From Candidatus Poribacteria bacterium (GTDB lineage Bacteria; Poribacteria; WGA-4E; JAJDTR01), in the NCBI GenBank assembly GCA_022827055.1, contig JAJDTR010000042.1, positions 1 through 64,000 on the forward strand: a stretch of DNA of 64,000 nt, given 5' to 3'. This document shows positions 1 to 64,000 of the stretch, one piece after another. The notes beneath the pieces are model-generated. The model did not search any database and was not told where the DNA came from. It worked only from the letters and a program-made list of their open reading frames with translations. The number at the start of each line of letters is the position of its first letter. Position 1 is the stretch's first letter. The position numbers were made by a program, and so were the translations under genes.

Positions 1-16
1 CATCACGGCGGGGCAA

Positions 17-54
17 GGGGATCTCTATCGCACTCGCTATCCGCTCGCTTGATT
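17..54 (-). repeat. GATC-unit modular repeat, one unit
   Basis: Copy of the dispersed repeat with a GGGGATCTCTATCGC cap followed by one CTCGCTATCCGCTCGCTTGAT unit (read on the plus strand). Related copies occur throughout the window, for example near 8812, 16722, 19073, 38459, 54953 and 61971, in both orientations and only between genes. Confidence 0.7.
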
Positions 55-384
55 CCCGTCTACGGGTTTTGTGCTGAACTGCTTTCCGCACAACCCAACC
101 GGTGTACTTTATGTACAAAGTCGAGCTAAGATTCCTCCAAAAGTCATTGGTCATGAATCTAAGTGTTGCTTACATGACCAAAAAGCATCTGTCCGATCTT
201 CTTTGTGTCATTCTTAAATTCTAGAATGCGATCTTTCGATGCCATCAGTTGAAAGTTGGAAGCGTTAATATGGAAGTTAATATCCGGATCGGTTGATTGG
301 CACGGCTTGTTATGCTGCTTAAATCTACGAAACCGAACTTTATAGGCAGGTCCGGTGGAGGGCATTGTGTTTCGTGGGTGCAGT

Positions 385-819
385 TTATCGGTTGGGAAGG
401 TTAAAGCTGACTCGTACATCCGTTCCGCCAAATGAGTTCGGTTCCATTTTCACCTCGTCCGATAGTTGTTCTACCATGTAGATTCCATGTCCCCGTTCAC
501 GATCCGGCGCTCGACGTTGGTATATTTCGTTGAGTTTTTCCGTTGTTAACCAATCCCCTCTGTCATGCGTTCCTTTGTCGCTGACAAGAATATCAAGTTG
601 ATGGTCATTAACATCAATGTTGATAGCGATTCCCGTATCGTCGCCTTCCGATCCGTGCTCAATTGCATTCCCGCAGATCTCATCAATCGCAAGTTGAATG
701 TCCGAAATGCGCTGTTGGCAGAATCCGAGTTGCTGAGCCAATTGTTTGAGAAGAGCGAGAACCGGCTCGATATACCACAAACCACTGGGCACCTGGATTT
801 CAATATGCTTTTGTCCCAT
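385..819 (-). CDS. anti-sigma factor / serine kinase, RsbW-SpoIIAB-like
   Basis: A GHKL-type ATPase fold of the HATPase_c_2 family, expected to bind a sigma factor or a STAS partner and phosphorylate the partner's serine. The N box (DEICGNAIEHG), a DKGTHDRGDW segment and the RERGHGIYMVEQL glycine motif are all visible, and the C terminus GGTDVRVSFNL is typical. The chosen ATG at 819 gives MGQKHIEIQVP, where family homology begins; the frame stays open up to 939 but that part is not family-like. It lies downstream of, and on the same strand as, the STAS gene at 1053-1394, the usual rsbV-rsbW order. The sigma factor or phosphatase controlled is not in the window. Confidence 0.8.
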   Translation of the reverse strand: MGQKHIEIQVPSGLWYIEPVLALLKQLAQQLGFCQQRISDIQLAIDEICGNAIEHGSEGDDTGIAINIDVNDHQLDILVSDKGTHDRGDWLTTEKLNEIYQRRAPDRERGHGIYMVEQLSDEVKMEPNSFGGTDVRVSFNLPNR

Positions 820-1052
820 GTCTTTACCGCAAGTTTTAGCGCAGAAAATGAGTTGTCGCTCTGGTTGTAACGCATATGTTGCCGCCACGGAAACAGGTTC
901 GAACCAACCAATTGGAACAATCGTGCCTCGAAAAACCATGTATTCAGGCTTCGGTTCAACGTTGAATCACGCGTGTCATCGAACACGAATCACGATCAAT
1001 ATGCTGCGGTGCATGCACGTTTTTAGGCTATCTAGGGAATTGTGACTCGGCG

Positions 1053-1394
1053 TCAAAAGGCTGTAATCGCGCTGTTTTCCGACTCATAGATTTCGACGAC
1101 GCTAGAAGCGCCGGTGAGATCGAAGGTTCGTTTAATGTTGTCCGAAAGCCCGCATACTTTTACATCACCGCCTCTTTGGCGTATTCGCTTTGCCACACCA
1201 ACTATCGCTCCGACACCCGTGCTGTTGATATGATCAACATTTCCCATGTTAACGATGATTTTTTGAGTTTTGCTCATGAGAAGATCTTCAAGGGTTTCTC
1301 GCAAGTCGGAAGCCACATAGCTTCCAAGGTCTTCTTGAATTTCAATAACGGTTACATCAGAATTTTCTCGAACGGTCATGGGCCTGTTTCCCAT
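1053..1394 (-). CDS. anti-anti-sigma factor, STAS domain (RsbV-like)
   Basis: A single-domain STAS protein of 113 residues. In the partner-switching scheme it binds the anti-sigma kinase when unphosphorylated and releases the target. The phosphorylation loop is seen as DHINSTGVGAI, in which the serine is the expected target, followed by the VKVCGLSDNIKRTFDLTG helix-strand typical of SpoIIAA/RsbV. The ATG at 1394 is preceded by a GAGAGG ribosome binding site at suitable spacing. It is followed 233 bases later by the RsbW-like gene on the same strand. Identification is firm at family level; which stress or developmental pathway it serves is not visible. Confidence 0.85.
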   Translation of the reverse strand: MGNRPMTVRENSDVTVIEIQEDLGSYVASDLRETLEDLLMSKTQKIIVNMGNVDHINSTGVGAIVGVAKRIRQRGGDVKVCGLSDNIKRTFDLTGASSVVEIYESENSAITAF

Positions 1395-1454
1395 TTTAAA
1401 TTTCCTCTCGTCACACTAAATGGTCTATTCGCTAAGAATTTAAAAGTAAGGAGG

Positions 1455-1523
1455 TCGCGACCTAGAGGTCGCTCCTACCGGTTGTCGTAAGGCTGTTTAC
1501 GGCACACGGCGTGTGCCTACTAC
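1455..1523 (-). repeat. two GTAG-headed REP-like palindromes
   Basis: Bases 1455-1478 are a reverse copy of the GTAGGAGCGA(C/T)CT family also found at 13874, 33730, 52706 and 55046. Bases 1501-1523 are a reverse copy of the GTAGTAGGCACACGCCGTG family also found at 47004. Both start with GTAG on the minus strand and hold a near-perfect palindrome. Confidence 0.75.
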
Positions 1524-1779
1524 CTTGAACCGATGCCATATTCTTTTGGCGAGAAGACCACTAAATTTCGTAATATATCTTCATCAGATATTACCCGCCT
1601 ATTGTAACAGAAATGGAACAATAAAGTCAAAGCAAATCAAACTTGCGGTTTATACAAATTCAGCAAAATTGAGAGGAAATTTATTGTTTGCAAACAGTCA
1701 TCAAACAAGCGAATCGCGATAGGAAATATCTAGAGAGGACTCTAGCGTGGAAGTATCTATCGTGCTATAATCCTATCGG

Positions 1780-1950
1780 TATCTGCTATCGCCCGGGATT
1801 AACTATCGATCAAAGAACGAATAGATCAAGCGACCGATTAGAATCAAAGAACGAATAGTGAGTGCGATAGAAATCCCACTGCGATAGTAAGTCCTGCTCA
1901 CTATCCGTTCAGTTGATCGTTCGTTGTCCGCTCACCTGATCGCTCCCATG
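1780..1950. repeat. cluster of GATC-unit modular repeats
   Basis: Several units in both orientations: GATCAAAGAACGAATAGATC, ATCAAAGAACGAATAGTGAG followed by TGCGATAGAAATCCC, then the reverse form CTCACTATCCGTTCAGTTGAT. This is the longest concentration of the repeat in the first 10 kb and occupies much of the gap between the STAS gene and rpsA. No gene is seen in 1395-2082. Confidence 0.65.
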
Positions 1951-1998
1951 GACAATTAAAATCTGACTCGATTGCTTTGATTGAACAAAAGATTGCTG

Positions 1999-2028
1999 TT
2001 GCAAGTCATTATTTGCGTATGCTATACT
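1999..2028 (+). promoter_or_regulatory. predicted sigma70-type promoter of rpsA
   Basis: TTGCAA at 1999-2004 and TATACT at 2023-2028 with an 18-base spacer, and a TGC just upstream of the -10 (extended -10). It lies about 110 bases upstream of the rpsA start. Confidence 0.6.
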
Positions 2029-2063
2029 ATACAAGTTTTAACCGATTGTGGGCGGTAATGACC

Positions 2064-2106
2064 CTATCCTGAGGATAGAACCATGACAAAGGAGGAGTCT
2101 GGTTGA
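2064..2106 (+). promoter_or_regulatory. rpsA leader hairpin with strong Shine-Dalgarno and 7-codon ORF
   Basis: A perfect 6-bp hairpin CTATCC-TGA-GGATAG at 2064-2078 precedes AAAGGAGGAG at 2088-2097. A short ORF begins at 2083 and reads MTKEESG before TGA at 2104. The strong ribosome binding site is about 40 bases from the rpsA ATG, too far to serve it directly. The leader may therefore act in translational control, as is common for S1, but this is inference. Confidence 0.35.
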
Positions 2107-2136
2107 GTTAGATTTAGAATTATTTTTCGTTTTCGG

Positions 2137-4161
2137 ATGAAGCCAGATAAGTTGATGAACGAGGATTCACATAAAGAAAGGGAAACTTTAGATCAAGATA
2201 CTAACGTGATGGAAGCAGCAACCGATACTTCGGAAAGCCTTCAGGAAGAGTCTCAAGGCGACCAACCGGAGGGCAGCGTGCAGAGTGCCGTTGAGGAAGA
2301 TACCTCAACGGGTGACAAGGAGGACATTGACGCTTCAGAAAATGCGGAGGAAGATTCCGCTGTTTCTCCAGAAGCCGCTGTGCTTAGCGAAGTCACGGAA
2401 GATTCTCAGCAACCGGTCTCCGACACGCCAACTCCAGACAATGAACCAGATACCGGCGCATCTCTGTTGAGCGACGAGTCTCTCGAAAAGGCGTATGATA
2501 ACTCCATCAAAGCTTTTACCGAGGGGCAGATTGTAAAAGGCGCGGTGGTGGAGCTTAGTCGTGACGAAGTCATGATTGACATAGGGTTCAAATCCGAAGG
2601 ATACATTCCGTCATCCGAGTTTGAGGCGACCGAGGACGGTATGCCCCAAGTGCAGGTGGGCGAGGAAATTGATGTATACATTGTCCGGAGGGAAGATGCC
2701 GACGGTCAGCTTATTCTTTCAAAGAAACTCGCCGATCAGACTCGAATTTGGGATGAGGTCGCCGAGGCATGTGAAAAGGGTCAGACGGTTGAAGGCAAGG
2801 TCGTCGAGAGAATCAAAGGCGGACTGCGTGTCGATGTAGGGTCCTTGCGAGCATTTCTTCCTGCCTCACAGATAGAATTGCGTCCGATTCCAAATCTGGA
2901 CAAATACGTTGGGACGACGCTTGAACTCAAGATAGTTAAACTCAACAAACGGCGTCACAACATCGTGTTGTCCCGGCGGGCGTTGCTGGAAGAGGAACTC
3001 GTCGCGCGCAAGACGGAACTCCTTGGTGGTCTCGAGGCCGGACAGACCCGAACCGGGGTTGTCAAGAATATCACTTCATTCGGCGCATTTGTTGATTTGG
3101 GCGGCATTGATGGGCTCCTCCACAAAACCGATATGTCGTGGAAGAAGGTAAATCAGCCTTCTGAAATCGTTTCCATCGGCGACGAGATTGAGGTGCTCGT
3201 CATCGGTGTGGACCACGAAAAGGAGAAAGTGTCATTAGGGTTAAAACAGAAGACGCCAAATCCTTGGGATGGTATCGAGGAAAAATACCCCATTGGCTCC
3301 ACCGTCAAAGGGAAAGTGGTCAACATCGTCAATTACGGGGCATTCCTGGAATTGGAAGAGGGCGTTGAGGGGCTTATTCACGTCTCGGAAATGTCGTGGA
3401 CACGGCGCAATGTCGCGCCTTCCAAGTTTGTGACAAAAGATGACGAGATCGAGGCAATAGTTCTTGATATTACCAAATCTTCGAGAAGAGTTTCTCTCGG
3501 GCTGAAGCAGTTAGAACCCAATCCGTGGGAACTGCTTGAAGAGAGATTTCCAATTGGGACAAAGATTACCGGGCGCGTACGCAATCTCACAGATTTCGGT
3601 GCGTTCGTGGAAATTGAAGAGGGAATCGACGGACTAATTCACGTCTCGGATCTCTCTTGGGTCAAGCGCGATGTACATCCGCGCGAGGTTTTGAAGGAGG
3701 GCGACGAGGTTGAAGTCGTGGTCCTACAGATTGATCCCGCCGAACAACGCGTGTCGCTAGGGTTGAAACAGGTCGAACCAGACCCTTGGTTGCAAGTCCC
3801 CGAGAAATACAAGATCGGCTCCGTGGTGACCGGCGAGATTATGAACTTAACGAGTTTCGGTGCATTTGCCAAGCTGGAAGATGCCGTTGAAGGACTTGTC
3901 CACATATCGGAACTAGCCGACCGAAGAATTGAAAAGCCGGAAGAGATTGTCTCGATTGGCGATCGATTGGACTTAAAAGTAATTCATCTTGATGTCAACG
4001 AGCGTCGGATCGGTTTAAGTTTGAAAGCCGCGCTGGCTGAACAGGAACGGGCCACAACGGTTCAGTATCAAGAAGAACAGTCTGAGAGTAGCGAAGAAGA
4101 ACCGTCAACATTAGGCGCTTTGCTTAAAGAAGAATTAGATAAGCCAAATTCGGATAGCTGA
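2137..4161 (+). CDS. rpsA: 30S ribosomal protein S1, six S1 domains
   Basis: RNA-binding protein that helps the ribosome engage mRNA. Six consecutive S1 (OB-fold) repeats begin near residues 129, 215, 303, 389, 476 and 563, each with the G-x-V-x-G-x-V start. The last four contain the strong FGAFV-type core (SFGAFVDLGG, NYGAFLELEEG, DFGAFVEIEEG, SFGAFAKLEDA). The first 115 residues are a very acidic, low-complexity extension rich in E, D and S that most S1 proteins lack. The 674-residue length exceeds the usual 550-580 because of this extension. There is no strong ribosome binding site just before the ATG at 2137 or the in-frame ATG at 2155. It is a single transcription unit between gene-poor gaps. 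Confidence 0.95.
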   Translation: MKPDKLMNEDSHKERETLDQDTNVMEAATDTSESLQEESQGDQPEGSVQSAVEEDTSTGDKEDIDASENAEEDSAVSPEAAVLSEVTEDSQQPVSDTPTPDNEPDTGASLLSDESLEKAYDNSIKAFTEGQIVKGAVVELSRDEVMIDIGFKSEGYIPSSEFEATEDGMPQVQVGEEIDVYIVRREDADGQLILSKKLADQTRIWDEVAEACEKGQTVEGKVVERIKGGLRVDVGSLRAFLPASQIELRPIPNLDKYVGTTLELKIVKLNKRRHNIVLSRRALLEEELVARKTELLGGLEAGQTRTGVVKNITSFGAFVDLGGIDGLLHKTDMSWKKVNQPSEIVSIGDEIEVLVIGVDHEKEKVSLGLKQKTPNPWDGIEEKYPIGSTVKGKVVNIVNYGAFLELEEGVEGLIHVSEMSWTRRNVAPSKFVTKDDEIEAIVLDITKSSRRVSLGLKQLEPNPWELLEERFPIGTKITGRVRNLTDFGAFVEIEEGIDGLIHVSDLSWVKRDVHPREVLKEGDEVEVVVLQIDPAEQRVSLGLKQVEPDPWLQVPEKYKIGSVVTGEIMNLTSFGAFAKLEDAVEGLVHISELADRRIEKPEEIVSIGDRLDLKVIHLDVNERRIGLSLKAALAEQERATTVQYQEEQSESSEEEPSTLGALLKEELDKPNSDS

Positions 4162-4872
4162 TTCCCTAACCGCAACAGTGCGATAAGGGATTTTCAAAAC
4201 CTGTCATTGCGAATTTTTCAAAATTGAGCCCACCTTCTTTATGGCGCGTCCAAGTGGGACAGCTTGGATTTCATAAACCGTCGGGTACGGCATCTGACGA
4301 ATTTGTCAGGTTCAGGTTTTAATGGAAGATTAACGGCTTAATATTTCAGTGAGCCGTTCGGCTACTGTCTACGCCCATGCGCTTATCTTTGCATTGACCT
4401 GCCCCGCAAGGCTGCCATTTGGATGTCGTGTCCCACCTCATTCTGTTTTCAATCCTCGCCTACGTATAATCGGTTGATGAAAATCCTTCCAGCTGGTCAC
4501 GATAAGTCTGCCTATCTCATGTTTGACCCCAGATTCTCGACAAATCATGTGAACTTTCGGAGATTCTTGTTTAACGGTTCTGCGTGTAACCGTGGTTGAT
4601 TACACTTGCCTATGATTGATGATCCGAATGATTTGAGGCATTCAAATAACCAATTAACCGAAGTCAGAATCAAGATGAACTGTCCGCAGAGAAAAGCGGC
4701 GCGTTATCAATATCGGGACAATTTCGGAGAAAAGACTTTACACTTTGAGGGTGATATGGAAGAGAATCTTCCAACCTTCCAATCCTATTCAGCCTAGTAA
4801 CCTCAGGAGAAAAACTCTAACACTAACATTCGCTTACTACATCCTCTAATAAAATATATGGGGAGATACAAA
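4162..4872. other. gene-free gap rpsA-metK
   Basis: No supported gene. A weak inverted repeat TCCCT...AGGGATTTT lies just after the rpsA stop (4163-4195) and could be a poor terminator. An open frame at 4606-4797 has no recognisable similarity or clear start. I see no SAM or SAH riboswitch-like motif upstream of metK. Confidence 0.4.
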
Positions 4873-6021
4873 TTGAACCGAAACTATTTATTTACATCAG
4901 AATCCATAACCGAAGGACATCCCGACAAGGTTGCGGATCAGATTTCGGATGCCGTGCTTGACGCAATTATCTCGGAAGACCCGATGAGCCGCGTTGCCTG
5001 CGAGACGCTCGTGACAACCGGACTTGCGCTTGTCGCCGGCGAAATTACGACGCACGCAACTCACGTCAATATTCCGTCGCTTGCCCGAAGTGTTATACGA
5101 GACATCGGCTATGTGGACGCGAGTTATGGGTTTGACTGTGATCATTGCGCTTTATTGACGGCGATTGACGAGCAATCCCCCGATATCGCGATGGGGGTCG
5201 ATCGCCGGGGCGCAGGCGATCAGGGCATGATGTTCGGCTACGCATGCAACGAAACGCCGGAATTGATGCCGATGCCCATCACGCTGGCGCATAAACTCAC
5301 TCGGCGTCTGGCCGAAGTGCGGAAAGCAGGCGTACTTGAGTTTCTTCGCCCGGACGGAAAATCTCAGGTGACGGTCGAATACCAAGATGGGGTACCCGTT
5401 AACGTAGATACTGTCGTCATTTCTACCCAACACCATCCGGACGTGCCCGACGGGGTGTTGAAGGAGGGCGTGGTCGAAGAGATTATCAAACGCGTCATTC
5501 CCGACGATCTGCGAAGCGGAGACATCAAGTATCACATCAATCCCACAGGCAGGTTTGTCGTGGGAGGACCGCAGGGTGACGCGGGTTTAACCGGCAGAAA
5601 AATTATTGCCGATACGTACGGCGGGATGGGCAGACACGGTGGAGGCGCGTTTTCCGGCAAAGATCCGACGAAGGTTGATCGGAGCGCATGCTACGCGGCT
5701 CGGCATGTGGCAAAAAACATAGTTGCCGCCGAACTCGCCGATCGATGTGAAGTGGAGGTCTCCTACGCCATCGGAGTGGAGGAACCCATTTCAATCATGG
5801 TTGAGACATTCGGGACCGGCAAAATCGCTGACGAACAACTTACAACAATTATTCAGAAGGAGTTCGATTTAACGCCGTATGGAATCATCCAGCGCCTTGA
5901 TTTGCGAAAGCCAATTTACAGAAATACGGCAAGTTATGGGCATTTTGGTCGTGATGAACCGGGCTTTACGTGGGAATTAACAGACTACACCGATTTGCTT
6001 AAGTCGGAAGTCGGAATTTGA
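4873..6021 (+). CDS. metK: S-adenosylmethionine synthetase
   Basis: Makes S-adenosylmethionine from methionine and ATP. Family hallmarks are clear: [14 protein letters not shown] at the N terminus, [12 protein letters not shown], and the phosphate-binding [18 protein letters not shown] place the start at TTG 4873 because GGGGAGA at 4860-4866 lies 6-7 bases upstream as a ribosome binding site and the product then begins [11 protein letters not shown], matching the family. The ATG at 4858 would add five residues but has no site upstream. The stop is followed 10 bases later by the ahcY ATG, so the two are almost certainly cotranscribed. Confidence 0.95.
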
Positions 6022-6031
6022 AGGAGTGGAA

Positions 6032-7294
6032 ATGGACTGCGATATAAAAAGTCGCGATTTGGCAGCAGAAGGAAAACAACGAATTGACTGGGCAGATCGA
6101 TTCATGCCCGTGCTACGTTTAATTCGCGAGCGTTTCGAGAAAGATCGTCCGTTGGAGGGGATTAGGGCGGCCGCGTGTTTGCACGTTACAACGGAAACCG
6201 CCAATCTCATGCGAGCACTGAAAGCGGGCGGAGCAGAGGTGGTATTGTGCGCCTCGAATCCATTGAGCACGCAGGATGACGTGGCGGCATCACTCGTCGT
6301 GCACGATGAAATACCGGTGTTCGCCATTAACGGCGAAGACACCGAAACCTACTACCAACACATCGACGCCGCCATCAATTCGGGCCCAATGATTACCATG
6401 GACGACGGCGCCGATCTCGTGTCTCGACTTCACGGCGAAGACATGAACCCCGCGTTTGTCGAAAATGTGTTTGCGGGCACGGAGGAAACGACCACCGGCG
6501 TGATTCGGCTGAAGAGCATGGCGAACGAAGGGGTGCTGAAGTATCCCATAATCGCGGTCAATGACGCCAAAACGAAGCACTTCTTCGATAATCGGTACGG
6601 TACGGGCCAGAGCACGTTGGACGGTATCATTCGGGCAACGAATGTGTTAATCGCGGGGTCAACTGTTGTGGTAGCCGGCTATGGTTGGTGCGGTCGAGGA
6701 TTTGCGAACAGGGCGCGGGGATTGGGCGCAAATGTCATCGTCACCGAGGTCGATGCGCTCAACGCGCTGGAAGCGGTGATGGACGGATTCCGCGTCTTGC
6801 CCATGACCAAAGCCGTGACCGAGGCCGATGTTGTGGTAACCATTACGGGCGACATACACGTTCTTCGACGCGAGCATTTTGAAGCCATGAAGGATGGCGC
6901 GCTCATCTGCAATTCAGGGCACTTCAACGTCGAAATCAACATCGAGGATCTTGAGGAGCTGAGCATCGAAAAGAACGTAGTGCGTAATTATGTTGAAGAG
7001 TATACGCTGAAGGATGGGCGCAAACTCCATCTCCTTGGCGAAGGGCGACTCATTAACCTTGCCTCCGCGGAAGGTCACCCGGCAAGTGTTATGGACATGA
7101 GTTTCGCGAATCAAGCGCTGTCGGCGGAGTATATCGTAAAGAACCGCGATAGTCTGGAAAAACAGGTATATGTTGTTCCAGAAGGTATCGATGCATCGAT
7201 TGCCGAACTGAAACTTCAAGCGCTTGGAGTCGAGATAGACGAGCTTACGGAGGAACAACAGACGTATCTGAGTTCTTGGACTATGGGCACGTGA
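6032..7294 (+). CDS. ahcY: adenosylhomocysteinase (SAH hydrolase)
   Basis: Splits S-adenosylhomocysteine, the by-product of methyl transfer, into homocysteine and adenosine using bound NAD. The NAD site [18 protein letters not shown], the NSGHFNVEI segment and the C-terminal [19 protein letters not shown] are all present. At about 420 residues it is of the shorter bacterial/archaeal type. The ATG at 6032 has AAGGAG at 6021-6026 as ribosome binding site; the in-frame GTG at 6026 overlaps that site and is less likely. It forms an operon with metK. Confidence 0.95.
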
Positions 7295-7350
7295 GCCAGC
7301 GGCAAGTTAGAGTGTTAGCTGCTAGCGATTGATTTGGAGGATTTGCTCTC

Positions 7351-7569
7351 ATGAAAATATCAGATCGGTGGGAAAATGTGACTCTGCTCGTGTGCGCTAT
7401 CGTCCTCCTTCCAATCTGGATGGCGCAATCAAAGCAGGTGCCCATGCCCGGCGGGGTAGCTAGCCTGCTTCAGGTATTACAGTTTGTCTTGCTCGTGGTG
7501 CTTGTTACCATTCTGATACGGCGCGTGCGGAGGGTGGTGGCGGCATTCCGCGAAAACAAGAATCGTTGA
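7351..7569 (+). CDS. small two-helix membrane protein, unknown
   Basis: A 72-residue protein with two hydrophobic segments (about 10-25 and 40-58) and a basic tail RRVRRVVAAFRENKNR. A TTGGAGGA ribosome binding site precedes the ATG. It sits 56 bases after ahcY on the same strand, so it may be the third gene of the methyl-cycle unit. I do not recognise the family. Confidence 0.6.
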   Translation: MKISDRWENVTLLVCAIVLLPIWMAQSKQVPMPGGVASLLQVLQFVLLVVLVTILIRRVRRVVAAFRENKNR

Positions 7570-7658
7570 AGTGACCTCTTTCCGGTGCAGTAAGAGCCTA
7601 CTTGAAAAACCGGTGTAGGTTGAGTTAGTCCCGCCCTGTTAAGCGTTCGACGGCATCC

Positions 7659-7681
7659 GTAGGGGTTGGGTTTCCCAACCC
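7659..7681 (+). repeat. GTAG-headed palindrome, GTTGGG type
   Basis: GTAGGGGTTGGG-TT-TCCCAACCC; the same sequence recurs at 19038-19060 and reversed at 22398-22420. Two degraded stretches of similar composition flank it (GTAGGTTGAGTTAG at 7615, GAGGGGACCTCGCCCCTAC at 7688). No gene is seen in 7570-7859. Confidence 0.7.
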
Positions 7682-7859
7682 GTTGGACGAGGGGACCTCG
7701 CCCCTACAGTATACCGTCACACACCGCACATGGAAATTGTAATTGTCCCAAACCGTTTCTACGCAAATCAAAAACTTTTAAAACTGAGGTAGGTTTGGCC
7801 TGTCAAATGTCAACAGAACCTACTCCCTTCGATTGTCCTTTTCTTGAGGTTTCATCCAG

Positions 7860-8765
7860 ATGAGTATCTTGGTTGTCGGATCCGCGGCGCTTGATTCGGT
7901 TGAAACGCCCACCGGTCGTGTTGAAAATGCCCTCGGCGGATCGGCCATTTATTTTTCCACCGCGGCGAGTTTCTTTACTGAATCCATACGAATGGTCGCT
8001 GTCGTAGGGGACGATTTTCCACAGGAACATGTCGCATTCCTTGAATCGCGGCGTATCAATATTGAAGGATTGGAACGAGTGGAAGGCGGGCGGACTTTCC
8101 GTTGGGGAGGACGCTACACCGATGATTTGAACTCGGCGTCTACGCTGTTTACGGATCTTAACGTGTACGGAGACTTCCAGCCAAAATTGCCGGAGCCATA
8201 TCGGGACACGCCGTACGTTTTCTTAGCCAATATCAATCCGGAGCTACAGCTCAACGTTCTCGAACAGGTCAATCGGCCGAAGTTGGTTGTTTGCGACACG
8301 ATGAACCTTTGGATTAATACCAGTCGCGTGGCGCTGATGCAAACGCTCGAGAAGGTAGATATTCTCATCCTGAACGATTCCGAGGCGCGACTATTGACGG
8401 GGGAAGACAATCTTATTTCCGCCGCCAAGAAAATCCTTACTTGTGGACCGAGTCGAGTGATTGTCAAGAAGGGGGAACACGGCGCCATATCCCTCACCGA
8501 AACGACCTTTTTTTCTGCTCCGGCGCATCCGCTTGAATCGGTGTGCGATCCAACAGGGGCGGGGGACAGCTTTGCCGGCGGGTTTCTTGGACATGTCGCC
8601 TCGGTCGGCAACACCGCCGAGGAGACCATCCGACAAGCCATCATCTACGGCACAATCGTCGCTTCGTTCAATGTAGAGGATTTTAGTCTGGAGCGTCAGC
8701 GTATCTTGAAACGCGCGGAGATCGATCGCCGCTACGAAGAATTGCGGGAATCGACGCGGTACTGA
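7860..8765 (+). CDS. PfkB-family carbohydrate/nucleoside kinase
   Basis: A ribokinase-fold kinase of 301 residues. The substrate-side GGSAIYFSTAA motif near residue 27 and the ATP/anion-hole motif DPTGAGDSFAGGF near residue 223 (catalytic Asp in GAGD) are intact. The closest metabolic context is metK-ahcY about 600 bases upstream on the same strand, where an adenosine kinase would remove the adenosine released by AhcY. That role is inference; the sequence alone supports only the PfkB family. The ATG at 7860 follows GAGGTTTC. Confidence 0.8.
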   Translation: MSILVVGSAALDSVETPTGRVENALGGSAIYFSTAASFFTESIRMVAVVGDDFPQEHVAFLESRRINIEGLERVEGGRTFRWGGRYTDDLNSASTLFTDLNVYGDFQPKLPEPYRDTPYVFLANINPELQLNVLEQVNRPKLVVCDTMNLWINTSRVALMQTLEKVDILILNDSEARLLTGEDNLISAAKKILTCGPSRVIVKKGEHGAISLTETTFFSAPAHPLESVCDPTGAGDSFAGGFLGHVASVGNTAEETIRQAIIYGTIVASFNVEDFSLERQRILKRAEIDRRYEELRESTRY

Positions 8766-8811
8766 AGTCGCGCACGAATAATGGTGGGCGGGGGACTTAC
8801 TATCGCACTAA

Positions 8812-8848
8812 GATTTCTATCGCGCTCCTTATCCAGTCGCTTGATCCC
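8812..8848 (-). repeat. GATC-unit modular repeat
   Basis: TTTCTATCGCGCTCC followed by TTATCCAGTCGCTTGATCCC, a single-unit copy between convergent genes. Confidence 0.6.
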
Positions 8849-8861
8849 ACCCTACGAAAAA

Positions 8862-10244
8862 CTACATGATGTGAATGGCGCGATCGTACGCCGCTTCCGC
8901 CGATTCCATAACCGCCTCGCCTAGCGTCGGGTGTGCGTGAATGGTGTGAGCCAGCTCTTCCACGGTTGCCCCCAAACCGATTGCCACAACAGCTTCGTGA
9001 ATGAGATCCGATGCATGCGCCCCGACAATATGCACACCGAGGATATCCCCGGCATCGGAATCGGAGATGATTTTGACAAATCCGTCTGTCTCGCGCATGC
9101 CGATCGCTTTACCGCTTGCGGCATAGGGAAATCTGCCTACCTTAACCTCGTACCCTTCCGAGGTTGCCTCGTCTTCCGTCATGCCCACTCTCGCGATTTC
9201 GGGGATTGTGAAGACGCACCAAGGAACGGTTCCGTAATCCATTTCCGCATCTTCTCCCATACAGTTTCGCGCTGCCACAATCCCTTCCGCCGATGCCACG
9301 TGCGCTAACGCATATCGGCTTGCCACGTCGCCGACAGCGTAGATTCCGGGCACATTGGTCTCCATCTTATCGTTGACAAGGATTTTCCCTTGTGCCGTCT
9401 CGACTCCCGCTTGCTCCAATCCAATGTTCTCGGAGTTCAATCGTCGTCCTATGGAAATCAACATTTTTTCAGCCGTAAATTCTTCGCCGGATTCCAGCGT
9501 AGCCTTGACCTCGGTTTCTGATTTCGCAACATGCGTTATATTCGCTCCCGTCTTGATTGTGATGCCCTTTCGTTTCATCGACTGTTGAACATGCCTGACA
9601 ACATGAACATCCTCTGTTGAGAGGATGCTGGGCAGAAGTTCGAGGACGGTAATTTGGGAGCCCAAGCCGTTGTAGATTGAGGCGAACTCGCATCCCGAAA
9701 CGCCGCCGCCGACGATGATTAGGCTTTGCGGCAGTTCGGACAATTCCAAGATGCCAGTTGTAGTCAATACCTGCCGCTCATCGATTTCAAAGATTGGAAT
9801 ATTCGCCGGCTCGGAACCGGTGGCAAGTATAATTTTCGACGCGCTTATCTGATCCACCGAACCATCGGCTTTGTTTACTGCGATCCTACCGCCGCCTGTC
9901 AACTTTCCATAACCGTTGATTGTGTGAACCCCGTTTCCTTTCAGCAGTTGTCCGATGCCCTTGGTCAGTTTTGTGACGGTCTCATTCTTGTGAGCCAAAA
10001 CCTGGGGATAGTCAATTTCAGCGCCTTGAATTTTGATACCAAACCCCCCGGCATCATGAATTTGTGTCATCAGATTCGCGACGGCATAGAGCGTTTTGGT
10101 CGGAATGCACCCGCGATTCAGGCACGTGCCTCCCCAATCCCCCTGTTCAATTAAGCACACCGCGCCGCCCATCTGGGCGGCTTTAATCGCCGCGACGTAG
10201 CCTCCGGGCCCACCGCCGATAATAGCAACGTCAAATGTGGACAT
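8862..10244 (-). CDS. lpdA: dihydrolipoyl dehydrogenase
   Basis: Flavoprotein that reoxidises dihydrolipoamide in 2-oxoacid dehydrogenase or glycine-cleavage complexes. Visible in order are the FAD-binding AIIGGGPGGYVAAI, the redox-active disulfide GGTCLNRGCIPTK, the NAD-binding IIVGGGVSGCEFASIY, the second FAD motif GIYAVGDV and the C-terminal HAHPTLGEAVMESA with the catalytic His-Glu pair. The ATG at 10244 is preceded by GGAGGCGGAG and gives 460 residues, the usual size; the frame upstream is not family-like. It stands alone, with no partner E1 or E2 genes nearby. Confidence 0.95.
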   Translation of the reverse strand: MSTFDVAIIGGGPGGYVAAIKAAQMGGAVCLIEQGDWGGTCLNRGCIPTKTLYAVANLMTQIHDAGGFGIKIQGAEIDYPQVLAHKNETVTKLTKGIGQLLKGNGVHTINGYGKLTGGGRIAVNKADGSVDQISASKIILATGSEPANIPIFEIDERQVLTTTGILELSELPQSLIIVGGGVSGCEFASIYNGLGSQITVLELLPSILSTEDVHVVRHVQQSMKRKGITIKTGANITHVAKSETEVKATLESGEEFTAEKMLISIGRRLNSENIGLEQAGVETAQGKILVNDKMETNVPGIYAVGDVASRYALAHVASAEGIVAARNCMGEDAEMDYGTVPWCVFTIPEIARVGMTEDEATSEGYEVKVGRFPYAASGKAIGMRETDGFVKIISDSDAGDILGVHIVGAHASDLIHEAVVAIGLGATVEELAHTIHAHPTLGEAVMESAEAAYDRAIHIM

Positions 10245-10583
10245 CTCCGCCTCCGTGAAATATGATTCGCTGGTAGAATGCTCGCGGGGTATTATATAGA
10301 CGTGAAATAGTAGTGTCAAGGCGATTTGACAGTGCACCGAGAGTCGATGTAGAGAACGGATTTATTATCAAAAAGACAGTTCGTAGGTTGGGTTGAACGA
10401 CAATCGCAAAAAAGAACGCACGGTATTCCACCTTGATTCCGACACTCAACACCGCTTACAGACTCAAGAATCGACGAGAAACCAAACCTAAATGCTACCT
10501 CCCTTCCCACCTCCGATCCTTCCCACTCACGGTTGCGGTTACTGGTGACAGGTCACTTGCCACTGCTTTTCCGGTGAATCCAT

Positions 10584-10612
10584 TTGACAATACTATGTGG
10601 ATGTGATATGAT
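10584..10612 (+). promoter_or_regulatory. predicted promoter of first ferredoxin gene
   Basis: TTGACA at 10584-10589, 17-base spacer, TATGAT at 10607-10612. This arrangement is not clearly retained upstream of the duplicate gene at 11324. The rest of 10245-10717 holds only a repeat fragment, GTAGGTTGGGTTGAAC, near 10383. Confidence 0.6.
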
Positions 10613-10717
10613 TGAATCGCTTGGATGGAGAACACAAACCACGTCTTTTTCTGACTCATCTTGGCGCAGAAAGGCTCTTTCGCCTTGGCAATAAATTGAC
10701 TACGGAGTATTTTTGAA

Positions 10718-10975
10718 ATGACCTACGTGATTGCGGAACCGTGTATTGATGTTAAAGATACTGCTTGTGTTGATGTATGTCCCGTCGACTGCATTCACCC
10801 GACATCATCGGACCCTAGATTTGAAGAAGTCAACCAGCTCTTCATAGAACCCGAAGAATGCATTGACTGCGGAGTGTGCGAACCTGAATGTCCGGTAGAG
10901 GCGATTTTCATGGAAGAGGATGTTCCGGAGGAATGGACACACTTTACGCAACTGAACGCGGATTATTTCCAATAA
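10718..10975 (+). CDS. 7Fe-type ferredoxin, copy 1
   Basis: An 85-residue electron carrier beginning [17 protein letters not shown]. The first cysteine group is C-x7-C-x3-C-x3-C, in which the position normally filled by a second Cys (CxxC) is Val. The second group is the full CIDCGVCEPECP. This pattern fits a [3Fe-4S][4Fe-4S] ferredoxin of the Azotobacter FdI/Thermus type, though redox centres are inferred. It is very similar to the next gene at 11324, which arose by tandem duplication. It may serve the NADH-module-less complex I encoded 36 kb away, but that link is speculative. Confidence 0.9.
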   Translation: MTYVIAEPCIDVKDTACVDVCPVDCIHPTSSDPRFEEVNQLFIEPEECIDCGVCEPECPVEAIFMEEDVPEEWTHFTQLNADYFQ

Positions 10976-11323
10976 TAATCCGACGAATTTCGGGCGGGCA
11001 CCGAATTTGACTGTCGACCGAGAAACGGGGATAGGTCCTCATCCGGGAGTTGGGTCGTCGAAAGAATCGGCGCGGACCAACACGACCGTCGGCATGACTT
11101 ATTGAGAGTGAGGATTTTGTCGACCTCTGGCGGGAATTCCCGATAATCTATTGTCTTCAGATTCTAAATAGATCGCTGCACAGTTGTTGATAGGACTTTC
11201 CCCGTAGCGGGTGTGAAATGATTGTCTTGCTTAGAATGGGGACATGGAGAAGGAAATCGCGAACACCTATTGGCGTAGAAGGCTTCATTTGCCTTGGAAA
11301 CAAGTCAAACGTGACGTGTTGAA
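10976..11323. other. spacer between ferredoxin copies, part of the duplicated unit
   Basis: No gene. The sequence resembles the region after the second copy (11585-11760): blocks such as GAAACGGGGA, CCGGGAGT, GTCGAAAGAAT and ACCAACACGA occur in the same order at an offset of about 600 bases. The upstream flanks also match (CTTGGCGCAGAAAGGCT-type versus ATTGGCGTAGAAGGCT). Confidence 0.6.
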
Positions 11324-11584
11324 ATGACCTACGTGATTACGGAACCGTGTATTGATGTAAAGGATACTGCTTGTGTTGATGTGTGCCCCGTGGACTGCAT
11401 CCACCCGACGGCATTGGCTGAGGAGTTCGAGAACGTGAACCAGCTCTTCATAGATCCTGAAGAGTGCATTGACTGCAATGTTTGCGAACCTGAATGTCCG
11501 GTAGAGGCGATTTTCATGGACGAGGATGTTCCGGAGGAATGGGCTCACTTTACTCAACTGAACGCGGATTATTTCCAGCAATGA
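11324..11584 (+). CDS. 7Fe-type ferredoxin, copy 2
   Basis: 86 residues, nearly identical to the ferredoxin at 10718. The differences are concentrated between the two cluster motifs ([11 protein letters not shown] versus SSDPRFEEVNQ) and at the cluster ([12 protein letters not shown] versus CIDCGVCEPECP). Start-to-start offset is 606 bases. It has the same missing second Cys in the first cluster. Both copies are intact, so both are probably functional; the changes near the second cluster could tune potential or partner choice. Confidence 0.9.
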
Positions 11585-11941
11585 TGCGTCGAATCGCAGG
11601 CGAGGGCGGAGATTGACTGACGACGGCGAAACGGGGACGGGTACCTAGCCGGGAGTAGGCTCGTCGAAAGAATTGGCATGAACCAACACGAGTGTCGGCT
11701 TGATTCATTGCGGTGAGATTTTGTCAGCCGCGGGTGGGAATCGCCGATTATACCTTGTCTTCCGGGTGTAACCCGTTCGTTGCAGCGGGTTGATGTGCCT
11801 ATTTACCGATTTCTCCTATTTGTGTCGGTTAATCATGTTTTGCGGCGAAAAGAGGTAGGAAAGTGCCGTGACAGCGCGCGCCGGTCCCCGTCCATTTCAA
11901 AGCGCCAATCGCAGACAACTCAGCCTCGTGCGCTATTCTCC
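11585..11941. other. downstream half of ferredoxin duplication, no gene
   Basis: Contains the second copy of the conserved non-coding segment (see 10976-11323). Nothing else is recognised before the convergent stop of the next gene. Confidence 0.5.
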
Positions 11942-12895
11942 TCAAATCTCTTCCTTTGAACACACCCTAAATTTCTCTACCGCAGAGCGAAACAGGACAA
12001 TTTTCGAACCGTTTCGCAGCACGAGTTTGATTTCATTCGCACTTTCCCAGTCTACGCTCCCGCGGAAAACCTCGCCTTCACGCATTGTCACTTCGATAGG
12101 AATTCGATCTACACGGGCTGCCACGAGTTTCCCTGTGTCGATTTGGAACCCCTCCTCGGTAGAACCTGCGGGCCCCAGTTTAAGATCTCGAATCTTTTCG
12201 TCGTAGTCGAAGATTGCTTGTAATTTTGCGGCGTCTTGAGCTTTATAACAGAATTTGAGGTTATTCCTTGAAATTTCGAGATTCTCGTCATCAATTCGGA
12301 GGGTGAATTCGTATTTATTAAATCCCTGAATCGTTCCCGAGATGATTTGATGGTCGTACAAGCCAAAGATCATGTTGGTTTGAAATTCAATCTGCTTCTG
12401 AATGTATAGGTTGCCGAAGGTTGGTCGATTAACGCGCTTCGATCTCGGTTTCGGAGCGGCGTCATCGGCGGCATGTTTCTTTGCTCCCTCATCGATTCCG
12501 GATTCAACATCTTCATGCGGGACCGACTGAAGAGACATATCCTCTACCTGGGATTCAACTTCACGATGATTGGTAGCTTGGAAAGATTGATTCAGATTCA
12601 AACTCTTTTCCGGGTGCTGCGACAGGGAGCCCAGATAATCACGCGGTATGACGGCTTTGCCTTGACGAAGCCACTTGCGCTCGATTGGAGAAAGCAATAC
12701 TTCGACATCTTGAGCGACTAGTCCCCTTTTCCCTTCGACGACGCTATATTCCACGCGTTGTCCAATCCGAAGTTCATCATCTTCCCAGTATTTCACTGAA
12801 GAGTTGTGTAAAAAAACGTCCGCATCGCCACTGTCTTGTGCAATGAATCCGAACCCCTTTTCAGCGTTATAGTATTTGATTCGGCCTGTCGGCAT
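11942..12895 (-). CDS. cold-shock domain fused to two Sm/Hfq-like domains
   Basis: A 317-residue protein. Residues 1-68 are a cold-shock domain with RNP1 (KGFGFI, 13-18) and RNP2 (VFLH, 27-30), which binds single-stranded nucleic acid. A polar linker (70-155) follows. Residues about 159-219 (FGLYDHQIISGTIQGFNKYE and the strands after it) have the Sm1-like pattern of Hfq: hydrophobic strand, G-x-I turn, then a basic/aromatic strand. Residues about 256-311 (VTMREGEVFRGSVDW then IVLFRSAVEKF) look like a second, more divergent Sm fold. The Sm calls rest on pattern only. The ATG at 12895 follows TAGGGGAAC. Likely an RNA-binding regulator; targets unknown. Confidence 0.75.
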   Translation of the reverse strand: MPTGRIKYYNAEKGFGFIAQDSGDADVFLHNSSVKYWEDDELRIGQRVEYSVVEGKRGLVAQDVEVLLSPIERKWLRQGKAVIPRDYLGSLSQHPEKSLNLNQSFQATNHREVESQVEDMSLQSVPHEDVESGIDEGAKKHAADDAAPKPRSKRVNRPTFGNLYIQKQIEFQTNMIFGLYDHQIISGTIQGFNKYEFTLRIDDENLEISRNNLKFCYKAQDAAKLQAIFDYDEKIRDLKLGPAGSTEEGFQIDTGKLVAARVDRIPIEVTMREGEVFRGSVDWESANEIKLVLRNGSKIVLFRSAVEKFRVCSKEEI

Positions 12896-13106
12896 AGTTC
12901 CCCTACCTCTGCAATACCTTCATGCAGGAATCGTGTGTAACTGTATCGTTATTTTCATTACGTATTCCGCTTCAATTTCTCGCTGTGGAACAAGATTCAG
13001 AATCCGTTGACAATTATTCCGTGGATAACAACGACATTTTAGTGTCGAAAGATTCAAAGATAACGAATTAGGAAATAGACGACGTAGTAAAAACAGGGTG
13101 GCGGCT

Positions 13107-13877
13107 ATGCGGAAAACGGTTGCAGCAATTGATAAAAAAACCACTGCAGTAACGGAAGGAGACGATCTTGACACCTTGCTGGATGCGGTCGCTTCGATCG
13201 TCGCAGGCTCGTTGCCGATTCAGCAAGCCGTGCTAGTTACGGCGACTTCGTGGACGAGCGATAACGGCAGCCTGCACCTGTTCTCGAGAGCAGCGGACCG
13301 ATGGCTCTTGGAGGAAAGGGACATCCCCGTGATGTTAGGCAGAAACGGGCTGGGATGGGGGAGTGGTATTCACCGCACGATTATTGATTCACCTAAAAAA
13401 GCGGAAGGAGATTCCAAGGCGCCGGCGGGTGTATTTCGACTTGGGCCCGCGTTTGGCTATGACACAGAACCGCCGGCAGACACATTGATGCCGTATCGAT
13501 GTATTTCGGAGAAAGACTATTACGTCGACGACGTGCAATCGGAGGACTACAATCAGTGGGTTAGGCTTGGCGGAAATGCGGGATCGCCAGAGCAGATATG
13601 GAAATCATGGGAAGAGATGAAACGTCCGGACCACCTGTATGAGTTGGGAGTCGTTGTCGAACACAATGCCGCGCCGGTCGTAAAGGGTAGAGGGAGCGCA
13701 ATTTTTCTCCACATCTGGCAGGAAAGAGGCGTACCAACAGCCGGATGTACCGCCATGGCGAAGGAGGATCTCACATCCCTGATTCAATGGCTTGAGCCTG
13801 TCAGAAATCCGTGCCTTATCCAAGCGCCCGTCGATGAACTGGGTCGATTGCGCCTTGACACGGCTGCCTTCCCGTAG
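13107..13877 (+). CDS. L,D-transpeptidase-like (YkuD) catalytic domain protein
   Basis: The C-terminal part carries the YkuD signature: a His in GSAIFLHIWQERG followed by the Cys in PTAGCTAM, the catalytic pair of L,D-transpeptidases that cross-link peptidoglycan or attach proteins to it. The layout fits the COG3786 group. The N-terminal third (LPIQQAVLVTATSW) lacks an obvious cleavable signal, so the export route is unclear. I prefer the ATG at 13107 with the nearby AGGGTGG; a GTG at 13098 in frame is possible. No neighbours of cell-wall function. Confidence 0.75.
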   Translation: MRKTVAAIDKKTTAVTEGDDLDTLLDAVASIVAGSLPIQQAVLVTATSWTSDNGSLHLFSRAADRWLLEERDIPVMLGRNGLGWGSGIHRTIIDSPKKAEGDSKAPAGVFRLGPAFGYDTEPPADTLMPYRCISEKDYYVDDVQSEDYNQWVRLGGNAGSPEQIWKSWEEMKRPDHLYELGVVVEHNAAPVVKGRGSAIFLHIWQERGVPTAGCTAMAKEDLTSLIQWLEPVRNPCLIQAPVDELGRLRLDTAAFP

Positions 13878-14008
13878 GAGCGACCTCCTGGTCGCGACCC
13901 GCTTCCTGCCGCGGTTGGAGTGGTATAGTCTTGACCACCCATTAAATGAGTGCTACCATCTTCCGATAAGATCAAGCGAGTGAACAACGAGCGCGATAGA
14001 GATTCCCT
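13874..14008. repeat. REP-like palindrome and GATC-unit repeat
   Basis: 13874-13897 is a forward GTAGGAGCGACCT-type element that begins inside the stop region of the preceding gene. 13970-14008 is GATCAAGCGAGTGAACAACG followed by the AGCGCGATAGAGATTCCC cap. Confidence 0.7.
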
Positions 14009-14038
14009 CTGAATCCCCATGGTATAAAGGAGAAGATT

Positions 14039-14632
14039 ATGAGCACAGAATACCCTCCCTTCATCAATGAAATCGTTCAGAAATTTGATGCACGCCAACC
14101 ATTGCCTCCCCTCGCGCCGGAGAAGGAGTGGGATAGCGAACTGACGAGACAAATTCAGGCAACGTCAACAGCGGATCTCTTTGACGGTCGGGCTCTCAAA
14201 GATTTATCCTTGGCAAATGCGGTAAAGTCCGCACTGTTGCTGTGGAATGATGCGTTGGACGACTCTCACGACATCTCGCAGGGTGTCCGCTCTACGACGG
14301 GCAGTTATTGGCACGGCATCATGCACCGGCGCGAACCGGATTACAGCAATTCCAAATACTGGTTTGCGCGGGTGGGGAGCCATCCGATCTTTCCGACACT
14401 GCGGGTGCGTGTTCTTGATATCCTTGGGGCTGAGCCAAGTCAATCGGCTCAACTTGCCCGCTACGCGGAGGCAATCGAGCAAAACGACAATTGGGACGCC
14501 CCGCAATTTATTGATTGGTGCCAAGATGCTGCGAGACATAGCGATGGCGAGGTGGTTGAGTTCTTGCAAACGGTGCAGGTCGAGGAGATTAAACTCCTGC
14601 TTGAGTACTCCTGTCGAAATGCTATTGGATGA
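14039..14632 (+). CDS. conserved-looking hypothetical protein
   Basis: 197 residues, with AAAGGAG before the ATG at 14039. The sequence has no signal peptide or membrane segment. A striking block, GSYWHGIMHRREPDYSNSKY followed by WFARVGSHP, rich in His, Trp, Tyr and Arg, looks like a conserved active or binding site. I recall similar blocks in environmental planctomycete-type genomes but cannot name the family. Codon use resembles its neighbours. Confidence 0.75.
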   Translation: MSTEYPPFINEIVQKFDARQPLPPLAPEKEWDSELTRQIQATSTADLFDGRALKDLSLANAVKSALLLWNDALDDSHDISQGVRSTTGSYWHGIMHRREPDYSNSKYWFARVGSHPIFPTLRVRVLDILGAEPSQSAQLARYAEAIEQNDNWDAPQFIDWCQDAARHSDGEVVEFLQTVQVEEIKLLLEYSCRNAIG

Positions 14633-14756
14633 AAGCAGGCTGTTTTGGAGTTAGCCCGAAAAAACTATCGGATACGAGAGTTTTGTGTCCGATGTATGGA
14701 AAAGTTGTCTGGTTTAGCTGGATCGGGAAACCATTCATGATTTAAAGGAGAAATCA

Positions 14757-16691
14757 ATGAATTTCAGGCAGAAAATCACGTTCAGTCTTTTGCTCACCAT
14801 CGTTTTGGGCGGCGTTGCGTTTGCGCAGGTTGTCGACATTCCCGATCCGAACCTTCGCGCCGCCGTCGCCGATGCGTTGGGTATCCCGCATGGCGCCTCC
14901 ATCACGCAAGCGGACATGCGCCAGTTAACGTCACTTAACGCTAAGAACCGTCAAATAACAGAGCTCACCGGCTTGGAGTATGCCACCAACCTGACCGAAT
15001 TGCAACTGGGCGAAAACCCGATTACAGATATCAGCCCGTTGGCGCATCTCACAGAACTCACGCGCTTGCGGCTTAACGACTGTTGGACGATTGACAATAT
15101 TAGCCCGATAGCACATCTCGCACAACTGCAAGCGTTAGATTTAGACCGCAACCTTATCCTTGATATCGGTCCGCTGGCGGGATTGACGGCGTTGGAATCG
15201 TTAGATCTTCGCTCCAATCAAATCGAAAACCTCAGTCCGCTTGCCAACCTGACGCAACTCATCCGATTGCTTCTGAACAACAATAAGATTAAAGATGTGC
15301 GTCCACTTGCAACGCTCACGCGGTTGGAGATTCTTCACATTCACGCGAACAGCATCACGGATCATAGCCCGCTTGATGGATTGTCGCTGACTGATTTCCT
15401 CTACGACCAAGTGTGCGAAATGGAACCACTGCCACTTCAACCACGATTGGTCAATCGAGATTACCCGAACGTTGCCGGCGCCAACTGGCTTTTCGGACAA
15501 GATCCACGCATCGATTTATCATATGGCGACCTTTTCCAGATGCATCCGCGCGCCGACGGCCGGTTGACGGGCGACTTTGAACGCGGGTTACAGGAGCGGG
15601 ATGAATACATCGCGGCTAATCCGAATGCGGTGTTTTTAATGCATATTCTCGAGATGAGGGGCGCGGCAATCGATTACTGGGGAAAGGAATGGCCGTATTG
15701 GGTTCGGGATTCGGCCGGGAACGTTGTCTTCGAAGGGGGGCCGGGAGGAGCGGCACTGGTGGATTTCACACATCCCGAGGTGCAAGATATCATTGTTCAG
15801 CAAGCGATAAGTGTTTCGAGATGCGGGCTTTTCGACGGCATCATATTCGACTATTGGAGGGACGAAGATGATGTGCTACACGGTTATGTCAGCATTGAGG
15901 CACAACTTCAGGCGCGGTTAAACATCGTGCGGCGAATACGCGCGGCAACACGCCTCAACTTTCTCATCCAGGTCAACTCGAATTGGGCTATATTACCGTA
16001 CACGGGACCTTACATCAACGGTCTGTCGATGGAGACAGGCATTCCGAACTGGGGCAAGACGCCGGAGGAGCGCGAAGTAATGGTGACGGGAGTCGAAAAA
16101 ACGGTCATTTGGGCCGAGGAGAACATGCGCGAGCCTCGTATAAACGCTATTTTCGGGGAAGCGTTTCCGGCCGATGAGGAACCGAGATCGGCTAATTTTC
16201 AATGGGTTCGTTTGCTGACGACGTTAAGTTTAACTCATTCCGACGGGTATGCAATGATACAACACCTTGGTGTTCCCAGGGGCGACGACCAGCATTGGTA
16301 CGATTTTTGGGATGCAGACTTGGGTCAACCGGTGAGCGCGAAAAGGCAACTGTATCAAGACATAGAAGGTCTTTACATCCGTGAATTTACGAACGGGTGG
16401 GCGGTCTACAACCACAGCGGGGAAGCGCAGGTCATCATGTTGCCGGAGGAGGTACAGGGCGTCGCCAGTGGTTTGGTAAACACGGAGCACGCCCTAGCTA
16501 ACCTTGACGGAGAGATGTATCTGCGAATCAAACCGAAGAATCCGGCGGATGTGAATGGAGATGGCGTGGTGAATATTTTAGATTTGACGATTATTGCCCG
16601 AGATTTAGGGACGGATAGGTTGGAGGGGGATGTGAACGGAGATGGGGAAGTGAACATTCTTGATTTGGTGTTTGTGGCGAATGAATTCTGA
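14757..16691 (+). CDS. secreted LRR / TIM-barrel hydrolase-like / dockerin protein
   Basis: 644 residues. A signal peptide (MNFRQKITFSLLLTIVLGG, cleaved near AFAQ) is followed by internalin-type leucine-rich repeats at about 60-220 (ITDISPLAHLTELTRLRLN and four to five more). A TIM-barrel-like region at about 240-560 has FDGIIFDYWRDEDD, whose Asp/Glu cluster resembles the active site of putative glycoside hydrolase-like families. The C terminus has two dockerin calcium loops, DVNGDGVVNILDLTI and DVNGDGEVNILDLVF. A GGAGAAATCA ribosome binding site precedes the ATG. Probably an exported polysaccharide-active or adhesion protein; no substrate can be named. Confidence 0.8.
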   Translation: MNFRQKITFSLLLTIVLGGVAFAQVVDIPDPNLRAAVADALGIPHGASITQADMRQLTSLNAKNRQITELTGLEYATNLTELQLGENPITDISPLAHLTELTRLRLNDCWTIDNISPIAHLAQLQALDLDRNLILDIGPLAGLTALESLDLRSNQIENLSPLANLTQLIRLLLNNNKIKDVRPLATLTRLEILHIHANSITDHSPLDGLSLTDFLYDQVCEMEPLPLQPRLVNRDYPNVAGANWLFGQDPRIDLSYGDLFQMHPRADGRLTGDFERGLQERDEYIAANPNAVFLMHILEMRGAAIDYWGKEWPYWVRDSAGNVVFEGGPGGAALVDFTHPEVQDIIVQQAISVSRCGLFDGIIFDYWRDEDDVLHGYVSIEAQLQARLNIVRRIRAATRLNFLIQVNSNWAILPYTGPYINGLSMETGIPNWGKTPEEREVMVTGVEKTVIWAEENMREPRINAIFGEAFPADEEPRSANFQWVRLLTTLSLTHSDGYAMIQHLGVPRGDDQHWYDFWDADLGQPVSAKRQLYQDIEGLYIREFTNGWAVYNHSGEAQVIMLPEEVQGVASGLVNTEHALANLDGEMYLRIKPKNPADVNGDGVVNILDLTIIARDLGTDRLEGDVNGDGEVNILDLVFVANEF

Positions 16692-16721
16692 ATCACGGAT
16701 TAAACTGATTACACGGATTGA

Positions 16722-16912
16722 AAATCTCTATCGCGCTCGCTAACCACTCGCTTGATCGTCCTTCACTGCGCAAATGTATAGCATTCCAACGACCGAAAGT
16801 CGGTAAGCCTCCGTAGGATGACACGCGGAAGCTTATACCATTTCCATATATTAACAGCGCATTAATGGCGTCAATCAAGTCTTTCCAAAGCGGGGCAAGA
16901 TGCCCCGCCTAC
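16722..16912 (-). repeat. GATC-unit repeat and GCGGGGCA-type palindrome
   Basis: 16722-16757 is AAATCTCTATCGCGCTCGC followed by TAACCACTCGCTTGATC. 16890-16912 is the reverse of GTAGGCGGGGCATCTTGCCC, a GTAG-headed palindrome family also at 24227, 25077 and 25113. No gene is seen in 16692-17010. Confidence 0.7.
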
Positions 16913-17010
16913 AGTGTTTGGTGTGAAGGGTAACAGTTGGTATGGGTCACGTCATAATATTTTAATTGATAAAAACAGTATGCACTGTTATTCAAGCGAA
17001 ATGATATTAC

Positions 17011-17336
17011 ATGATAATAGGGAAAATGCGTATGAAAACCTCACAGCAAGATAACGCTCAACAGTGGATAGAAAGCTGGGAACGGGCATCGGTTGCATTA
17101 AAAGCTATCAAACGACACGAACTCCGCACCTACGATTATGCGAAGAACCAAGCCATCGTGGACGGAATGTGCAATGGGCTTTTGAACGTCGAAAGGTACG
17201 ATTGGATAGCGGACTGGTCGAACAACAACGTCTCTTCATGAAAATGAAATCATCATTGAGTGACTCTGCGGAGCAGTCTCGCACGAACATACGCTCGTCG
17301 CGACCGGTAGAGGAGAATAACTATGGCGATGATTGA
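17011..17336 (+). pseudogene. frameshifted small conserved protein
   Basis: The N-terminal part (MKTSQQDNAQQWIESWERA, then IKRHELRTYDYAKNQAIVDG) is in one frame. The expected continuation (VQWAFERRKVRLDSGLVEQQ, then RLFMKMK) is in the next frame, overlapping from about 17165. I recall small conserved proteins, best known in cyanobacteria, that join a WIExWKxA start to a TSGLVEQQRLF end, so a one-base indel near 17165-17175 best explains the split. Likely starts are the ATGs at 17026 or 17032. It may be a real pseudogene or an assembly error. Confidence 0.5.
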
Positions 17337-18843
17337 AATCGGATCCACCAAGCAACTCTTCTTTGATGATTTCCTTATCGAGAGTTTGACTAACGCCAAG
17401 CAGGGGATGAACCCCGCGGTAAAGGTGGATAACAACCCCATCCTCCGACCGGAATGCCCGTGGGAAGGGAACTTCATGCGTCCCAACTCGGTGGTTTTTG
17501 ACCCGGCCGAGCAGATCTTCAAAATGTGGTACTTCTCCTCAACCACCACCGTGCGCCTCGAAAACGGGAAGCCGGTTCCCGGCGGCGCGTCGGGGCTTCT
17601 CTGGGACACCCGAGGCGAAGTGAGGTGTCTGGCGACCTCCGAGGATGGAATTCACTGGGAACGGCCATCGTTGGGGCTCGTCGAGTTCGAAGGATCGACG
17701 GATAATAACATCCTACCGGAGAAAGAGAATCTGCCGAAGGTACCCGGCTTTCTGGATATGCAAGAGAGCGATCCCGCCAAGCGGTACAAGGCAATGATCA
17801 TGATCGGCGACACGCAAACACGAGGAATGCAATACAATCTGTTCTATTCCCCGGACGCGCTCGACTGGACTCCGTACGAATATAATCCCGTCATTGATAC
17901 CGGTCAGGAATTGGGACGTTGGGCGGGTCGTTTCCAAGGCTGGGATCCGATACGCGAGACATACTACGTCACCATGGAAGCCAGCCACCATTGGCGCGGA
18001 CCTTACGGCAAACGGCTTGTCGGCAGGGCGGAGAGTCCGGACATGATACACTGGAGCGAGCCGGAGATTATCCTGGTACCGGACGAGCACGATTTTCCCG
18101 ACACCGAGTTCTATAGCATGCCGGTCATCCTCTACGAGGGAGTCTACGTCGGGTTGCTGTGGATCTTCCGAACCACCAATGTGACCCATCATCCGGAAGT
18201 TGTTTTCAGCAGAGATGGATTCCACTTTCAGCGGAACTACCGCGAACCCTTCATCCCGCGCGGCGGTTCTTTATCGGACTTTGACTCGAGCAGCGTGTAC
18301 GCGGAAACCATGATCGTTCACGGGGACCGCATCTTCACCTACTATATCGGCACCAACAGCCGTTCGCCCGAAATCGCGCTGGAGTTAGGCGACAAGTCTA
18401 TGGAAGGGATTGGGCTGGCAGTCTCGCGTCTGGACGGATTTGTCTCTCTCGACAGCGGGAAGGGTTGGGTTACCAAGGACAGATCCGAGGAGGAACTACA
18501 GCACATCTATACCGAGCGGCAGGTTTTCGGTGAGCCGGAGTCCTTCGGTCAGATGACGACCCGTCCGTTCGGGTTCTCCGGGTCTCGCCTGTACCTCAAC
18601 ACAAGCATGGCGCCGATCGCCGCCGGACCGGGGCTCGGCGAGGTGCGGGTTGAAGTTTTAAGAGCGAACCATAAAAAATTACCCGGATTTAGCTTCCACG
18701 ACGCCGACCCGATCACGGAATCCGGCACTTCCCAAGTTGTGTCGTGGAATGGAAATTCCGACGTGAGCGCGCTGGCTAACCAGCCGGTAAAGTTGCGCTT
18801 TTACTTCAAGAATGCCAAGCTCTATTCTTTTCAGTTCAAGTAA
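17323..18843 (+). CDS. five-bladed beta-propeller protein, glycoside hydrolase 32/43-like
   Basis: 506 residues, start ATG 17323 with GAGGAG seven bases upstream. Opening LFFDDFLIES and FMRPNSVVFD, then repeated blade-like strands with KMWYFSS, SEDGIHWERPSLG, YSPDALDWTPYEYN, SPDMIHWSEPEI and SRDGFHFQRNY. This repeated SxDGxHW pattern is typical of the GH32/GH43-like propellers abundant in planctomycete and poribacterial genomes. There is no signal peptide. Substrate and activity are not determined; it could be a non-catalytic sugar-binding propeller. Confidence 0.75.
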   Translation: MAMIEIGSTKQLFFDDFLIESLTNAKQGMNPAVKVDNNPILRPECPWEGNFMRPNSVVFDPAEQIFKMWYFSSTTTVRLENGKPVPGGASGLLWDTRGEVRCLATSEDGIHWERPSLGLVEFEGSTDNNILPEKENLPKVPGFLDMQESDPAKRYKAMIMIGDTQTRGMQYNLFYSPDALDWTPYEYNPVIDTGQELGRWAGRFQGWDPIRETYYVTMEASHHWRGPYGKRLVGRAESPDMIHWSEPEIILVPDEHDFPDTEFYSMPVILYEGVYVGLLWIFRTTNVTHHPEVVFSRDGFHFQRNYREPFIPRGGSLSDFDSSSVYAETMIVHGDRIFTYYIGTNSRSPEIALELGDKSMEGIGLAVSRLDGFVSLDSGKGWVTKDRSEEELQHIYTERQVFGEPESFGQMTTRPFGFSGSRLYLNTSMAPIAAGPGLGEVRVEVLRANHKKLPGFSFHDADPITESGTSQVVSWNGNSDVSALANQPVKLRFYFKNAKLYSFQFK

Positions 18844-19488
18844 TATGATAGAGGTTGCCGGGGTTCTGTTGACATTTCATCGTCACGACAATATTGAGGG
18901 AGACATAAATAGGTGTGCTCCGTATAATCAAATTGGGTAGAGCAACCAAGTTTGTATAAAGTAAGGGCGGGGCAACCCCGCCCCTACGATTGAGACAGAG
19001 TCTGCGTTCAATGGAATTGCGGTATACATAGGCAGCCGTAGGGGTTGGGTTTCCCAACCCATTGGGCGAGGATGGATCTCTATCGCGCTCCCTGTTCAGT
19101 CGCTTGATCTCAGTTGATTCTCGCCCCTACGATTACGGATGATTCGTAGGTTGGGTTGAACTAGGACAGCCAAAAAAAACCGACCTCTGTTTTCCATCTG
19201 GTTCCGATGTTTGATTGCACCAAAAAGTCTGAGGTCTAGTGAAACCCAACGAAGAACACGTTATCGGAAACATGGGTGTCGGGTCTCACTTACTCCAATC
19301 GCAAGACGAAGTTTTTTTGAGTCGAATTCTCTTTTGGCGTTGACATGTATCCGTGCATTGCCATTCAGCCCAGCCTTCAAGTCTTAGTCCCCATAGTCAA
19401 TGGACTTCCATTACATAGAAATGGTATAATTACAAACCGAACTGAGTAAGTCCGCAACTAACTCAATCCCAATCGAGGAGGCTATACC
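18844..19488. other. repeat-rich gap, no gene
   Basis: Holds a reverse GTAGGGGCGGGGTTGCCCCG palindrome (18965-18987), a GTAGGGGTTGGGTTTCCC palindrome (19038-19060), a GATC-unit repeat (19073-19109), and GTAGGTTGGGTTGAAC near 19148 paired distantly with GTGAAACCCAAC near 19240. Nothing protein-coding is seen. Confidence 0.65.
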
Positions 19489-20496
19489 ATGAAGATTCGA
19501 AGCGTGCGCTCCTGCCGACAGTTTGTCCCGGTTGTTTGTATACTCGCCGTCGTGAATTGCACTGCCTTCGTCTACGCAGACTCAATCAAACCAGCTTATG
19601 AATACCAAGCGATAAAGAGACTTCACAAGAAGATGCTCGAAGGCAGCGGATCGGGCGACTTAAACGCGCTTATAGACAAGGCGGCGGCATTTGTCAATGA
19701 GCATCCCGGGTATAAAAGGGCAGCACGAGTGCATTATATCCTAGGCAATGCGCTGAGCCGTGCAGATCGCCCCGAAGAGGCACTCCAGACGTATCAACGC
19801 CTCACAAAGGATTACCCGGATGGTTCGTTCCCGGGGGACGCATGGCTAGAGATGGGATTGGCTTATGACAAGTTGGGGCGGCATGACGAGGCGGACAACG
19901 CCTATCAGCAGCTTGTCGATCACCCCAAATACGGCTCTCGTCCCTTTGCGAAGACCGCCAAGAGGATATTGGCTTTGGATAAGGAGTCGCGCAACGGCGA
20001 AATTCCGTCCAATAGATTCCAAATGGCCTCGCCGGACAAACTGCTCGGAGAACAGGCGATCGACTTCCATGTCAAGGATGTGAATGGAGAGGACGTTTCC
20101 TTGGAAAAATACCGTGGCAAAATCGTATTGCTCGATTTCTGGGCGGTATGGTGCGCGCCTTGCCGTGCGGAGACGCCACATCTGAAGCGGGCATACGAGG
20201 AATTTAAGAACCGGGAATTTGAGATAATCGGCATTAGCCTGGACCACGATAAATCCGAGTTGCTGGCATACATTGAGGAACAGGAAATTGCTTGGCCTCA
20301 GTATCTGAATGAGGCAGGGGAAAACGACGTTGCTCAAAAATATAACGTCATGGCGATTCCACAGACCTTCCTCATTGATCACGAAGGCGTGATTCGCAAA
20401 GCGAACCTGCGCGGGCACGCTCTGGAACCGGCGATTGCCGAACTGCTTCAAGAACGTGATGCAAAGTTGGGGACGGCAAACAACCCCGAGAAGTAA
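19489..20496 (+). CDS. exported TPR plus thioredoxin-like (TlpA/redoxin) protein
   Basis: 335 residues. A basic N terminus and hydrophobic segment ending in VYADS act as a signal peptide. Two to three TPR-like helices at about 55-165 (ARVHYILGNALSRADRPEEA, AWLEMGLAYDKLGRHDEADN) follow, then a TlpA/AhpC-TSA-type thioredoxin fold at about 185-330 with the redox-active WAVWCAPCRAE and the cis-Pro region VMAIPQTFLID. It probably reduces or exchanges disulfides outside the cytoplasm, for example in cytochrome c maturation. GAGGAGG precedes the ATG. Confidence 0.85.
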   Translation: MKIRSVRSCRQFVPVVCILAVVNCTAFVYADSIKPAYEYQAIKRLHKKMLEGSGSGDLNALIDKAAAFVNEHPGYKRAARVHYILGNALSRADRPEEALQTYQRLTKDYPDGSFPGDAWLEMGLAYDKLGRHDEADNAYQQLVDHPKYGSRPFAKTAKRILALDKESRNGEIPSNRFQMASPDKLLGEQAIDFHVKDVNGEDVSLEKYRGKIVLLDFWAVWCAPCRAETPHLKRAYEEFKNREFEIIGISLDHDKSELLAYIEEQEIAWPQYLNEAGENDVAQKYNVMAIPQTFLIDHEGVIRKANLRGHALEPAIAELLQERDAKLGTANNPEK

Positions 20497-20530
20497 CAAT
20501 TCTTGTATTGATTCATAAACGGCGTCACAT

Positions 20531-21559
20531 ATGAACATTCTTGGTATTGACACCTCGTGCGACGAAACTGCCGCCGCAGTCGTCGTTGACGGCAGAGAGA
20601 TCCTATCCAACATCATCTCTTCGCAGATCGATTTGCACCGGAAGTACGGGGGCATAGTGCCTGAACTGGCGTCTCGGAAGCATGTCGAGTCGATTAACTA
20701 TATCGTAGACCAAGCGATGATAGAGGCGGGAACTACGTTTAATAATCTCGGGGCTATTGCGGTGACGAATCGCCCCGGACTAATCGGCGCGCTCCTCGTT
20801 GGCGTTGCCGCGGCGAAATCTCTAGCCTACGCGCATGACCTTCCATTGCTCGGCATCAATCACATCGAAGGGCACATCTACGCGAACTTCATGGTGCACG
20901 AGGAACTCCCCTTTCCGCACGTCTGTCTGACGGTCTCCGGGGGACACACACTTCTGGTCGAGGTGCAATCGGGAGGGCGTTATGAAGTTCTCGGGGGTAC
21001 ACTGGACGATGCCGCCGGGGAGGCGTACGACAAGGTGGCGCAGTATCTCGGTCTCGGTTTTCCCGGCGGGAAGGTAATCGACGACTTGGCAAAGCAGGGC
21101 GATCCGTCGGCGATTGAGTTTCCTCGCCCGATGATTGAGAGCGGCGATTATCAGTTTAGTTTCAGCGGAATAAAAACCGCCGTCAGATATTTCGTGGAAA
21201 AGGCGAAGTCTTCCGGGGAGATGCCTCCCATCGAAGATATCGCGGCTAGTTTTCAATCCGCCGTGGTGGACGTGCTGGTGCGAAAGACCATCCGCGCCAC
21301 AGAAGCGAAAGACGCAAGAGCCATTACGCTGACCGGCGGCGTCGCCGCGAACAGCCAACTCCGCGCCTCAATGTCCGAAGCGGCGAATAGTCTTGGGGCA
21401 AAGGTGTACTATCCGCCAATAAACCTGTGCACCGACAATGGCGCAATGATTGCCGGCGTCGCGTATCACCAGTTTCAAGCGGGACAGAGGGATGCGCTTG
21501 ACCTTAATGCTTCCGCTGCCGGACCGATTGCAGAATCGCAGCATCAGATTGCGTCGTAG
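20531..21559 (+). CDS. tsaD: tRNA N6-adenosine threonylcarbamoyltransferase
   Basis: Transfers threonylcarbamoyl to A37 of tRNAs reading ANN codons (t6A). Diagnostic features are the start MNILGIDTSCDETAAAVV, the metal-ligand His pair in GINHIEGHIYAN, the nucleotide loops VSGGHTLL and LDDAAGEAYDKVA, and the late LTGGVAANSQLR with CTDNGAMIAG. Length 342 is normal. It lies 107 bases before tsaC, which makes the carbamoyladenylate substrate, so the two form a t6A pair. Confidence 0.95.
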   Translation: MNILGIDTSCDETAAAVVVDGREILSNIISSQIDLHRKYGGIVPELASRKHVESINYIVDQAMIEAGTTFNNLGAIAVTNRPGLIGALLVGVAAAKSLAYAHDLPLLGINHIEGHIYANFMVHEELPFPHVCLTVSGGHTLLVEVQSGGRYEVLGGTLDDAAGEAYDKVAQYLGLGFPGGKVIDDLAKQGDPSAIEFPRPMIESGDYQFSFSGIKTAVRYFVEKAKSSGEMPPIEDIAASFQSAVVDVLVRKTIRATEAKDARAITLTGGVAANSQLRASMSEAANSLGAKVYYPPINLCTDNGAMIAGVAYHQFQAGQRDALDLNASAAGPIAESQHQIAS

Positions 21560-21666
21560 GGTGGTTTGTCATTCTCTCCAATTTTGCATGTTTATTCATC
21601 CGGTTCGTGGGTCGGGTTAGGGGCCCGACCTACCGGATTGAGTAGTAATCTGGATCGCCAATATTT

Positions 21667-22275
21667 GTGAACTCGTTTTCTCCGCAGCTGCTCAATCAAG
21701 CCGTTGAACTTTTAAAAGATGGCGGCGTTGTCGCCTTTCCAACCGATACCGTATACGGCGTAGGAGTCGACCCGCTCCAACCGCAAGCGGTGCGCAAGTT
21801 GTATCGGATAAAGGGACGACCGGATAATAAACCGATTGCCATTCTCGTCGGATCGATTGAAGATGTCGAGCGGGTCGCTCATTCTCCCTCAGACCCCTTT
21901 TCTCGACTTGCGGATCGATTTTGGCCCGGAGGGTTGACACTCATCCTTGAGGCGCGAGATTTACCACCGGAAATCACCGCCGCCGGAAATACCGTGGGCG
22001 TTCGTATGCCAAATCATCCGTTGACATTGGAACTCCTGCGGGAGTTTGGTGGTCCAATCGCCACCACCAGTGCGAACAGATCTGGGGAGGATCCGGCAAC
22101 CTCCGCCAGGGAAGTAGACGCGCAACTTGGGGATCGCGTCAACCTGATTGTCGACGGCGGAGACACTATCACAAAAGTCGCTTCGACGGTGCTCGATCTC
22201 TCGGCGTCACCTCCACGAATTCTCCGTCACGGGGGCATTTCCGAGCAGATGTTAATGGAATGTCTTAAAGATTAA
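21667..22275 (+). CDS. tsaC: threonylcarbamoyl-AMP synthase (YrdC/Sua5 family)
   Basis: Makes L-threonylcarbamoyladenylate from threonine, bicarbonate and ATP for TsaD. The N-terminal GGVVAFPTDTVYGVGVDP, the KGRPDNKPIAIL segment and the TTSANRSGEDPATSA motif are characteristic. GTG start at 21667 with no strong ribosome binding site; 202 residues fits the single-domain TsaC form rather than the longer Sua5 form. TsaB and TsaE are not in the window. Confidence 0.92.
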   Translation: MNSFSPQLLNQAVELLKDGGVVAFPTDTVYGVGVDPLQPQAVRKLYRIKGRPDNKPIAILVGSIEDVERVAHSPSDPFSRLADRFWPGGLTLILEARDLPPEITAAGNTVGVRMPNHPLTLELLREFGGPIATTSANRSGEDPATSAREVDAQLGDRVNLIVDGGDTITKVASTVLDLSASPPRILRHGGISEQMLMECLKD

Positions 22276-22655
22276 ATGCGATCTGCAGAAGCGCTATTGT
22301 CCAAACAGGCGTTGCGGCGCAGGTACAAGAAATCTTGATCTCTAGGGTGTGCCGACATTGACGTGAGACACCCACCAGTGCGAACGCCGTACTCCACGGG
22401 TTGGGGAACCCAACCCCTACGATTAGCGATGTATCTCCATCACGGGAGTTTGGTTCCGTAGGGGCGGGGTTACCCCGCCCGTGTTGCGATGACATGGCAA
22501 CAGAACCTTGTGCTGGGCGGAAAGTTGAAATCTGGCGGTGGGTGGACGGTTAAAGCAAAGTAGAGAGCAGCGATAAATCTCTATCAGGATTTATTGCCGC
22601 ACTCCTTTTAACTGATACCTCGTAATAACACCAAAAACCGATGGAGGATACTCTC
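22276..22655. other. repeat-rich gap, no gene
   Basis: Two GTAG-headed palindromes: reverse GTAGGGGTTGGGTTCCCC (22398-22420) and forward GTAGGGGCGGGGTTACCCCG (22458-22480). A fragment AAATCTCTATCAGGATTTA near 22572 resembles the repeat cap. Confidence 0.6.
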
Positions 22656-23255
22656 ATGGCACGACAAGTATTCGTAGACATCGACACCCAATATGACTTC
22701 ATCAGTCGGGACGGAGCGCTCTCCGTGCCGGGCGCCGAAGAGATTCGAGGCAATTTGGAGACGCTGACCGATTACGCTGTTAATAACGGCATCAAGATTG
22801 TCGCTTCCGCGGATGCCCATGTCCCGGATGACAAAGAGTTTGAAGTTTTCCCTCCTCATTGCGTTCAGAACACCCCGGGGCAAAAGAAAATCGAGGAAAC
22901 AACCACAGCGGCTACGATGGTGCTTAAGAACGACGCATCAGAAATAGCGCAAGCCAACCAGATCGAAGATGCCGACCAAATTCTGTTGGAGAAACAAACT
23001 TACGACGTGTTCACCAATCCAAGCGCGCCCGGTATATTTGAGGCAGCCGGCGGCGATGAATACATTGTTTACGGTGTAGCCACCGATTACTGTGTCAAGG
23101 CAGCCGCCATCGGCTTGCTCGAACGAGGTTACAACGTCACGGTTGTCAAAGACGCTATCGCAGCCGTTACGGAGCAAACGGGAAAGGAATCCATCGCGCT
23201 GATGGAGGAGATGGGAGCGGCATTCAAGACGACGCAAGAGGTTGTCGGCGGGTAG
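22656..23255 (+). CDS. nicotinamidase-like cysteine hydrolase (isochorismatase family)
   Basis: 199 residues. The catalytic triad positions are visible as Asp in FVDIDTQYDF, Lys in LLEKQTYD and Cys in VATDYCVKAA. A metal-site-like D-x-H (ASADAHVPDD) followed by FPPHCVQNTPG favours nicotinamidase over isochorismatase. It would convert nicotinamide to nicotinate for NAD salvage. I chose ATG 22656 because TGGAGGA lies eight bases upstream; the ATG at 22641 is part of that site. The HDAC-family gene follows 12 bases later, suggesting an operon. Confidence 0.82.
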   Translation: MARQVFVDIDTQYDFISRDGALSVPGAEEIRGNLETLTDYAVNNGIKIVASADAHVPDDKEFEVFPPHCVQNTPGQKKIEETTTAATMVLKNDASEIAQANQIEDADQILLEKQTYDVFTNPSAPGIFEAAGGDEYIVYGVATDYCVKAAAIGLLERGYNVTVVKDAIAAVTEQTGKESIALMEEMGAAFKTTQEVVGG

Positions 23256-23267
23256 TCGGAGAGATGC

Positions 23268-24230
23268 ATGGACACTTGCGAAAAAACCGGTTTGGCGTAT
23301 CACCCCGATTATGTCAACCATGACACGGGACCGGGGCACCCCGAACGTCCGGATCGCATAAGAGCCGGGATTCAGGCGATTCGGGAATCAGACTATTGGG
23401 AAGAACTTCATCACATCGAACCAACCCATGCCGCCGTAGAGCAACTCCGGTACGCGCACGCCAGCGACTACATCGACCATGTACGGCGATGCTGTGAACA
23501 GGAAATCAACCTTGATTACGACACTCCGGTTGTACGGGAGTCGTTCGACATCGCCCGACGCTCAACGGGCGGGTTATTGAGAGCGGCTGACGCGGTGATG
23601 GCGGGAACGGTTCGTAACGCTTTCGCACTTGTTCGTCCTCCCGGACACCATGCGACGCCAAGCAGGAGTATGGGATTTTGCCTGTTCAACAATGTGGCAA
23701 TTGCGGCTCGCTACCTGCAGCGCGAACACGGCATCCCCAAAATAGCGATTGTTGATTGGGATGTACACCACGGCAACGGCACGCAGGATATTTTCTATGC
23801 CGACCCGTCGGTCTTCTTCTTCTCTATTCACCAATCACCTTTGTATCCCGGCACCGGTGCAGCCAACCAGACAGGCTCCGGGGACGCGGTCGACACGACG
23901 CTCAACGCGCCGGTGCCGGCAAGGAGCGATATTTCTACCTATGTGGAAATCTTCGAGAAGGTGCTCACTCCGGCGTTGCTGAACTTCTCGCCGGATTTCA
24001 TACTCATCTCAGCCGGATTTGATGCCCACCGGTTGGATCCGCTCGCCACCATCCATCTGACCGGCGAAGGATTCGCAACTCTTACTTCAATCGTGCTTGA
24101 CATTGCGGCGGAAACAGCCGAGGGTAAAGTTGTTTCGGCATTGGAGGGTGGTTACAGCCTGAAGGGGTTGTCGGAGTCGGTGGTCGCGCATGTGGAACAA
24201 CTCGTAAAGGGATCAAAACCCAACCGGTAG
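23268..24230 (+). CDS. histone deacetylase-family (acetoin utilisation AcuC-like) hydrolase
   Basis: 320 residues with the arginase/deacetylase fold. The general-base pair is in RPPGHHA, the zinc ligands in DWDVHHGNGT and ISAGFDAHRLDP, and the C-terminal glycine loop in LEGGYSL. Such bacterial enzymes remove acetyl groups from small amines or protein lysines; the substrate is not fixed by sequence. Adjacent to the nicotinamidase-like gene with GGAGAG before its ATG, an NAD/acetyl-lysine pairing that may be coincidental. Confidence 0.88.
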   Translation: MDTCEKTGLAYHPDYVNHDTGPGHPERPDRIRAGIQAIRESDYWEELHHIEPTHAAVEQLRYAHASDYIDHVRRCCEQEINLDYDTPVVRESFDIARRSTGGLLRAADAVMAGTVRNAFALVRPPGHHATPSRSMGFCLFNNVAIAARYLQREHGIPKIAIVDWDVHHGNGTQDIFYADPSVFFFSIHQSPLYPGTGAANQTGSGDAVDTTLNAPVPARSDISTYVEIFEKVLTPALLNFSPDFILISAGFDAHRLDPLATIHLTGEGFATLTSIVLDIAAETAEGKVVSALEGGYSLKGLSESVVAHVEQLVKGSKPNR

Positions 24231-24310
24231 GCGGGGCATCTTGCCCCGCATCTGAGGCCAAACGGATTGAATAGCGATTCTTGGGGTAGGGTCATGGTGG
24301 GCACTGCCCA
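24227..24310 (+). repeat. two GTAG-headed palindromes
   Basis: 24227-24249 is GTAGGCGGGGCATCTTGCCC followed by CGC and overlaps the stop codon of the preceding gene. 24286-24310 is a GTAGGG...GGTGGGCACTGCCCA element related to those at 48908 and 52842. Confidence 0.7.
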
Positions 24311-24313
24311 TCG

Positions 24314-25033
24314 TTACTCTGCAACCTCTAATTTCTTCCTGCCCACATGAATCGCCACGATTCCTAAGGTTTTTCGATAATATCGAACATCCTCCAACCC
24401 GCATGAACACATAACGCTCGCCAATTCCTCACAGTCGGGAAAATCCATCACGGATTTCGGAAGATAGCCGTAGGCATCGTCTCTGTTCTTGGAGACCAGA
24501 TTCCCGATGAAGGGCAGAACCTTTGTAAAGTAAAAGTAATAGAACCCGCGAAACAGCCGATCATTCGGTTGTGTAAACTCCAAAATCGCGATACACCCGC
24601 CCCTGACGGCCACCCGCGCCATCTCTCGGATACCGCCTTCGAGGTCGGCGACGTTGCGAATGCCGAAGCCGACCGACACCACATCAAATGTGTTCTCCGC
24701 AAAGGGGAGTGCAAGCGTATCCGCCTCAATAGGGATAAATACGTCCGGGCGTTTTTGTCTCTCCACCTTTTGTTTACCAACCGCCAACATTTCAAAACAG
24801 AAATCCGCCCCAATTACGCTCGCATTCGGCCCCATTTCATTAGCGTAAGCGAGGGCGAGTTCACCGGTGCCCGTGCAGACATCAAGCACCTTGCTCTCCG
24901 GCGCGGCGCCGCTGGCACGAGCGGTAGACCTGCGCCATGAACGATCGAACCGGAGACTCAAGAGCGAATTGAGGAAGTCGTATTGCCGCGCTATGGAAGA
25001 GAAAATCTTGTGGACGTAGGTTGCCTTGTTCAT
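24314..25033 (-). CDS. ubiE: demethylmenaquinone/ubiquinone methyltransferase
   Basis: SAM-dependent C-methyltransferase finishing menaquinone (MenG) or ubiquinone synthesis. Features: N-terminal FSSIARQYDFLNSLLSLRFD, SAM motif I VLDVCTGTGELALAYA, the SVGFGIRNVADLEGGI motif and LEFTQPNDRLFRGFYYFYF, all typical of UbiE/MenG. ATG at 25033 gives 239 residues; the open frame upstream starts at a TTG without family similarity. It stands alone. Quinone from this pathway would feed the Nuo complex encoded downstream. Confidence 0.93.
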   Translation of the reverse strand: MNKATYVHKIFSSIARQYDFLNSLLSLRFDRSWRRSTARASGAAPESKVLDVCTGTGELALAYANEMGPNASVIGADFCFEMLAVGKQKVERQKRPDVFIPIEADTLALPFAENTFDVVSVGFGIRNVADLEGGIREMARVAVRGGCIAILEFTQPNDRLFRGFYYFYFTKVLPFIGNLVSKNRDDAYGYLPKSVMDFPDCEELASVMCSCGLEDVRYYRKTLGIVAIHVGRKKLEVAE

Positions 25034-25076
25034 TGTGCAACAGTGATTGTTAACGTCGTTGCCCTCTATTTGCAAT

Positions 25077-25133
25077 GCGGGGCAAGATGCCCCGCCTACG
25101 GATTCGGATTGTGCGGCAAGATGCCCCGCCTAC
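25077..25133 (-). repeat. two tandem GCGGGGCA-type palindromes
   Basis: 25077-25099 and 25113-25133 are reverse copies of GTAGGCGGGGCATCTTGCCC, 36 bases apart in the same direction; the second lost two bases of its 5' arm. They lie just upstream of ubiE. Confidence 0.75.
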
Positions 25134-25224
25134 GAAATTGGATTGCGGGGTCACAGCCAGTACCGGCATTTTCAGGAAGGTATAAATGAGAAACACAATA
25201 CGCAATTTCATTCAAAAGTAATGA

Positions 25225-27621
25225 TTAACTACGCAACTCGCCTCCCAATTCTGCACCTAACCTTTTGACGATTTTCTCATGAACGCGATCTACCTGTTCA
25301 TCGGTAAGGGTTTCCGTCGAGGAGGAGTATTCGATGGCATAGGCGAGGCTTTTCTTGCCATCCGGCACTTGATCTCCGATGTAGAGATCGAACAGACGCA
25401 CGGATTTGACCAAAGCGCCGCCGGAAGAACGGATGAGTTCAACGGGACTACTTGCGGGAAGCTCGGCGTCTACCACGATGGCAAGGTCCCGATTGACGCT
25501 CGGATAGATTGAAATCGGCTCAACCCGGCGAGTTAAATCCGCCGCACCTGCCAAGACCTCAAAGTCTAACTCGAACAGGTATGCCTTGTACCCAAGATCG
25601 TAGCTCTCAAGCACCTCCGGGTGAACTTCTCCAAAAATACCGAGAGATTCCCCATTCACGGAGACGGCTGCGTTTCGACCGGGATGGAGGACAGGATGCC
25701 GTGTGGTTGCGATGGCGTAATCGGATATACCGCACACGTTGAGCAAACCTTCGACGATTCCCTTGGTGTCGAAGAAATCCGCTGCCCGGTATGGGTCGCC
25801 ATGAACGCCAGCCCCAACATTCCCCGCGATGACACCTGACACACGTTCAGGCTCGTTAGGCAACTCGGAGTCTCCGCTAGGCACGAACACTCTGGAGATC
25901 TCGAAAAGTTGGATATTTTCTACGCGATAGTTTCGATTTCGCTGTGCATTCTCAAGCAGACTGGGAATGAGCGTTGTTCGCATGATCGACATGTCTTCGC
26001 TCAGAGGATTGCGGATTTCGAGCGCATCCCTCGCGCGATCGGATGTCTCTAGTCGTATGCGATCTAGGCTCTGCGCGTCGTAGAAGGAGTAGTTGATCGC
26101 TTCCATCATCTCCGACGCAACCAGGTAGTCCCTCACTCGCTCTCGCAACTCCGATATTGCGGTCGACGGAGCGGTAGGAATATCGCCCGTTGGCATCGTT
26201 GTTGGAATTCTGTCGTAACCGTACACGCGTGCGATTTCCTCGATTAGGTCAATCTCGCGACTGACATCCGGTCGAAACGTCGGAACAGTGACTTCAAATG
26301 TGGACGACACGTTGAATCCGAGACGGGTTAGAATCTCGGTCATTTTGTCAGAGGAGATCTCAGTTCCAAGCACGAAGTTGACACGCTCCGGTCTCAGCTT
26401 TACTTGCACCGGGGTCTGTCTCCCCGGATAAACATCGACGATTCCCCTCGCGATTTCTCCTCCAGCCAGTTCCGCGATTAGCTGAGCCGCACGATTAATC
26501 GCCGATATGACCCCCTCCGGATCCGCGTCGCGCTCGAACCGGTGCGAGGCTTCGGTGTGCATACCCAGCGCTTTTGAGGTTTTTCGAATGCTTGGCGGAT
26601 GGAAGTGCGCGCTCTCAAGCAGCACATCGACCGTTTGGTCGGAGATCTCCGAATCAAATCCTCCCATAACCCCCGCCAGCGCGACCGGTTTCTCGGCATC
26701 GGCGATAACCAGCATGTCCGATGTGAGATTTCGTTCCGTTTTATCAATCGTCGTGAGGGTTTCGTGGGGCGCCGCCCGTCTTACAACAATCCGGTTTTCA
26801 GCCAGTTTATGATAGTCGAAGGCGTGGAGCGGGTGACCACATTCCATCAGGACAAAATTGGTGATATCAACGACATTATTGACCGCCCCAACGCCGATCG
26901 ATTCTAGCTTCCGCTGCAGCCATTTCGGTGACGGGGCAACCGTGACGCCTCGAATAACCCGAGCCGCGTACCGCGGGCATAGTTCCGGCGCGTCAATCGA
27001 AACACTCGTCAGTTCTTGGACATTTGCGGTGCCTTCTTTCACATGGACTGACGGCAGCTTAACAGGATTGCCCGTTTCCGCCCCGATTTCCCGTGCGATG
27101 CCAATCATACTGAGACAATCCGGACGGTTCGGCGTAATCTCAAGCTCCAAAACAGCGTCGTCCAGTCCCAACGCCGCGGCTAACGGCGCGCCGATAGGTG
27201 AATCGTCGGAGAGCTCCATCAAACCGGACGTGTCTTCGCCGATTCCGAGTTCCGTTTCCGAGCAGAGCATTCCGTGCGATTCTTCAGCGCGGATTTTCGC
27301 CGCTTCTATCTTCAAGCTGGTAGCCAACTTAGCACCAACCAGCGCGACTGGGGCGACCAACCCTTCGCGGGCGTTCGGAGCGCCGCACACGATCTGCACA
27401 TCCGCACTCTTTCCCACATCAACATCGCAAAGGACGAGTTTGTTCGCGTTCGGGTGGTTTCTAACAGCGTTTATTCTGCCGACGACCACGCCGTCCAACC
27501 CCTCTCCGAGTTGTTTGATGGATTCGGTCTCGACCCCGAGCATCAACAATCGATCTGCCAGTGTCTCGGGAGAGAGGTCAAAATCAATGTACTCTTTTAA
27601 CCAGTTTATCGACACATTCAT
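25225..27621 (-). CDS. pheT: phenylalanine-tRNA ligase beta subunit
   Basis: 798 residues, the usual bacterial size. N-terminal MNVSINWLKEYIDFDLSP, the tRNA-binding (EMAP-like) domain VVVGRINAVRNHPNANKLVL at about 45-150, the B3/B4 editing domain around 210-390 (NNVVDITNFVLMECGHPLHA), B5 at about 400-475, the catalytic-like core at about 480-690 (EEIARVYGYDRIPTTMP) and the C-terminal anticodon-binding FDX-ACB domain with YPSVNRDLAIVVD. It follows pheS after 279 bases, a longer gap than usual that holds an inverted repeat. Confidence 0.96.
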   Translation of the reverse strand: MNVSINWLKEYIDFDLSPETLADRLLMLGVETESIKQLGEGLDGVVVGRINAVRNHPNANKLVLCDVDVGKSADVQIVCGAPNAREGLVAPVALVGAKLATSLKIEAAKIRAEESHGMLCSETELGIGEDTSGLMELSDDSPIGAPLAAALGLDDAVLELEITPNRPDCLSMIGIAREIGAETGNPVKLPSVHVKEGTANVQELTSVSIDAPELCPRYAARVIRGVTVAPSPKWLQRKLESIGVGAVNNVVDITNFVLMECGHPLHAFDYHKLAENRIVVRRAAPHETLTTIDKTERNLTSDMLVIADAEKPVALAGVMGGFDSEISDQTVDVLLESAHFHPPSIRKTSKALGMHTEASHRFERDADPEGVISAINRAAQLIAELAGGEIARGIVDVYPGRQTPVQVKLRPERVNFVLGTEISSDKMTEILTRLGFNVSSTFEVTVPTFRPDVSREIDLIEEIARVYGYDRIPTTMPTGDIPTAPSTAISELRERVRDYLVASEMMEAINYSFYDAQSLDRIRLETSDRARDALEIRNPLSEDMSIMRTTLIPSLLENAQRNRNYRVENIQLFEISRVFVPSGDSELPNEPERVSGVIAGNVGAGVHGDPYRAADFFDTKGIVEGLLNVCGISDYAIATTRHPVLHPGRNAAVSVNGESLGIFGEVHPEVLESYDLGYKAYLFELDFEVLAGAADLTRRVEPISIYPSVNRDLAIVVDAELPASSPVELIRSSGGALVKSVRLFDLYIGDQVPDGKKSLAYAIEYSSSTETLTDEQVDRVHEKIVKRLGAELGGELRS

Positions 27622-27694
27622 AGGTGATGTTTCTCCGTTTTTAAATCATTCGCCGCAATGGAGTCTTCAATCCTCATATCCCCAGTTTCGCCTC

Positions 27695-27726
27695 GAAACC
27701 GAGTTTTTTCCGCAAACCTCGGTTTC
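27695..27726. repeat. GAAACCGAG inverted repeat between pheS and pheT
   Basis: GAAACCGAG (27695-27703) and CTCGGTTTC (27718-27726) form a perfect 9-bp hairpin with a 14-base loop. The same arm sequence bounds the 98-base element at 48187-48284, so this looks like a shortened relative. No gene is present in 27622-27900. Confidence 0.6.
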
Positions 27727-27900
27727 TCTCTTCCAACCTCGTGCAGGGTGGATTCGACGATCGTCAAATCGCAGTTTTCCTCTCGTGGCTTCAGTCTTAA
27801 TAGAAAAACCGCAGTTCCATCATCCACTCCAGAAGATTGAGGATGGCGTGTAAGGGGATCTTCCATCCTTCCGCCCTTCCATCCTTCCAATCCGAACATC

Positions 27901-28917
27901 TCAGAACTGCCGCAGGAACCGTAAATCGTTCTCATAGAGCGCGCGTATATCCGGAATTCCGTAGCGTATGCTCGCGATCCGTTCGACTCCCATCCCGAAG
28001 GCAAAGCCGGTGACCTCGTCCGGATTGTAGTTGGCATATTCGAAGACGTTCGGATCGACGGCTCCCGCGCCTAGAATCTCGAGCCACCCGCTTCCGGAAC
28101 ATGTACGGCAGCCGCTGCCGCTGCACACCGTGCAGGAGATATCGACCTCGGCGCTCGGCTCCGTAAAAGGAAAGAAGTGCGGACGAAACCGCATGTCGGT
28201 TTGATCGCCGAACATCTGGCGCGCGAATGAATGAAGAACACCTTTCAACTCACTGAACGTGACATGATAATCGACCAGCAATCCTTCGACCTGATGGAAG
28301 GTCGGTGTATGCGACACATCGTAGTCGTGTCGATAGGCTTTCCCGGGTACGATGATCCGCACCGGCGGTGCATGTTTTTCCATGAAACGCACTTGAACCG
28401 GCGAGGTGTGCGTTCGCAAGAGCACCTCATCCGTGATGTAAAGCGTGTCCTGAAGATCGCGGGCGGGGTGATCCGCAGGCGTGTTCAGCGCGTCAAAGTT
28501 GTAATATTCGTGTTCGATTTCCGGTCCGTCGGCGACATGGAATCCCATCCCTCGGAAAATCTGCTGGATCCGCTCAAGAGTTTGCGTGATGGGGTGCTTT
28601 ACCCCCAACTGCGGGCGCCTGCCCGGCAAGGTGATATCAATCGCCTCCATTGCAAGCTGATTCTCGCGTTCCTGTCGAGCTAATTTTTCGCCGACCTCCT
28701 CAAAAGCCGTCGTCAGATTCCCCCTAACCTCATTTGCCAGTTTCCCGATGACCGGACGCTCCGCCGCGGACAGTTTTCCCATTCCCCGCATTACGGTGGA
28801 TAACCGCCCCTTCCGACCGAAGTACTTAATCCGAAGTTCCTCAAGGTCGGCTGAATTCGCCACCGCTTGAAGTTCGGACAGCGCTTCAGCCTCAATTTTC
28901 TTCAGTTCTTCTTGCAT
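27901..28917 (-). CDS. pheS: phenylalanine-tRNA ligase alpha subunit
   Basis: 338 residues from ATG 28917, which has GGGAGA six bases upstream; a TTG at 28935 would add six residues. N-terminal coiled coil (1-90), then class II motifs: RRPQLGVKHPITQTLERIQQ, FDALNTPADHPARDLQDTLY, motif 2 RIIVPGKAYRHDYDVSHTPT and motif 3 GFAFGMGVERIASIRYGIPD. A CxxC-like cluster (CTVCSGSGCRTC) precedes WLEILGAG as in many PheS proteins. The mRNA leader is a T-box riboswitch. Confidence 0.96.
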   Translation of the reverse strand: MQEELKKIEAEALSELQAVANSADLEELRIKYFGRKGRLSTVMRGMGKLSAAERPVIGKLANEVRGNLTTAFEEVGEKLARQERENQLAMEAIDITLPGRRPQLGVKHPITQTLERIQQIFRGMGFHVADGPEIEHEYYNFDALNTPADHPARDLQDTLYITDEVLLRTHTSPVQVRFMEKHAPPVRIIVPGKAYRHDYDVSHTPTFHQVEGLLVDYHVTFSELKGVLHSFARQMFGDQTDMRFRPHFFPFTEPSAEVDISCTVCSGSGCRTCSGSGWLEILGAGAVDPNVFEYANYNPDEVTGFAFGMGVERIASIRYGIPDIRALYENDLRFLRQF

Positions 28918-28941
28918 GTTTATCTCCCGTGGCAACGCAAC

Positions 28942-28988
28942 AAAAAACGCCTATCACTCCAGTCCCTAGGGACGAAAGCAATAGGCGT
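28942..28988 (-). terminator. T-box intrinsic terminator before pheS
   Basis: On the minus strand ACGCCTAT-type arms (28981-28988 and 28947-28954) enclose a second hairpin GTCCCTAGGGAC (28962-28973), and the stem is followed directly by TTTTTT. This is the terminator alternative to the antiterminator containing the T-box sequence. Confidence 0.85.
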
Positions 28989-29240
28989 CAACTTCCGCGG
29001 TACCACCCTAATTAACAGATTTCAAAATCTGTTCACTTTATTGATTAGTCAATTACGGTGACCTTCCGGCGCGAGCCTACTTTGCCAATTTGGCGTTCAA
29101 CTCGGCAGCTCCGGGATGAAATTCGGCGATTGGTCTCGAAAATGCGCTCACAGCCGACGACGCATTCTCTCTTTTCGAGACATTCCTACCGCTTACTGTG
29201 TCCCTTCAAAGCCTTTAGCGAAATTTCTTCGATAGTTCCG
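28942..29240 (-). promoter_or_regulatory. T-box riboswitch controlling pheST
   Basis: The conserved T-box AGGGTGGTACCGCGG is seen on the minus strand at 28995-29009, followed by the terminator at 28942-28988 and then pheS. Upstream a long leader of about 230 bases can hold Stem I. A UUC triplet followed by A (minus strand 29120-29117), within CCGAATTTCATCCCGG, is a reasonable Phe specifier but I could not fold Stem I with certainty. In known T-boxes uncharged tRNA pairs with the specifier and the T-box bulge to favour readthrough. The element starts right after rplT, so it may also govern readthrough from the infC operon. Confidence 0.9.
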
Positions 29241-29244
29241 ATCA

Positions 29245-29592
29245 CTATCCTTTCGCCAGTTCCACAATCCGACCGAATCCCTTCTCATCGCGAACGGCGA
29301 GGTCCGCCAATACTTTTCGGTTCAGATTGACTCCAGCCTTTTTCAATCCGTTCATCAGGCGACTGTACGAGGTTCCATGCGCTCTGGCGGCGGCGTTGAT
29401 TCGCGCGATCCAGAGCTGTCTGAATTCTCGCTTACGAGCGCGTCGATGGGCATAGGCATAATTCCAACCCTTTTCAACCGCCTCGACAGCGGATCGCCTC
29501 AGGTTGTTGCGCCCACCGCGATAGCCCTTCGAAAGCTTCATGATTCTCTTGCGGCTTTTTCGGCGGACACTTCCGGTTTTGACTCTTGGCAT
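29245..29592 (-). CDS. rplT: 50S ribosomal protein L20
   Basis: 115 residues with the family's basic N terminus [20 protein letters not shown] and [15 protein letters not shown], and the C-terminal globular part [21 protein letters not shown]20 is a 50S assembly protein and in several bacteria represses its own infC-rpmI-rplT operon. Gap to rpmI 32 bases; last gene of the infC operon before the T-box. Confidence 0.97.
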
Positions 29593-29624
29593 CCTTAACT
29601 CCTCAACAGTAAAAGAATTGAACC

Positions 29625-29819
29625 TCAGTTCTGAATTAAACGATTAAGCTTTTTTACATTTGTTGGATCGGCAAGGGTACTTCGTCTTAACCGTCGTTTA
29701 CGTTTCGTCGTCTTGGTCAAAAACAGATGACCTGAATTGGCGCGATACCGACGAATTTTTCCCGTGCCGGTTACTTTCAAACGTTTCGCTGCCCCTTTAT
29801 GCGTTTTTATTTTTGGCAT
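29625..29819 (-). CDS. rpmI: 50S ribosomal protein L35
   Basis: 64 residues starting [20 protein letters not shown], followed by [16 protein letters not shown], the full L35 signature. Between infC (29 bases upstream) and rplT in the classic order. Confidence 0.97.
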
Positions 29820-29848
29820 TCAGTTTATCCTCAATTAGGCTACGACTG

Positions 29849-30406
29849 CTAAGATGATTTTTGTGATGACTTTGGCGTAAGAATCATAAGCATGACTCGT
29901 GTTTCCATCCGAGGCGGTTGCTCGACATCGGCGATTTCGGCGACATCCTCCGCAAGCCGCTGCAGCATCAATTTGCCGAGATTTGTATGCAACATCTCGC
30001 GCCCCTTGAATCTGACCTCCGCCTTGACCTTCCAACCGTGACCCAGAAACTCCTCGGCGTGCCGCTTCTTGAATTGATAGTCATGCTCCGCCGTATCAGA
30101 TCGGAACTGGATTGTCTTCAAGACAACCTTGGCTTGTTTCTTCTTGGCTTCCTTCGCCCGTTTGCTCTTCTCATACTGGAACTTGCCGTAATCCATGATT
30201 CGGCAAACAGGCGGATCTGCGTTGGGAGACACTTCTACCAAATCCAGCCCTACCGCTTCGGCACGCTCCACGCCTTCTCTGGCCGAAATAACGCCGAGTT
30301 GTTGGTTGTCTTCATCGATTACGAAGACTTCCTTTGCCCGAATCTGGCGGTTTACTCTGTTTTGCGGTTGCCCCTTTTTCGGGAGCCGTCTGCCTCTATG
30401 TTGTAT
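29849..30406 (-). CDS. infC: translation initiation factor IF-3 with AUA start codon
   Basis: The frame open from an in-frame GTG at 30271 gives only 140 residues and lacks most of the IF3 N-terminal domain. Continuing upstream in frame gives RVNRQIRAKEVFVIDEDNQQ and LGVISAREGVERAEAV, the true N domain. The frame reaches a stop (TGA) two codons before an ATA at 30406. That ATA is eight bases after a strong GGAGG (30415-30419), so the start is AUA, giving 185 residues. Rare start codons (AUU, AUA, AUC, CUG) are the rule for infC because IF3 rejects them, creating feedback. The C domain contains PPVCRIMDYGKFQYEKSK. Confidence 0.93.
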   Translation of the reverse strand: MQHRGRRLPKKGQPQNRVNRQIRAKEVFVIDEDNQQLGVISAREGVERAEAVGLDLVEVSPNADPPVCRIMDYGKFQYEKSKRAKEAKKKQAKVVLKTIQFRSDTAEHDYQFKKRHAEEFLGHGWKVKAEVRFKGREMLHTNLGKLMLQRLAEDVAEIADVEQPPRMETRVMLMILTPKSSQKSS

Positions 30407-30579
30407 TTTTCACACCTCCACGTGCGTGACGGTTTTTATACGGCAAAGAAAATAGTATATGGCATTGAAAAACCATCTGGCGAGCAAGATGCTGCGACCT
30501 AGAGATTACTCGTGCATCCGACAGAGAACTCTTAGATTCAACCATCTCGGTCAAGTGCGGCGACCATAGATTGCGGTGT

Positions 30580-30608
30580 ATTCTAGCATATTCGACTGGC
30601 GGATGCAA
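30580..30608 (-). promoter_or_regulatory. predicted promoter of infC-rpmI-rplT
   Basis: On the minus strand TTGCAT (30608-30603), a 17-base spacer and TAGAAT (30585-30580) with TGC before the -10. The leader to the AUA start is about 165 bases, long enough for an L20-type control structure, though I do not see one clearly. Confidence 0.65.
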
Positions 30609-30656
30609 GCCAAAATCCCCCGTGAATACTCAGAAGACCTGTTACTGAGCGGGATC

Positions 30657-33251
30657 TCAAGCCTTTGAATGCCAAAAGGCGGCGACCATTGCCGTCATCG
30701 GAATCGCCAGGACGAGGCCAAGCGTCCCAGCCAACAGCCGCACAATCTCGGCGGCGACCACACCCACGCTCAATAGCTCGACCGGCGGGGATTGGAACAG
30801 ATCCACGTTGGGCGCAGCCACCGCCAAGACTAACAGCAACCGCGCTCCGAGGTAGGCAAACACCAGTGTGTTTACCATTGTTCCGAGAATGTCGGTGCCG
30901 ACGTTCATCCCGGATGCGATTAATCGCCACGTGGGCATGTTCGGGTTCGCCCGACGAATCTCCTCCATCGAGGAGGACACTTCGATCGCGCCGTCCACGG
31001 CGACGCCCAGCACGCCCATCAACATGCCTGCCACCAGCAACTGGCTGAAGTCGAAGGGCGGCGTTCGCATGGCTTCGACGATGTCCGCGGACATGGCGTT
31101 TTCCAACCCGGAAAAGCGAAGGTACTTCTGCGCGAACATGACAATCATGCCCGAGACGAGGATTCCACCCATTGTTCCCAAAACTGCGGAAAACGTCTTT
31201 CGGCTGGGCCCGATTACAAATACGAGCGACACAAAAGCGACCATGCCCGAAGTCAACGTGACGACGAAGACAGCGTGCGTCCCGCCCACGATTAAGGGGA
31301 GCATGAAGAAATAGATAATAATCCCTGAAATAATCATGGCGCAGGCGGTACGTACCCCTTCCATCCGTCCGACGACGATAATCAGTAGAAACATCAGTCC
31401 CAGCATCAGCACCAAGAAGCCGTCGCGCCCATACTCTTGGACGATATTCACCAAGCTAATCTGATCGGGTGTTCCGCCGACGCGGCAGAGCACGACATCA
31501 CCCGGCGTGGCAGGAATACTCAGCAGGGGCATGTTGTGGTTCACAATGTTTCGCAGCACGAGCCTCTGCCCCTTGTAAAGCCCCGACAACATCTCAATCT
31601 CAAGGATATGATGCTCCGTATTCGCCTCGTAGATGGTCAAGCTGCCTCCAACCATCCTTGCGGCATACGTTTGTTCCCTGTCCTTGTCGGTTATCAACCA
31701 CCGGCTATCCTTCCACGCTTTGATTTGGACATCTACATTCTGCGAGAGCGGGACTCCGTTGAATTCAAATTCATTTCGCAAATCATCGGGAATCGCCCGA
31801 TTCTCCAGATCGTCCGTGTAATCCGATTCCGACTCAAATAAAAACTTTGCGTTGGATTCAAGCAGGCTCAAGACCCTCCCCTTTGCGTACTCGGACTTGG
31901 AAACGACGTTCCCATTCTGGTCGCGGTGTTCGGTGATTGTTGCGGATGTGTTATTCAATCTTTGATAAATCAAGACTGAGCCGACGAGCACGACAATCAT
32001 CGCGCCCGAGACAGCGAATCGCCCCTTACCGCTTGGCTTATCGATTTGTAGGAGTTCCTGAAGTTCTTCGGCAGTCGGCGCGTCTTCGTGAATCTCGGTC
32101 AACTCCACCTTCCTGTATTTCGTCAGAATTCCGGCAATGGCAGCGGCGATTGGAACCGTCAATACGAGACCGATTGTTCCCACGATAGCCTGTATTATTG
32201 CAACCGATGTTGCTTCGTCATTGGCTAACCTGAGGAAGGGGTAAAGCACGCCGACCTCGGGAAATTCGATAGTGGGCAGCAACATGGTGATGAGATGGGC
32301 GCCGAGGTAGGCAAAAATCAGTGTGTCCGCCATCGTGCCCATGATGTCTCTACCCACATTTAGTCCGGCGCGTATGGCTTGGCGAACCGTGATGTTCGGG
32401 TTGACCTGCTTTACTTCATGCACCGACGAGGAGATGGACATCCCGACATCCATCATCGCGCCAACGGCGCCAAGGATGATACCCGCGGACAGTATCCCCG
32501 CGAAATTCCAGCCGTGCGAACTTTCCGTCCTCCAGAGCGCTATGCCGAGTTCCAAAAAGCCGAATTCCTCCGCAAGACCGGTCAAGACCATGGCTTGTTG
32601 ACTGATAAGGGAAAGAATCCCGACAGCAGCCAAACCCCCAAGCGTTCCCAAGACACCGGAGATTACCTTGAAGCTGAATCCGGTAATGGTGACAAAGGTA
32701 ACTATGGTGAGGAATGCGGCTATGCCCAAAGCGACAGTTATCGGATTAAAACCGCGCACCATCAGGGGGACAAGGATGTAAAGCACGCTCAAGCCGGTGA
32801 AAAAAAGCGTCAAGATAGCTCGTACCCCTTTCATACCCGCAACGAGGATAATCAAAGTCCCCAGCAGCCAGGCTAGATACAGGAGAAAGGGAGTGCGAAA
32901 GTACGCGCCCATGTGAACTTCATTGATTGTGGTTTGGTTCTGTTGCCTGAGAGGGATTTCGAGAAACAGCACGTCGTTTTTCTTGATTGTGCGGTCACTG
33001 AACTTGCGACCTATCCAGATGTTGTCTACGTTTACCGTTTCTCCACGGAATTGTCCGGAGAGGATGCGAAAAGTAAGAATCTGGTCGACGTTCTCACTCG
33101 TGTCCACATTGACCACGCGCCCAAGGCAGATCAATTTCCTTAAAGCGCCGTGGTGCACCACCTCGGCGAAGCGATACAATTTTATATGCAATAATACAAC
33201 AATCACTGCCAGGGCGAGAACGCCAATGATTTTCAAGTTCTTCTCATTCAT
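30657..33251 (-). CDS. YibE/F-family membrane protein, two fused copies
   Basis: 864 residues with about 14 membrane segments. The first half (about 1-390) has an N-terminal helix, an extracytoplasmic beta-rich part and then the YibE/F membrane core: SGVLGTLGGLAAVGILSLIS, GAVGAMMDVGMSISSSVHEV, GRDIMGTMADTLIFAYLGAH. The second half (about 405-864) repeats the same order: SAVLGTMGGILVSGMIVMFA, GVLGVAVDGAIEVSSSMEEI, GTDILGTMVNTLVFAYLGAR. So two complete units are joined in tandem; most family members have one. Function of the family is unknown. The stop lies within 80 bases of the infC promoter. Confidence 0.88.
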   Translation of the reverse strand: MNEKNLKIIGVLALAVIVVLLHIKLYRFAEVVHHGALRKLICLGRVVNVDTSENVDQILTFRILSGQFRGETVNVDNIWIGRKFSDRTIKKNDVLFLEIPLRQQNQTTINEVHMGAYFRTPFLLYLAWLLGTLIILVAGMKGVRAILTLFFTGLSVLYILVPLMVRGFNPITVALGIAAFLTIVTFVTITGFSFKVISGVLGTLGGLAAVGILSLISQQAMVLTGLAEEFGFLELGIALWRTESSHGWNFAGILSAGIILGAVGAMMDVGMSISSSVHEVKQVNPNITVRQAIRAGLNVGRDIMGTMADTLIFAYLGAHLITMLLPTIEFPEVGVLYPFLRLANDEATSVAIIQAIVGTIGLVLTVPIAAAIAGILTKYRKVELTEIHEDAPTAEELQELLQIDKPSGKGRFAVSGAMIVVLVGSVLIYQRLNNTSATITEHRDQNGNVVSKSEYAKGRVLSLLESNAKFLFESESDYTDDLENRAIPDDLRNEFEFNGVPLSQNVDVQIKAWKDSRWLITDKDREQTYAARMVGGSLTIYEANTEHHILEIEMLSGLYKGQRLVLRNIVNHNMPLLSIPATPGDVVLCRVGGTPDQISLVNIVQEYGRDGFLVLMLGLMFLLIIVVGRMEGVRTACAMIISGIIIYFFMLPLIVGGTHAVFVVTLTSGMVAFVSLVFVIGPSRKTFSAVLGTMGGILVSGMIVMFAQKYLRFSGLENAMSADIVEAMRTPPFDFSQLLVAGMLMGVLGVAVDGAIEVSSSMEEIRRANPNMPTWRLIASGMNVGTDILGTMVNTLVFAYLGARLLLVLAVAAPNVDLFQSPPVELLSVGVVAAEIVRLLAGTLGLVLAIPMTAMVAAFWHSKA

Positions 33252-33796
33252 TCAGGTGTTTCCTCTTCCGCCATCTTCTCAAGAATTTAACGTAACTGTT
33301 TTGTTCAGCCAAAACGAGTGGCAATATTGGTTTGGCAGTGTATTGCACCTGACAATCAGCTGCCGGCTTTCCTGGATTATTTGTGGGAGGGGCATCTTGC
33401 CCCGATATTCCGCGTTCACGAAAAATCAACTCCCTAAAAAACCATGCAATGAAAATCTACTTTCGGTAGGGAATCGCTCCTGCATCGGGGCAAGGGGGAT
33501 CTCTATCGCAATCCATTTGCACCAATTGGAGCACCGCGATTGCACCGCTCGGTGCGGCGTCCAAGCGCATCTACAAAGCGCAATGCGTGTTTGTGCGGGG
33601 TCGTAACTCATTCCGTACGACAAACTGACCCATAGTCGCAAGTTTAATGCCTTTGACGCCGGATTGTGATTCAATCTTAGCAAACCTTCCCGACTATCGT
33701 CAATAAAATGCGCCTTCGTACTTGTCTCTGTAGGAGCGATCTCCAGGTCGCGATTCCCCACTAAAACGAAAAAAACGAAAAATTATCCACAAATGG
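33252..33796. other. gap with repeats, no gene
   Basis: Contains a degenerate GGGAGGGGCATCTTGCCCCG palindrome (33384-33404), a cap-only fragment GGGGGATCTCTATCGCAATCC (33494-33514, without a unit) and a forward GTAGGAGCGATCTCCAGGTC element (33730-33753). Confidence 0.6.
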
Positions 33797-33825
33797 TTGA
33801 CAAAATTCGCAAAACTCTGTATAGT
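33797..33825 (+). promoter_or_regulatory. predicted consensus sigma70 promoter
   Basis: TTGACA (33797-33802), exactly 17 bases, TATAGT (33820-33825): the best match to consensus in the window. The next gene starts at 34034, leaving a 5' leader of about 200 bases. Confidence 0.7.
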
Positions 33826-34033
33826 ACTAGTTATCTGGTGGATGATTTTTAATGACATACAATATCTAGATTATTGGCGCGTTATGCATGCGAAACCTTC
33901 GCAAACCGCGTATTTTAGCGTGTCAGTATACAGTATGTGATCTGTGATTGAACACAATATATACTAGCATCATCTCTCGGTATTTTCCGGTTTTTACCGC
34001 CCTCCCGTATGGATCATTTTTAAGAGATTTCAG

Positions 34034-35056
34034 ATGACAAAAATCCCGTTCCTATGTTGCGTTTTGTGGTTTTGCTTACAATTGGCTCTCCCTCACCCAG
34101 TTTTGGCACAATCGACTACGGCACAACCAACGGAAAATTCCGCGGAGTCGAATCAGGCTCTCGATACCTCCGAAGAGAAATCGACGGACGAATCGGAAAC
34201 CGGTTCTCGACCTTCACAGGTTGCCCGCAGCGTGGACGTTAATCAACAGGTGGTGCAGATTGGCGGCAATTATCACCTTAGTCCCAAGCAGGCAGTCGAG
34301 AGTTTGGTTGTAATTGGCGGCAACTTGACTCTTCGAGGCAAGGTCAGTAACGACGTGCTGGTTTTAAAAGGTGACGTTGAGGTGCAAGAGGGTGCGGTGG
34401 TTCTCGGCAGCGTCACCACGGTATTAGGGAAGATTAGCGGAAAGCAGTATCTTGAGGGAATCCACAGAGAGGTCAACGGCTGGAAGTTTATCCCCGCTTC
34501 CGCATGGCTAATCATGCGGCCGCAGGAAGCATGGGGAATGGGGAAATCCGCGAAATTTGGGTGGGGCGTGCTGGTTTTCATCGCACTAACATTGGCTCAC
34601 ATTGCGGTTTATGCCGTATTCCCGCAACGGATGAATACCATGGCGCACGTAATCTCTCGCCGTCCCATCGGCAGCACGCTTCTCGGACTGGCTGTACTGA
34701 TCGCCGCCCCTTGTCTCATTACCGTGCTGGTGCTATCAATAATCGGTATCCCGTTTGTGCTGTTGTTTGTCTCGATCTTGCTTCCGATAGCAATCTACGG
34801 CAAGACGGCAATCTTCCTATCAATGGGGCAAACAATCTTTTCCCACCAACCCAAGGTTGTAGCGGTGATTGCGGGCTATTGGATTTATTTCATGGCAACG
34901 TCCATCCCGCACGTGGGGTTGCCCATGTTCCTCGCCGCGAACACCATCGGAGTCGGAATCTGTCTCAGAACGGTGTTTGGTCAGAGATCGGAACAGAGCG
35001 CGCCGCCGTTCGCTCACCGGCACCCTCTCCTCGACAAGTACCGACAGGCGGAATAA
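34034..35056 (+). CDS. exported bactofilin-like/polymer-forming membrane protein
   Basis: 340 residues. A signal sequence (CCVLWFCLQLALPHPVLAQS) is followed by a Ser/Glu-rich stretch. A beta-solenoid-like region at about 65-145 has repeating VVQIGGNYHLS, LVVIGGNLTLRGKVS, DVLVLKGDVEVQEG and AVVLGSVTTVLGKI, the short strand-turn repeats seen in polymer-forming cytoskeletal (bactofilin-type) proteins. Three to four membrane segments occupy about 180-315. The repeat region would sit outside the cytoplasm, unlike true bactofilins, so a similar fold with a different role is more likely. Confidence 0.7.
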   Translation: MTKIPFLCCVLWFCLQLALPHPVLAQSTTAQPTENSAESNQALDTSEEKSTDESETGSRPSQVARSVDVNQQVVQIGGNYHLSPKQAVESLVVIGGNLTLRGKVSNDVLVLKGDVEVQEGAVVLGSVTTVLGKISGKQYLEGIHREVNGWKFIPASAWLIMRPQEAWGMGKSAKFGWGVLVFIALTLAHIAVYAVFPQRMNTMAHVISRRPIGSTLLGLAVLIAAPCLITVLVLSIIGIPFVLLFVSILLPIAIYGKTAIFLSMGQTIFSHQPKVVAVIAGYWIYFMATSIPHVGLPMFLAANTIGVGICLRTVFGQRSEQSAPPFAHRHPLLDKYRQAE

Positions 35057-35155
35057 ACAACAACCCGCAGGCTGGATCGAACGCAGCAAGTCCAAACTCC
35101 CCAATGACACGCTATATTCTCCGAACCCCGAACCTGATCCAGGAGGGACGCACAC

Positions 35156-36136
35156 ATGGCGCATCAATCAGATGAACTATTCAGTACTGATGATTGGGTC
35201 GAGATTTATCGGACAGGAGATGAGTGGGAGGTAAAATTGATCGAGGCGACACTGCAGAATCAACAGATCCGGTGTTGTCCGGACTACGATCGAAAGTCGC
35301 GTCAAACCACTATCTTCGTCGCGCCGGAGCATCAGGTCGATGCACTCGAGCTTGTGAGCAGGATCGGCTTGGTCATTACGGACAATCAAAGTCCTACACC
35401 TCGTTCAGACGAAGATGAGGCGGATAGAATTCAGCCGTCTCACGAACCCGTTGACCGCGACGATGATCTTCCGCAAGCAGAGGCTGCCTCCATTGAAAAG
35501 GTTACGATTGCGGAACGGGAAGGCATTGGAGAGATTATCCATTCTATCGGACGCGGGTATGAGTTGCATGTCGGTCCGGAGCCCTACGGCATTGTTGAAG
35601 AGCACCGTTGGGAAGAATTCACTGACCTGAGCGCGCAGCGCCACGAGTTCTCAATTCTTCTCAGGCATGAGTACCCGGAACTTCACGCGTGGCTCAAGCA
35701 TGGGAAATTGATGGCTGAGTTTATTCGCTTGGTCGAATCCACTTACCGTGATGTTCCGCCGCCGCGAGGACGACGCGACCGCCCGCCAACTCAGCCCCAG
35801 CCCGGCGCCCAGCACCCCGAAACCGATTCGTCTGAAGTGAAAGTGCCGCAAATCGCAAAATTCAGCGTCTGGTTTTCGCTTGTTTCATTTCTAGCCGCCC
35901 TCATCCAGTTGCCATTGGTCGTGTGCGCCGTGTTTTCCGTGGCGTCAATCGGACTGGCGCTGCTCGGTGCCTACAGAATTAACACTGAGGACAGCGGGCG
36001 TAAAGGAACCCCTCTTGTTCTGATTGCCATAATTCTCGCGGTTCTTGCGCTTGTCATCGCGTGGAAACAGTCTCAGCCCAGCCCGGCGCAGCCGGAGCCG
36101 CGCATTGAGAACATCGAGTCAGAGAGCACACGATGA
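35156..36136 (+). CDS. hypothetical protein with DUF2007-like start and two C-terminal membrane helices
   Basis: 326 residues, AGGAGGGAC before the ATG. Residues about 12-75 (GDEWEVKLIEATLQNQQIRC, then IFVAPEHQVDALELV) match the small putative signal-transducing domain DUF2007. The middle (about 120-200) is globular and charged without a recognised fold. A proline/glutamine-rich linker leads to two hydrophobic helices at about 245-300, topology like DUF4190 proteins. Follows the bactofilin-like gene by about 100 bases and may be cotranscribed. Confidence 0.65.
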   Translation: MAHQSDELFSTDDWVEIYRTGDEWEVKLIEATLQNQQIRCCPDYDRKSRQTTIFVAPEHQVDALELVSRIGLVITDNQSPTPRSDEDEADRIQPSHEPVDRDDDLPQAEAASIEKVTIAEREGIGEIIHSIGRGYELHVGPEPYGIVEEHRWEEFTDLSAQRHEFSILLRHEYPELHAWLKHGKLMAEFIRLVESTYRDVPPPRGRRDRPPTQPQPGAQHPETDSSEVKVPQIAKFSVWFSLVSFLAALIQLPLVVCAVFSVASIGLALLGAYRINTEDSGRKGTPLVLIAIILAVLALVIAWKQSQPSPAQPEPRIENIESESTR

Positions 36137-36159
36137 ATCTCTGAAACCAAGTACACGAT

Positions 36160-36876
36160 ATGTCCTGCTGCACCATTGTTTTTGCCAAGAACCCGGTCCC
36201 CGGTCAGGTAAAAACCCGCCTGCTTTCTCTCCTCTCGCCCGAAGGTGCGGCGTCGCTCTACCAAGCCTTCTTGGTAGACTGGTGTAATGCGCTTTCCGCA
36301 CTCCCGGCGAGTGATCTGGTTGTGGCATACACTCCCCCTGACTGCTTACATGACCTAAAAACTTTGATTGGAGAGGGCGCAACTTATATCCCCCAAGGGG
36401 AATCGGCGTTGGGTGAACGGTTAACCGCGGTGTCACGATGGGCTTGCAATCGGGATTATGAGAAATTCCTAATCGTCGGCTCCGACAGCCCGACGCTTCC
36501 GACAGCGTACATTGAGAGAGGGATGGAACTCTTGGATTCCCGTGACCTTGTCATTGGTCCAAGCACGGATGGAGGATATTACCTTATCGGGTTTTCGAAA
36601 AGTGGAGCGAAGCGCACAATCCCCGTCGTATTTCAGGACATTGCGTGGAGCACGGAGCATGTCCTTCGGGCGACACTGGAAAAAGTCGACGGGACCAACG
36701 CAACACTAGGATTGTTGCCTCCTTGGTACGATGTGGATACTCCGTCCGATTTAGCGTTTGCGAAGGATCACCTGCTTGCCATGCGCCTGGCTGGGTGCCG
36801 CACCCCGGCGCCGAGGACAGAACGCGAATTGGAGAAGTGGCTTGGATCAAGCGATCGGATAGGATTGAACGAGTAA
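36160..36876 (+). CDS. DUF2064 / TIGR04282-type glycosyltransferase
   Basis: 238 residues with a nucleotide-diphosphosugar transferase fold. Marks: FAKNPVPGQVKTRLLSLLSP at the N terminus, IVGSDSPTLPTAYIERGMEL and GPSTDGGYYLIGFSK. This family is often called arsenosugar-biosynthesis-type glycosyltransferase, but most members occur away from arsenic genes, as here. Starts 24 bases after the previous stop. Actual substrate unknown. Confidence 0.85.
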   Translation: MSCCTIVFAKNPVPGQVKTRLLSLLSPEGAASLYQAFLVDWCNALSALPASDLVVAYTPPDCLHDLKTLIGEGATYIPQGESALGERLTAVSRWACNRDYEKFLIVGSDSPTLPTAYIERGMELLDSRDLVIGPSTDGGYYLIGFSKSGAKRTIPVVFQDIAWSTEHVLRATLEKVDGTNATLGLLPPWYDVDTPSDLAFAKDHLLAMRLAGCRTPAPRTERELEKWLGSSDRIGLNE

Positions 36877-36995
36877 ATACCTATCTTTCAACTGAATATG
36901 GAGGCATCCGATGAGCCAATAACGAATACGATGGCTAATCCTGATAGTAAATCCCGACAGCAATTCCTTTTCTCCTATTCCTGATTGGGTTGCTG

Positions 36996-37376
36996 TCAAG
37001 ATTCTTCGTGATGCTCCAGATGGTTTACAAAGTTCTGATTCAACTGCCTGAATTCTACCCGGAGATCGTGAGAGTTCGCCTCAATCTTTTCGGTGAGCGT
37101 ACTTATGTCTGCATGAATCGCTTGAGAATTAGCATCTAACCGAGCGTTTATCTGCCGCATATCCTCCCGGAGCAGGTTTATTGATTCTTCAATCCGTGCT
37201 TCAAGTTTGTCATCCCTTCGGCGAGTGTCCTCCCGGAGCAGGTTTATTGATTCTCTAAAGCGCGCATCAAGTTTGTCCTCTCTCCGATTCAAAACCCGCC
37301 AGCCAAACCCAACAAACGCAACGCAGAATCCTACAAACGGGCCCCAGAACTTAAGTCCGTCAAGAAAACTCTCCAT
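36996..37376 (-). CDS. small membrane-anchored coiled-coil protein (QNH family, member 1)
   Basis: 126 residues: one N-terminal hydrophobic helix (FWGPFVGFCVAFVGFGWRVL), then an uninterrupted charged coiled coil. It contains a perfect 22-residue (66-base) internal duplication, KLDARFRESINLLREDTR and KLEARIEESINLLREDMR, with long identical DNA stretches starting at 37162 and 37228. The C terminus RQLNQNFVNHLEHH matches KLNQNHIDHLTHH at 40575-40856 and RLIRQNHLEHI at 62091-62291. Function unknown; layout suggests a trimeric or dimeric rod anchored in the membrane. Confidence 0.65.
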   Translation of the reverse strand: MESFLDGLKFWGPFVGFCVAFVGFGWRVLNRREDKLDARFRESINLLREDTRRRDDKLEARIEESINLLREDMRQINARLDANSQAIHADISTLTEKIEANSHDLRVEFRQLNQNFVNHLEHHEES

Positions 37377-37459
37377 ATTTCACATTCCCCTTGTTAAACT
37401 GTTTAATCTTTACGTGCTAACCATTCTCTTGAACCGGCTGAGAAGATTGGATAACAACG

Positions 37460-37819
37460 TCACCGCTCTCTGACTTGGGCGTCGTAGACAAGGAACTCCG
37501 TAATCTGGCTGGCGGTTTTCGGTGTCAACCCGGAACCGGGTTTGCGCATCATTAGTTGGACGTATTTCTTCCATTCTTCCGCCGCGAAGGACGAGTTAAT
37601 GGGGCGGGCAAGCGTGTGACAGCGGCTGCATTTGTTCGCAAAAAGTTCGTAGTATTCCCGCATCTTGGGTGGATAGCCGGAGACATCAACATAGTTTTGC
37701 CCCTTGTCGGCAAGGTAAGTCTTGGGAGCCGTTTGGGGTATTCTGAGCATGCCAATGACCATGGCAACCATCAAGCCAAGCACAATCACGACGGTTATCC
37801 AAACCACGAGTTTGCTCAT
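37460..37819 (-). CDS. membrane-anchored c-type haem protein
   Basis: 119 residues. An uncleaved N-terminal helix (VVWITVVIVLGLMVAMVIGM) anchors a small periplasmic domain with a single haem c site CSRCH (in FANKCSRCHTLARPINSS). A downstream Met (LMMRKPGSGL) is a candidate sixth ligand. This is a small monohaem cytochrome-like electron carrier or sensor. Same strand as the TPR gene just upstream (18-base gap to 37838), possibly one unit. Confidence 0.8.
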   Translation of the reverse strand: MSKLVVWITVVIVLGLMVAMVIGMLRIPQTAPKTYLADKGQNYVDVSGYPPKMREYYELFANKCSRCHTLARPINSSFAAEEWKKYVQLMMRKPGSGLTPKTASQITEFLVYDAQVRER

Positions 37820-37837
37820 CCGTCAGTACCTAAATCG

Positions 37838-38269
37838 TTACCCCTCCGCCTTTAGGTATTCCACGCGCCGCTGGGCAGCCGTTCCAAGGTAGTGATTATC
37901 AAAATCTTTCGCGAGCTTGCTGAATTGCCTTACGGCTTTATCGCGCTGTTCAAGTTTATTGTGGGATTCAGCGAGCCAGTAAAGGCACTTGACGAGTGTC
38001 GCGTTCGGGATTTCTTTGCCCGATTCATCTGTTTTTGGCGTCTTACTGTGCTTCTTCTCGTATTTGATGGCGGCTTCGAAGTTCTCGATCGCCTCCTCAA
38101 AATTGTGATCGTCATGGTATGCTTTGAAGGCTAGGTACAGGTTGAGATTGTCGCTAGTGTCGCGGAGAAATTCGAGGTTATCGCCAATTTCCTCCAATGC
38201 GTACTCCACATCATCCTCTTCATCCAGTATTACCTCATCCAACTCTTGTTCCTCTTGCAACTCGTCCAT
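37838..38269 (-). CDS. TPR-like protein
   Basis: 143 residues from ATG 38269, which has AGGAGA six bases upstream. The frame is open to 38464 but that part is repeat-derived. Acidic start MDELQEEQELDEVILDEEDD, then two to three TPR-like helical pairs (AYHDDHNFEEAIENFEAAIK, CLYWLAESHNKLEQRDKAVR). Probably a protein-protein adaptor. Followed closely by the haem protein gene. Confidence 0.7.
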   Translation of the reverse strand: MDELQEEQELDEVILDEEDDVEYALEEIGDNLEFLRDTSDNLNLYLAFKAYHDDHNFEEAIENFEAAIKYEKKHSKTPKTDESGKEIPNATLVKCLYWLAESHNKLEQRDKAVRQFSKLAKDFDNHYLGTAAQRRVEYLKAEG

Positions 38270-38458
38270 TTCAATCTCCTTTGCAAAGGTTCTATTGGTG
38301 GTGCTAGTATACCAAACATAGGACAAAATCGCAAATGAGAAAACTGACGACGACGATAGAATTCCTTGGTTTCCCCGCCCGCCACCATTCCAGGTCGCGC
38401 CGCCCTGCCCCCGACCGTGGGCGCTTGCCCAAATTACTTCATCGTACCGGTCACTAGC

Positions 38459-38518
38459 CATCAAGCGAGTGATTAGCGAGTGATCAAACGAACGAACAGT
38501 GAGTGCGATAGAGTTCCC
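38459..38518 (+). repeat. GATC-unit modular repeat, two units
   Basis: CATCAAGCGAGTGATTAGCG, then GATCAAACGAACGAACAGTG, then the AGTGCGATAGAGTTCCC cap. Unit spacing is again about 23 bases. Confidence 0.7.
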
Positions 38519-38629
38519 GTAGAGATCCTCTGACCACTGGCCACTGCGTTTTCCCCTTCCACTCTTCTTGTCATCTTCCCTTCCCCACTCACCACTACAT
38601 TCCTCCCGCCGATTCCGCCGTATTCGGCG

Positions 38630-39403
38630 CTACCTTGTCCCACCCGGAGCATCCGCAATGGCCGCTATATCCCAAATGAGTACAACACCATCCGCACTAC
38701 CACTTCCCATTTCGCTGCCATCCGGGCTGAACGCCACGCTAACGACATTGCTTGTATGCCCCGTGAGAGTTTGTTTGTGTGTACCCGTTGAGATATCCCA
38801 CAGACGTATGGAATTGTCCATACTCCCGCTTACCAGCGTACCCCCGTCGGGGCTGAACGATACGCTACCGACTCCGCCGGTATGCCCCGTGAGAGTGCGT
38901 TTGTGCGCGCCCGTCGCAGTGTTCCAAAGCCGAATCTCGGCGCCAAAAATCGAGCCGCCGTCGCGTTCGCCGTCACTGCCGCTCGCTAGGGTTTGACCGT
39001 CGGGGCTGATCGATACGCTCAAAACCCAATGCGCATGACCCGTAAGTGTTCGTTTGTGTTCCTCTGTCAGCGGGTTCCAGAGACGAACCGTATTGTCCCT
39101 GCTTCCACTTGCGAGGATGCCTCCGGTCGGGCTGAACGCAACGCTGGTGACGTCTGCCGTATGCCCCGTGAGAAACGCGGTCTCCCTATAGCCTGATGTA
39201 TCGTAGATTCGTATGCCTCCGGCGTGCGCGATAGCCAGGCGTTCCCCATCTGGAGAATACGCAAGATCAAAAATATCGCTGGTGCTGAAGCGCGCTTTGA
39301 CGCCCTCCGGTAAATTCGGCGGAACCTGAGCGAGAATGCCGTGCGGACACACGGCTGGAATGAGCAGACACATGAAAACAGTTGCAATCGTTGTGTTTCC
39401 CAT
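38630..39403 (-). CDS. exported WD40-repeat protein
   Basis: 257 residues from ATG 39403. Signal peptide (MGNTTIATVFMCLLIPAVCP, ending GILAQ), then five to six WD40 repeats with clear GH...WD pairs: TGHTADVTSVAFSP, TGHAHWVLSVSISPDGQTLA, TGHTGGVGSVSFSPDGGTLV, and closing TRLWN/IRLWDI/LIWDI strands. Seven blades would need more sequence, so the propeller may be closed by the N-terminal strands or be incomplete. Proteins of this kind are numerous in poribacterial genomes. Confidence 0.8.
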   Translation of the reverse strand: MGNTTIATVFMCLLIPAVCPHGILAQVPPNLPEGVKARFSTSDIFDLAYSPDGERLAIAHAGGIRIYDTSGYRETAFLTGHTADVTSVAFSPTGGILASGSRDNTVRLWNPLTEEHKRTLTGHAHWVLSVSISPDGQTLASGSDGERDGGSIFGAEIRLWNTATGAHKRTLTGHTGGVGSVSFSPDGGTLVSGSMDNSIRLWDISTGTHKQTLTGHTSNVVSVAFSPDGSEMGSGSADGVVLIWDIAAIADAPGGTR

Positions 39404-40574
39404 GATGGATGTCCCTTTTCTCCAAATTCGGTCCGTGGCTATGGACGAATTCTCCCCAGTGCGGGTAAACACGATTAGCAAAAGTTAAAGGCCGTTTGAA
39501 AAGTACAGCTCGCAAGGTGCGATCAACCAAATTTCCTCCTGCAAATGCTAGTAAGCTTCAACTTATCCCTAGATTGTAAAGGTCTCGGACTTGAGTGTCA
39601 ACAGACAAGGCGGGAAAATGTCTCGCCTTTATAATTCGCTCTGTTTATCTTGTTTAGGTATGCTCAAGTTGTCAATTTGCTCGAGACTTGGACATGAATC
39701 AAAAAGCCGATGCGAACGGAATCCGCGGCAACTCCTTCGACAAATCATTCGCTAATCTTGGCCAATGTCAACTCTTCGAAACACCACAAAAAAAGCGAGG
39801 GGCATTACACCCCGCGCCGCCGACAAGAAATCCAACCCTTCACTCATACTTGCCGCTCAAGTAACACTCGACATTGCGCTCCGCTGGAGCGCGGAGATCG
39901 GACGCATCACGATTCTATTGACATTGCACACCTACGGAGTGCAAGAGGTAGATAATCTCTCTCAAGTAACACTTTCTCAAGGTTAACCAAGGAGTGAAAA
40001 ACGAGTGTTGCTTGTTGAAAGAATTATTCCGACAAGGATAATGGGATGCTACCAACATCTTGCGCGTTGACCTGAAAGAATCCGCCGTTAGCGTGTACAA
40101 GTACACCCTGCTCGCAACCCTCGCAGCGAATTCGTTCCGACCATCCCAATTCGCCGAACGACTCCGATTTGTGTAATGCCCCACAGACTTTTGTACCACA
40201 AGGGATCTCTATCAGGACTTTCTATAGGGATTGGCTATCGCACTCATTATCCATTCGCTTGATCCTTCCTTAATCAGTCAGTTGATCACTCGCTATCCAC
40301 TCTTTTGATCCTACAAAATAAGCAATTCTCAGCAGCGTGGAGTATAGATTGTGATTCGTGTCCGCAAACTAACAGTTTGCGGTACATTGGGTGAATTGCT
40401 GATGGTTACAGTGTTTGCCGAATTAGCAACATCAAAGTATCAAGGCGCCCTAGTCAATCTCCATAGTTTGGTAGATGTAATGAACCAATGAACTGAATCA
40501 AAATGGCGTTGATGAATCAACGAAACCGTGATAACATATTAAGCAGTCGTCTAGGCAAAGGAGACAAATCAATC
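39404..40574. other. 1.2-kb gene-poor gap with repeats and a decayed gene fragment
   Basis: Holds a decayed sorting-domain fragment (40050-40151) and a two- to three-unit modular repeat (40203-40310). The rest shows no convincing gene. Confidence 0.6.
40050..40151 (-). pseudogene. remnant of a C-terminal sorting (FlgD-like) domain
   Basis: The minus strand encodes NWDGRNEFAARVASRVYLYT followed by LTADSFRSTRKMLV, which aligns over its whole length with the end of the protease at 49389-51086 (YWDGRNQQGQRVASGVYFYS, LTAGEFTTTRKMLV). No upstream NPFNPETW part remains in frame, so only the last about 34 codons of a lost secreted protein survive. Confidence 0.75.
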
Positions 40575-40856
40575 ATGGATTTTGCATCATGGAGCCCCTC
40601 ACATACCATCCTTGTGCTTGTTGTTATCATTGGTTTCATTGGGCAGGTTGCCGTCCTGTTCCATCGCACTTCAAGACTGGAGAAACGTGCAGACAAGACA
40701 GACAGGCGCATTGATGAACTCAGAACCGAAATGAATCATCGACTTTCGGATGTACAAAGCGAAATTCGGGATGTCCGAAAAGAAATGGCTGACGTCCGAA
40801 CCGAAATCAGCAAACTCAACCAGAATCATATCGATCACCTGACCCACCACAACTAA
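40575..40856 (+). CDS. small membrane-anchored coiled-coil protein (QNH family, member 2)
   Basis: 93 residues from ATG 40575. N-terminal hydrophobic helix (ILVLVVIIGFIGQVAVLF), then a coiled coil of repeated RTE/RDVRKEM heptads (DELRTEMNHRLSDVQSEIRD), ending KLNQNHIDHLTHHN. It matches in plan and tail the proteins at 36996 and 62091. An AAAGGAG lies 13 bases upstream, somewhat distant. Function unknown. Confidence 0.65.
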   Translation: MDFASWSPSHTILVLVVIIGFIGQVAVLFHRTSRLEKRADKTDRRIDELRTEMNHRLSDVQSEIRDVRKEMADVRTEISKLNQNHIDHLTHHN

Positions 40857-41408
40857 AATCCCACCCCTGTCTCCAGCCTTCTATACACATGCCGCGCCTC
40901 TAGTGCTAATGCCCTTTTTCGTTTTCCCGCTCCCTCACCTCCTCGTCTTCCAGCCCCCGCTTACGCATCACGTCTTTTATCCTGTAAATCATTGAATCCT
41001 GAACATCCTGATTCAGACAAATTACACCTCCCACCGCGTAGTTGCCGAATGAACCAATGCCCCGAAAAGTATTCTTCATAGAAATCCCCCTCACCCGATA
41101 ATTTGTGGGAGGCGGCATCTTGCCTCGACCAACTTTCTTTAGGGCGCGATAATCTGAAGGAACCTGGTCCGACGTAGGGGCGATCAATGGAGATCAAACG
41201 AACAAATAGTGAGTGCGATAGCAATTCTCTAAACATCTGTCTCTCCCGCACGAAACGCCCCGCCGACCCAATTCCATTTCCCATTGCCGATTCCCGGGCA
41301 TCTATGCCATAATCATGAAAACAGAATTAATGATATTGATATGTACACTGACTTCACTACGATTGAGAATCCTTGAGCTACATATCAAATGTAAGAGGTG
41401 GCTCTACG
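40857..41408. other. gap with repeats, no gene
   Basis: Has a degraded GGGAGGCGGCATCTTGCCTCG palindrome (about 41105-41125) and a GATC-unit repeat (41192-41226). A 93-codon frame on the minus strand (40906-41187) runs through the repeats and is not credible as a gene. Confidence 0.55.
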
Positions 41409-42269
41409 ATGTCTAAGGAATCGGAAAACGCAGCACAGGAGGACCATGACGACGAGCAGGCCCTCAAATATATGCTAGATATAGGCAGCAGCGGTGGTGG
41501 CAATTTAGCAGGTGCGTGGCTGGGATTGCTACTCGGCGGTCCAAGCGGCGCTTTGGTCGGAGCGTTTTTCGGAGGCGCGGCAGGTAAAGCAATCGAAATT
41601 GCGTTGAGGGTGGTTAGCCAAGAGATTTGGGCGCGACAGTTGAGCACAAGAGAGAGAATGCGCGTTGGTACTGTGCTTGATGTCGTGATCACCGAGATAC
41701 GTCGGCGGGTAGAAGCTGGTGAAAGTGTACGCGCGGATGGCTTCTTTAATGAGAACGAAACTGGAAGATCTGATGCAGAGGAAGTCGCAGAGAGCGTGCT
41801 ATTGAAGGTTCAGCGAGAACCAGAGGAAAAGAAAATCCCCTACATGGGTTATTTGCTTTCAAGCATCGCCTTCGATCCGGAAATAAGCGTACACATGGCG
41901 CAACAACTCACGAAGATCGCCGAACAGCTTACCTACCGCCAATTATGCATCCTGAAGCTATGCGATGTGAAAGATAAATACGGGTTGCGTCGTAAAGATT
42001 ACCGGGACCAGATTGTCGACGAAAGAAACATCTATCAAATACTTTACGAGTGTGCTGAACTTGATAGCAAGCAATACATAAACTTCCGAGGTAAAGCGGA
42101 TCTTCATAGCAAGGAACGTAAGGACTTCGGGGCTACGATCGACGGACTCACCAGCCCAACACCTAGCCATATGGCGCTTCAAGGAATCGGAGAAGATCTT
42201 TTCAATCTCATGAAACTGTCCTTGATACCAGATGCTGACATAGCCCCAATCGCAGAGCAATTGAAGTAA
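41409..42269 (+). CDS. hypothetical protein with glycine-rich membrane-like segment
   Basis: 286 residues from ATG 41409 (GAGGTGG upstream; a TTG at 41373 is an alternative). After an acidic start, residues about 25-66 form a glycine-zipper-like hydrophobic stretch (GGNLAGAWLGLLLGGPSGAL, then VGAFFGGAAGKA) that could insert in membranes. The remainder is helical and charged (YLLSSIAFDPEISVHMAQQL, LTYRQLCILKLC). I do not recognise the family. A glycine-zipper head on a globular body occurs in some abortive-infection proteins, and the neighbours are defence-like, but that is only suggestive. Confidence 0.65.
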   Translation: MSKESENAAQEDHDDEQALKYMLDIGSSGGGNLAGAWLGLLLGGPSGALVGAFFGGAAGKAIEIALRVVSQEIWARQLSTRERMRVGTVLDVVITEIRRRVEAGESVRADGFFNENETGRSDAEEVAESVLLKVQREPEEKKIPYMGYLLSSIAFDPEISVHMAQQLTKIAEQLTYRQLCILKLCDVKDKYGLRRKDYRDQIVDERNIYQILYECAELDSKQYINFRGKADLHSKERKDFGATIDGLTSPTPSHMALQGIGEDLFNLMKLSLIPDADIAPIAEQLK

Positions 42270-42490
42270 ATTACCGTCGCGTAACAACGTCTTTCGCGAC
42301 CATGTGACATTGTGCAGCATTCTTTCTGGGTGCGATGGAAGGAATGAGCAATGACGAATCAAGCGACTGAATAAACATAAAACAAGTGGATGTCAAGTTA
42401 GATAGTAAATCCTGATAGAAATCCTTTCATCTTGTTCCGATTCCGTCCCAACCGCGGCGATATGCCCCAGGTCTTTGAAAATCCGAAGAC

Positions 42491-43699
42491 TTACTTCCCT
42501 ATCCTATCCGTCACATATTCGCGCCACCAATCTCGCCACTTCCACTCATTGTCAGCGACATTAAACACCCAGAACAGTTGATCTAACAATGCAATAAGAA
42601 CCCTTGAAAACCCTTCCGCAGTTCGTATTTTTCGCGGTAAACAACGAGTCGAAGCCAATATTTCTGATTCCGCTGACTGCCGTCGTTCTACGGCCGCCGG
42701 TTGTAAATCACTGGAAAACAAGAGTTTTTCGCCACTTACTTGCGCCAACCTAACAATCATCTCGACATTTCCTGAATATTCGCATTTTGTAAAGAAATTC
42801 TCCGCAATACCTAAGAATCCGTAGATTTTTGAGGCTATTTCATCAGCACTGAGATATTCTTCACCTCGATTGTCGTCATCACGGGGCAAATAATTGTTAG
42901 GCATCGGTTTCCGATGTAACCCTTCCCTGCAGTAAATGATGCCGTGTTCATTCAATTCCCAGAAGCATAGCCAATCCCCTTTTTCCACATGGAAGGTCCC
43001 ACCTGTAACCCTTTTTGTACTCAAGTCAATGTTTCTCGCCGTAGATGGAATCAACGGGTGTTGTACCATGTATTCATATATCTCTGGCGGTGCAATTATA
43101 GGACGATATGGAAATACGGGATGCGCACATATTGCCATATTGGGACGTTCTAACTGAGATCTGTAGCTATTCACCCGCACGCGCTCCTCAATGCGGTCAA
43201 GTATCCGCCGATTCATTCTCCGCGGTTCTTCGCGCCGTTTCAGCATATATTCGATTCTGTCAATTTCCGCTAGTTCATACGGCGGTGTGACACTGCCGGT
43301 ACGGACATACACGCGCGTGGCATTCTGAATAGCATGAGGCGCTTGTTGGCTTTCTTCGACCCGCACAACCACGACGACCCTGTCCCTCTCCCCCGGCACA
43401 TCGCACATGATGACTTCAGGTATAATCGCAGGATAAATTCCATCTGTTGCACTCTGTTCGATTTGTTCGCGAATTCCGCCTTCGTTAGGTATCCCTTGAA
43501 TATCAGGTTTTGCCCTGCTGTTTTTATCTGTCTCAACACCGACAATGAGTACCCCGCCCTGAGTATTGGCGAATGACGAAATGATTTTAGGTATGTGTGC
43601 TATCTCACTTTTGTATTCGACTCGCACCCCTTCGCCCCATTCTTGGCAGAATTCCACGATATCGTCAAATTCAATCTCGCTCGCTAGCTTTGTAAACAT
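42491..43699 (-). CDS. Schlafen/AlbA_2-domain protein
   Basis: 402 residues. Residues about 15-130 are an AlbA_2 (Schlafen-type, COG2865) domain: the entry EGVRVEYKSEIAHIPKIISS with the FANTQGGVLIVGVE motif, then VVVVRVEESQQAPHAI and RVYVRTGSVTPPYELAEIDR. The domain is found in nucleic-acid regulators and in some defence systems. The C-terminal two-thirds has no recognised fold (EWKWRDWWREYVTD at the end). It faces the 286-residue gene and precedes, on the same strand, nothing closely spaced. Confidence 0.85.
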   Translation of the reverse strand: MFTKLASEIEFDDIVEFCQEWGEGVRVEYKSEIAHIPKIISSFANTQGGVLIVGVETDKNSRAKPDIQGIPNEGGIREQIEQSATDGIYPAIIPEVIMCDVPGERDRVVVVVRVEESQQAPHAIQNATRVYVRTGSVTPPYELAEIDRIEYMLKRREEPRRMNRRILDRIEERVRVNSYRSQLERPNMAICAHPVFPYRPIIAPPEIYEYMVQHPLIPSTARNIDLSTKRVTGGTFHVEKGDWLCFWELNEHGIIYCREGLHRKPMPNNYLPRDDDNRGEEYLSADEIASKIYGFLGIAENFFTKCEYSGNVEMIVRLAQVSGEKLLFSSDLQPAAVERRQSAESEILASTRCLPRKIRTAEGFSRVLIALLDQLFWVFNVADNEWKWRDWWREYVTDRIGK

Positions 43700-44006
43700 A
43701 TTCTACCTATCAAATCAATCTGTCAGACAACCTTAATGTTGCGCTTTCATAGGTGTTAGTGTGAGATCGGTAATCATCATGTCGCCGAATCCCCTGCGCC
43801 TAATATTGCCGACCGGTCTCATATAGCGCCTAGGGTGTGGCAGGTGTCGGTACACACCGATGCAACTGCTTCCATGTGTCCCTTAGCCGCGCAACACAGT
43901 GTTACTTCACAGCCAATGCACACGTTGCAGAATTCGGCAGATTTTGCGCCTTGAATTGTGATTGTTCCTTAACCTAGAACCGGGAGTTCATTCAATCCTC
44001 CGCAAT
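43700..44006. other. gap, nothing recognised
   Basis: About 300 bases between two minus-strand genes. I see no repeat of the dispersed families, no tRNA-like fold and no clear promoter. Confidence 0.4.
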
Positions 44007-45653
44007 TTAAGCGGAACTTTCGCTGGATTCCAGTGCATTGACTAGTGGTCTAAGTCGATCTTTGAGGTAATCTCTGAACCTATTATGGTCTTCAATTCGA
44101 GCAACGACTATTTGCTCATAATCCCTTCTACTTCGGCATTTGAGCGTTTCCGCTATCACATCGAATACCCCAGTTTCGCGAAGCGGATATCGCGCTACAA
44201 GCCCATCTAAATCTCCATGTTGAAGGAATTCGGTGTATCGGTCCAACTCTTCGTGATACTCCGTTTCGATCATACTAAAAATCTGCTGAGCTGGATCTTC
44301 TTTTATAGATTTAGCGTCTGGTAGGCTGGACATAACGCGGTCTCTTAACTGGCACTCGCATCGCCGTGCTGCCATTCTCTCTGCGAGTTCCTGAGTCTGA
44401 AGTTTCTTGATGGCCTTCTGCCTAGTTACCCGAATGAGTTCCTCCGCGTCACAACCGAAGGACCTGGCCTGCCACTGTCCAACCACCTTGATAGCTTCAG
44501 AGCAATAGTAAAGCCCTTCGACCGAACACACATCGAGTGCAACCACGCCTTCTTTCGCCAGCTTCGCTACATTTTCCTTGCTTCGGTTGTCTCCGTCTAT
44601 GACACCAAGCGCTTCAATGCGATGTAAGTTTGGAGCACTTCGCAGACCTCGTACCGCGCGTTCCACTTCTTGGCATGTTCCCTTCGATATCACCGAAACA
44701 TCAGGGAATAGGGCAGCGTATAACGGACGATCTAAGCTTGTTTGTTCGCCTTCCACGAAGAGGATCCTCCTTCTGCCCCCTAAGATTGCAATCAAAAGTT
44801 CTTCTGGTAATTCCGAGTTAGGCTCCATCTCTTCGGCATCCCAGGCTACGCACTCGTTGCCGCTCCACTGGCATGAGTGTAGAATCAGAATTTGCACATC
44901 AGGATTGGCAACAGGCAGCATGACTTCATGAGTTGAAATGACAAAAGTGCAGTCTTCTCGTCGTAAATCGAAAAGTGCCGTCAGAAATGGCGCAATGATA
45001 GACCGGTGAAGGTGTCTTTCCGGTTCGTCAATAAAAAACACGGTTCCGGGTTCCGCCGTTATCACTTGAGCGGCAATAATCATCGCGCTACGCTCGCCGT
45101 CTGACATTTGTGCAATGTCATAAGTCGCACCCCCTTCACGTTTTGCAACAATAGACCCATCGTCGGGATACTCCAATTCAACATTGAGGCTGCCGCGCCC
45201 AAGCAGCTGATTCATCAAATCGAATGGTGAAGGTGTTTCGGCAAGCATTGCCCGTGCCTCGGAGACGGCATCCTTCCTCATGAGCCGAACGATGGATCGG
45301 TTGCCCGCGTTCTCTTTAGCTCCCAAGTCATACAGCACAGCAGACAAATGTTGCGTCGCATGTATATCTCTCCACCGCGCATCTTGTCTTGAGGCATATG
45401 AATTCCTGTTTTCCTCATATTCTTGGCGACTTCTAGTCGTTAAATTAGTAGCTCCCGAGTCCAACCAGGTTTGCCGGTGTGCAGCTATCCACCTCACTCG
45501 TTTGTCGTTACTGTGCCTCCGCACAAACTGGTGAATCAGTGCCGATTTTCCAGATCCGTTAGTACCTACAATGTACAATACGTCGCTAGTTTTAAGTCTG
45601 AGGTCGATTGGTTCGTCCGATATTCTATTGATTGTCCAAAGTATTTCCGCCAT
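44007..45653 (-). CDS. ABC-type ATPase with C-terminal TOPRIM-like domain (OLD/PARIS-like)
   Basis: 548 residues from ATG 45653, AAAGGAGAA eight bases upstream. Walker A GTNGSGKS (30-37), signature-like MSDGERSAM (183-191), Walker B VFFIDEPERHLH (205-216) and switch STHE (240-243) give an SMC/AAA_21-type ATPase. From about 295 a TOPRIM or DUF4435-like domain begins: RRILFVEGEQTSLDRPLYAA (Glu 301) then LGVIDGDNRS (Asp 353/355). This order is that of OLD nucleases. It also resembles fused AriA-AriB proteins of the PARIS anti-phage system. Assignment to PARIS is inference; the fold is well supported. Confidence 0.85.
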   Translation of the reverse strand: MAEILWTINRISDEPIDLRLKTSDVLYIVGTNGSGKSALIHQFVRRHSNDKRVRWIAAHRQTWLDSGATNLTTRSRQEYEENRNSYASRQDARWRDIHATQHLSAVLYDLGAKENAGNRSIVRLMRKDAVSEARAMLAETPSPFDLMNQLLGRGSLNVELEYPDDGSIVAKREGGATYDIAQMSDGERSAMIIAAQVITAEPGTVFFIDEPERHLHRSIIAPFLTALFDLRREDCTFVISTHEVMLPVANPDVQILILHSCQWSGNECVAWDAEEMEPNSELPEELLIAILGGRRRILFVEGEQTSLDRPLYAALFPDVSVISKGTCQEVERAVRGLRSAPNLHRIEALGVIDGDNRSKENVAKLAKEGVVALDVCSVEGLYYCSEAIKVVGQWQARSFGCDAEELIRVTRQKAIKKLQTQELAERMAARRCECQLRDRVMSSLPDAKSIKEDPAQQIFSMIETEYHEELDRYTEFLQHGDLDGLVARYPLRETGVFDVIAETLKCRSRRDYEQIVVARIEDHNRFRDYLKDRLRPLVNALESSESSA

Positions 45654-45712
45654 GATATATTTCTCCTTTGTAGAAGGATCATACTGCAATCCATATCGCT
45701 GAAAATTGACCT

Positions 45713-45757
45713 GTCATGACAATCGTCTCACAGTGAATTTTAGATTTATGTCATGAC
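45713..45757. promoter_or_regulatory. two GTCATGAC palindromes upstream of the ATPase gene
   Basis: Identical 8-bp palindromes at 45713-45720 and 45750-45757, 37 bases centre to centre (about 3.5 helical turns), 60-100 bases before the ATPase start. The first is extended to TGTCATGACA. A possible operator pair for a dimeric repressor; no regulator is identified. Confidence 0.4.
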
Positions 45758-45823
45758 GAAAAAGTATCCAATCACACGCGTCGGGCGACCATATAAATCG
45801 TTTTAACGGTACCACGTACAAAA

Positions 45824-45864
45824 AAGGGCGCCGATTCGCAGGCACACTGCGAGTCGCCACCCTT
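45824..45864 (-). terminator. strong hairpin followed by T6 on the minus strand
   Basis: AAGGGCGCCGATTCGCAG pairs with CTGCGAGTCGCCACCCTT with one or two bulges; on the minus strand six T follow at once. It could end an antisense or small RNA on the minus strand, since no minus-strand gene reads into it. On the plus strand only CTTTATT follows. Confidence 0.6.
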
Positions 45865-45887
45865 CTTTATTGAATACACCTTTATGC

Positions 45888-45917
45888 TTGACTTTGAAAA
45901 TTGAGCTATGGTAGTAT
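45888..45917 (+). promoter_or_regulatory. predicted promoter of a small RNA
   Basis: TTGACT (45888-45893), 18 bases, TAGTAT (45912-45917), plus strand, directly upstream of the 45924-46014 hairpin-rich stretch. Confidence 0.5.
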
Positions 45918-45923
45918 ATTCCA

Positions 45924-46014
45924 TGCTAACGTGATATGCGTTACTCGTTTTCTTCGCCCAAATACGAAAAAACGACTCTGCCCTAACTGGTTGCCGCCGG
46001 TTAGGGCATTTTTC
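45924..46014 (+). ncRNA. candidate small RNA with intrinsic terminator
   Basis: About 90 bases with no ORF. In order: a small hairpin AACG...CGTT (45930-45944), a strong hairpin CGTTTTCTTCG/CGAAAAAACG (45947-45975) with an 8-base loop, and a perfect 9-bp terminator stem TGCCCTAAC/GTTAGGGCA (45979-45987, 46000-46008) followed by TTTTT. The first two hairpins share the CGTT and cannot both form fully. With the promoter at 45888 this makes a complete small transcription unit. No known RNA family is recognised. Confidence 0.5.
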
Positions 46015-46204
46015 TTGTATTCAATTCGAGTTTAATATACAATATCTGGTGCAATTCACGCAAGCCAATCTTCCTCACCTTCGCAGTCTTGCACATGAAC
46101 ATGCTTTTCCAATGTGGCGTTATTCGGGAAACTCAAACTCTACCCTAGCGAAAGAATCAGTAACACAATTGTATCCTTTCCATGGTACAAAAGGAGAAGA
46201 CACA

Positions 46205-46468
46205 GTGATTGAAAAATTCGACAAGCGTTACTTGAAGATGCGCAGACAGGTAAAACTAGAGCAAGATCAAACCTACACCCAATATTTCAATAACTTGCTG
46301 CATGAAATTGCTGCGTTTATTGATGACAAAGTGCCCGATGGCGTTGACATTGAGGTAACATGCGACGATGACCACTGGAGTCTGCGCGTGTCATATCATG
46401 CAAAGAACGAATTACGTTCTACAGGCACCTCTTATCCACGAAAAAAGTTTGATTTGACTGAGGAATAG
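46205..46468 (+). CDS. small hypothetical protein
   Basis: 87 residues from GTG 46205, which has AAAAGGAGAAG at 46190-46199; the frame is open upstream to 46049 but lacks a site. Charged and mostly helical in the first half (DKRYLKMRRQVKLEQDQTYT), then DGVDIEVTCDDDHWSLRVSY strands. Not recognised. It sits just after the candidate small RNA and is divergent from the ATPase gene. Confidence 0.5.
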   Translation: MIEKFDKRYLKMRRQVKLEQDQTYTQYFNNLLHEIAAFIDDKVPDGVDIEVTCDDDHWSLRVSYHAKNELRSTGTSYPRKKFDLTEE

Positions 46469-47156
46469 GGGGAGTCGACTACCTATTAGTTATAAACTTC
46501 TCGCGCATCACCTATGTGGCTCATCCTACCGGGCTCGCGAGTTGTGGCTGTAATCTTGGAATTCCTTAGGTCTCCACAAATCCGCTCTCCAACCAACCTC
46601 CCACCGCGCCCAATTCATTCCCTTCCCCAAACCTCAGAAAAACCTTTACATCTGTCAAGTTATACATCTCCTATTGTGTGTCAAAACAAACCGTGCACAC
46701 ACTTCTATCTCCAGAGTGTAGCATCAAGACAATCTCTCAAGTGGAAGACGTTTCACCTCCATGGACACTCCCAATCACCGGCTTTCTTGTTTTACCTCCA
46801 GCTCTGTCTAACCGCAGTGAGTTGGGTTTCGCCAGCTATCTGTATGTAAGCACGGTTATCGGGAAGAATCCTCCCCACGAAACTTTAAGGGGCTTGGTGG
46901 TTAATTGCTCAACCCAACCTACATCAATGACGCTATTTCCGGCAGGGCATCTTCCGCTTGGCGGTGTATTCACGGAACGAGCCGTAGCGTGTACGATAGT
47001 TGCGGCATACGGCGTATGCCTACTACTTTGCACATCTTTTTTGTTGCAAACACTCCCAATCTGATATATAATTTAGGCTGTTTCAATTTGGGTGCAGCGT
47101 CTTGATGTCCAATCTTGTGAAGTTTTTCACAATCCTATTGAAATATAGGGGAAACC
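46469..47156. other. 0.7-kb gap, no supported gene
   Basis: A reverse GTAGTAGGCATACGCCGTAT palindrome (47004-47026) lies near its end. Open frames here are short and overlap on both strands; none has a ribosome binding site or family resemblance. Confidence 0.5.
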
Positions 47157-47561
47157 ATGTTTTTTAACTTCGCAAATGTACTGATTTTCCTCTTCGTCGG
47201 TTCCGTTTTCGTAGCGCTGAACCTCGCGGTGTCTCGCCTGCTCCACACGAAAATTTTCATGGAGGAGAAGTTCATCCCGTATGAGTGCGGGGAGGACCCG
47301 ATTGGCGATACGCGCATCAAGTTCAATACGCGCTTTTATGTGATTGCCCTCATTTTTCTGATTTTCGACGTTGAGGTGGTGTTCCTGTTCCCATGGGCGG
47401 TTGTTTTCCGCGGTATCGGTGTGCTTGCGTTTGTGGAGATGTTAATCTTCATCGCGGTGCTGCTGGTCGGACTCGCCTATGTTTGGGCGAAGGGCGACCT
47501 CGAATGGATTCGCTCGATCCAGCAGGAGGTTCAGGCGAAGCGTGAGGAAGTCGAAGCCTAG
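47157..47561 (+). CDS. nuoA: complex I subunit A
   Basis: 134 residues with three membrane helices. The conserved loop EKFIPYECGEDPIGDTRIKF with the ECG motif and the NTRFYVIALIFLIFDVEVVF helix identify NuoA. First gene of the complex I cluster; nuoB starts 25 bases after its stop. Confidence 0.95.
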   Translation: MFFNFANVLIFLFVGSVFVALNLAVSRLLHTKIFMEEKFIPYECGEDPIGDTRIKFNTRFYVIALIFLIFDVEVVFLFPWAVVFRGIGVLAFVEMLIFIAVLLVGLAYVWAKGDLEWIRSIQQEVQAKREEVEA

Positions 47562-47585
47562 CCGAAGACGGAGGTTGGTTCGTTT

Positions 47586-48176
47586 ATGATTATTGATGAG
47601 AAACTCGATGACAATGTAATCGTCACGTCCGTGGACGCCGTCGCGAATTGGGCGCGTGCATCCTCGCTGTGGCCCATGACGTTCGGACTGGCGTGCTGTG
47701 CGATAGAGTTTATGGCGACGGCGGCTTCCAACTACGACCTGGATCGGTTCGGAGCGGGTGTCCCGCGAGCGACCCCGCGTCAATCCGATCTAATGGTGAT
47801 TTCCGGCACCGTCACCCTGAAGATGGCGACGCGAATCAAGCGGCTCTACGAACAGATGCCGGAACCCAAGTACGTTATCTCCATGGGAAGTTGCGCAACG
47901 AGCGGCGGTCCCTACTGGCAACACGGTTATCACGTGCTCAAAGGCGTGGATCGAATTATCCCGGTTGACGTTTATGTTCCCGGTTGCCCGCCCCGTCCCG
48001 AAGCGCTGATTGAAGGGTTGCTGAAGCTACAGGAAAAGATTAAGACACAAACGGTCGCCAAGCGTTCGTACATCCCGTTCCTGCGCAGGCTGTATACCAA
48101 AACGGATCTCGAGGATCAAGAGATTGAGGCAGTGGTAGAGGAAGGCGCCGAGGAGAAGGAAGAAGCGACTGCTTAA
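47586..48176 (+). CDS. nuoB: complex I subunit B (N2 iron-sulfur cluster)
   Basis: 196 residues. The N2 cluster ligands are visible in [14 protein letters not shown] (tandem Cys), [14 protein letters not shown] and [14 protein letters not shown]. An acidic tail ([12 protein letters not shown]) is longer than usual. Followed by an inverted-repeat element and then nuoC. Confidence 0.96.
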
Positions 48177-48186
48177 CCATAGCATC

Positions 48187-48284
48187 AGAAACCGAGTTTT
48201 TTGTAGGCAAGAGGCGCGAATTAAGTAAAAATTCAACCGATTTTCCGAAAATCATGAAATTCGAGGATGAAAAACTCGGTTTCT
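48187..48284. mobile_element. 98-bp element with perfect 15-bp terminal inverted repeats
   Basis: AGAAACCGAGTTTTT at 48187-48201 is the exact reverse complement of AAAAACTCGGTTTCT at 48270-48284. The 68-base interior has no ORF. The size and ends suggest a MITE-like element, or a strong RNA hairpin, in the nuoB-nuoC gap. The arms recur in shorter form at 27695-27726. No clear target-site duplication is seen. Confidence 0.6.
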
Positions 48285-48361
48285 CTAGGATTTGGTAGCA
48301 ACTTAGGTACGTTAGAAACACCCCCGAATGAAGCGCGAAAGGAGAGCTGCAACGCAATAGG

Positions 48362-48877
48362 TTGATTCCCGGCTCTGACTGCGTTGTTTTATCCGTGACA
48401 TCGGAAGATATTTACACAAAACTTAAAGAGGAGTTCGGAGACTCCATACTCTCCTTAGAGGAGGTCGTCCTAGATTCGTTTATTCTCATTGCACCCGATG
48501 CAATCGCCGACATTGCCCGTTATCTCGTCGAAGATAGCGAATTGGCGTTCGATTCGTTGATGTGTTTAAGCGGGGTTGACCTGGGTGTCAAGGAAGAAAA
48601 CCTTGAGATCGTCTACCACCTCTTCTCAATGACCCACCGTCACACTGTAGTCCTCAAAGTTCACCTGCCCAAGGAAGACCCGCACATACCCTCCGTCGAA
48701 GATATCTGGAAGACAGCGAATTGGCACGAGCGGGAAGCGTATGATCTCTACGGAATAACCTTTGAAGGGCACAGCGATCTGCGGCGAATCCTGATGCCGG
48801 AGGACTGGGAGGGGCACCCGTTGCGCAAGGATTACAAGGATCCCGAGTTTTATCGGGGGATGCGCGTGCCGTATTGA
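48362..48877 (+). CDS. nuoC: complex I subunit C
   Basis: 171 residues with the 30-kDa subunit signature: VYHLFSMTHRHTVVLKVHLP, then EDIWKTANWHEREAYDLYGI and LRRILMPEDWEGHPLRKDY. Start is uncertain: TTG 48362 (AAAGGAGA about 15 bases upstream) or GTG 48395. NuoC is a separate protein here, not fused to NuoD. Confidence 0.92.
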   Translation: MIPGSDCVVLSVTSEDIYTKLKEEFGDSILSLEEVVLDSFILIAPDAIADIARYLVEDSELAFDSLMCLSGVDLGVKEENLEIVYHLFSMTHRHTVVLKVHLPKEDPHIPSVEDIWKTANWHEREAYDLYGITFEGHSDLRRILMPEDWEGHPLRKDYKDPEFYRGMRVPY

Positions 48878-49388
48878 CGGTTGAAGATTACTGTTAAAAC
48901 TACTGTTGTAGGGTGGGCACCGCCCACCATTCTTTGTAGGAGTTAACCGACTGATTAAGGAGGGATCAAGAGACCCGGGAAGGTTGCCCGTAACACCAAG
49001 ATTTCTAGCATCCAGAACATTATCGGGGGATGCGGGTGTCGTATTGCTGTAGACAAGCATGATGGACCCGTCTGAACAAGAGATAAACCCCCACTATGCG
49101 GGAAAAAAAATTGTAATATTGATTCGGGTTCGTCCATGCGTAGGAAGCAATTATCGGCTTGTTGGCGGATTAACCGATTTGGAATGACCACGTCGGGATT
49201 CTTTACGGCGTACCCACGGAGTTCGCAGTAGCCTCATTCGTCGCGATCTCTGGTAACCGATCAGCGATTATGAGTTCTCTACCGAAGTGGTAGTGTGGTT
49301 CTCAATGAATCGTCGAGTCAAGGATTTTTGAGTATTCGTCTGCCGAAGCCGCCATGTCATTATTCCTTGTCTACGAAAGGAAAATATC
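48878..49388. other. gap with repeat, a copy of the nuoC end and a short ORF
   Basis: 48908-48928 is GTAGGGTGGGCACCGCCCAC, a GTAG-headed palindrome. At 49020-49044 TATCGGGGGATGCGGGTGTC repeats the last codons of nuoC (48855-48876) with two or three changes. An ORF at 49062-49187 (41 codons) contains QEINPHYAGKK, like the end of the small ORF at 51198 (KEVNPHYEGR), so it may be another antitoxin remnant. Confidence 0.5.
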
Positions 49389-51086
49389 ATGGTACGCAGA
49401 ACCCCATTAAACGCCGCTTTACTAGTCCTGACGCTTCTGCTGTTGGGAAAAACCGCCGTGCCCGCGGTCCCTACCTCTGAAGAGATCGCCCAGCATGCGC
49501 TAAGTTCAACAGTGCTGCTAACGATGACGGATGCCGATGATCGAGTCGTGGCATACGGTAGCGGATTCTTTGTTTTATCGAATGTTATTGCAACCAATTT
49601 TCACGTGATTGACGGAGCACACGGAGGCACCGCCCGCCGCGTCGCTCAGAACAAATCGTACACGCTCAAGCAGATTCTCAAGAGCGATGAGATACAGGAT
49701 TTGGCGCTGATCGAGGTATCGGCTCCGGACGTTGAACCGCTTCCCATCGGCGACAGCGGCAATCGGTCGTTGCGGATCGGCGCGAAAGTTTATGTTGCCG
49801 GCAATCCGCTGGGTTACTGGTGGGGGACCTTTTCCGAAGGTATTGTTAGCGCCCGTCGAAGGTGGGGTGATGGAGCGGATAGGTTACAGATGACGGCTCC
49901 GATTTCGCCCGGCAGCAGCGGCGGTCCGGTGCTCAATGAGAGAGGTGAAGTTATAGGCGTTTCCGTCGCGTCGAGTTCAGACGATAGGGCTCAGAATATC
50001 AACTTCGCGGTTCCGTCTAACGAACTCAAGAAACTCGTCGCAGAATTGGATCCGCCGACGATGAGCCTTGCTCTCCCTCGGCGAGCGAATTGGAATGTCG
50101 GGGACTCGATTGATGTGTTGCTCAAAATCGAGAACGGATCGGACATTGCGGGATTTCAGGTTACTCTGGGATTTGATGGTTCCGTTCTCAAATATCTTGA
50201 GGTGTTGAAGGGCGATTACATCCTCGAAGGGGATGAATTTGCTCGTGAGATTGACGGCGAGAATCGGGTGACATTGGCGGCAACCGGATTCCCCCAAGTC
50301 ATGGATGACGATGGGGTGCTTGCCGTGATAAAGTTTGAAATCACCGCTTTCAAGCCGTACGGATGGGTATTGTCGGATCTAATTATGTCGGAGGCAATCC
50401 TTGTCAATGCCGATGGAGGGCGTTCGTATCCCCTTGTATCCCATGCGAAGGTATGGGCGCGTCCACTCGGATTCCTAGAGGATGTGAACGGTGACGGCGA
50501 TGTAGATATTCTGGATTTACGATCCGTTTTCACCAATTTTGGCGTGCGCGGGAGGAATCATGCGGATGTCAATGAAGACGGTGTCGTTGATGTGGTTGAC
50601 TTGGTAAGAGTTGCCTCGGCTATAAACACGCCGCGGGGGGCTGCTCCTGCATTTGCTCAAGAAATTCTTGAGGGACTTAGTGCCGCGGACGTGAAGCAAT
50701 GGTTGGCACAAGCCTCGAAGCGCGGGCTGACGGATCCCGCTTCGCTGAAGGGCATTTTCGTTTTGGAGCAACTGCTCAAAACACTGCTGCCGAAAGAGAC
50801 GGCGCTGTTGCCCAATTTTCCGAACCCGTTCAATCCGGAGACATGGATTCCGTACCGCCTAGCCAGTGCCTCCGATGTGAAGATTGCGGTATACAACACA
50901 AACGGCGTGCTGGTACGTCGTTGGGACTTGGGGCATCAAGAAGCGGGATTCTACACCGATAGACACGACGCGGTATACTGGGACGGACGGAATCAACAAG
51001 GCCAGCGTGTCGCAAGCGGCGTTTATTTTTACTCGTTAACCGCTGGTGAATTCACGACGACTCGGAAAATGTTAGTCGGAAAGTAA
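49389..51086 (+). CDS. secreted trypsin-like protease with cohesin, dockerin and sorting domains
   Basis: 565 residues. A signal peptide (ALLVLTLLLLGKTAVPAV) leads into an HtrA/DegP-type S1 protease at about 35-225 with the triad His in ATNFHVIDG, Asp in IQDLALIEV and Ser in SPGSSGGPVLNERG. No PDZ domain follows. A cohesin-like domain covers about 225-360 (DSIDVLLKIENGSDIAGFQV). Two dockerin loops (DVNGDGDVDILDLRS, DVNEDGVVDVVDLVR) follow at about 365-415. A long linker leads to the C-terminal LLPNFPNPFNPETWIPYRLA plus FlgD-like sorting domain ending RKMLVGK. It lies between nuoC and nuoD and is unrelated in function to them. Confidence 0.87.
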   Translation: MVRRTPLNAALLVLTLLLLGKTAVPAVPTSEEIAQHALSSTVLLTMTDADDRVVAYGSGFFVLSNVIATNFHVIDGAHGGTARRVAQNKSYTLKQILKSDEIQDLALIEVSAPDVEPLPIGDSGNRSLRIGAKVYVAGNPLGYWWGTFSEGIVSARRRWGDGADRLQMTAPISPGSSGGPVLNERGEVIGVSVASSSDDRAQNINFAVPSNELKKLVAELDPPTMSLALPRRANWNVGDSIDVLLKIENGSDIAGFQVTLGFDGSVLKYLEVLKGDYILEGDEFAREIDGENRVTLAATGFPQVMDDDGVLAVIKFEITAFKPYGWVLSDLIMSEAILVNADGGRSYPLVSHAKVWARPLGFLEDVNGDGDVDILDLRSVFTNFGVRGRNHADVNEDGVVDVVDLVRVASAINTPRGAAPAFAQEILEGLSAADVKQWLAQASKRGLTDPASLKGIFVLEQLLKTLLPKETALLPNFPNPFNPETWIPYRLASASDVKIAVYNTNGVLVRRWDLGHQEAGFYTDRHDAVYWDGRNQQGQRVASGVYFYSLTAGEFTTTRKMLVGK

Positions 51087-51197
51087 CACCATTTCGCTTG
51101 AATAACAGCGCAAAGAGTAAAATGACTCTTTCGTTTAGACTTACACGGTTACGCGGTGCACCACCTAGAAGGATTAAGCGACTGAAAAGTGAGCGCG

Positions 51198-51350
51198 ATG
51201 GTGATCCCGGAAGATTCCGTGTCGGATGATGAGCGTCAAGCATGGTTGAATCTATCTATGCAGGGCTTGGAAGAAGCATACGGGGAGGACGAGCCGGAGT
51301 ATTCCACCGACCTTATCAAAGAGGTAAACCCCCACTATGAGGGAAGGTAG
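51198..51350 (+). CDS. small orphan antitoxin-like protein
   Basis: 50 residues: MVIPEDSVSDDERQAWLNLS, then MQGLEEAYGEDEPEYSTDLI and KEVNPHYEGR. This pattern recalls short antitoxins that precede MazF/PemK-type toxins (for instance ...AYGxDEPEYSxDLIKEPNPxYE). No toxin follows; the next gene is nuoD. It overlaps the end of a modular repeat (51172-51209). Recognition is from memory of the pattern. Confidence 0.45.
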   Translation: MVIPEDSVSDDERQAWLNLSMQGLEEAYGEDEPEYSTDLIKEVNPHYEGR

Positions 51351-51466
51351 TGTGATATTAACTGCTACTTTGGGCGAGAGCCATCGTGGCAGGAACTCTA
51401 TTTCATTCGCTTAATCGCAACGCGCACCCTACTGAGTCATCAAATAGATTCTTTAACGAATTCATT

Positions 51467-52651
51467 ATGGCAGCACCACAACTTGAAAGCAAATTCATAG
51501 AACTGCAGCCGTTCTCGGATGAGATGGTCGTGAACATGGGACCTCAGCATCCGAGCACGCACGGCGTGTTGCGCCTGGAGCTGAAGCTTGACGGCGAGGT
51601 TGTGCGGGAAGCCATCCCGCATCTCGGCTATCTGCACCGCTGTTTTGAGAAACATTCCGAGAATCTCTCCTATCCGCAAATCATCCCGTTCACCGATCGC
51701 ATGGACTACATCGCCGCCATGAACCAGAATTGGGGGTTCTGCTTGGCTGTGGAGAAGCTGATGGCGGCGGATGAGAAGAAGACATTTGAAGTCCCGGAAC
51801 GCGCCGAATACCTCCGCGTGCTTATCTGCGAACTGAATCGCATCGCTAGCCATCTCCTGGCGTTCGGAACCTACGGCATGGACATAGGCGCCTTCACACC
51901 GTTCCTGTACGCCTTCAGGGACCGCGAAAAGATTCTGCTCCTCTTCGAGAAAATCTGCGGCGCGCGATTGACGTATAACTATGTGCGTATCGGCGGGGTT
52001 TCCAGAGACTTGCCGCCCGAATTTCTCGACGAAGTGAAGGAATTCATCGACTATTTCGAGCCAAAGATTGACGAATACAATAATCTTCTGTCGGGCAACA
52101 GCATTTTCATTGAGCGCACCGCCGGCGTGGCGGTGATGGACCAAGAGATGGCAATCAGCTACGGCGCGACCGGACCGAACCTGCGCGGCGCCGGAATGCA
52201 GTGGGATCTGCGTAGGGACGAGCCGTATTCGATTTATGATCGGTTCGATTTCGACATCCCGGTCGGTAAGAATATGCCCGAAATCGGCGCGGTCAAAGGT
52301 GACTGTTGGAATCGCTACAAGGTGCGGATGGATGAGTTGAAGGAGTCCGTCAAGATTGTCCGACAGATACTTGAGCTTGAGGGCGGCATTCCCGATGGAC
52401 CGATTGTGGCGGAGTTCAAAGCGGTGCGCCCGCCGAAGGGTGAAATCTTCTTCCGTAGCGAAGCGCCTCGCGGGGAATTGGGATTCTACATCGTGAGCGA
52501 CGGGACGCCGAAGCCGCTTCGTCTGAAGGCACGGTCGCCGTGCTTTAGTGCGTTGAGCGCATTGGCGGAGTTGAGCAGAGGATTGATGGTCGCCGATATC
52601 ATTGCAATTATCGGAAGCATCGATATTGTGATGGGCGAGGTTGACCGCTAA
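51467..52651 (+). CDS. nuoD: complex I subunit D
   Basis: 394 residues from ATG 51467 (MAAPQLESKF); the frame is open to 51386 but that part is not family-like. The 49-kDa subunit marks are NMGPQHPSTHGVLRLELKLD, PHLGYLHRCFEKH, QNWGFCLAVEKLM and GELGFYIVSDGTPKPLRLKA. This subunit forms the quinone cavity with NuoB. Separated from nuoC by 2.6 kb holding the protease gene. Confidence 0.95.
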   Translation: MAAPQLESKFIELQPFSDEMVVNMGPQHPSTHGVLRLELKLDGEVVREAIPHLGYLHRCFEKHSENLSYPQIIPFTDRMDYIAAMNQNWGFCLAVEKLMAADEKKTFEVPERAEYLRVLICELNRIASHLLAFGTYGMDIGAFTPFLYAFRDREKILLLFEKICGARLTYNYVRIGGVSRDLPPEFLDEVKEFIDYFEPKIDEYNNLLSGNSIFIERTAGVAVMDQEMAISYGATGPNLRGAGMQWDLRRDEPYSIYDRFDFDIPVGKNMPEIGAVKGDCWNRYKVRMDELKESVKIVRQILELEGGIPDGPIVAEFKAVRPPKGEIFFRSEAPRGELGFYIVSDGTPKPLRLKARSPCFSALSALAELSRGLMVADIIAIIGSIDIVMGEVDR

Positions 52652-52938
52652 ACTCGACTTTGTACAGTTGAGTTATACTCCGCACTGTCAGAAATTGCGT
52701 CTTTTGTAGGAGCGATCTCCAGGTCGCGACCCTTGTACGAGGGAACTTCGATTCCCGACCTAATGGTGCTACGTAAGTCCTATTAGAAACAATTATCATC
52801 TGGAAAAAAAACGTAATAATACCCAACGCAATGTATAGTATGTAGGGTGGGCACTGCCCACCAGCCTTTGAAAGCGCAAGATGGGTCAATCGAACCAAAA
52901 CCGAGTGCGATAGAGATTTGCTGACCACTGTTTTCAAT
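52652..52938. other. gap with three repeats
   Basis: Forward GTAGGAGCGATCTCCAGGTC (52706-52729), forward GTAGGGTGGGCACTGCCCAC (52842-52862) and a degenerate modular repeat with cap GAGTGCGATAGAGATTTG (52886-52918). Confidence 0.65.
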
Positions 52939-54204
52939 ATGATGGACCTGATACAACAATTTAGTGCTATTTGTTCGCGAGCATCCTCCGAACCTACGGC
53001 AAACTGGGCGGAGGATTTTGCTCGCAACCGATTGATTCCGATTCTGGAACATCTACCGTTTGTTCCTGCGGGGGTCGCCGAACACTTTCCGGTTTCGCTG
53101 GGCACGATTCTCGTGATGTTCGGGGCATGCGGTATTTTTGTCGCCATTGTGCCGCTCATCCCGCTGGTGCTGGTGTTGGCGGAGCGCAAGGTTTCCGCCC
53201 AGATTCAGAACCGGACCGGTCCCATGCGCGTAGGTCCCTGGGGTACGCTTCAAACGCTGGCGGACGGGGTCAAGTTAATCTTTAAGGAGGATTTCATCCC
53301 GCCGCAAGGCGACAAACTCCTTTTTGTCTTAGCGCCGTATATCATCTTCGCGTGTTCATTCGCCGCCTTCGCCGCCATCCCGTTTGGTCAAGGAATCTTA
53401 ATCAGTGACTTTAACATCGGCATCTTCTATATTATGGCGATCTCCTCGGTCGTCGTCATGGGCGTCATAATGGCGGGCTGGTCGTCCAACAGCAAATGGT
53501 CGCTCTTGGGGGCGCTCCGATCCGCCGCGCAAATCGTCAGCTACGAAATCCCGCTGGGGCTTTCCATTCTGGTTGTCGTGATGTTGGTTCAGAGCCTGAG
53601 GATGCAGGACATCGTCGGAAGCCAATCCGAAGGGCTGTTTAGCTGGCTGATATTCCGCACGCCTTTTACCTTCGTCGCCTTTTTCGTCTTTTTTATCTCA
53701 TCGATTGCCGAAGTGAATCGAACGCCGTTTGATTTGCCGGAGGCGGAATCGGAGATCGTCGCGGGGTTTCACACCGAATACAGCGGAATGCGGTTCGCGC
53801 TCTTCTTCATTGCGGAATACGCGAACATGTTTGCCGTATGCGCCATCGCGGCAACACTGTTTCTCGGCGGATGGGAGGGCATCCTGCCGGGATACGACTT
53901 CCTCGGCGGAATGCCGGGCTTCGTCCTCAAGACACTGTTCCTGGTGTTCGTTATGATGTGGTTGCGGTGGACGCTGCCGAGGCTGCGCGTCGACCAATTG
54001 ATGAACCTCTGCTGGAAATATCTCCTGCCCATCGCATTCTTCAATATTCTGGGGGTGGGGATATGGGGATTGATTTTCCCGGAAGATTCCAGGCTAAGCA
54101 TAATCATCAGCATGGCTCTCATCGTTGTCGGGATCATCGTCACTTACGCCGTGGCTGGAAAGAGTTTATCCAAACGCCCCGAGCCTCAGCCGAGTTCGGT
54201 TTAA
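52939..54204 (+). CDS. nuoH: complex I subunit H
   Basis: 421 residues from ATG 52939 (a second ATG follows at once; TTG 52918 is open). Eight membrane helices. Signature loops include AERKVSAQIQNRTGPMRVGP, LADGVKLIFKEDFIP, SIAEVNRTPFDLPEAESEIV and GFHTEYSGMRFALFFIAEYA. Forms the membrane side of the quinone channel. nuoI starts 19 bases after its stop. Confidence 0.95.
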   Translation: MMDLIQQFSAICSRASSEPTANWAEDFARNRLIPILEHLPFVPAGVAEHFPVSLGTILVMFGACGIFVAIVPLIPLVLVLAERKVSAQIQNRTGPMRVGPWGTLQTLADGVKLIFKEDFIPPQGDKLLFVLAPYIIFACSFAAFAAIPFGQGILISDFNIGIFYIMAISSVVVMGVIMAGWSSNSKWSLLGALRSAAQIVSYEIPLGLSILVVVMLVQSLRMQDIVGSQSEGLFSWLIFRTPFTFVAFFVFFISSIAEVNRTPFDLPEAESEIVAGFHTEYSGMRFALFFIAEYANMFAVCAIAATLFLGGWEGILPGYDFLGGMPGFVLKTLFLVFVMMWLRWTLPRLRVDQLMNLCWKYLLPIAFFNILGVGIWGLIFPEDSRLSIIISMALIVVGIIVTYAVAGKSLSKRPEPQPSSV

Positions 54205-54223
54205 CATAGGGAGGGTTGGTACG

Positions 54224-54886
54224 ATGAATAAGTATTTCTTCAATATCTACAAAGCGCTCTATACGGTGCTCATCGGCATGCGCATTACGTTTAAGCAGAT
54301 GTTCCGGCACGCGGTAACGCATCAGTATCCCTATCAACGTCCGTTCGAGAAGAAGCGGAATGTGCGCGATATTCCCAAGGGTTATCGGGGGCAACTGTTC
54401 AATCGGATTGAGGACTGTATCGGCTGCAAGAAGTGCGAAATGATCTGTCCGGTTGACTGCATCGCCATCACCACCCAAAAGCTTCCCAAAGGTGAACGGC
54501 TTTGGGATAGTATGAACGTCGTCCATCTCAAGGATCGCAGCGAGGTGGTGGGTTTCGTCGAAGGCGACGAGAAGGTAGCTCCGGACACGACGGTTACGAT
54601 TAAAACCCGCGATGAGCAAACGCTGACCATCCCGAGCGGAGACATTGATCGCATCGTCGAACGCAAGCCCGTCATCTTCTACCTCGACAAGTTTGACATC
54701 GACATGTCGCTCTGCATGTACTGCGGGCTTTGCACCGAGGTATGCCCGACCGAGTGCTTGATAATGTTTGATGATATGAAGGGCATCGAGTATTCGACAT
54801 TTGACCGAATGGAGTTGGTGTTTCCGTTCGCCAAACCTGAGATGTACAAGGATGACGCTGCTGTCGAGGCGGAAGAAGCCACGTAG
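54224..54886 (+). CDS. nuoI: complex I subunit I with enlarged middle
   Basis: 220 residues from ATG 54224 (GGGAGG nine bases upstream). Two [4Fe-4S] motifs are intact: EDCIGCKKCEMICPVDC and MSLCMYCGLCTEVCPTEC. The stretch between them is about 80 residues instead of about 35 because of an inserted segment (ERLWDSMNVVHLKDRSEVVG through IPSGDIDRIVERKP) that looks like a small beta domain. The conserved KYRGQ/GYRGQLFNRIEDC context is retained. It transfers electrons to NuoB. Confidence 0.93.
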   Translation: MNKYFFNIYKALYTVLIGMRITFKQMFRHAVTHQYPYQRPFEKKRNVRDIPKGYRGQLFNRIEDCIGCKKCEMICPVDCIAITTQKLPKGERLWDSMNVVHLKDRSEVVGFVEGDEKVAPDTTVTIKTRDEQTLTIPSGDIDRIVERKPVIFYLDKFDIDMSLCMYCGLCTEVCPTECLIMFDDMKGIEYSTFDRMELVFPFAKPEMYKDDAAVEAEEAT

Positions 54887-54952
54887 TGGCTAGTGGCCAG
54901 TGATTAGTGAAAACCTAAACTACACTTTGCACATCTGTAGGGTGCGCACTAC

Positions 54953-55069
54953 GATCAATCGAGTGAATAGCGAGTGATCAACCGAGTGGATAACGAGGGA
55001 TCAACTGAACGAATAGTGAAGGCGATAGAGATCCCCGAGCGTAATGTAGGAGCGATCTCCAGGTCGCGA
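54953..55069 (+). repeat. three-unit modular repeat plus REP-like element
   Basis: Units start at 54953, 54976 and 54999, exactly 23 bases apart (GATCAATCGAGTGAATAGCG, GATCAACCGAGTGGATAACG, GATCAACTGAACGAATAGTG). The cap GCGATAGAGATCCC begins at 55022, again 23 bases on. A forward GTAGGAGCGATCTCCAGGTC element follows at 55046-55069. The rest of 54887-55281 has no gene. Confidence 0.85.
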
Positions 55070-55281
55070 TTTCCTGTTGGCGCGTAAGTTCTGGGCTGAA
55101 CTAAACAATTACCTTCCCGAAATCAAAGTTGATTCAAGGTAGCGGTTCAATCAATTCATCGCGGGCAACTAAACACTGACAATCATGGTCATCACTTATT
55201 CACATAAATCACAGTTCAGACAACCACCAACAAATACTTATGTAGGGTGCACACTAGCCACTGACCACTAAACACTGTCTT

Positions 55282-55809
55282 ATGGAATTTGTCGGCATTA
55301 AATCTCTGATATTTTACGCTTTCGCTCTACTGACCGTTGCATCCGCTGTACTCGTCGTGACCGTGCGGAACATCGTTCACGCCGCTTTTTCGCTGATGAT
55401 TACGCTCTTCGGCGTTGCGGGGCTTTATGTGTTTCTACAGGCGGACTTCCTCGCCGCCACGCAGGTCATCGTCTATGTCGGCGGAATATTAGTGCTCATC
55501 CTATTCGGCGTCATGATGACGAGCGGTCGCCTCCAGATGCGGATTCAGATTGAACGTGGGCAGCTAATCTTGGGCGGGTTGGTCGCTCTCCTGATACTAC
55601 TGCTCCTGCTCGGTGTGATATCGAACACGCCGCAATGGGAGGGCATTAAGGACGACGGGGCAACATTGGAACCCACAACGCGCACTATCGGCGAGATGAT
55701 AATGCAGGGAGAGTTCCTGCTGCCGTTTGAAGTTGTCTCAATCCTGCTGTTGGTGGCGCTGATCGGCGCCGCGTTGATTTCCCGCAAGGAGGTGCGAGAC
55801 GAAGAATGA
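55282..55809 (+). CDS. nuoJ: complex I subunit J
   Basis: 175 residues, five membrane helices. Conserved VTVRNIVHAAFSLMITLFGV and FLAATQVIVYVGGILVLILF with the GVMMTS end. Overlaps nuoK by four bases (ATGA), so translation is coupled. Confidence 0.94.
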   Translation: MEFVGIKSLIFYAFALLTVASAVLVVTVRNIVHAAFSLMITLFGVAGLYVFLQADFLAATQVIVYVGGILVLILFGVMMTSGRLQMRIQIERGQLILGGLVALLILLLLLGVISNTPQWEGIKDDGATLEPTTRTIGEMIMQGEFLLPFEVVSILLLVALIGAALISRKEVRDEE

Positions 55810-56114
55810 CACTGCAACACTATCTCGTTATCAGCGCGATCCTGTTCACACTCGGCGTATTTGCCGTATTGACCCGCCGTAACGCCATTAGTATCCTGAT
55901 GGGGATCGAGTTGATTCTGAACTCTTGTAACCTAAACTTCGCAGCCTTCTCGCGCTTTATGACGCCTGCCCAGGACATCAACGGGCAAATCATCGCCATC
56001 TTCGGGATTGTGCTCGCCGCCGCGGAAGCGGCAGTGTTTTTGGCTATTATTTTGGCAATTTACAGGGAGTTTGGCACCATTCAGCCCGATCAGACGGATA
56101 CGTTGAAGGGATGA
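55806..56114 (+). CDS. nuoK: complex I subunit K
   Basis: 102 residues, three membrane helices. Contains GVFAVLTRRNAISILMGIEL ILNSCNLNF-type helix with the buried Glu and IVLAAAEAAVFLAIILAIYR with the second Glu, both part of the proton path. Overlaps nuoJ by four bases. Confidence 0.95.
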   Translation: MTLQHYLVISAILFTLGVFAVLTRRNAISILMGIELILNSCNLNFAAFSRFMTPAQDINGQIIAIFGIVLAAAEAAVFLAIILAIYREFGTIQPDQTDTLKG

Positions 56115-56118
56115 TAAG

Positions 56119-56532
56119 ATGGGACGGATTTCAGTGGATCTCAAACTAACAAGCAGTGAAGATCTTCTCCTTGCTAGAAAAGGCATGCTACGTCCAGAGG
56201 AGATTCGTCAGAGCACGGTGCGCGGGGTAGTCGACACGGGCGCCACACATCTTGTAATCCCTGCCGCGGTGGCGGAGCGGTTAGGGCTTCCTGAAACTGG
56301 TGAAATGGGAGTGCGCTATGCCGACAGACGGAGAGATACACGCAAGGTTGTTGGAGATATGTCGGTGGAACTTCTAGGCCGCGAATCCACGTTTCGCGCC
56401 ATTGTTGAGCCAAACCGAAGCACAGCCCTTGTCGGCGCCATTGTCCTTGAAGTGCTTGATTTTGTCGCGGATTGTCGCAACCAGCAATTGTATCCGCGCG
56501 ATCCGAATGGTGCCGTCGCGGAACTTGAGTAA
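56119..56532 (+). CDS. retropepsin-like aspartic protease (clan AA)
   Basis: 137 residues. The active-site motif VVDTGATHLVIPAAVAERLG is near residue 36 and a second ALVGAIVLEVLDF strand-turn near residue 102 resembles the flap/second-half elements of gag-asp/clan AA proteins. It lies five bases after nuoK and 12 before nuoL, in the same direction, so it is transcribed with the complex I genes. It could be a maturation protease or simply a passenger. There is no membrane segment. Confidence 0.8.
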   Translation: MGRISVDLKLTSSEDLLLARKGMLRPEEIRQSTVRGVVDTGATHLVIPAAVAERLGLPETGEMGVRYADRRRDTRKVVGDMSVELLGRESTFRAIVEPNRSTALVGAIVLEVLDFVADCRNQQLYPRDPNGAVAELE

Positions 56533-56544
56533 GGAAAGGGTGGT

Positions 56545-58755
56545 ATGGTCGTACCTTTAATCAGTATTATTCTGCTTTGTCCGCTCGCGGCGTTCGCGTT
56601 TTTCGGACTGCTATCACTTACCGGTCGAAACTATTCGCGCCAAGACCTCGTCTCGACCGCGGCGATGCTTATCGCTGCAATCTGCTCCTTCCTCCTACTG
56701 CCGCAGATTACGTCTCACCCGGAGCCCATCTCAATTCCATGGATCGAGATCGACCAAATCAAACTGTCGATGGGGTTCTATTTCGACAGCGTAACCGCGG
56801 TGATGTTGCTCGTCGTGACGATTGTCAGTAGCCTCGTTCACATCTTTTCCATCGGCTACATGCACGGTGATCCTCGCTACCCTCGGTTTTTTGCTTTCCT
56901 CTCGCTGTTCTCCTTTTCGATGTTATTCCTCGTCGTTTCCGACAACCTGTTGGGGATCTATATCGGCTGGGAGCTAGTCGGGTTGTGCTCCTATCTGCTC
57001 ATCGGATTCTGGTTCGAGAAGGACTCCGCCGCGGACGCCTGCAAGAAGGCGTTCCTGACGACTCGTGTGGGCGATGTGGGGATGTTCGTTGGCATGATGA
57101 TGTTGTTCACGAAGTTCCATACGTTCGCGCTTTACGGCGATGGCGGCATCTTCGCAGCGGTCGCGAATCTGGGCTCCGGCGACATCGTTTGGTTGTCCAT
57201 CGCGGGCGTTCTCATCTTTTGCGGGGCTATCGGCAAATCCGCGCAAGTGCCTCTGCATACTTGGTTGCCCGACGCCATGGAAGGTCCCACGCCCGTTAGC
57301 GCGCTGATTCATGCGGCGACGATGGTGGCGGCAGGCGTGTACTTGACTGCGCGGATGTTTCCCATTCTGACACCCGATTCCTCTTTGACGATTGCCTACG
57401 TCGGAGGTATCACAGCCATCGTCGCGGCTACGATCGCCATTGTCAGGTTTGACATCAAGCGGGTGCTCGCCTACTCGACCATCAGTCAACTGGGTTACAT
57501 GATGCTGGGAATCGGCGCCGGGAGTTACGTTGCAGGTCTCTTCCATCTCACTACTCACGCCTTCTTCAAAGCGCTGCTGTTCCTCGGATCGGGCAGCGTA
57601 ATCCACGCGTTGGCGGTTCATAACGGCTCGCACGGCGACGAACACGACCACGAGTCGGAGCATCACGACGCCGATCACGGCGATACTGAACACCATGACG
57701 ATGCGGGGTTTGACAGTCACGGCATCCCGGCCGAGCAAGATATGCGCCACATGGGCGGACTCCGGAAAAAGATGCCCATCACCTTCCTCACCATGCTGAT
57801 TGCCACCCTGTCGATCTCGGGGGTACCGTTCGTGTTTTCCGGGTTCTGGAGCAAAGACGCCATCCTAGCGGGTGTTCTGGATCGCGCGATGGCATGGGAT
57901 TCGGTGCACTACTACATTCTTTTCATAATCGCGCTCGGCGCCGCCGGCATTACCGCTTTTTATATGTTCCGTCTTATCTTCATGACCTTCTTCGGTAAAC
58001 CGCGCAACCGAGAGATGTACGACCACGCGCACGAGTCGCCGGGCTCCATGGCGATTCCGCTGATTATTCTTGCGGTTCTCAGTTTTCCGATTGTCAACAC
58101 CTGGTCCTTCAACCCGTGGTCTTTTGACAAGCATGTGAAGGCGCCAAAACAACCTCACGTGCACGCTCCCGCGCATGCGAGCGAAGAGCGTCCGGTTCTA
58201 TACGCACTGGCAGGCGCTTCCAACGCGCACGCTGCCGAAGACGCTGGACACGGTGCCCATGACGCCGCGCACGACCACCATGCTCACAGCCCCGCCCACA
58301 CGATTGCAATGGTTCTCTCCATCATTGTTGCCAGTTTCGGCATTTTGCTATCCTATCTATTCTATCATCGCAAGGTATTCTCTGCAGAGGGCGCAGCATC
58401 GCGTTTGCGTCCGCTTTACAATCTCTGCTGGGGCAAATACTACTTCGACGAATTCTATAACGGCGTAATTGTGGCATTGTCCGTCGCGTGGGCTGGATTT
58501 CTCAGAGTTTTTGATCTGCGCGTGATTGACGGTATTGTGAACCTGGTGGGATTTATCACTCGGGCTGTGGTCGCCGCATTCACGGGTTGGTTTGATAACA
58601 AATTTGTGGATGGGCTCGTGAATTGGGTGGCGCAGATTACGTGGTCGGTCGGCGGGCGGATTCGGCGGATTCAAACCGGCGCAATCCAGAATTATCTGTT
58701 AATCGTTTTGGGCGGTGTCGTGTTGTTGATTCTGATTTTCCGACGGTATTTGTAG
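56545..58755 (+). CDS. nuoL: complex I subunit L with histidine-rich inserts
   Basis: 736 residues, longer than the usual 610-680. Antiporter-like core with SVTAVMLLVVTIVSSLVHIF, YIGWELVGLCSYLLIGFWFE, SAQVPLHTWLPDAMEGPTPV and STISQLGYMMLGIGAGSY. Two loops are rich in His/Asp: about 362-400 (GDEHDHESEHHDADHGDTEH) and about 530-590 (HVHAPAHASEERP and GHGAHDAAHDHHAHSPAHT). The lateral helix and C-terminal part (AWAGFLRVFDLRVIDGIVN) are present. Proton-pumping subunit. Confidence 0.94.
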   Translation: MVVPLISIILLCPLAAFAFFGLLSLTGRNYSRQDLVSTAAMLIAAICSFLLLPQITSHPEPISIPWIEIDQIKLSMGFYFDSVTAVMLLVVTIVSSLVHIFSIGYMHGDPRYPRFFAFLSLFSFSMLFLVVSDNLLGIYIGWELVGLCSYLLIGFWFEKDSAADACKKAFLTTRVGDVGMFVGMMMLFTKFHTFALYGDGGIFAAVANLGSGDIVWLSIAGVLIFCGAIGKSAQVPLHTWLPDAMEGPTPVSALIHAATMVAAGVYLTARMFPILTPDSSLTIAYVGGITAIVAATIAIVRFDIKRVLAYSTISQLGYMMLGIGAGSYVAGLFHLTTHAFFKALLFLGSGSVIHALAVHNGSHGDEHDHESEHHDADHGDTEHHDDAGFDSHGIPAEQDMRHMGGLRKKMPITFLTMLIATLSISGVPFVFSGFWSKDAILAGVLDRAMAWDSVHYYILFIIALGAAGITAFYMFRLIFMTFFGKPRNREMYDHAHESPGSMAIPLIILAVLSFPIVNTWSFNPWSFDKHVKAPKQPHVHAPAHASEERPVLYALAGASNAHAAEDAGHGAHDAAHDHHAHSPAHTIAMVLSIIVASFGILLSYLFYHRKVFSAEGAASRLRPLYNLCWGKYYFDEFYNGVIVALSVAWAGFLRVFDLRVIDGIVNLVGFITRAVVAAFTGWFDNKFVDGLVNWVAQITWSVGGRIRRIQTGAIQNYLLIVLGGVVLLILIFRRYL

Positions 58756-58909
58756 TGTGAGGTAATCAGTGGAAGTGAGTAGGGAACAACGATCATTGTG
58801 CACTACGAGAAAATTGATTTTCAGACAGACTTGAAGGGGAATGAGCCAAATCTGACATGAGGACGTATTTTAATTCATTGCAGTGATGTATTTGGGAGGA
58901 ATTTATTAG

Positions 58910-60421
58910 ATGCTATTAACGTTGATGATTTTTGTTCCGCTGATCGGGATGGTCGTTGTTCTATGCCTGCCGCGGAACTCAGAGGAAACTATTAAACGCA
59001 CGACGCTTGTCTTCACGCTTATTCCGCTCATATTGGGCGTGATTCTGCTTGCCGGGTATGATCGAGGGAGCGAAGAACATCAGTACGCCGTTGACGTGGT
59101 ATGGATTGAGGCGTTCGATATCCACTACCACATTGGAATCGACGGACTGAGCGTGACGCTGTTACTCCTGACCGTGTTGCTGGGACCGATATGCGTGATT
59201 GCGTCGTGGAGGAATATCGAGAAAGGCATCAAAGCCTATATGGCATTGTTCCTGCTGCTGGAGACGGGCATGATCGGCTTTTTTGCGGCGCTCGACCTTT
59301 TCCTCTTCTACGTCTTCTTCGAGCTAACCCTGTTGCCGATGTACTTCCTTATAGGCATCTGGGGCGGTCCCCGACGCGAATATGCAGCCATAAAATTCTT
59401 CCTGTATACCCTCTTTGGCAGCGTGTTAATGCTTATCGCGATGATTGCCGTGTACCTCAAAGGCGAGACATTCGACATTCCGACGCTGATTACATTGGCT
59501 CAGCAGGACGGTCACGCGCTCGCCAACCCGGTATTTCAGATTTGGGTGTTCCTCGGTTTCTTCATCGGGTTCGCCGTCAAAGTCCCTATATTTCCCTTCC
59601 ACACGTGGCTGCCGGATGCGCACGTGGAAGCGCCGACAGCCATCAGTGTAATCCTTGCGGCTATCCTACTGAAGATGGGAACTTACGGGCTTATTCGAGT
59701 CAACTTCGCTATGCTGCCTGAAGGAATGGCTTTCTTCACGGACCCGGAAGCTGCAGTGAAGCTGGGGCGTTCGGCGACATGGGGTTACGGGCTTGCTATT
59801 CTCGGTTTCATCAACATCGTTTACGGATCCTTCTGCGCGCTGGCGCAAACCGATTTCAAGAAACTCGTCGCCTACTCGAGTATCGGGCACATGGGATTCG
59901 TCATATTGGGGCTTGCCGCGCGTAACGAGAGCGGCGTGACGGGCGCGATTCTGCAGATGTTCAACCACGGCGTGATTAGCGCGATGTTGTTCCTGCTCGT
60001 TGGCGTGGTCTACGACCGGGCGCATCACCGCGAAATCAACGGCTTCGGCGGGCTGGGGAGCAAAATGCCGATCTACACCGGCATCACCACCTTGGCGTTC
60101 ATGGCATCGCTCGGGTTGCCGGGGCTTAGCGGATTCGTCGGGGAGGCACTCGCCTTACTGGGGGCATACAGCAAGTACCAGGTGTTGACAATCCTCTCGA
60201 CCATCGGAATTGTCGTCGGCGCCGCGTACTTCCTGTGGACGCTGCAGCGTGTGTTCCTCGGGAAATTGAATCCGAAGTATGAGGGCATTTCCGAAATTAA
60301 CGGGCGCGAAATCCTTACGCTCGTACCGCTGGGCATTCTTACCATCCTATTTGGCGTCTGTCCATCTCTTCTCATTAGCATGTTTAATCAGGCGGTAAGA
60401 TTGTTGCCGCTCGTGCCGTAG
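58910..60421 (+). CDS. nuoM: complex I subunit M
   Basis: 503 residues, GGGAGGAA before the ATG. Antiporter-like subunit with YHIGIDGLSVTLLLLTVLLG, DLFLFYVFFELTLLPMYFLI, VKVPIFPFHTWLPDAHVEAP and KLVAYSSIGHMGFVILGLAA. nuoN starts 13 bases after the stop. Confidence 0.95.
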   Translation: MLLTLMIFVPLIGMVVVLCLPRNSEETIKRTTLVFTLIPLILGVILLAGYDRGSEEHQYAVDVVWIEAFDIHYHIGIDGLSVTLLLLTVLLGPICVIASWRNIEKGIKAYMALFLLLETGMIGFFAALDLFLFYVFFELTLLPMYFLIGIWGGPRREYAAIKFFLYTLFGSVLMLIAMIAVYLKGETFDIPTLITLAQQDGHALANPVFQIWVFLGFFIGFAVKVPIFPFHTWLPDAHVEAPTAISVILAAILLKMGTYGLIRVNFAMLPEGMAFFTDPEAAVKLGRSATWGYGLAILGFINIVYGSFCALAQTDFKKLVAYSSIGHMGFVILGLAARNESGVTGAILQMFNHGVISAMLFLLVGVVYDRAHHREINGFGGLGSKMPIYTGITTLAFMASLGLPGLSGFVGEALALLGAYSKYQVLTILSTIGIVVGAAYFLWTLQRVFLGKLNPKYEGISEINGREILTLVPLGILTILFGVCPSLLISMFNQAVRLLPLVP

Positions 60422-60434
60422 CGGGGAGGCTGAC

Positions 60435-61904
60435 GTGTCGCCGTTGACAAATATCCAAAGCATTCCCTATTTTATCCCCGAACTGATTCTCGTCGTTTTT
60501 GCGCTGATCGCCGTTCTGGTTGATTTGGTGAACAAGGGTAAGAACACTGAACGGTGTGCATATGTCGCACTTGTCGGCGTGGCTGCGACGTTGGTAGCGG
60601 TTATCGTCCTCGGATCGACGGAACAGTCCCTCTTCCTCGGAATGATTCGGCTCGACAGTTTCGCGGTGTTTTTCAAAATTCTCATCCTGGCAGCCACGGC
60701 GGTAACGATTATCTTCTCCATCAAATCCGAAGAGCTTGACCCGCGAATGAAGGGGGAATATTACGCGCTCCTGATTGCCGTGACATTCGGGATGTTCCTC
60801 ATGGCGTCCTCGACGAACCTGTTGATGATTTTTATCGCGCTAGAGACGGTGAGTCTGACCTCATACATCTTGGCGGGCTTCCTGACGCACAACCCGCGCT
60901 CAAGCGAGGCGGCATTCAAATATATCACCTATGGGGCGGTAGCATCGGGTACGATGCTGTTCGGTTTTTCTCTTCTGTTTGGGTTGACGGGCACGGGGGA
61001 TGTGGTGCAGATTAGCAACCGACTAACAGAGATGTTTAGCGCGGGCGAAGCCTATCCACTCGTAGTTTTAGTAATTATCACATTCATCCTTGCGGGCGTC
61101 GGTTACAAGATGGCATCGGTGCCGTTCCACATGTGGTCGCCCGATGTGTACGAAGGCGCGCCAATTCCCATTACCGCGTTCCTGTCGGTGGCGTCGAAAG
61201 CTGCCGGGTTCGCGTTATTCATACGGCTTTTCTATTCGACGTTCCAGGCTGCCAATATCGTTGGTTCCGTAGATTGGTCGCTTATGCTGGCGATTGTCTC
61301 CGCGCTGACAATGACCGTGGGCAATCTAGCCGCGCTGCCGCAACAGAACGTCAAGAGACTGCTTGCGTATTCGAGCATAGCGCACGGCGGATACCTGCTC
61401 ATGGGAGCGACTTTGCTGACCCCCGAGGGCATCCATGCCATTCTATTTTATTTTATTGCCTACCTGTTTATGAACTTGGGGGCGTTCTTTGTGGTTGTAC
61501 TGATTGCGAACGAACTGGGGAGCGAAACCATTGACGGTTATCGAAACCTCTGGTCTCGTGCGCCGTTCGTCGCGGTAGCCATGGCAATCTTTCTTTTTTC
61601 GCTGACGGGCATCCCGCCCTTTGCCGGATTTTTCGGCAAATGGCTGCTCTTTACGGCAGTCATTAAACAGGAACTCTACTGGCTGGCAGTTGTAGGATTG
61701 TTGAACTCCGTTGTATCGCTTTATTACTACGCGCGAATCATAAAGGCGATGTTTCTGGAAACCTCCGATGAGACGGATGCAATCTCCTTTTCGTGGGGTA
61801 ATCTTGCGCTGTTGGTTGTGTTTGTTGTGCCGACGTTTGTCATCGGTTTCTGGAACACCGTTTATGAGGTGTCGAGGGCTTCGCTTGGGAGGATTGTCGG
61901 TTAG
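60435..61904 (+). CDS. nuoN: complex I subunit N
   Basis: 489 residues with a GTG start at 60435 and GGGGAGG upstream. Antiporter-like subunit with SSTNLLMIFIALETVSLTSY, KMASVPFHMWSPDVYEGAPI and KRLLAYSSIAHGGYLLMGAT. Last gene of the complex I cluster. Confidence 0.95.
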   Translation: MSPLTNIQSIPYFIPELILVVFALIAVLVDLVNKGKNTERCAYVALVGVAATLVAVIVLGSTEQSLFLGMIRLDSFAVFFKILILAATAVTIIFSIKSEELDPRMKGEYYALLIAVTFGMFLMASSTNLLMIFIALETVSLTSYILAGFLTHNPRSSEAAFKYITYGAVASGTMLFGFSLLFGLTGTGDVVQISNRLTEMFSAGEAYPLVVLVIITFILAGVGYKMASVPFHMWSPDVYEGAPIPITAFLSVASKAAGFALFIRLFYSTFQAANIVGSVDWSLMLAIVSALTMTVGNLAALPQQNVKRLLAYSSIAHGGYLLMGATLLTPEGIHAILFYFIAYLFMNLGAFFVVVLIANELGSETIDGYRNLWSRAPFVAVAMAIFLFSLTGIPPFAGFFGKWLLFTAVIKQELYWLAVVGLLNSVVSLYYYARIIKAMFLETSDETDAISFSWGNLALLVVFVVPTFVIGFWNTVYEVSRASLGRIVG

Positions 61905-61970
61905 AAGCTGGCGGGGTATAAGGTTGTGATGTAAAATTGTTCCATTGCGCGTAGGAGTCGTTTTTCACTG

Positions 61971-62045
61971 GGAACTCTATCGCATTCGCTATGCACTCAG
62001 TTGATTCTAATCGGTAGCTTGATCGCTATCTGCTCCATTGATCGT
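61971..62045 (-). repeat. GATC-unit modular repeat, three degenerate units
   Basis: GGAACTCTATCGCATTCGC then units CTATGCACTCAGTTGATT, AATCGGTAGCTTGATCG and CTATCTGCTCCATTGATCG, read from the cap side. It follows nuoN closely; a GTAGGAGTCG fragment lies at about 61951. Confidence 0.6.
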
Positions 62046-62090
62046 TCAACCCAATCTACCTGAAGAATATTTTTGATTAACGGGCATAAA

Positions 62091-62291
62091 TCAGCGAGAT
62101 GGTGTCTTCTGTACATGGAGTTCGGTAATATGCTCAAGATGGTTCTGGCGGATCAATCTTAATTCGGCATCAACCTTATCAAATCGTCTATTCATATCAT
62201 CTTTGGTTGCCACCACACTAATGGCATTGAACAGAATTCCAATTATCGCTACAATCAAGAGGCCGAACTGTATCCAATCGCGACGTTCCAT
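62091..62291 (-). CDS. small membrane-anchored coiled-coil protein (QNH family, member 3)
   Basis: 66 residues, AAAGGAGACAACG before the ATG. One N-terminal hydrophobic helix (FGLLIVAIIGILFNAISVV), a short coiled coil (DDMNRRFDKVDAELRLI) and the tail RQNHLEHITELH. The shortest of three similar proteins in the window (see 36996 and 40575). Confidence 0.65.
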   Translation of the reverse strand: MERRDWIQFGLLIVAIIGILFNAISVVATKDDMNRRFDKVDAELRLIRQNHLEHITELHVQKTPSR

Positions 62292-62372
62292 CGTTGTCTC
62301 CTTTCGCTAAAGTATAGTTAATATTATCCGATATATCTGCGCCAATGTCAAACTGAATCTACCTCTATCCTT

Positions 62373-62591
62373 TTGACAAAAATGAAACAGTTCCATAGTA
62401 CCCTTAAGGAATCATCAAATTCAACGATTTCCAACGTTGATTTGGACGACGAGGCAGAAATTCTGTTGAATCATCCTCAAATCATTGAAAGTTTCGAGGA
62501 ATATCCAGTGGGAGATGAAGATGATTTGATACCTTGGGAAGATGTAAAGCGTGTGGAAGTTGGGTTCCACTACCGTTTGGGGAGTTTCTAA
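62373..62591 (+). CDS. orphan RelB/Phd-like antitoxin remnant
   Basis: 72 residues, acidic: DDEAEILLNHPQIIESFEEY then LIPWEDVKRVEVGFHYRL. The PWEDVKxEVG ending is like that of RelB-type antitoxins, but an extra residue run after it suggests a frame change, and no toxin gene follows. The recognisable core would end at about 62573. Start uncertain. Confidence 0.4.
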   Translation: MTKMKQFHSTLKESSNSTISNVDLDDEAEILLNHPQIIESFEEYPVGDEDDLIPWEDVKRVEVGFHYRLGSF

Positions 62592-62710
62592 AACAACCAA
62601 ATCCCGTTATTGAAGTCAAGTGTTTGGTATTTATCATTGGATTCCTTTTAGCCAAACAGTCCAACCTACGTAATGTATATTTGTGATAACGTCTAAAGAG
62701 GGATGTCCAA

Positions 62711-62736
62711 AAGCGAGCGCATGCGCTCGCTTTTTT
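62711..62736 (+). terminator. strong intrinsic terminator
   Basis: AAGCGAGC/GCTCGCTT around the perfect 18-base palindrome GCGAGCGCATGCGCTCGC (62713-62730), followed by TTTTTTC. It would end a transcript reading from the antitoxin-like gene or a short RNA before 62710. Confidence 0.8.
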
Positions 62737-62835
62737 CTTTACTACAAACCAATTTATGAAGTCAGACCTAAAGAAGGGATCGAGATTCGCTGACCTTACC
62801 AATCAAACGAGCAAGCAAAAAAGAGAGTTGCACTC

Positions 62836-63396
62836 TTGCGCCGAAACCTCAATTCCCTAGATCCAAACATCGTATACTTCGATCTTGAGACGCAAAAGAG
62901 CGCCTCGGAGGTCGGCGGCTGGACGAATATCCGCCGCATGAGGCTCGCTGTCGGTGTCACTTATAGCACGGGCTCGGGGCGGTATGATACGTTTTTTGAG
63001 GAGGATGCGAGGGCGCTAGTCGAGGAACTATCGGGCGCGGATCTTGTGGTCGGTTTCAACGTCAAACGATTCGATTATACCGTGCTTTCTCACTATACGG
63101 CTGTCCCATTACGGCAATTGCCAACGTTCGATATGCTGGAACATGTCAAGCGTACGCTCGGATTTCGGTTGAGTTTGGATGCGTTGGCGCGTGCGACACT
63201 GAACGAGGCTAAATCCGCCGACGGGATGCAGTCGCTACAATGGTGGAAGGAGGGCAGGATCGATCAGATAACGGAATACTGCCGGAAGGATGTCGAGATT
63301 ACGCGGCGACTGCACGAATATGCGCGAGAGCATGGTCATCTGTTGTACGATAGTCGAGATGGTCGCAAAAGGCGTATTGATACGCGGCATTGGTGA
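62836..63396 (+). CDS. RNase H-fold 3'-5' exonuclease-like protein
   Basis: 186 residues from TTG 62836. Residues about 10-160 have the DEDD-type exonuclease pattern: Asp/Glu in VYFDLETQKSASEVGGW, DLVVGFNVKRFDYTVL, PTFDMLEHVKRTLGF and a final Asp in ITEYCRKDVEITRRL. Similar proteins are often found near or fused to helicases. The TTG start has only a weak AGAGAG upstream. Confidence 0.75.
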   Translation: MRRNLNSLDPNIVYFDLETQKSASEVGGWTNIRRMRLAVGVTYSTGSGRYDTFFEEDARALVEELSGADLVVGFNVKRFDYTVLSHYTAVPLRQLPTFDMLEHVKRTLGFRLSLDALARATLNEAKSADGMQSLQWWKEGRIDQITEYCRKDVEITRRLHEYAREHGHLLYDSRDGRKRRIDTRHW

Positions 63397-63410
63397 AAGG
63401 CAGCCGACTC

Positions 63411-64000
63411 CTACAACTTTATAATTCCGAGATTCTCCTCCGCGATAATCTTGGTCCCCCATTTCTGAGAAAGCGTTCGAATCTCATCAATCGCCGCCCG
63501 CGCCGCTTCACCCGATAATATTCGCGGTTGAAATTGCACCTCGCGGTTGTCAACGTTTATCGGAATTATCTCCCCCCGTTTTGTCTCGCCATCCTCAAAA
63601 GTAACGCGCAGTATTGCACCCGTGTGTTTATTCTCGCTGCCGGATCCGAACACGAGATTCCCCAAGCTGTAGGCGATGATCTTGCCCCTGTAGACCTCAA
63701 TCCCCTGTACGACATGGGGGTGATGGCCAAAGACGAGATCCGCGCCAGCATCTATTGCCAGTCTACCAAGCCACTCCTGATATTCGCGCGGTTCGGTAAC
63801 GAGTTCGCCGCTCCAGTGGAAGGAGACGACGACAAGGTCTGCCCGTTGCCTCGCCGTTTTGATGTCGGGAACAAAAATCTCAGCTATGCCGTTCACCGTC
63901 CCCGGATCGCCTTCGCCCGCGAAGAATTCAAACGGATATGTCTTGGAATACGCCAAAACCGCGATGTGCGCGTTCCTTGACTTCACAATCGCAGGCTGCC
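63411..64000 (-). CDS. CapA-family metallophosphatase, partial
   Basis: The frame enters from beyond the right edge (upstream codons to 64000 stay open), so the N terminus is missing. The visible 196 or so residues include ADLVVVSFHWSGELVTEPRE, the metal-binding GADLVFGHHPHVVQGIEVYR and IIAYSLGNLVFGSG of the PGA_cap/CapA family, associated with poly-gamma-glutamate synthesis and related envelope functions. Convergent with the exonuclease gene (14-base gap). Confidence 0.88.
   Translation of the reverse strand, partial: QPAIVKSRNAHIAVLAYSKTYPFEFFAGEGDPGTVNGIAEIFVPDIKTARQRADLVVVSFHWSGELVTEPREYQEWLGRLAIDAGADLVFGHHPHVVQGIEVYRGKIIAYSLGNLVFGSGSENKHTGAILRVTFEDGETKRGEIIPINVDNREVQFQPRILSGEAARAAIDEIRTLSQKWGTKIIAEENLGIIKL

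Follow-up and report, generated by a model that had tools for sequence, protein, structure and literature searches.

A short hairpin element inserted into other hairpin repeats and into its own copies in Candidatus Poribacteria

The array at 54953 and related copies

The window (i.e., the whole stretch of 64,000 nucleotides analyzed here) is contig C121 of the 5.57-Mb genome G000 of a Candidatus Poribacteria bacterium; the genomes compared in this study are draft MAGs. Positions 54953 to 55036 (+) carry three 23-nt hairpin units, which start at 54953, 54976, and 54999, and a cap (GCGATAGAGATCCC at 55022) that follows 23 nt further, exactly as an initial reading of the letters (the sequence-only reading) had claimed. 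Each unit has the form ATC-AA-XX-GA-YY-GNATA-ZZ-GA-WW-GC-GAT. Unit 2 (CC/GG and GT/AC) and unit 3 (CT/AG and AC/GT) are fully paired, and unit 1 forms three of its four pairs. A GTAGGGTGCGCACTACG^ hairpin repeat hosts the array in its right arm, and a remnant of this GTAG host repeat (family R1) occupies positions 54936 to 54952 (+). Heptamer-like short runs (TAGTGGCTAGTGGCCAGTGATTAGTG) lie nearby at 54880 to 54905 and are found beside elements elsewhere too. Other features of the window include a T-box leader (28965 to 29218, −; 105 bits), which is its sole Rfam match, and a tandem duplication of a ferredoxin-like gene segment (10713 to 11104 and 11319 to 11710; 82 to 90% identical).

Copies are present, in both orientations, at all 12 of the further places that had been listed. 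Single-unit elements lie at 17 to 54 (−; within a GTAGRCGGG..CTTGCCCCGCC hairpin repeat of family R3), 13970 to 14007 (+), and 16720 to 16757 (−), and degenerate ones at 51172 to 51209 (+) and 52884 to 52921 (+). A two-unit array with a cap and a truncated cap (GTAGAGATCC) occupies 38459 to 38528 (+), and a three-unit array with one full and two truncated caps (i.e., a balanced AAABBB order) occupies 40203 to 40310 (−). The element at 8793 to 8846 (−) has one unit and two 3′ modules and lies within a GTAGGGTGGG..CGCCCACC hairpin repeat (R1). These copies had been described as having one to three units; the unit number does vary, but several are nested rather than tandem. The nested element at 1808 to 1945 (+) has two 3′ modules, with inverted units after them, 19072 to 19119 (−) lies within an outer 5′ module, which it entered at the XX-GA-G site (offset 10), 41182 to 41229 (+) is nested in an outer 5′ module at the same offset and has a divergent cap, and 61969 to 62043 (−) has nested 5′ modules. 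Likewise, the cap recurs, as had been noted, but it is not strictly fixed (it reads GCGATAGCAATTCT in the copy at 41192), and truncated caps are common after arrays. A cap-only remnant adjoins a CTTGCCCCGATGC repeat at 33495 to 33510 (−), and an empty R2 hairpin repeat (TGTAGGAGCGATCTCCAGGTCGCGA; 52705 to 52734, +) has the same flanks as the filled copies L066:- and L069:-.

In the window, the cap matched 18 times at up to 3 mismatches (shuffle mean, 6.3; largest, 15) and the unit 22 times (shuffle mean, 2.3; largest, 6). Genome-wide, the cap at up to 1 mismatch gave 463 matches in G000, compared with 0 in the reversed control, and unit plus cap gave 607 matches in G000 and 834 in the congener G001, again with 0 in the reversed control. 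Since units matched at 2 mismatches include about one-fourth to one-third chance matches in coding DNA, strict sets were used instead, and detailed analyses cover samples of 1.25 to 2 Mb rather than every copy. The copies had been described as lying only between genes; this holds for 247 of 256 strict copies (96%) in 1.25 Mb from two genomes, where a rough ORF call puts the intergenic share of the DNA at 26%. They occur in every gene context, and a bias in gene strand is unclear (87 versus 68; P = 0.15).

Across the phylum, matches were found in 7 of 85 genomes; these belong to genus g1, to G004, and to a small group in which between one and a few contigs were positive. The core of the G004 elements is as in genus g1 and the 3′ tail is mostly TCTT (GCGATAGTCTT); host family R1 is absent from G004. 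Copies in G014, G080, and G081, on one to a few contigs each, may be binning errors. The element-bearing contigs of G014 are C72, C83, C91, and C116, and R1 repeats, which are otherwise abundant only in genus g1, occur on at least C72 and C116; all four contigs are probably misbinned. Exact-pattern matches across a genome contig collection were all from Ca. Poribacteria among the matches listed, and the element was not found in the virus contigs searched. Our literature searches found no earlier description in Poribacteria.

Covariation and the functional strand of the hairpin

In the dinucleotide pairs X/W and Y/Z, a change on one side is offset by a change on the other (i.e., CT occurs with AG, GT with AC, GG with CC, and AC with GT). 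Among 292 strict units, the Watson-Crick shares at the four pairs are 68, 80, 89, and 64%, compared with 35, 42, 36, and 42% expected by composition; G.T is retained at two of the four, with A.C mostly depleted. Looser matching gave covariation z-scores of about 10 to 15 for 300 distinct sequences. An alignment of 90 elements was scored for the structure ATC/GAT, AA/GC, XX/WW, GA/GA, and YY/ZZ with a pentaloop. In this alignment, 93% of cells are paired (75.8% when shuffled) and 127 cells have both sides changed (29 when shuffled), and the signal collapses when partners are slid. RNAalifold, unaided, recovered the same fold less the outermost A-U pair. A first P1 model (GGATC/GATCC) showed no covariation and gave way to ATC/GAT, a pairing that the lineages share while their 3′ tails differ. 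Two mismatches, GA/GA and AA/GC, hardly vary: GA is retained in 283 to 287 of the 292 units, and the AA/GC bulge corresponds to alignment columns 6-7 and 25-26 (almost constant in A1). Because the fold energy is unimpressive on its own (z about −1.5 as RNA and weaker as DNA), the case for the hairpin rests on covariation. The functional strand is fixed, since GA/GA and G.T make sense on that strand only.

Such features would also be expected of a structured RNA element, transcribed in untranslated regions and selected as RNA for stability, termination, or protein binding, with mobility being incidental. Tandem GA and GNRNA-like loops are familiar RNA motifs, and the unit has both; G.U is allowed in the covariation while A.C is disfavored, and RNA folding recovers the fold. 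However, the copies use all gene contexts with no clear orientation preference to the flanking genes, no Rfam covariance model matched the element, and the positions are not conserved between species. We consider this account unlikely.

Insertion into hairpins and the origin of 23-nt arrays

An empty-like site that matches the joined flanks exists elsewhere for 154 of the 355 elements in about 2 Mb. In a clear pair, the empty site at window positions 52668 to 52755 (...TTTTGTAGG-A-GCGATCTCCAGGTCGCGACCC...) corresponds to the filled site L069 (...TTCTGTAGG-[ATCAA...GATCCC]-GCGATCTCCAGGTCGCGACCC...). The element is inserted as a whole unit, mostly inside other hairpin repeats, several of which are GTAG-tagged and REP-like. 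Six host hairpin families contain 88 filled and about 243 empty copies, with no inverted insertion; the 88 filled hosts may not all be independent events, since some repeats could have spread when already filled. The left junction is regular (G, less often A, then ATCAA), and the target is usually G^C. The right end, which is less regular, is TC followed by CC, TT, or CT, and 1 to 4 target bases are replaced. Junctions are narrowly repeated in R2 (16 of 19), R4 (7 of 7), and R5, and none of the filled/empty pairs has a target-site duplication. Of 134 outermost copies, 44 have a GTAG motif in the 30 nt upstream, and this motif is part of the host repeat, not of the element; R4 and R5 hosts, as well as the G004 copies, are often without GTAG.

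The element is also inserted into its own copies at fixed sites. The periodicity of the 5′ modules peaks at 23 nt (82 cases), followed by offsets of 17 (28), 10 (9), 12 (8), and 18 (8), with none in reversed sequence. These offsets correspond to internal sites in the cap (G^CGATAG), at the loop end (TAG^), before YY (GAG^), and at the loop G. Trailing truncated caps follow 42 of 74 arrays of at least 2 units and 33 of 295 single units (odds ratio, 10; P = 1e-15), and several arrays without a standard remnant carry degenerate ones such as CCGTAG. The array at 54953, which has no truncated cap downstream, is an exception to this pattern. The numbers of 5′ and 3′ modules match more often than when shuffled (59% versus 43%). 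Runs comprise 2 or 3 units, and single units dominate. Serial self-insertion at G^CGATAG in the element's own cap explains why the spacing is exactly 23 nt and why truncated caps accompany it: every cap insertion adds ATCAA-hairpin-GCGATAG...TCC, leaving the old cap as (C)ATAGNNATCC and one full cap in place. The covarying, strand-specific hairpin, the arrays from serial self-insertion into the cap, and the copies inside other hairpin repeats had all escaped the sequence-only reading, whose interpretation is partly supported.

Arrays of variable unit number inside palindromes, which are prone to template switching, might instead suggest passive spread by replication slippage, template switching at quasi-palindromes, and gene conversion with no dedicated enzyme; the tracking of replication polarity by element orientation would suit such a process as well. 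Template switching, however, would erase the GA/GA and AA/GC mismatches, which are kept as described above. Slippage is hard to square with whole-unit insertion at many unrelated loci, repeated junctions, a single orientation, and matching truncated caps. Passive spread is thus improbable in our judgment.

Turnover of the element is rapid. The window is syntenic with contig C22 of G001, with genes 80 to 90% identical, and almost no element positions are common across this synteny: only the element at 13970 is found in both species, and its G001 locus carries an extra outer layer (GATCAACTGA...CATAGAAATCC). In the same comparison, about 0.7 kb in G001 (L095:3104-3787) takes the place of an 8.6-kb stretch of the window (38345 to 46996), and the gene at 14757 to 16691 is missing from the syntenic region. 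Binding-site arrays retained for a host protein (i.e., a nucleoid or replication factor) could account for the high copy number, the intergenic location, and the regional strand polarity described below. Yet the positions differ between the congeners, 78 of the 85 genomes of the phylum are without the element, and the signal lies in single-strand pairing and not in duplex sequence. This function is very doubtful.

Candidate mechanism and known repeat systems

The regional polarity of element orientation is strong (P = 7e-9). Orientation is anticorrelated with intergenic GC skew (287 versus 160 elements; contig sign-flip P = 4e-4) and with gene-corrected skew at fourfold sites (234 versus 139; rho = −0.35; P = 0.04). 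Orientation was uncorrelated with raw GC skew when all contigs were taken together (rho = 0.08), and there is a weak opposite link between orientation and gene strand (P = 0.04). The anticorrelation with skew hints at a lagging-strand route, as for single-strand transposons.

We propose that the repeat is an approximately 36-nt, nonautonomous, REP-like mobile element (ATCAA-[17-nt hairpin]-GCGATAG-NNN-TCYY) that spreads as a folded single strand, probably by means of an HUH enzyme of the RAYT/IS200 kind. Its substrate would be single-stranded DNA handled by an HUH tyrosine enzyme, either RAYT (TnpA-REP) or an IS200-type TnpA, and the candidate enzyme would recognize the strand-specific hairpin and its invariant AA/GC bulge. 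RAYT genes occur in all three main carriers, where IS200 transposases are also present. Both gene types are equally common in relatives without the element, so the presence of the Y1/RAYT family was rejected as a marker of carriers; no enzyme tracks the element, and the carriers form no single clade in a Y1 tree. Within 600 bp of Y1 genes in G000 and G001, there are 0 to 4 elements, compared with background means of 0.26 to 0.53, with few RAYT genes contributing. At two G001 loci (L249:5050-6400 and L250:4950-6250), RAYT genes have inverted R2 GTAG hairpins (TGTAGGAGCGAYCTCCMGGTCGCGA) on both sides. The arrangement is that of a candidate Poribacteria REPtron; filled R2 copies adjoin the gene, but only some of the flanking R2 copies are filled. 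In G004, an IS200-type transposase gene (L240:6480-9100) lies amid many GCCCCAGCGGGGCGAAAGGT hairpins (R4), several of which contain the element. No target bases are deleted or replaced in classic IS200/IS605 insertion, and the replacement of 1 to 4 of them here counts against that route. The lack of a GTAG of its own, and the R4 and R5 hosts without GTAG, count against a REP-type explanation. Retromobility of an RNA copy might fit the precise left and sloppy right junctions and the RNA-like covariation, but it is highly improbable and was rejected, since RVT_1 had no match in the carriers G001 and G004 and one subthreshold match in G000.

The sequence-only reading had placed the repeat in no family known to it. 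There is indeed no Rfam match, but the element is not wholly outside known kinds, since REP elements and pneumococcal BOX are close in behavior. REP elements, which comprise GTAG and CGTC superfamilies, are tied to RAYT/TnpA-REP (PMC3733652, PMC8266576), and their occurrence inside other palindromes is on record (PMC3733652). The Poribacteria element resembles them in several respects: it is an imperfect hairpin of 20 to 40 nt, it occurs between genes in hundreds of copies and has a single functional strand, its stem changes compensate one another and include G-T pairs, and its AA/GC bulge (as in group-2 REPs) has the polarity of the E. coli REP. It differs in carrying neither a GTAG nor a CGTC tag itself, in its second GA/GA mismatch and extended 3′ module, and in entering several different hairpin repeats as well as itself. 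TnpA-REP requires the conserved A12A13-G26C27 bulge of the E. coli REP (PMC8266576); this parallel is our best mechanistic lead, though not proof of kinship. Pneumococcal BOX (boxA-boxB(n)-boxC) has copies inserted into one another (PMC3049150) and shares the variable number of a middle unit, constant ends, predicted stem-loops, and mutual insertion. In contrast to BOX, the Poribacteria element has 23-nt units and lacks a separate start module, and its arrays come from serial insertion that leaves truncated caps. Like MITEs, the element is small, nonautonomous, structured, and mobile, but it has no terminal inverted repeats beyond ATC/GAT (its ends are ATCAA and TCYY) and no target-site duplication. 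The regular spacing recalls CRISPR, but the units are contiguous hairpins without spacers, as had been claimed, and single units dominate; CRISPR and simple tandem repeats were both ruled out by the missing spacers and the nested structure.

Within the limits of our searches, no description turned up of an element that combines hairpin-in-hairpin targeting with self-nesting and an array mechanism that can be traced. More tentatively, it is possible that the element represents a new class of mobile hairpin that targets hairpins, its own included. Its bracket-like nesting would yield long branched single-strand structures, and it would be moved by an HUH-type activity with a G^C rule and a short target replacement undescribed for RAYT or IS200/IS605.

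In vitro, folded single strands are cut by TnpA-REP, and, to our knowledge, natural insertion records for REP-type repeats are few. The mechanism of REP-type spread becomes testable here, with filled and empty copies in the hundreds, rules for both target and strand, and nests that record the order of insertion, and the covariation shows which features of a small DNA hairpin are important to natural selection. The nested copies in these sponge-associated bacteria therefore provide an unusually readable record of how folded single-stranded DNA may move.
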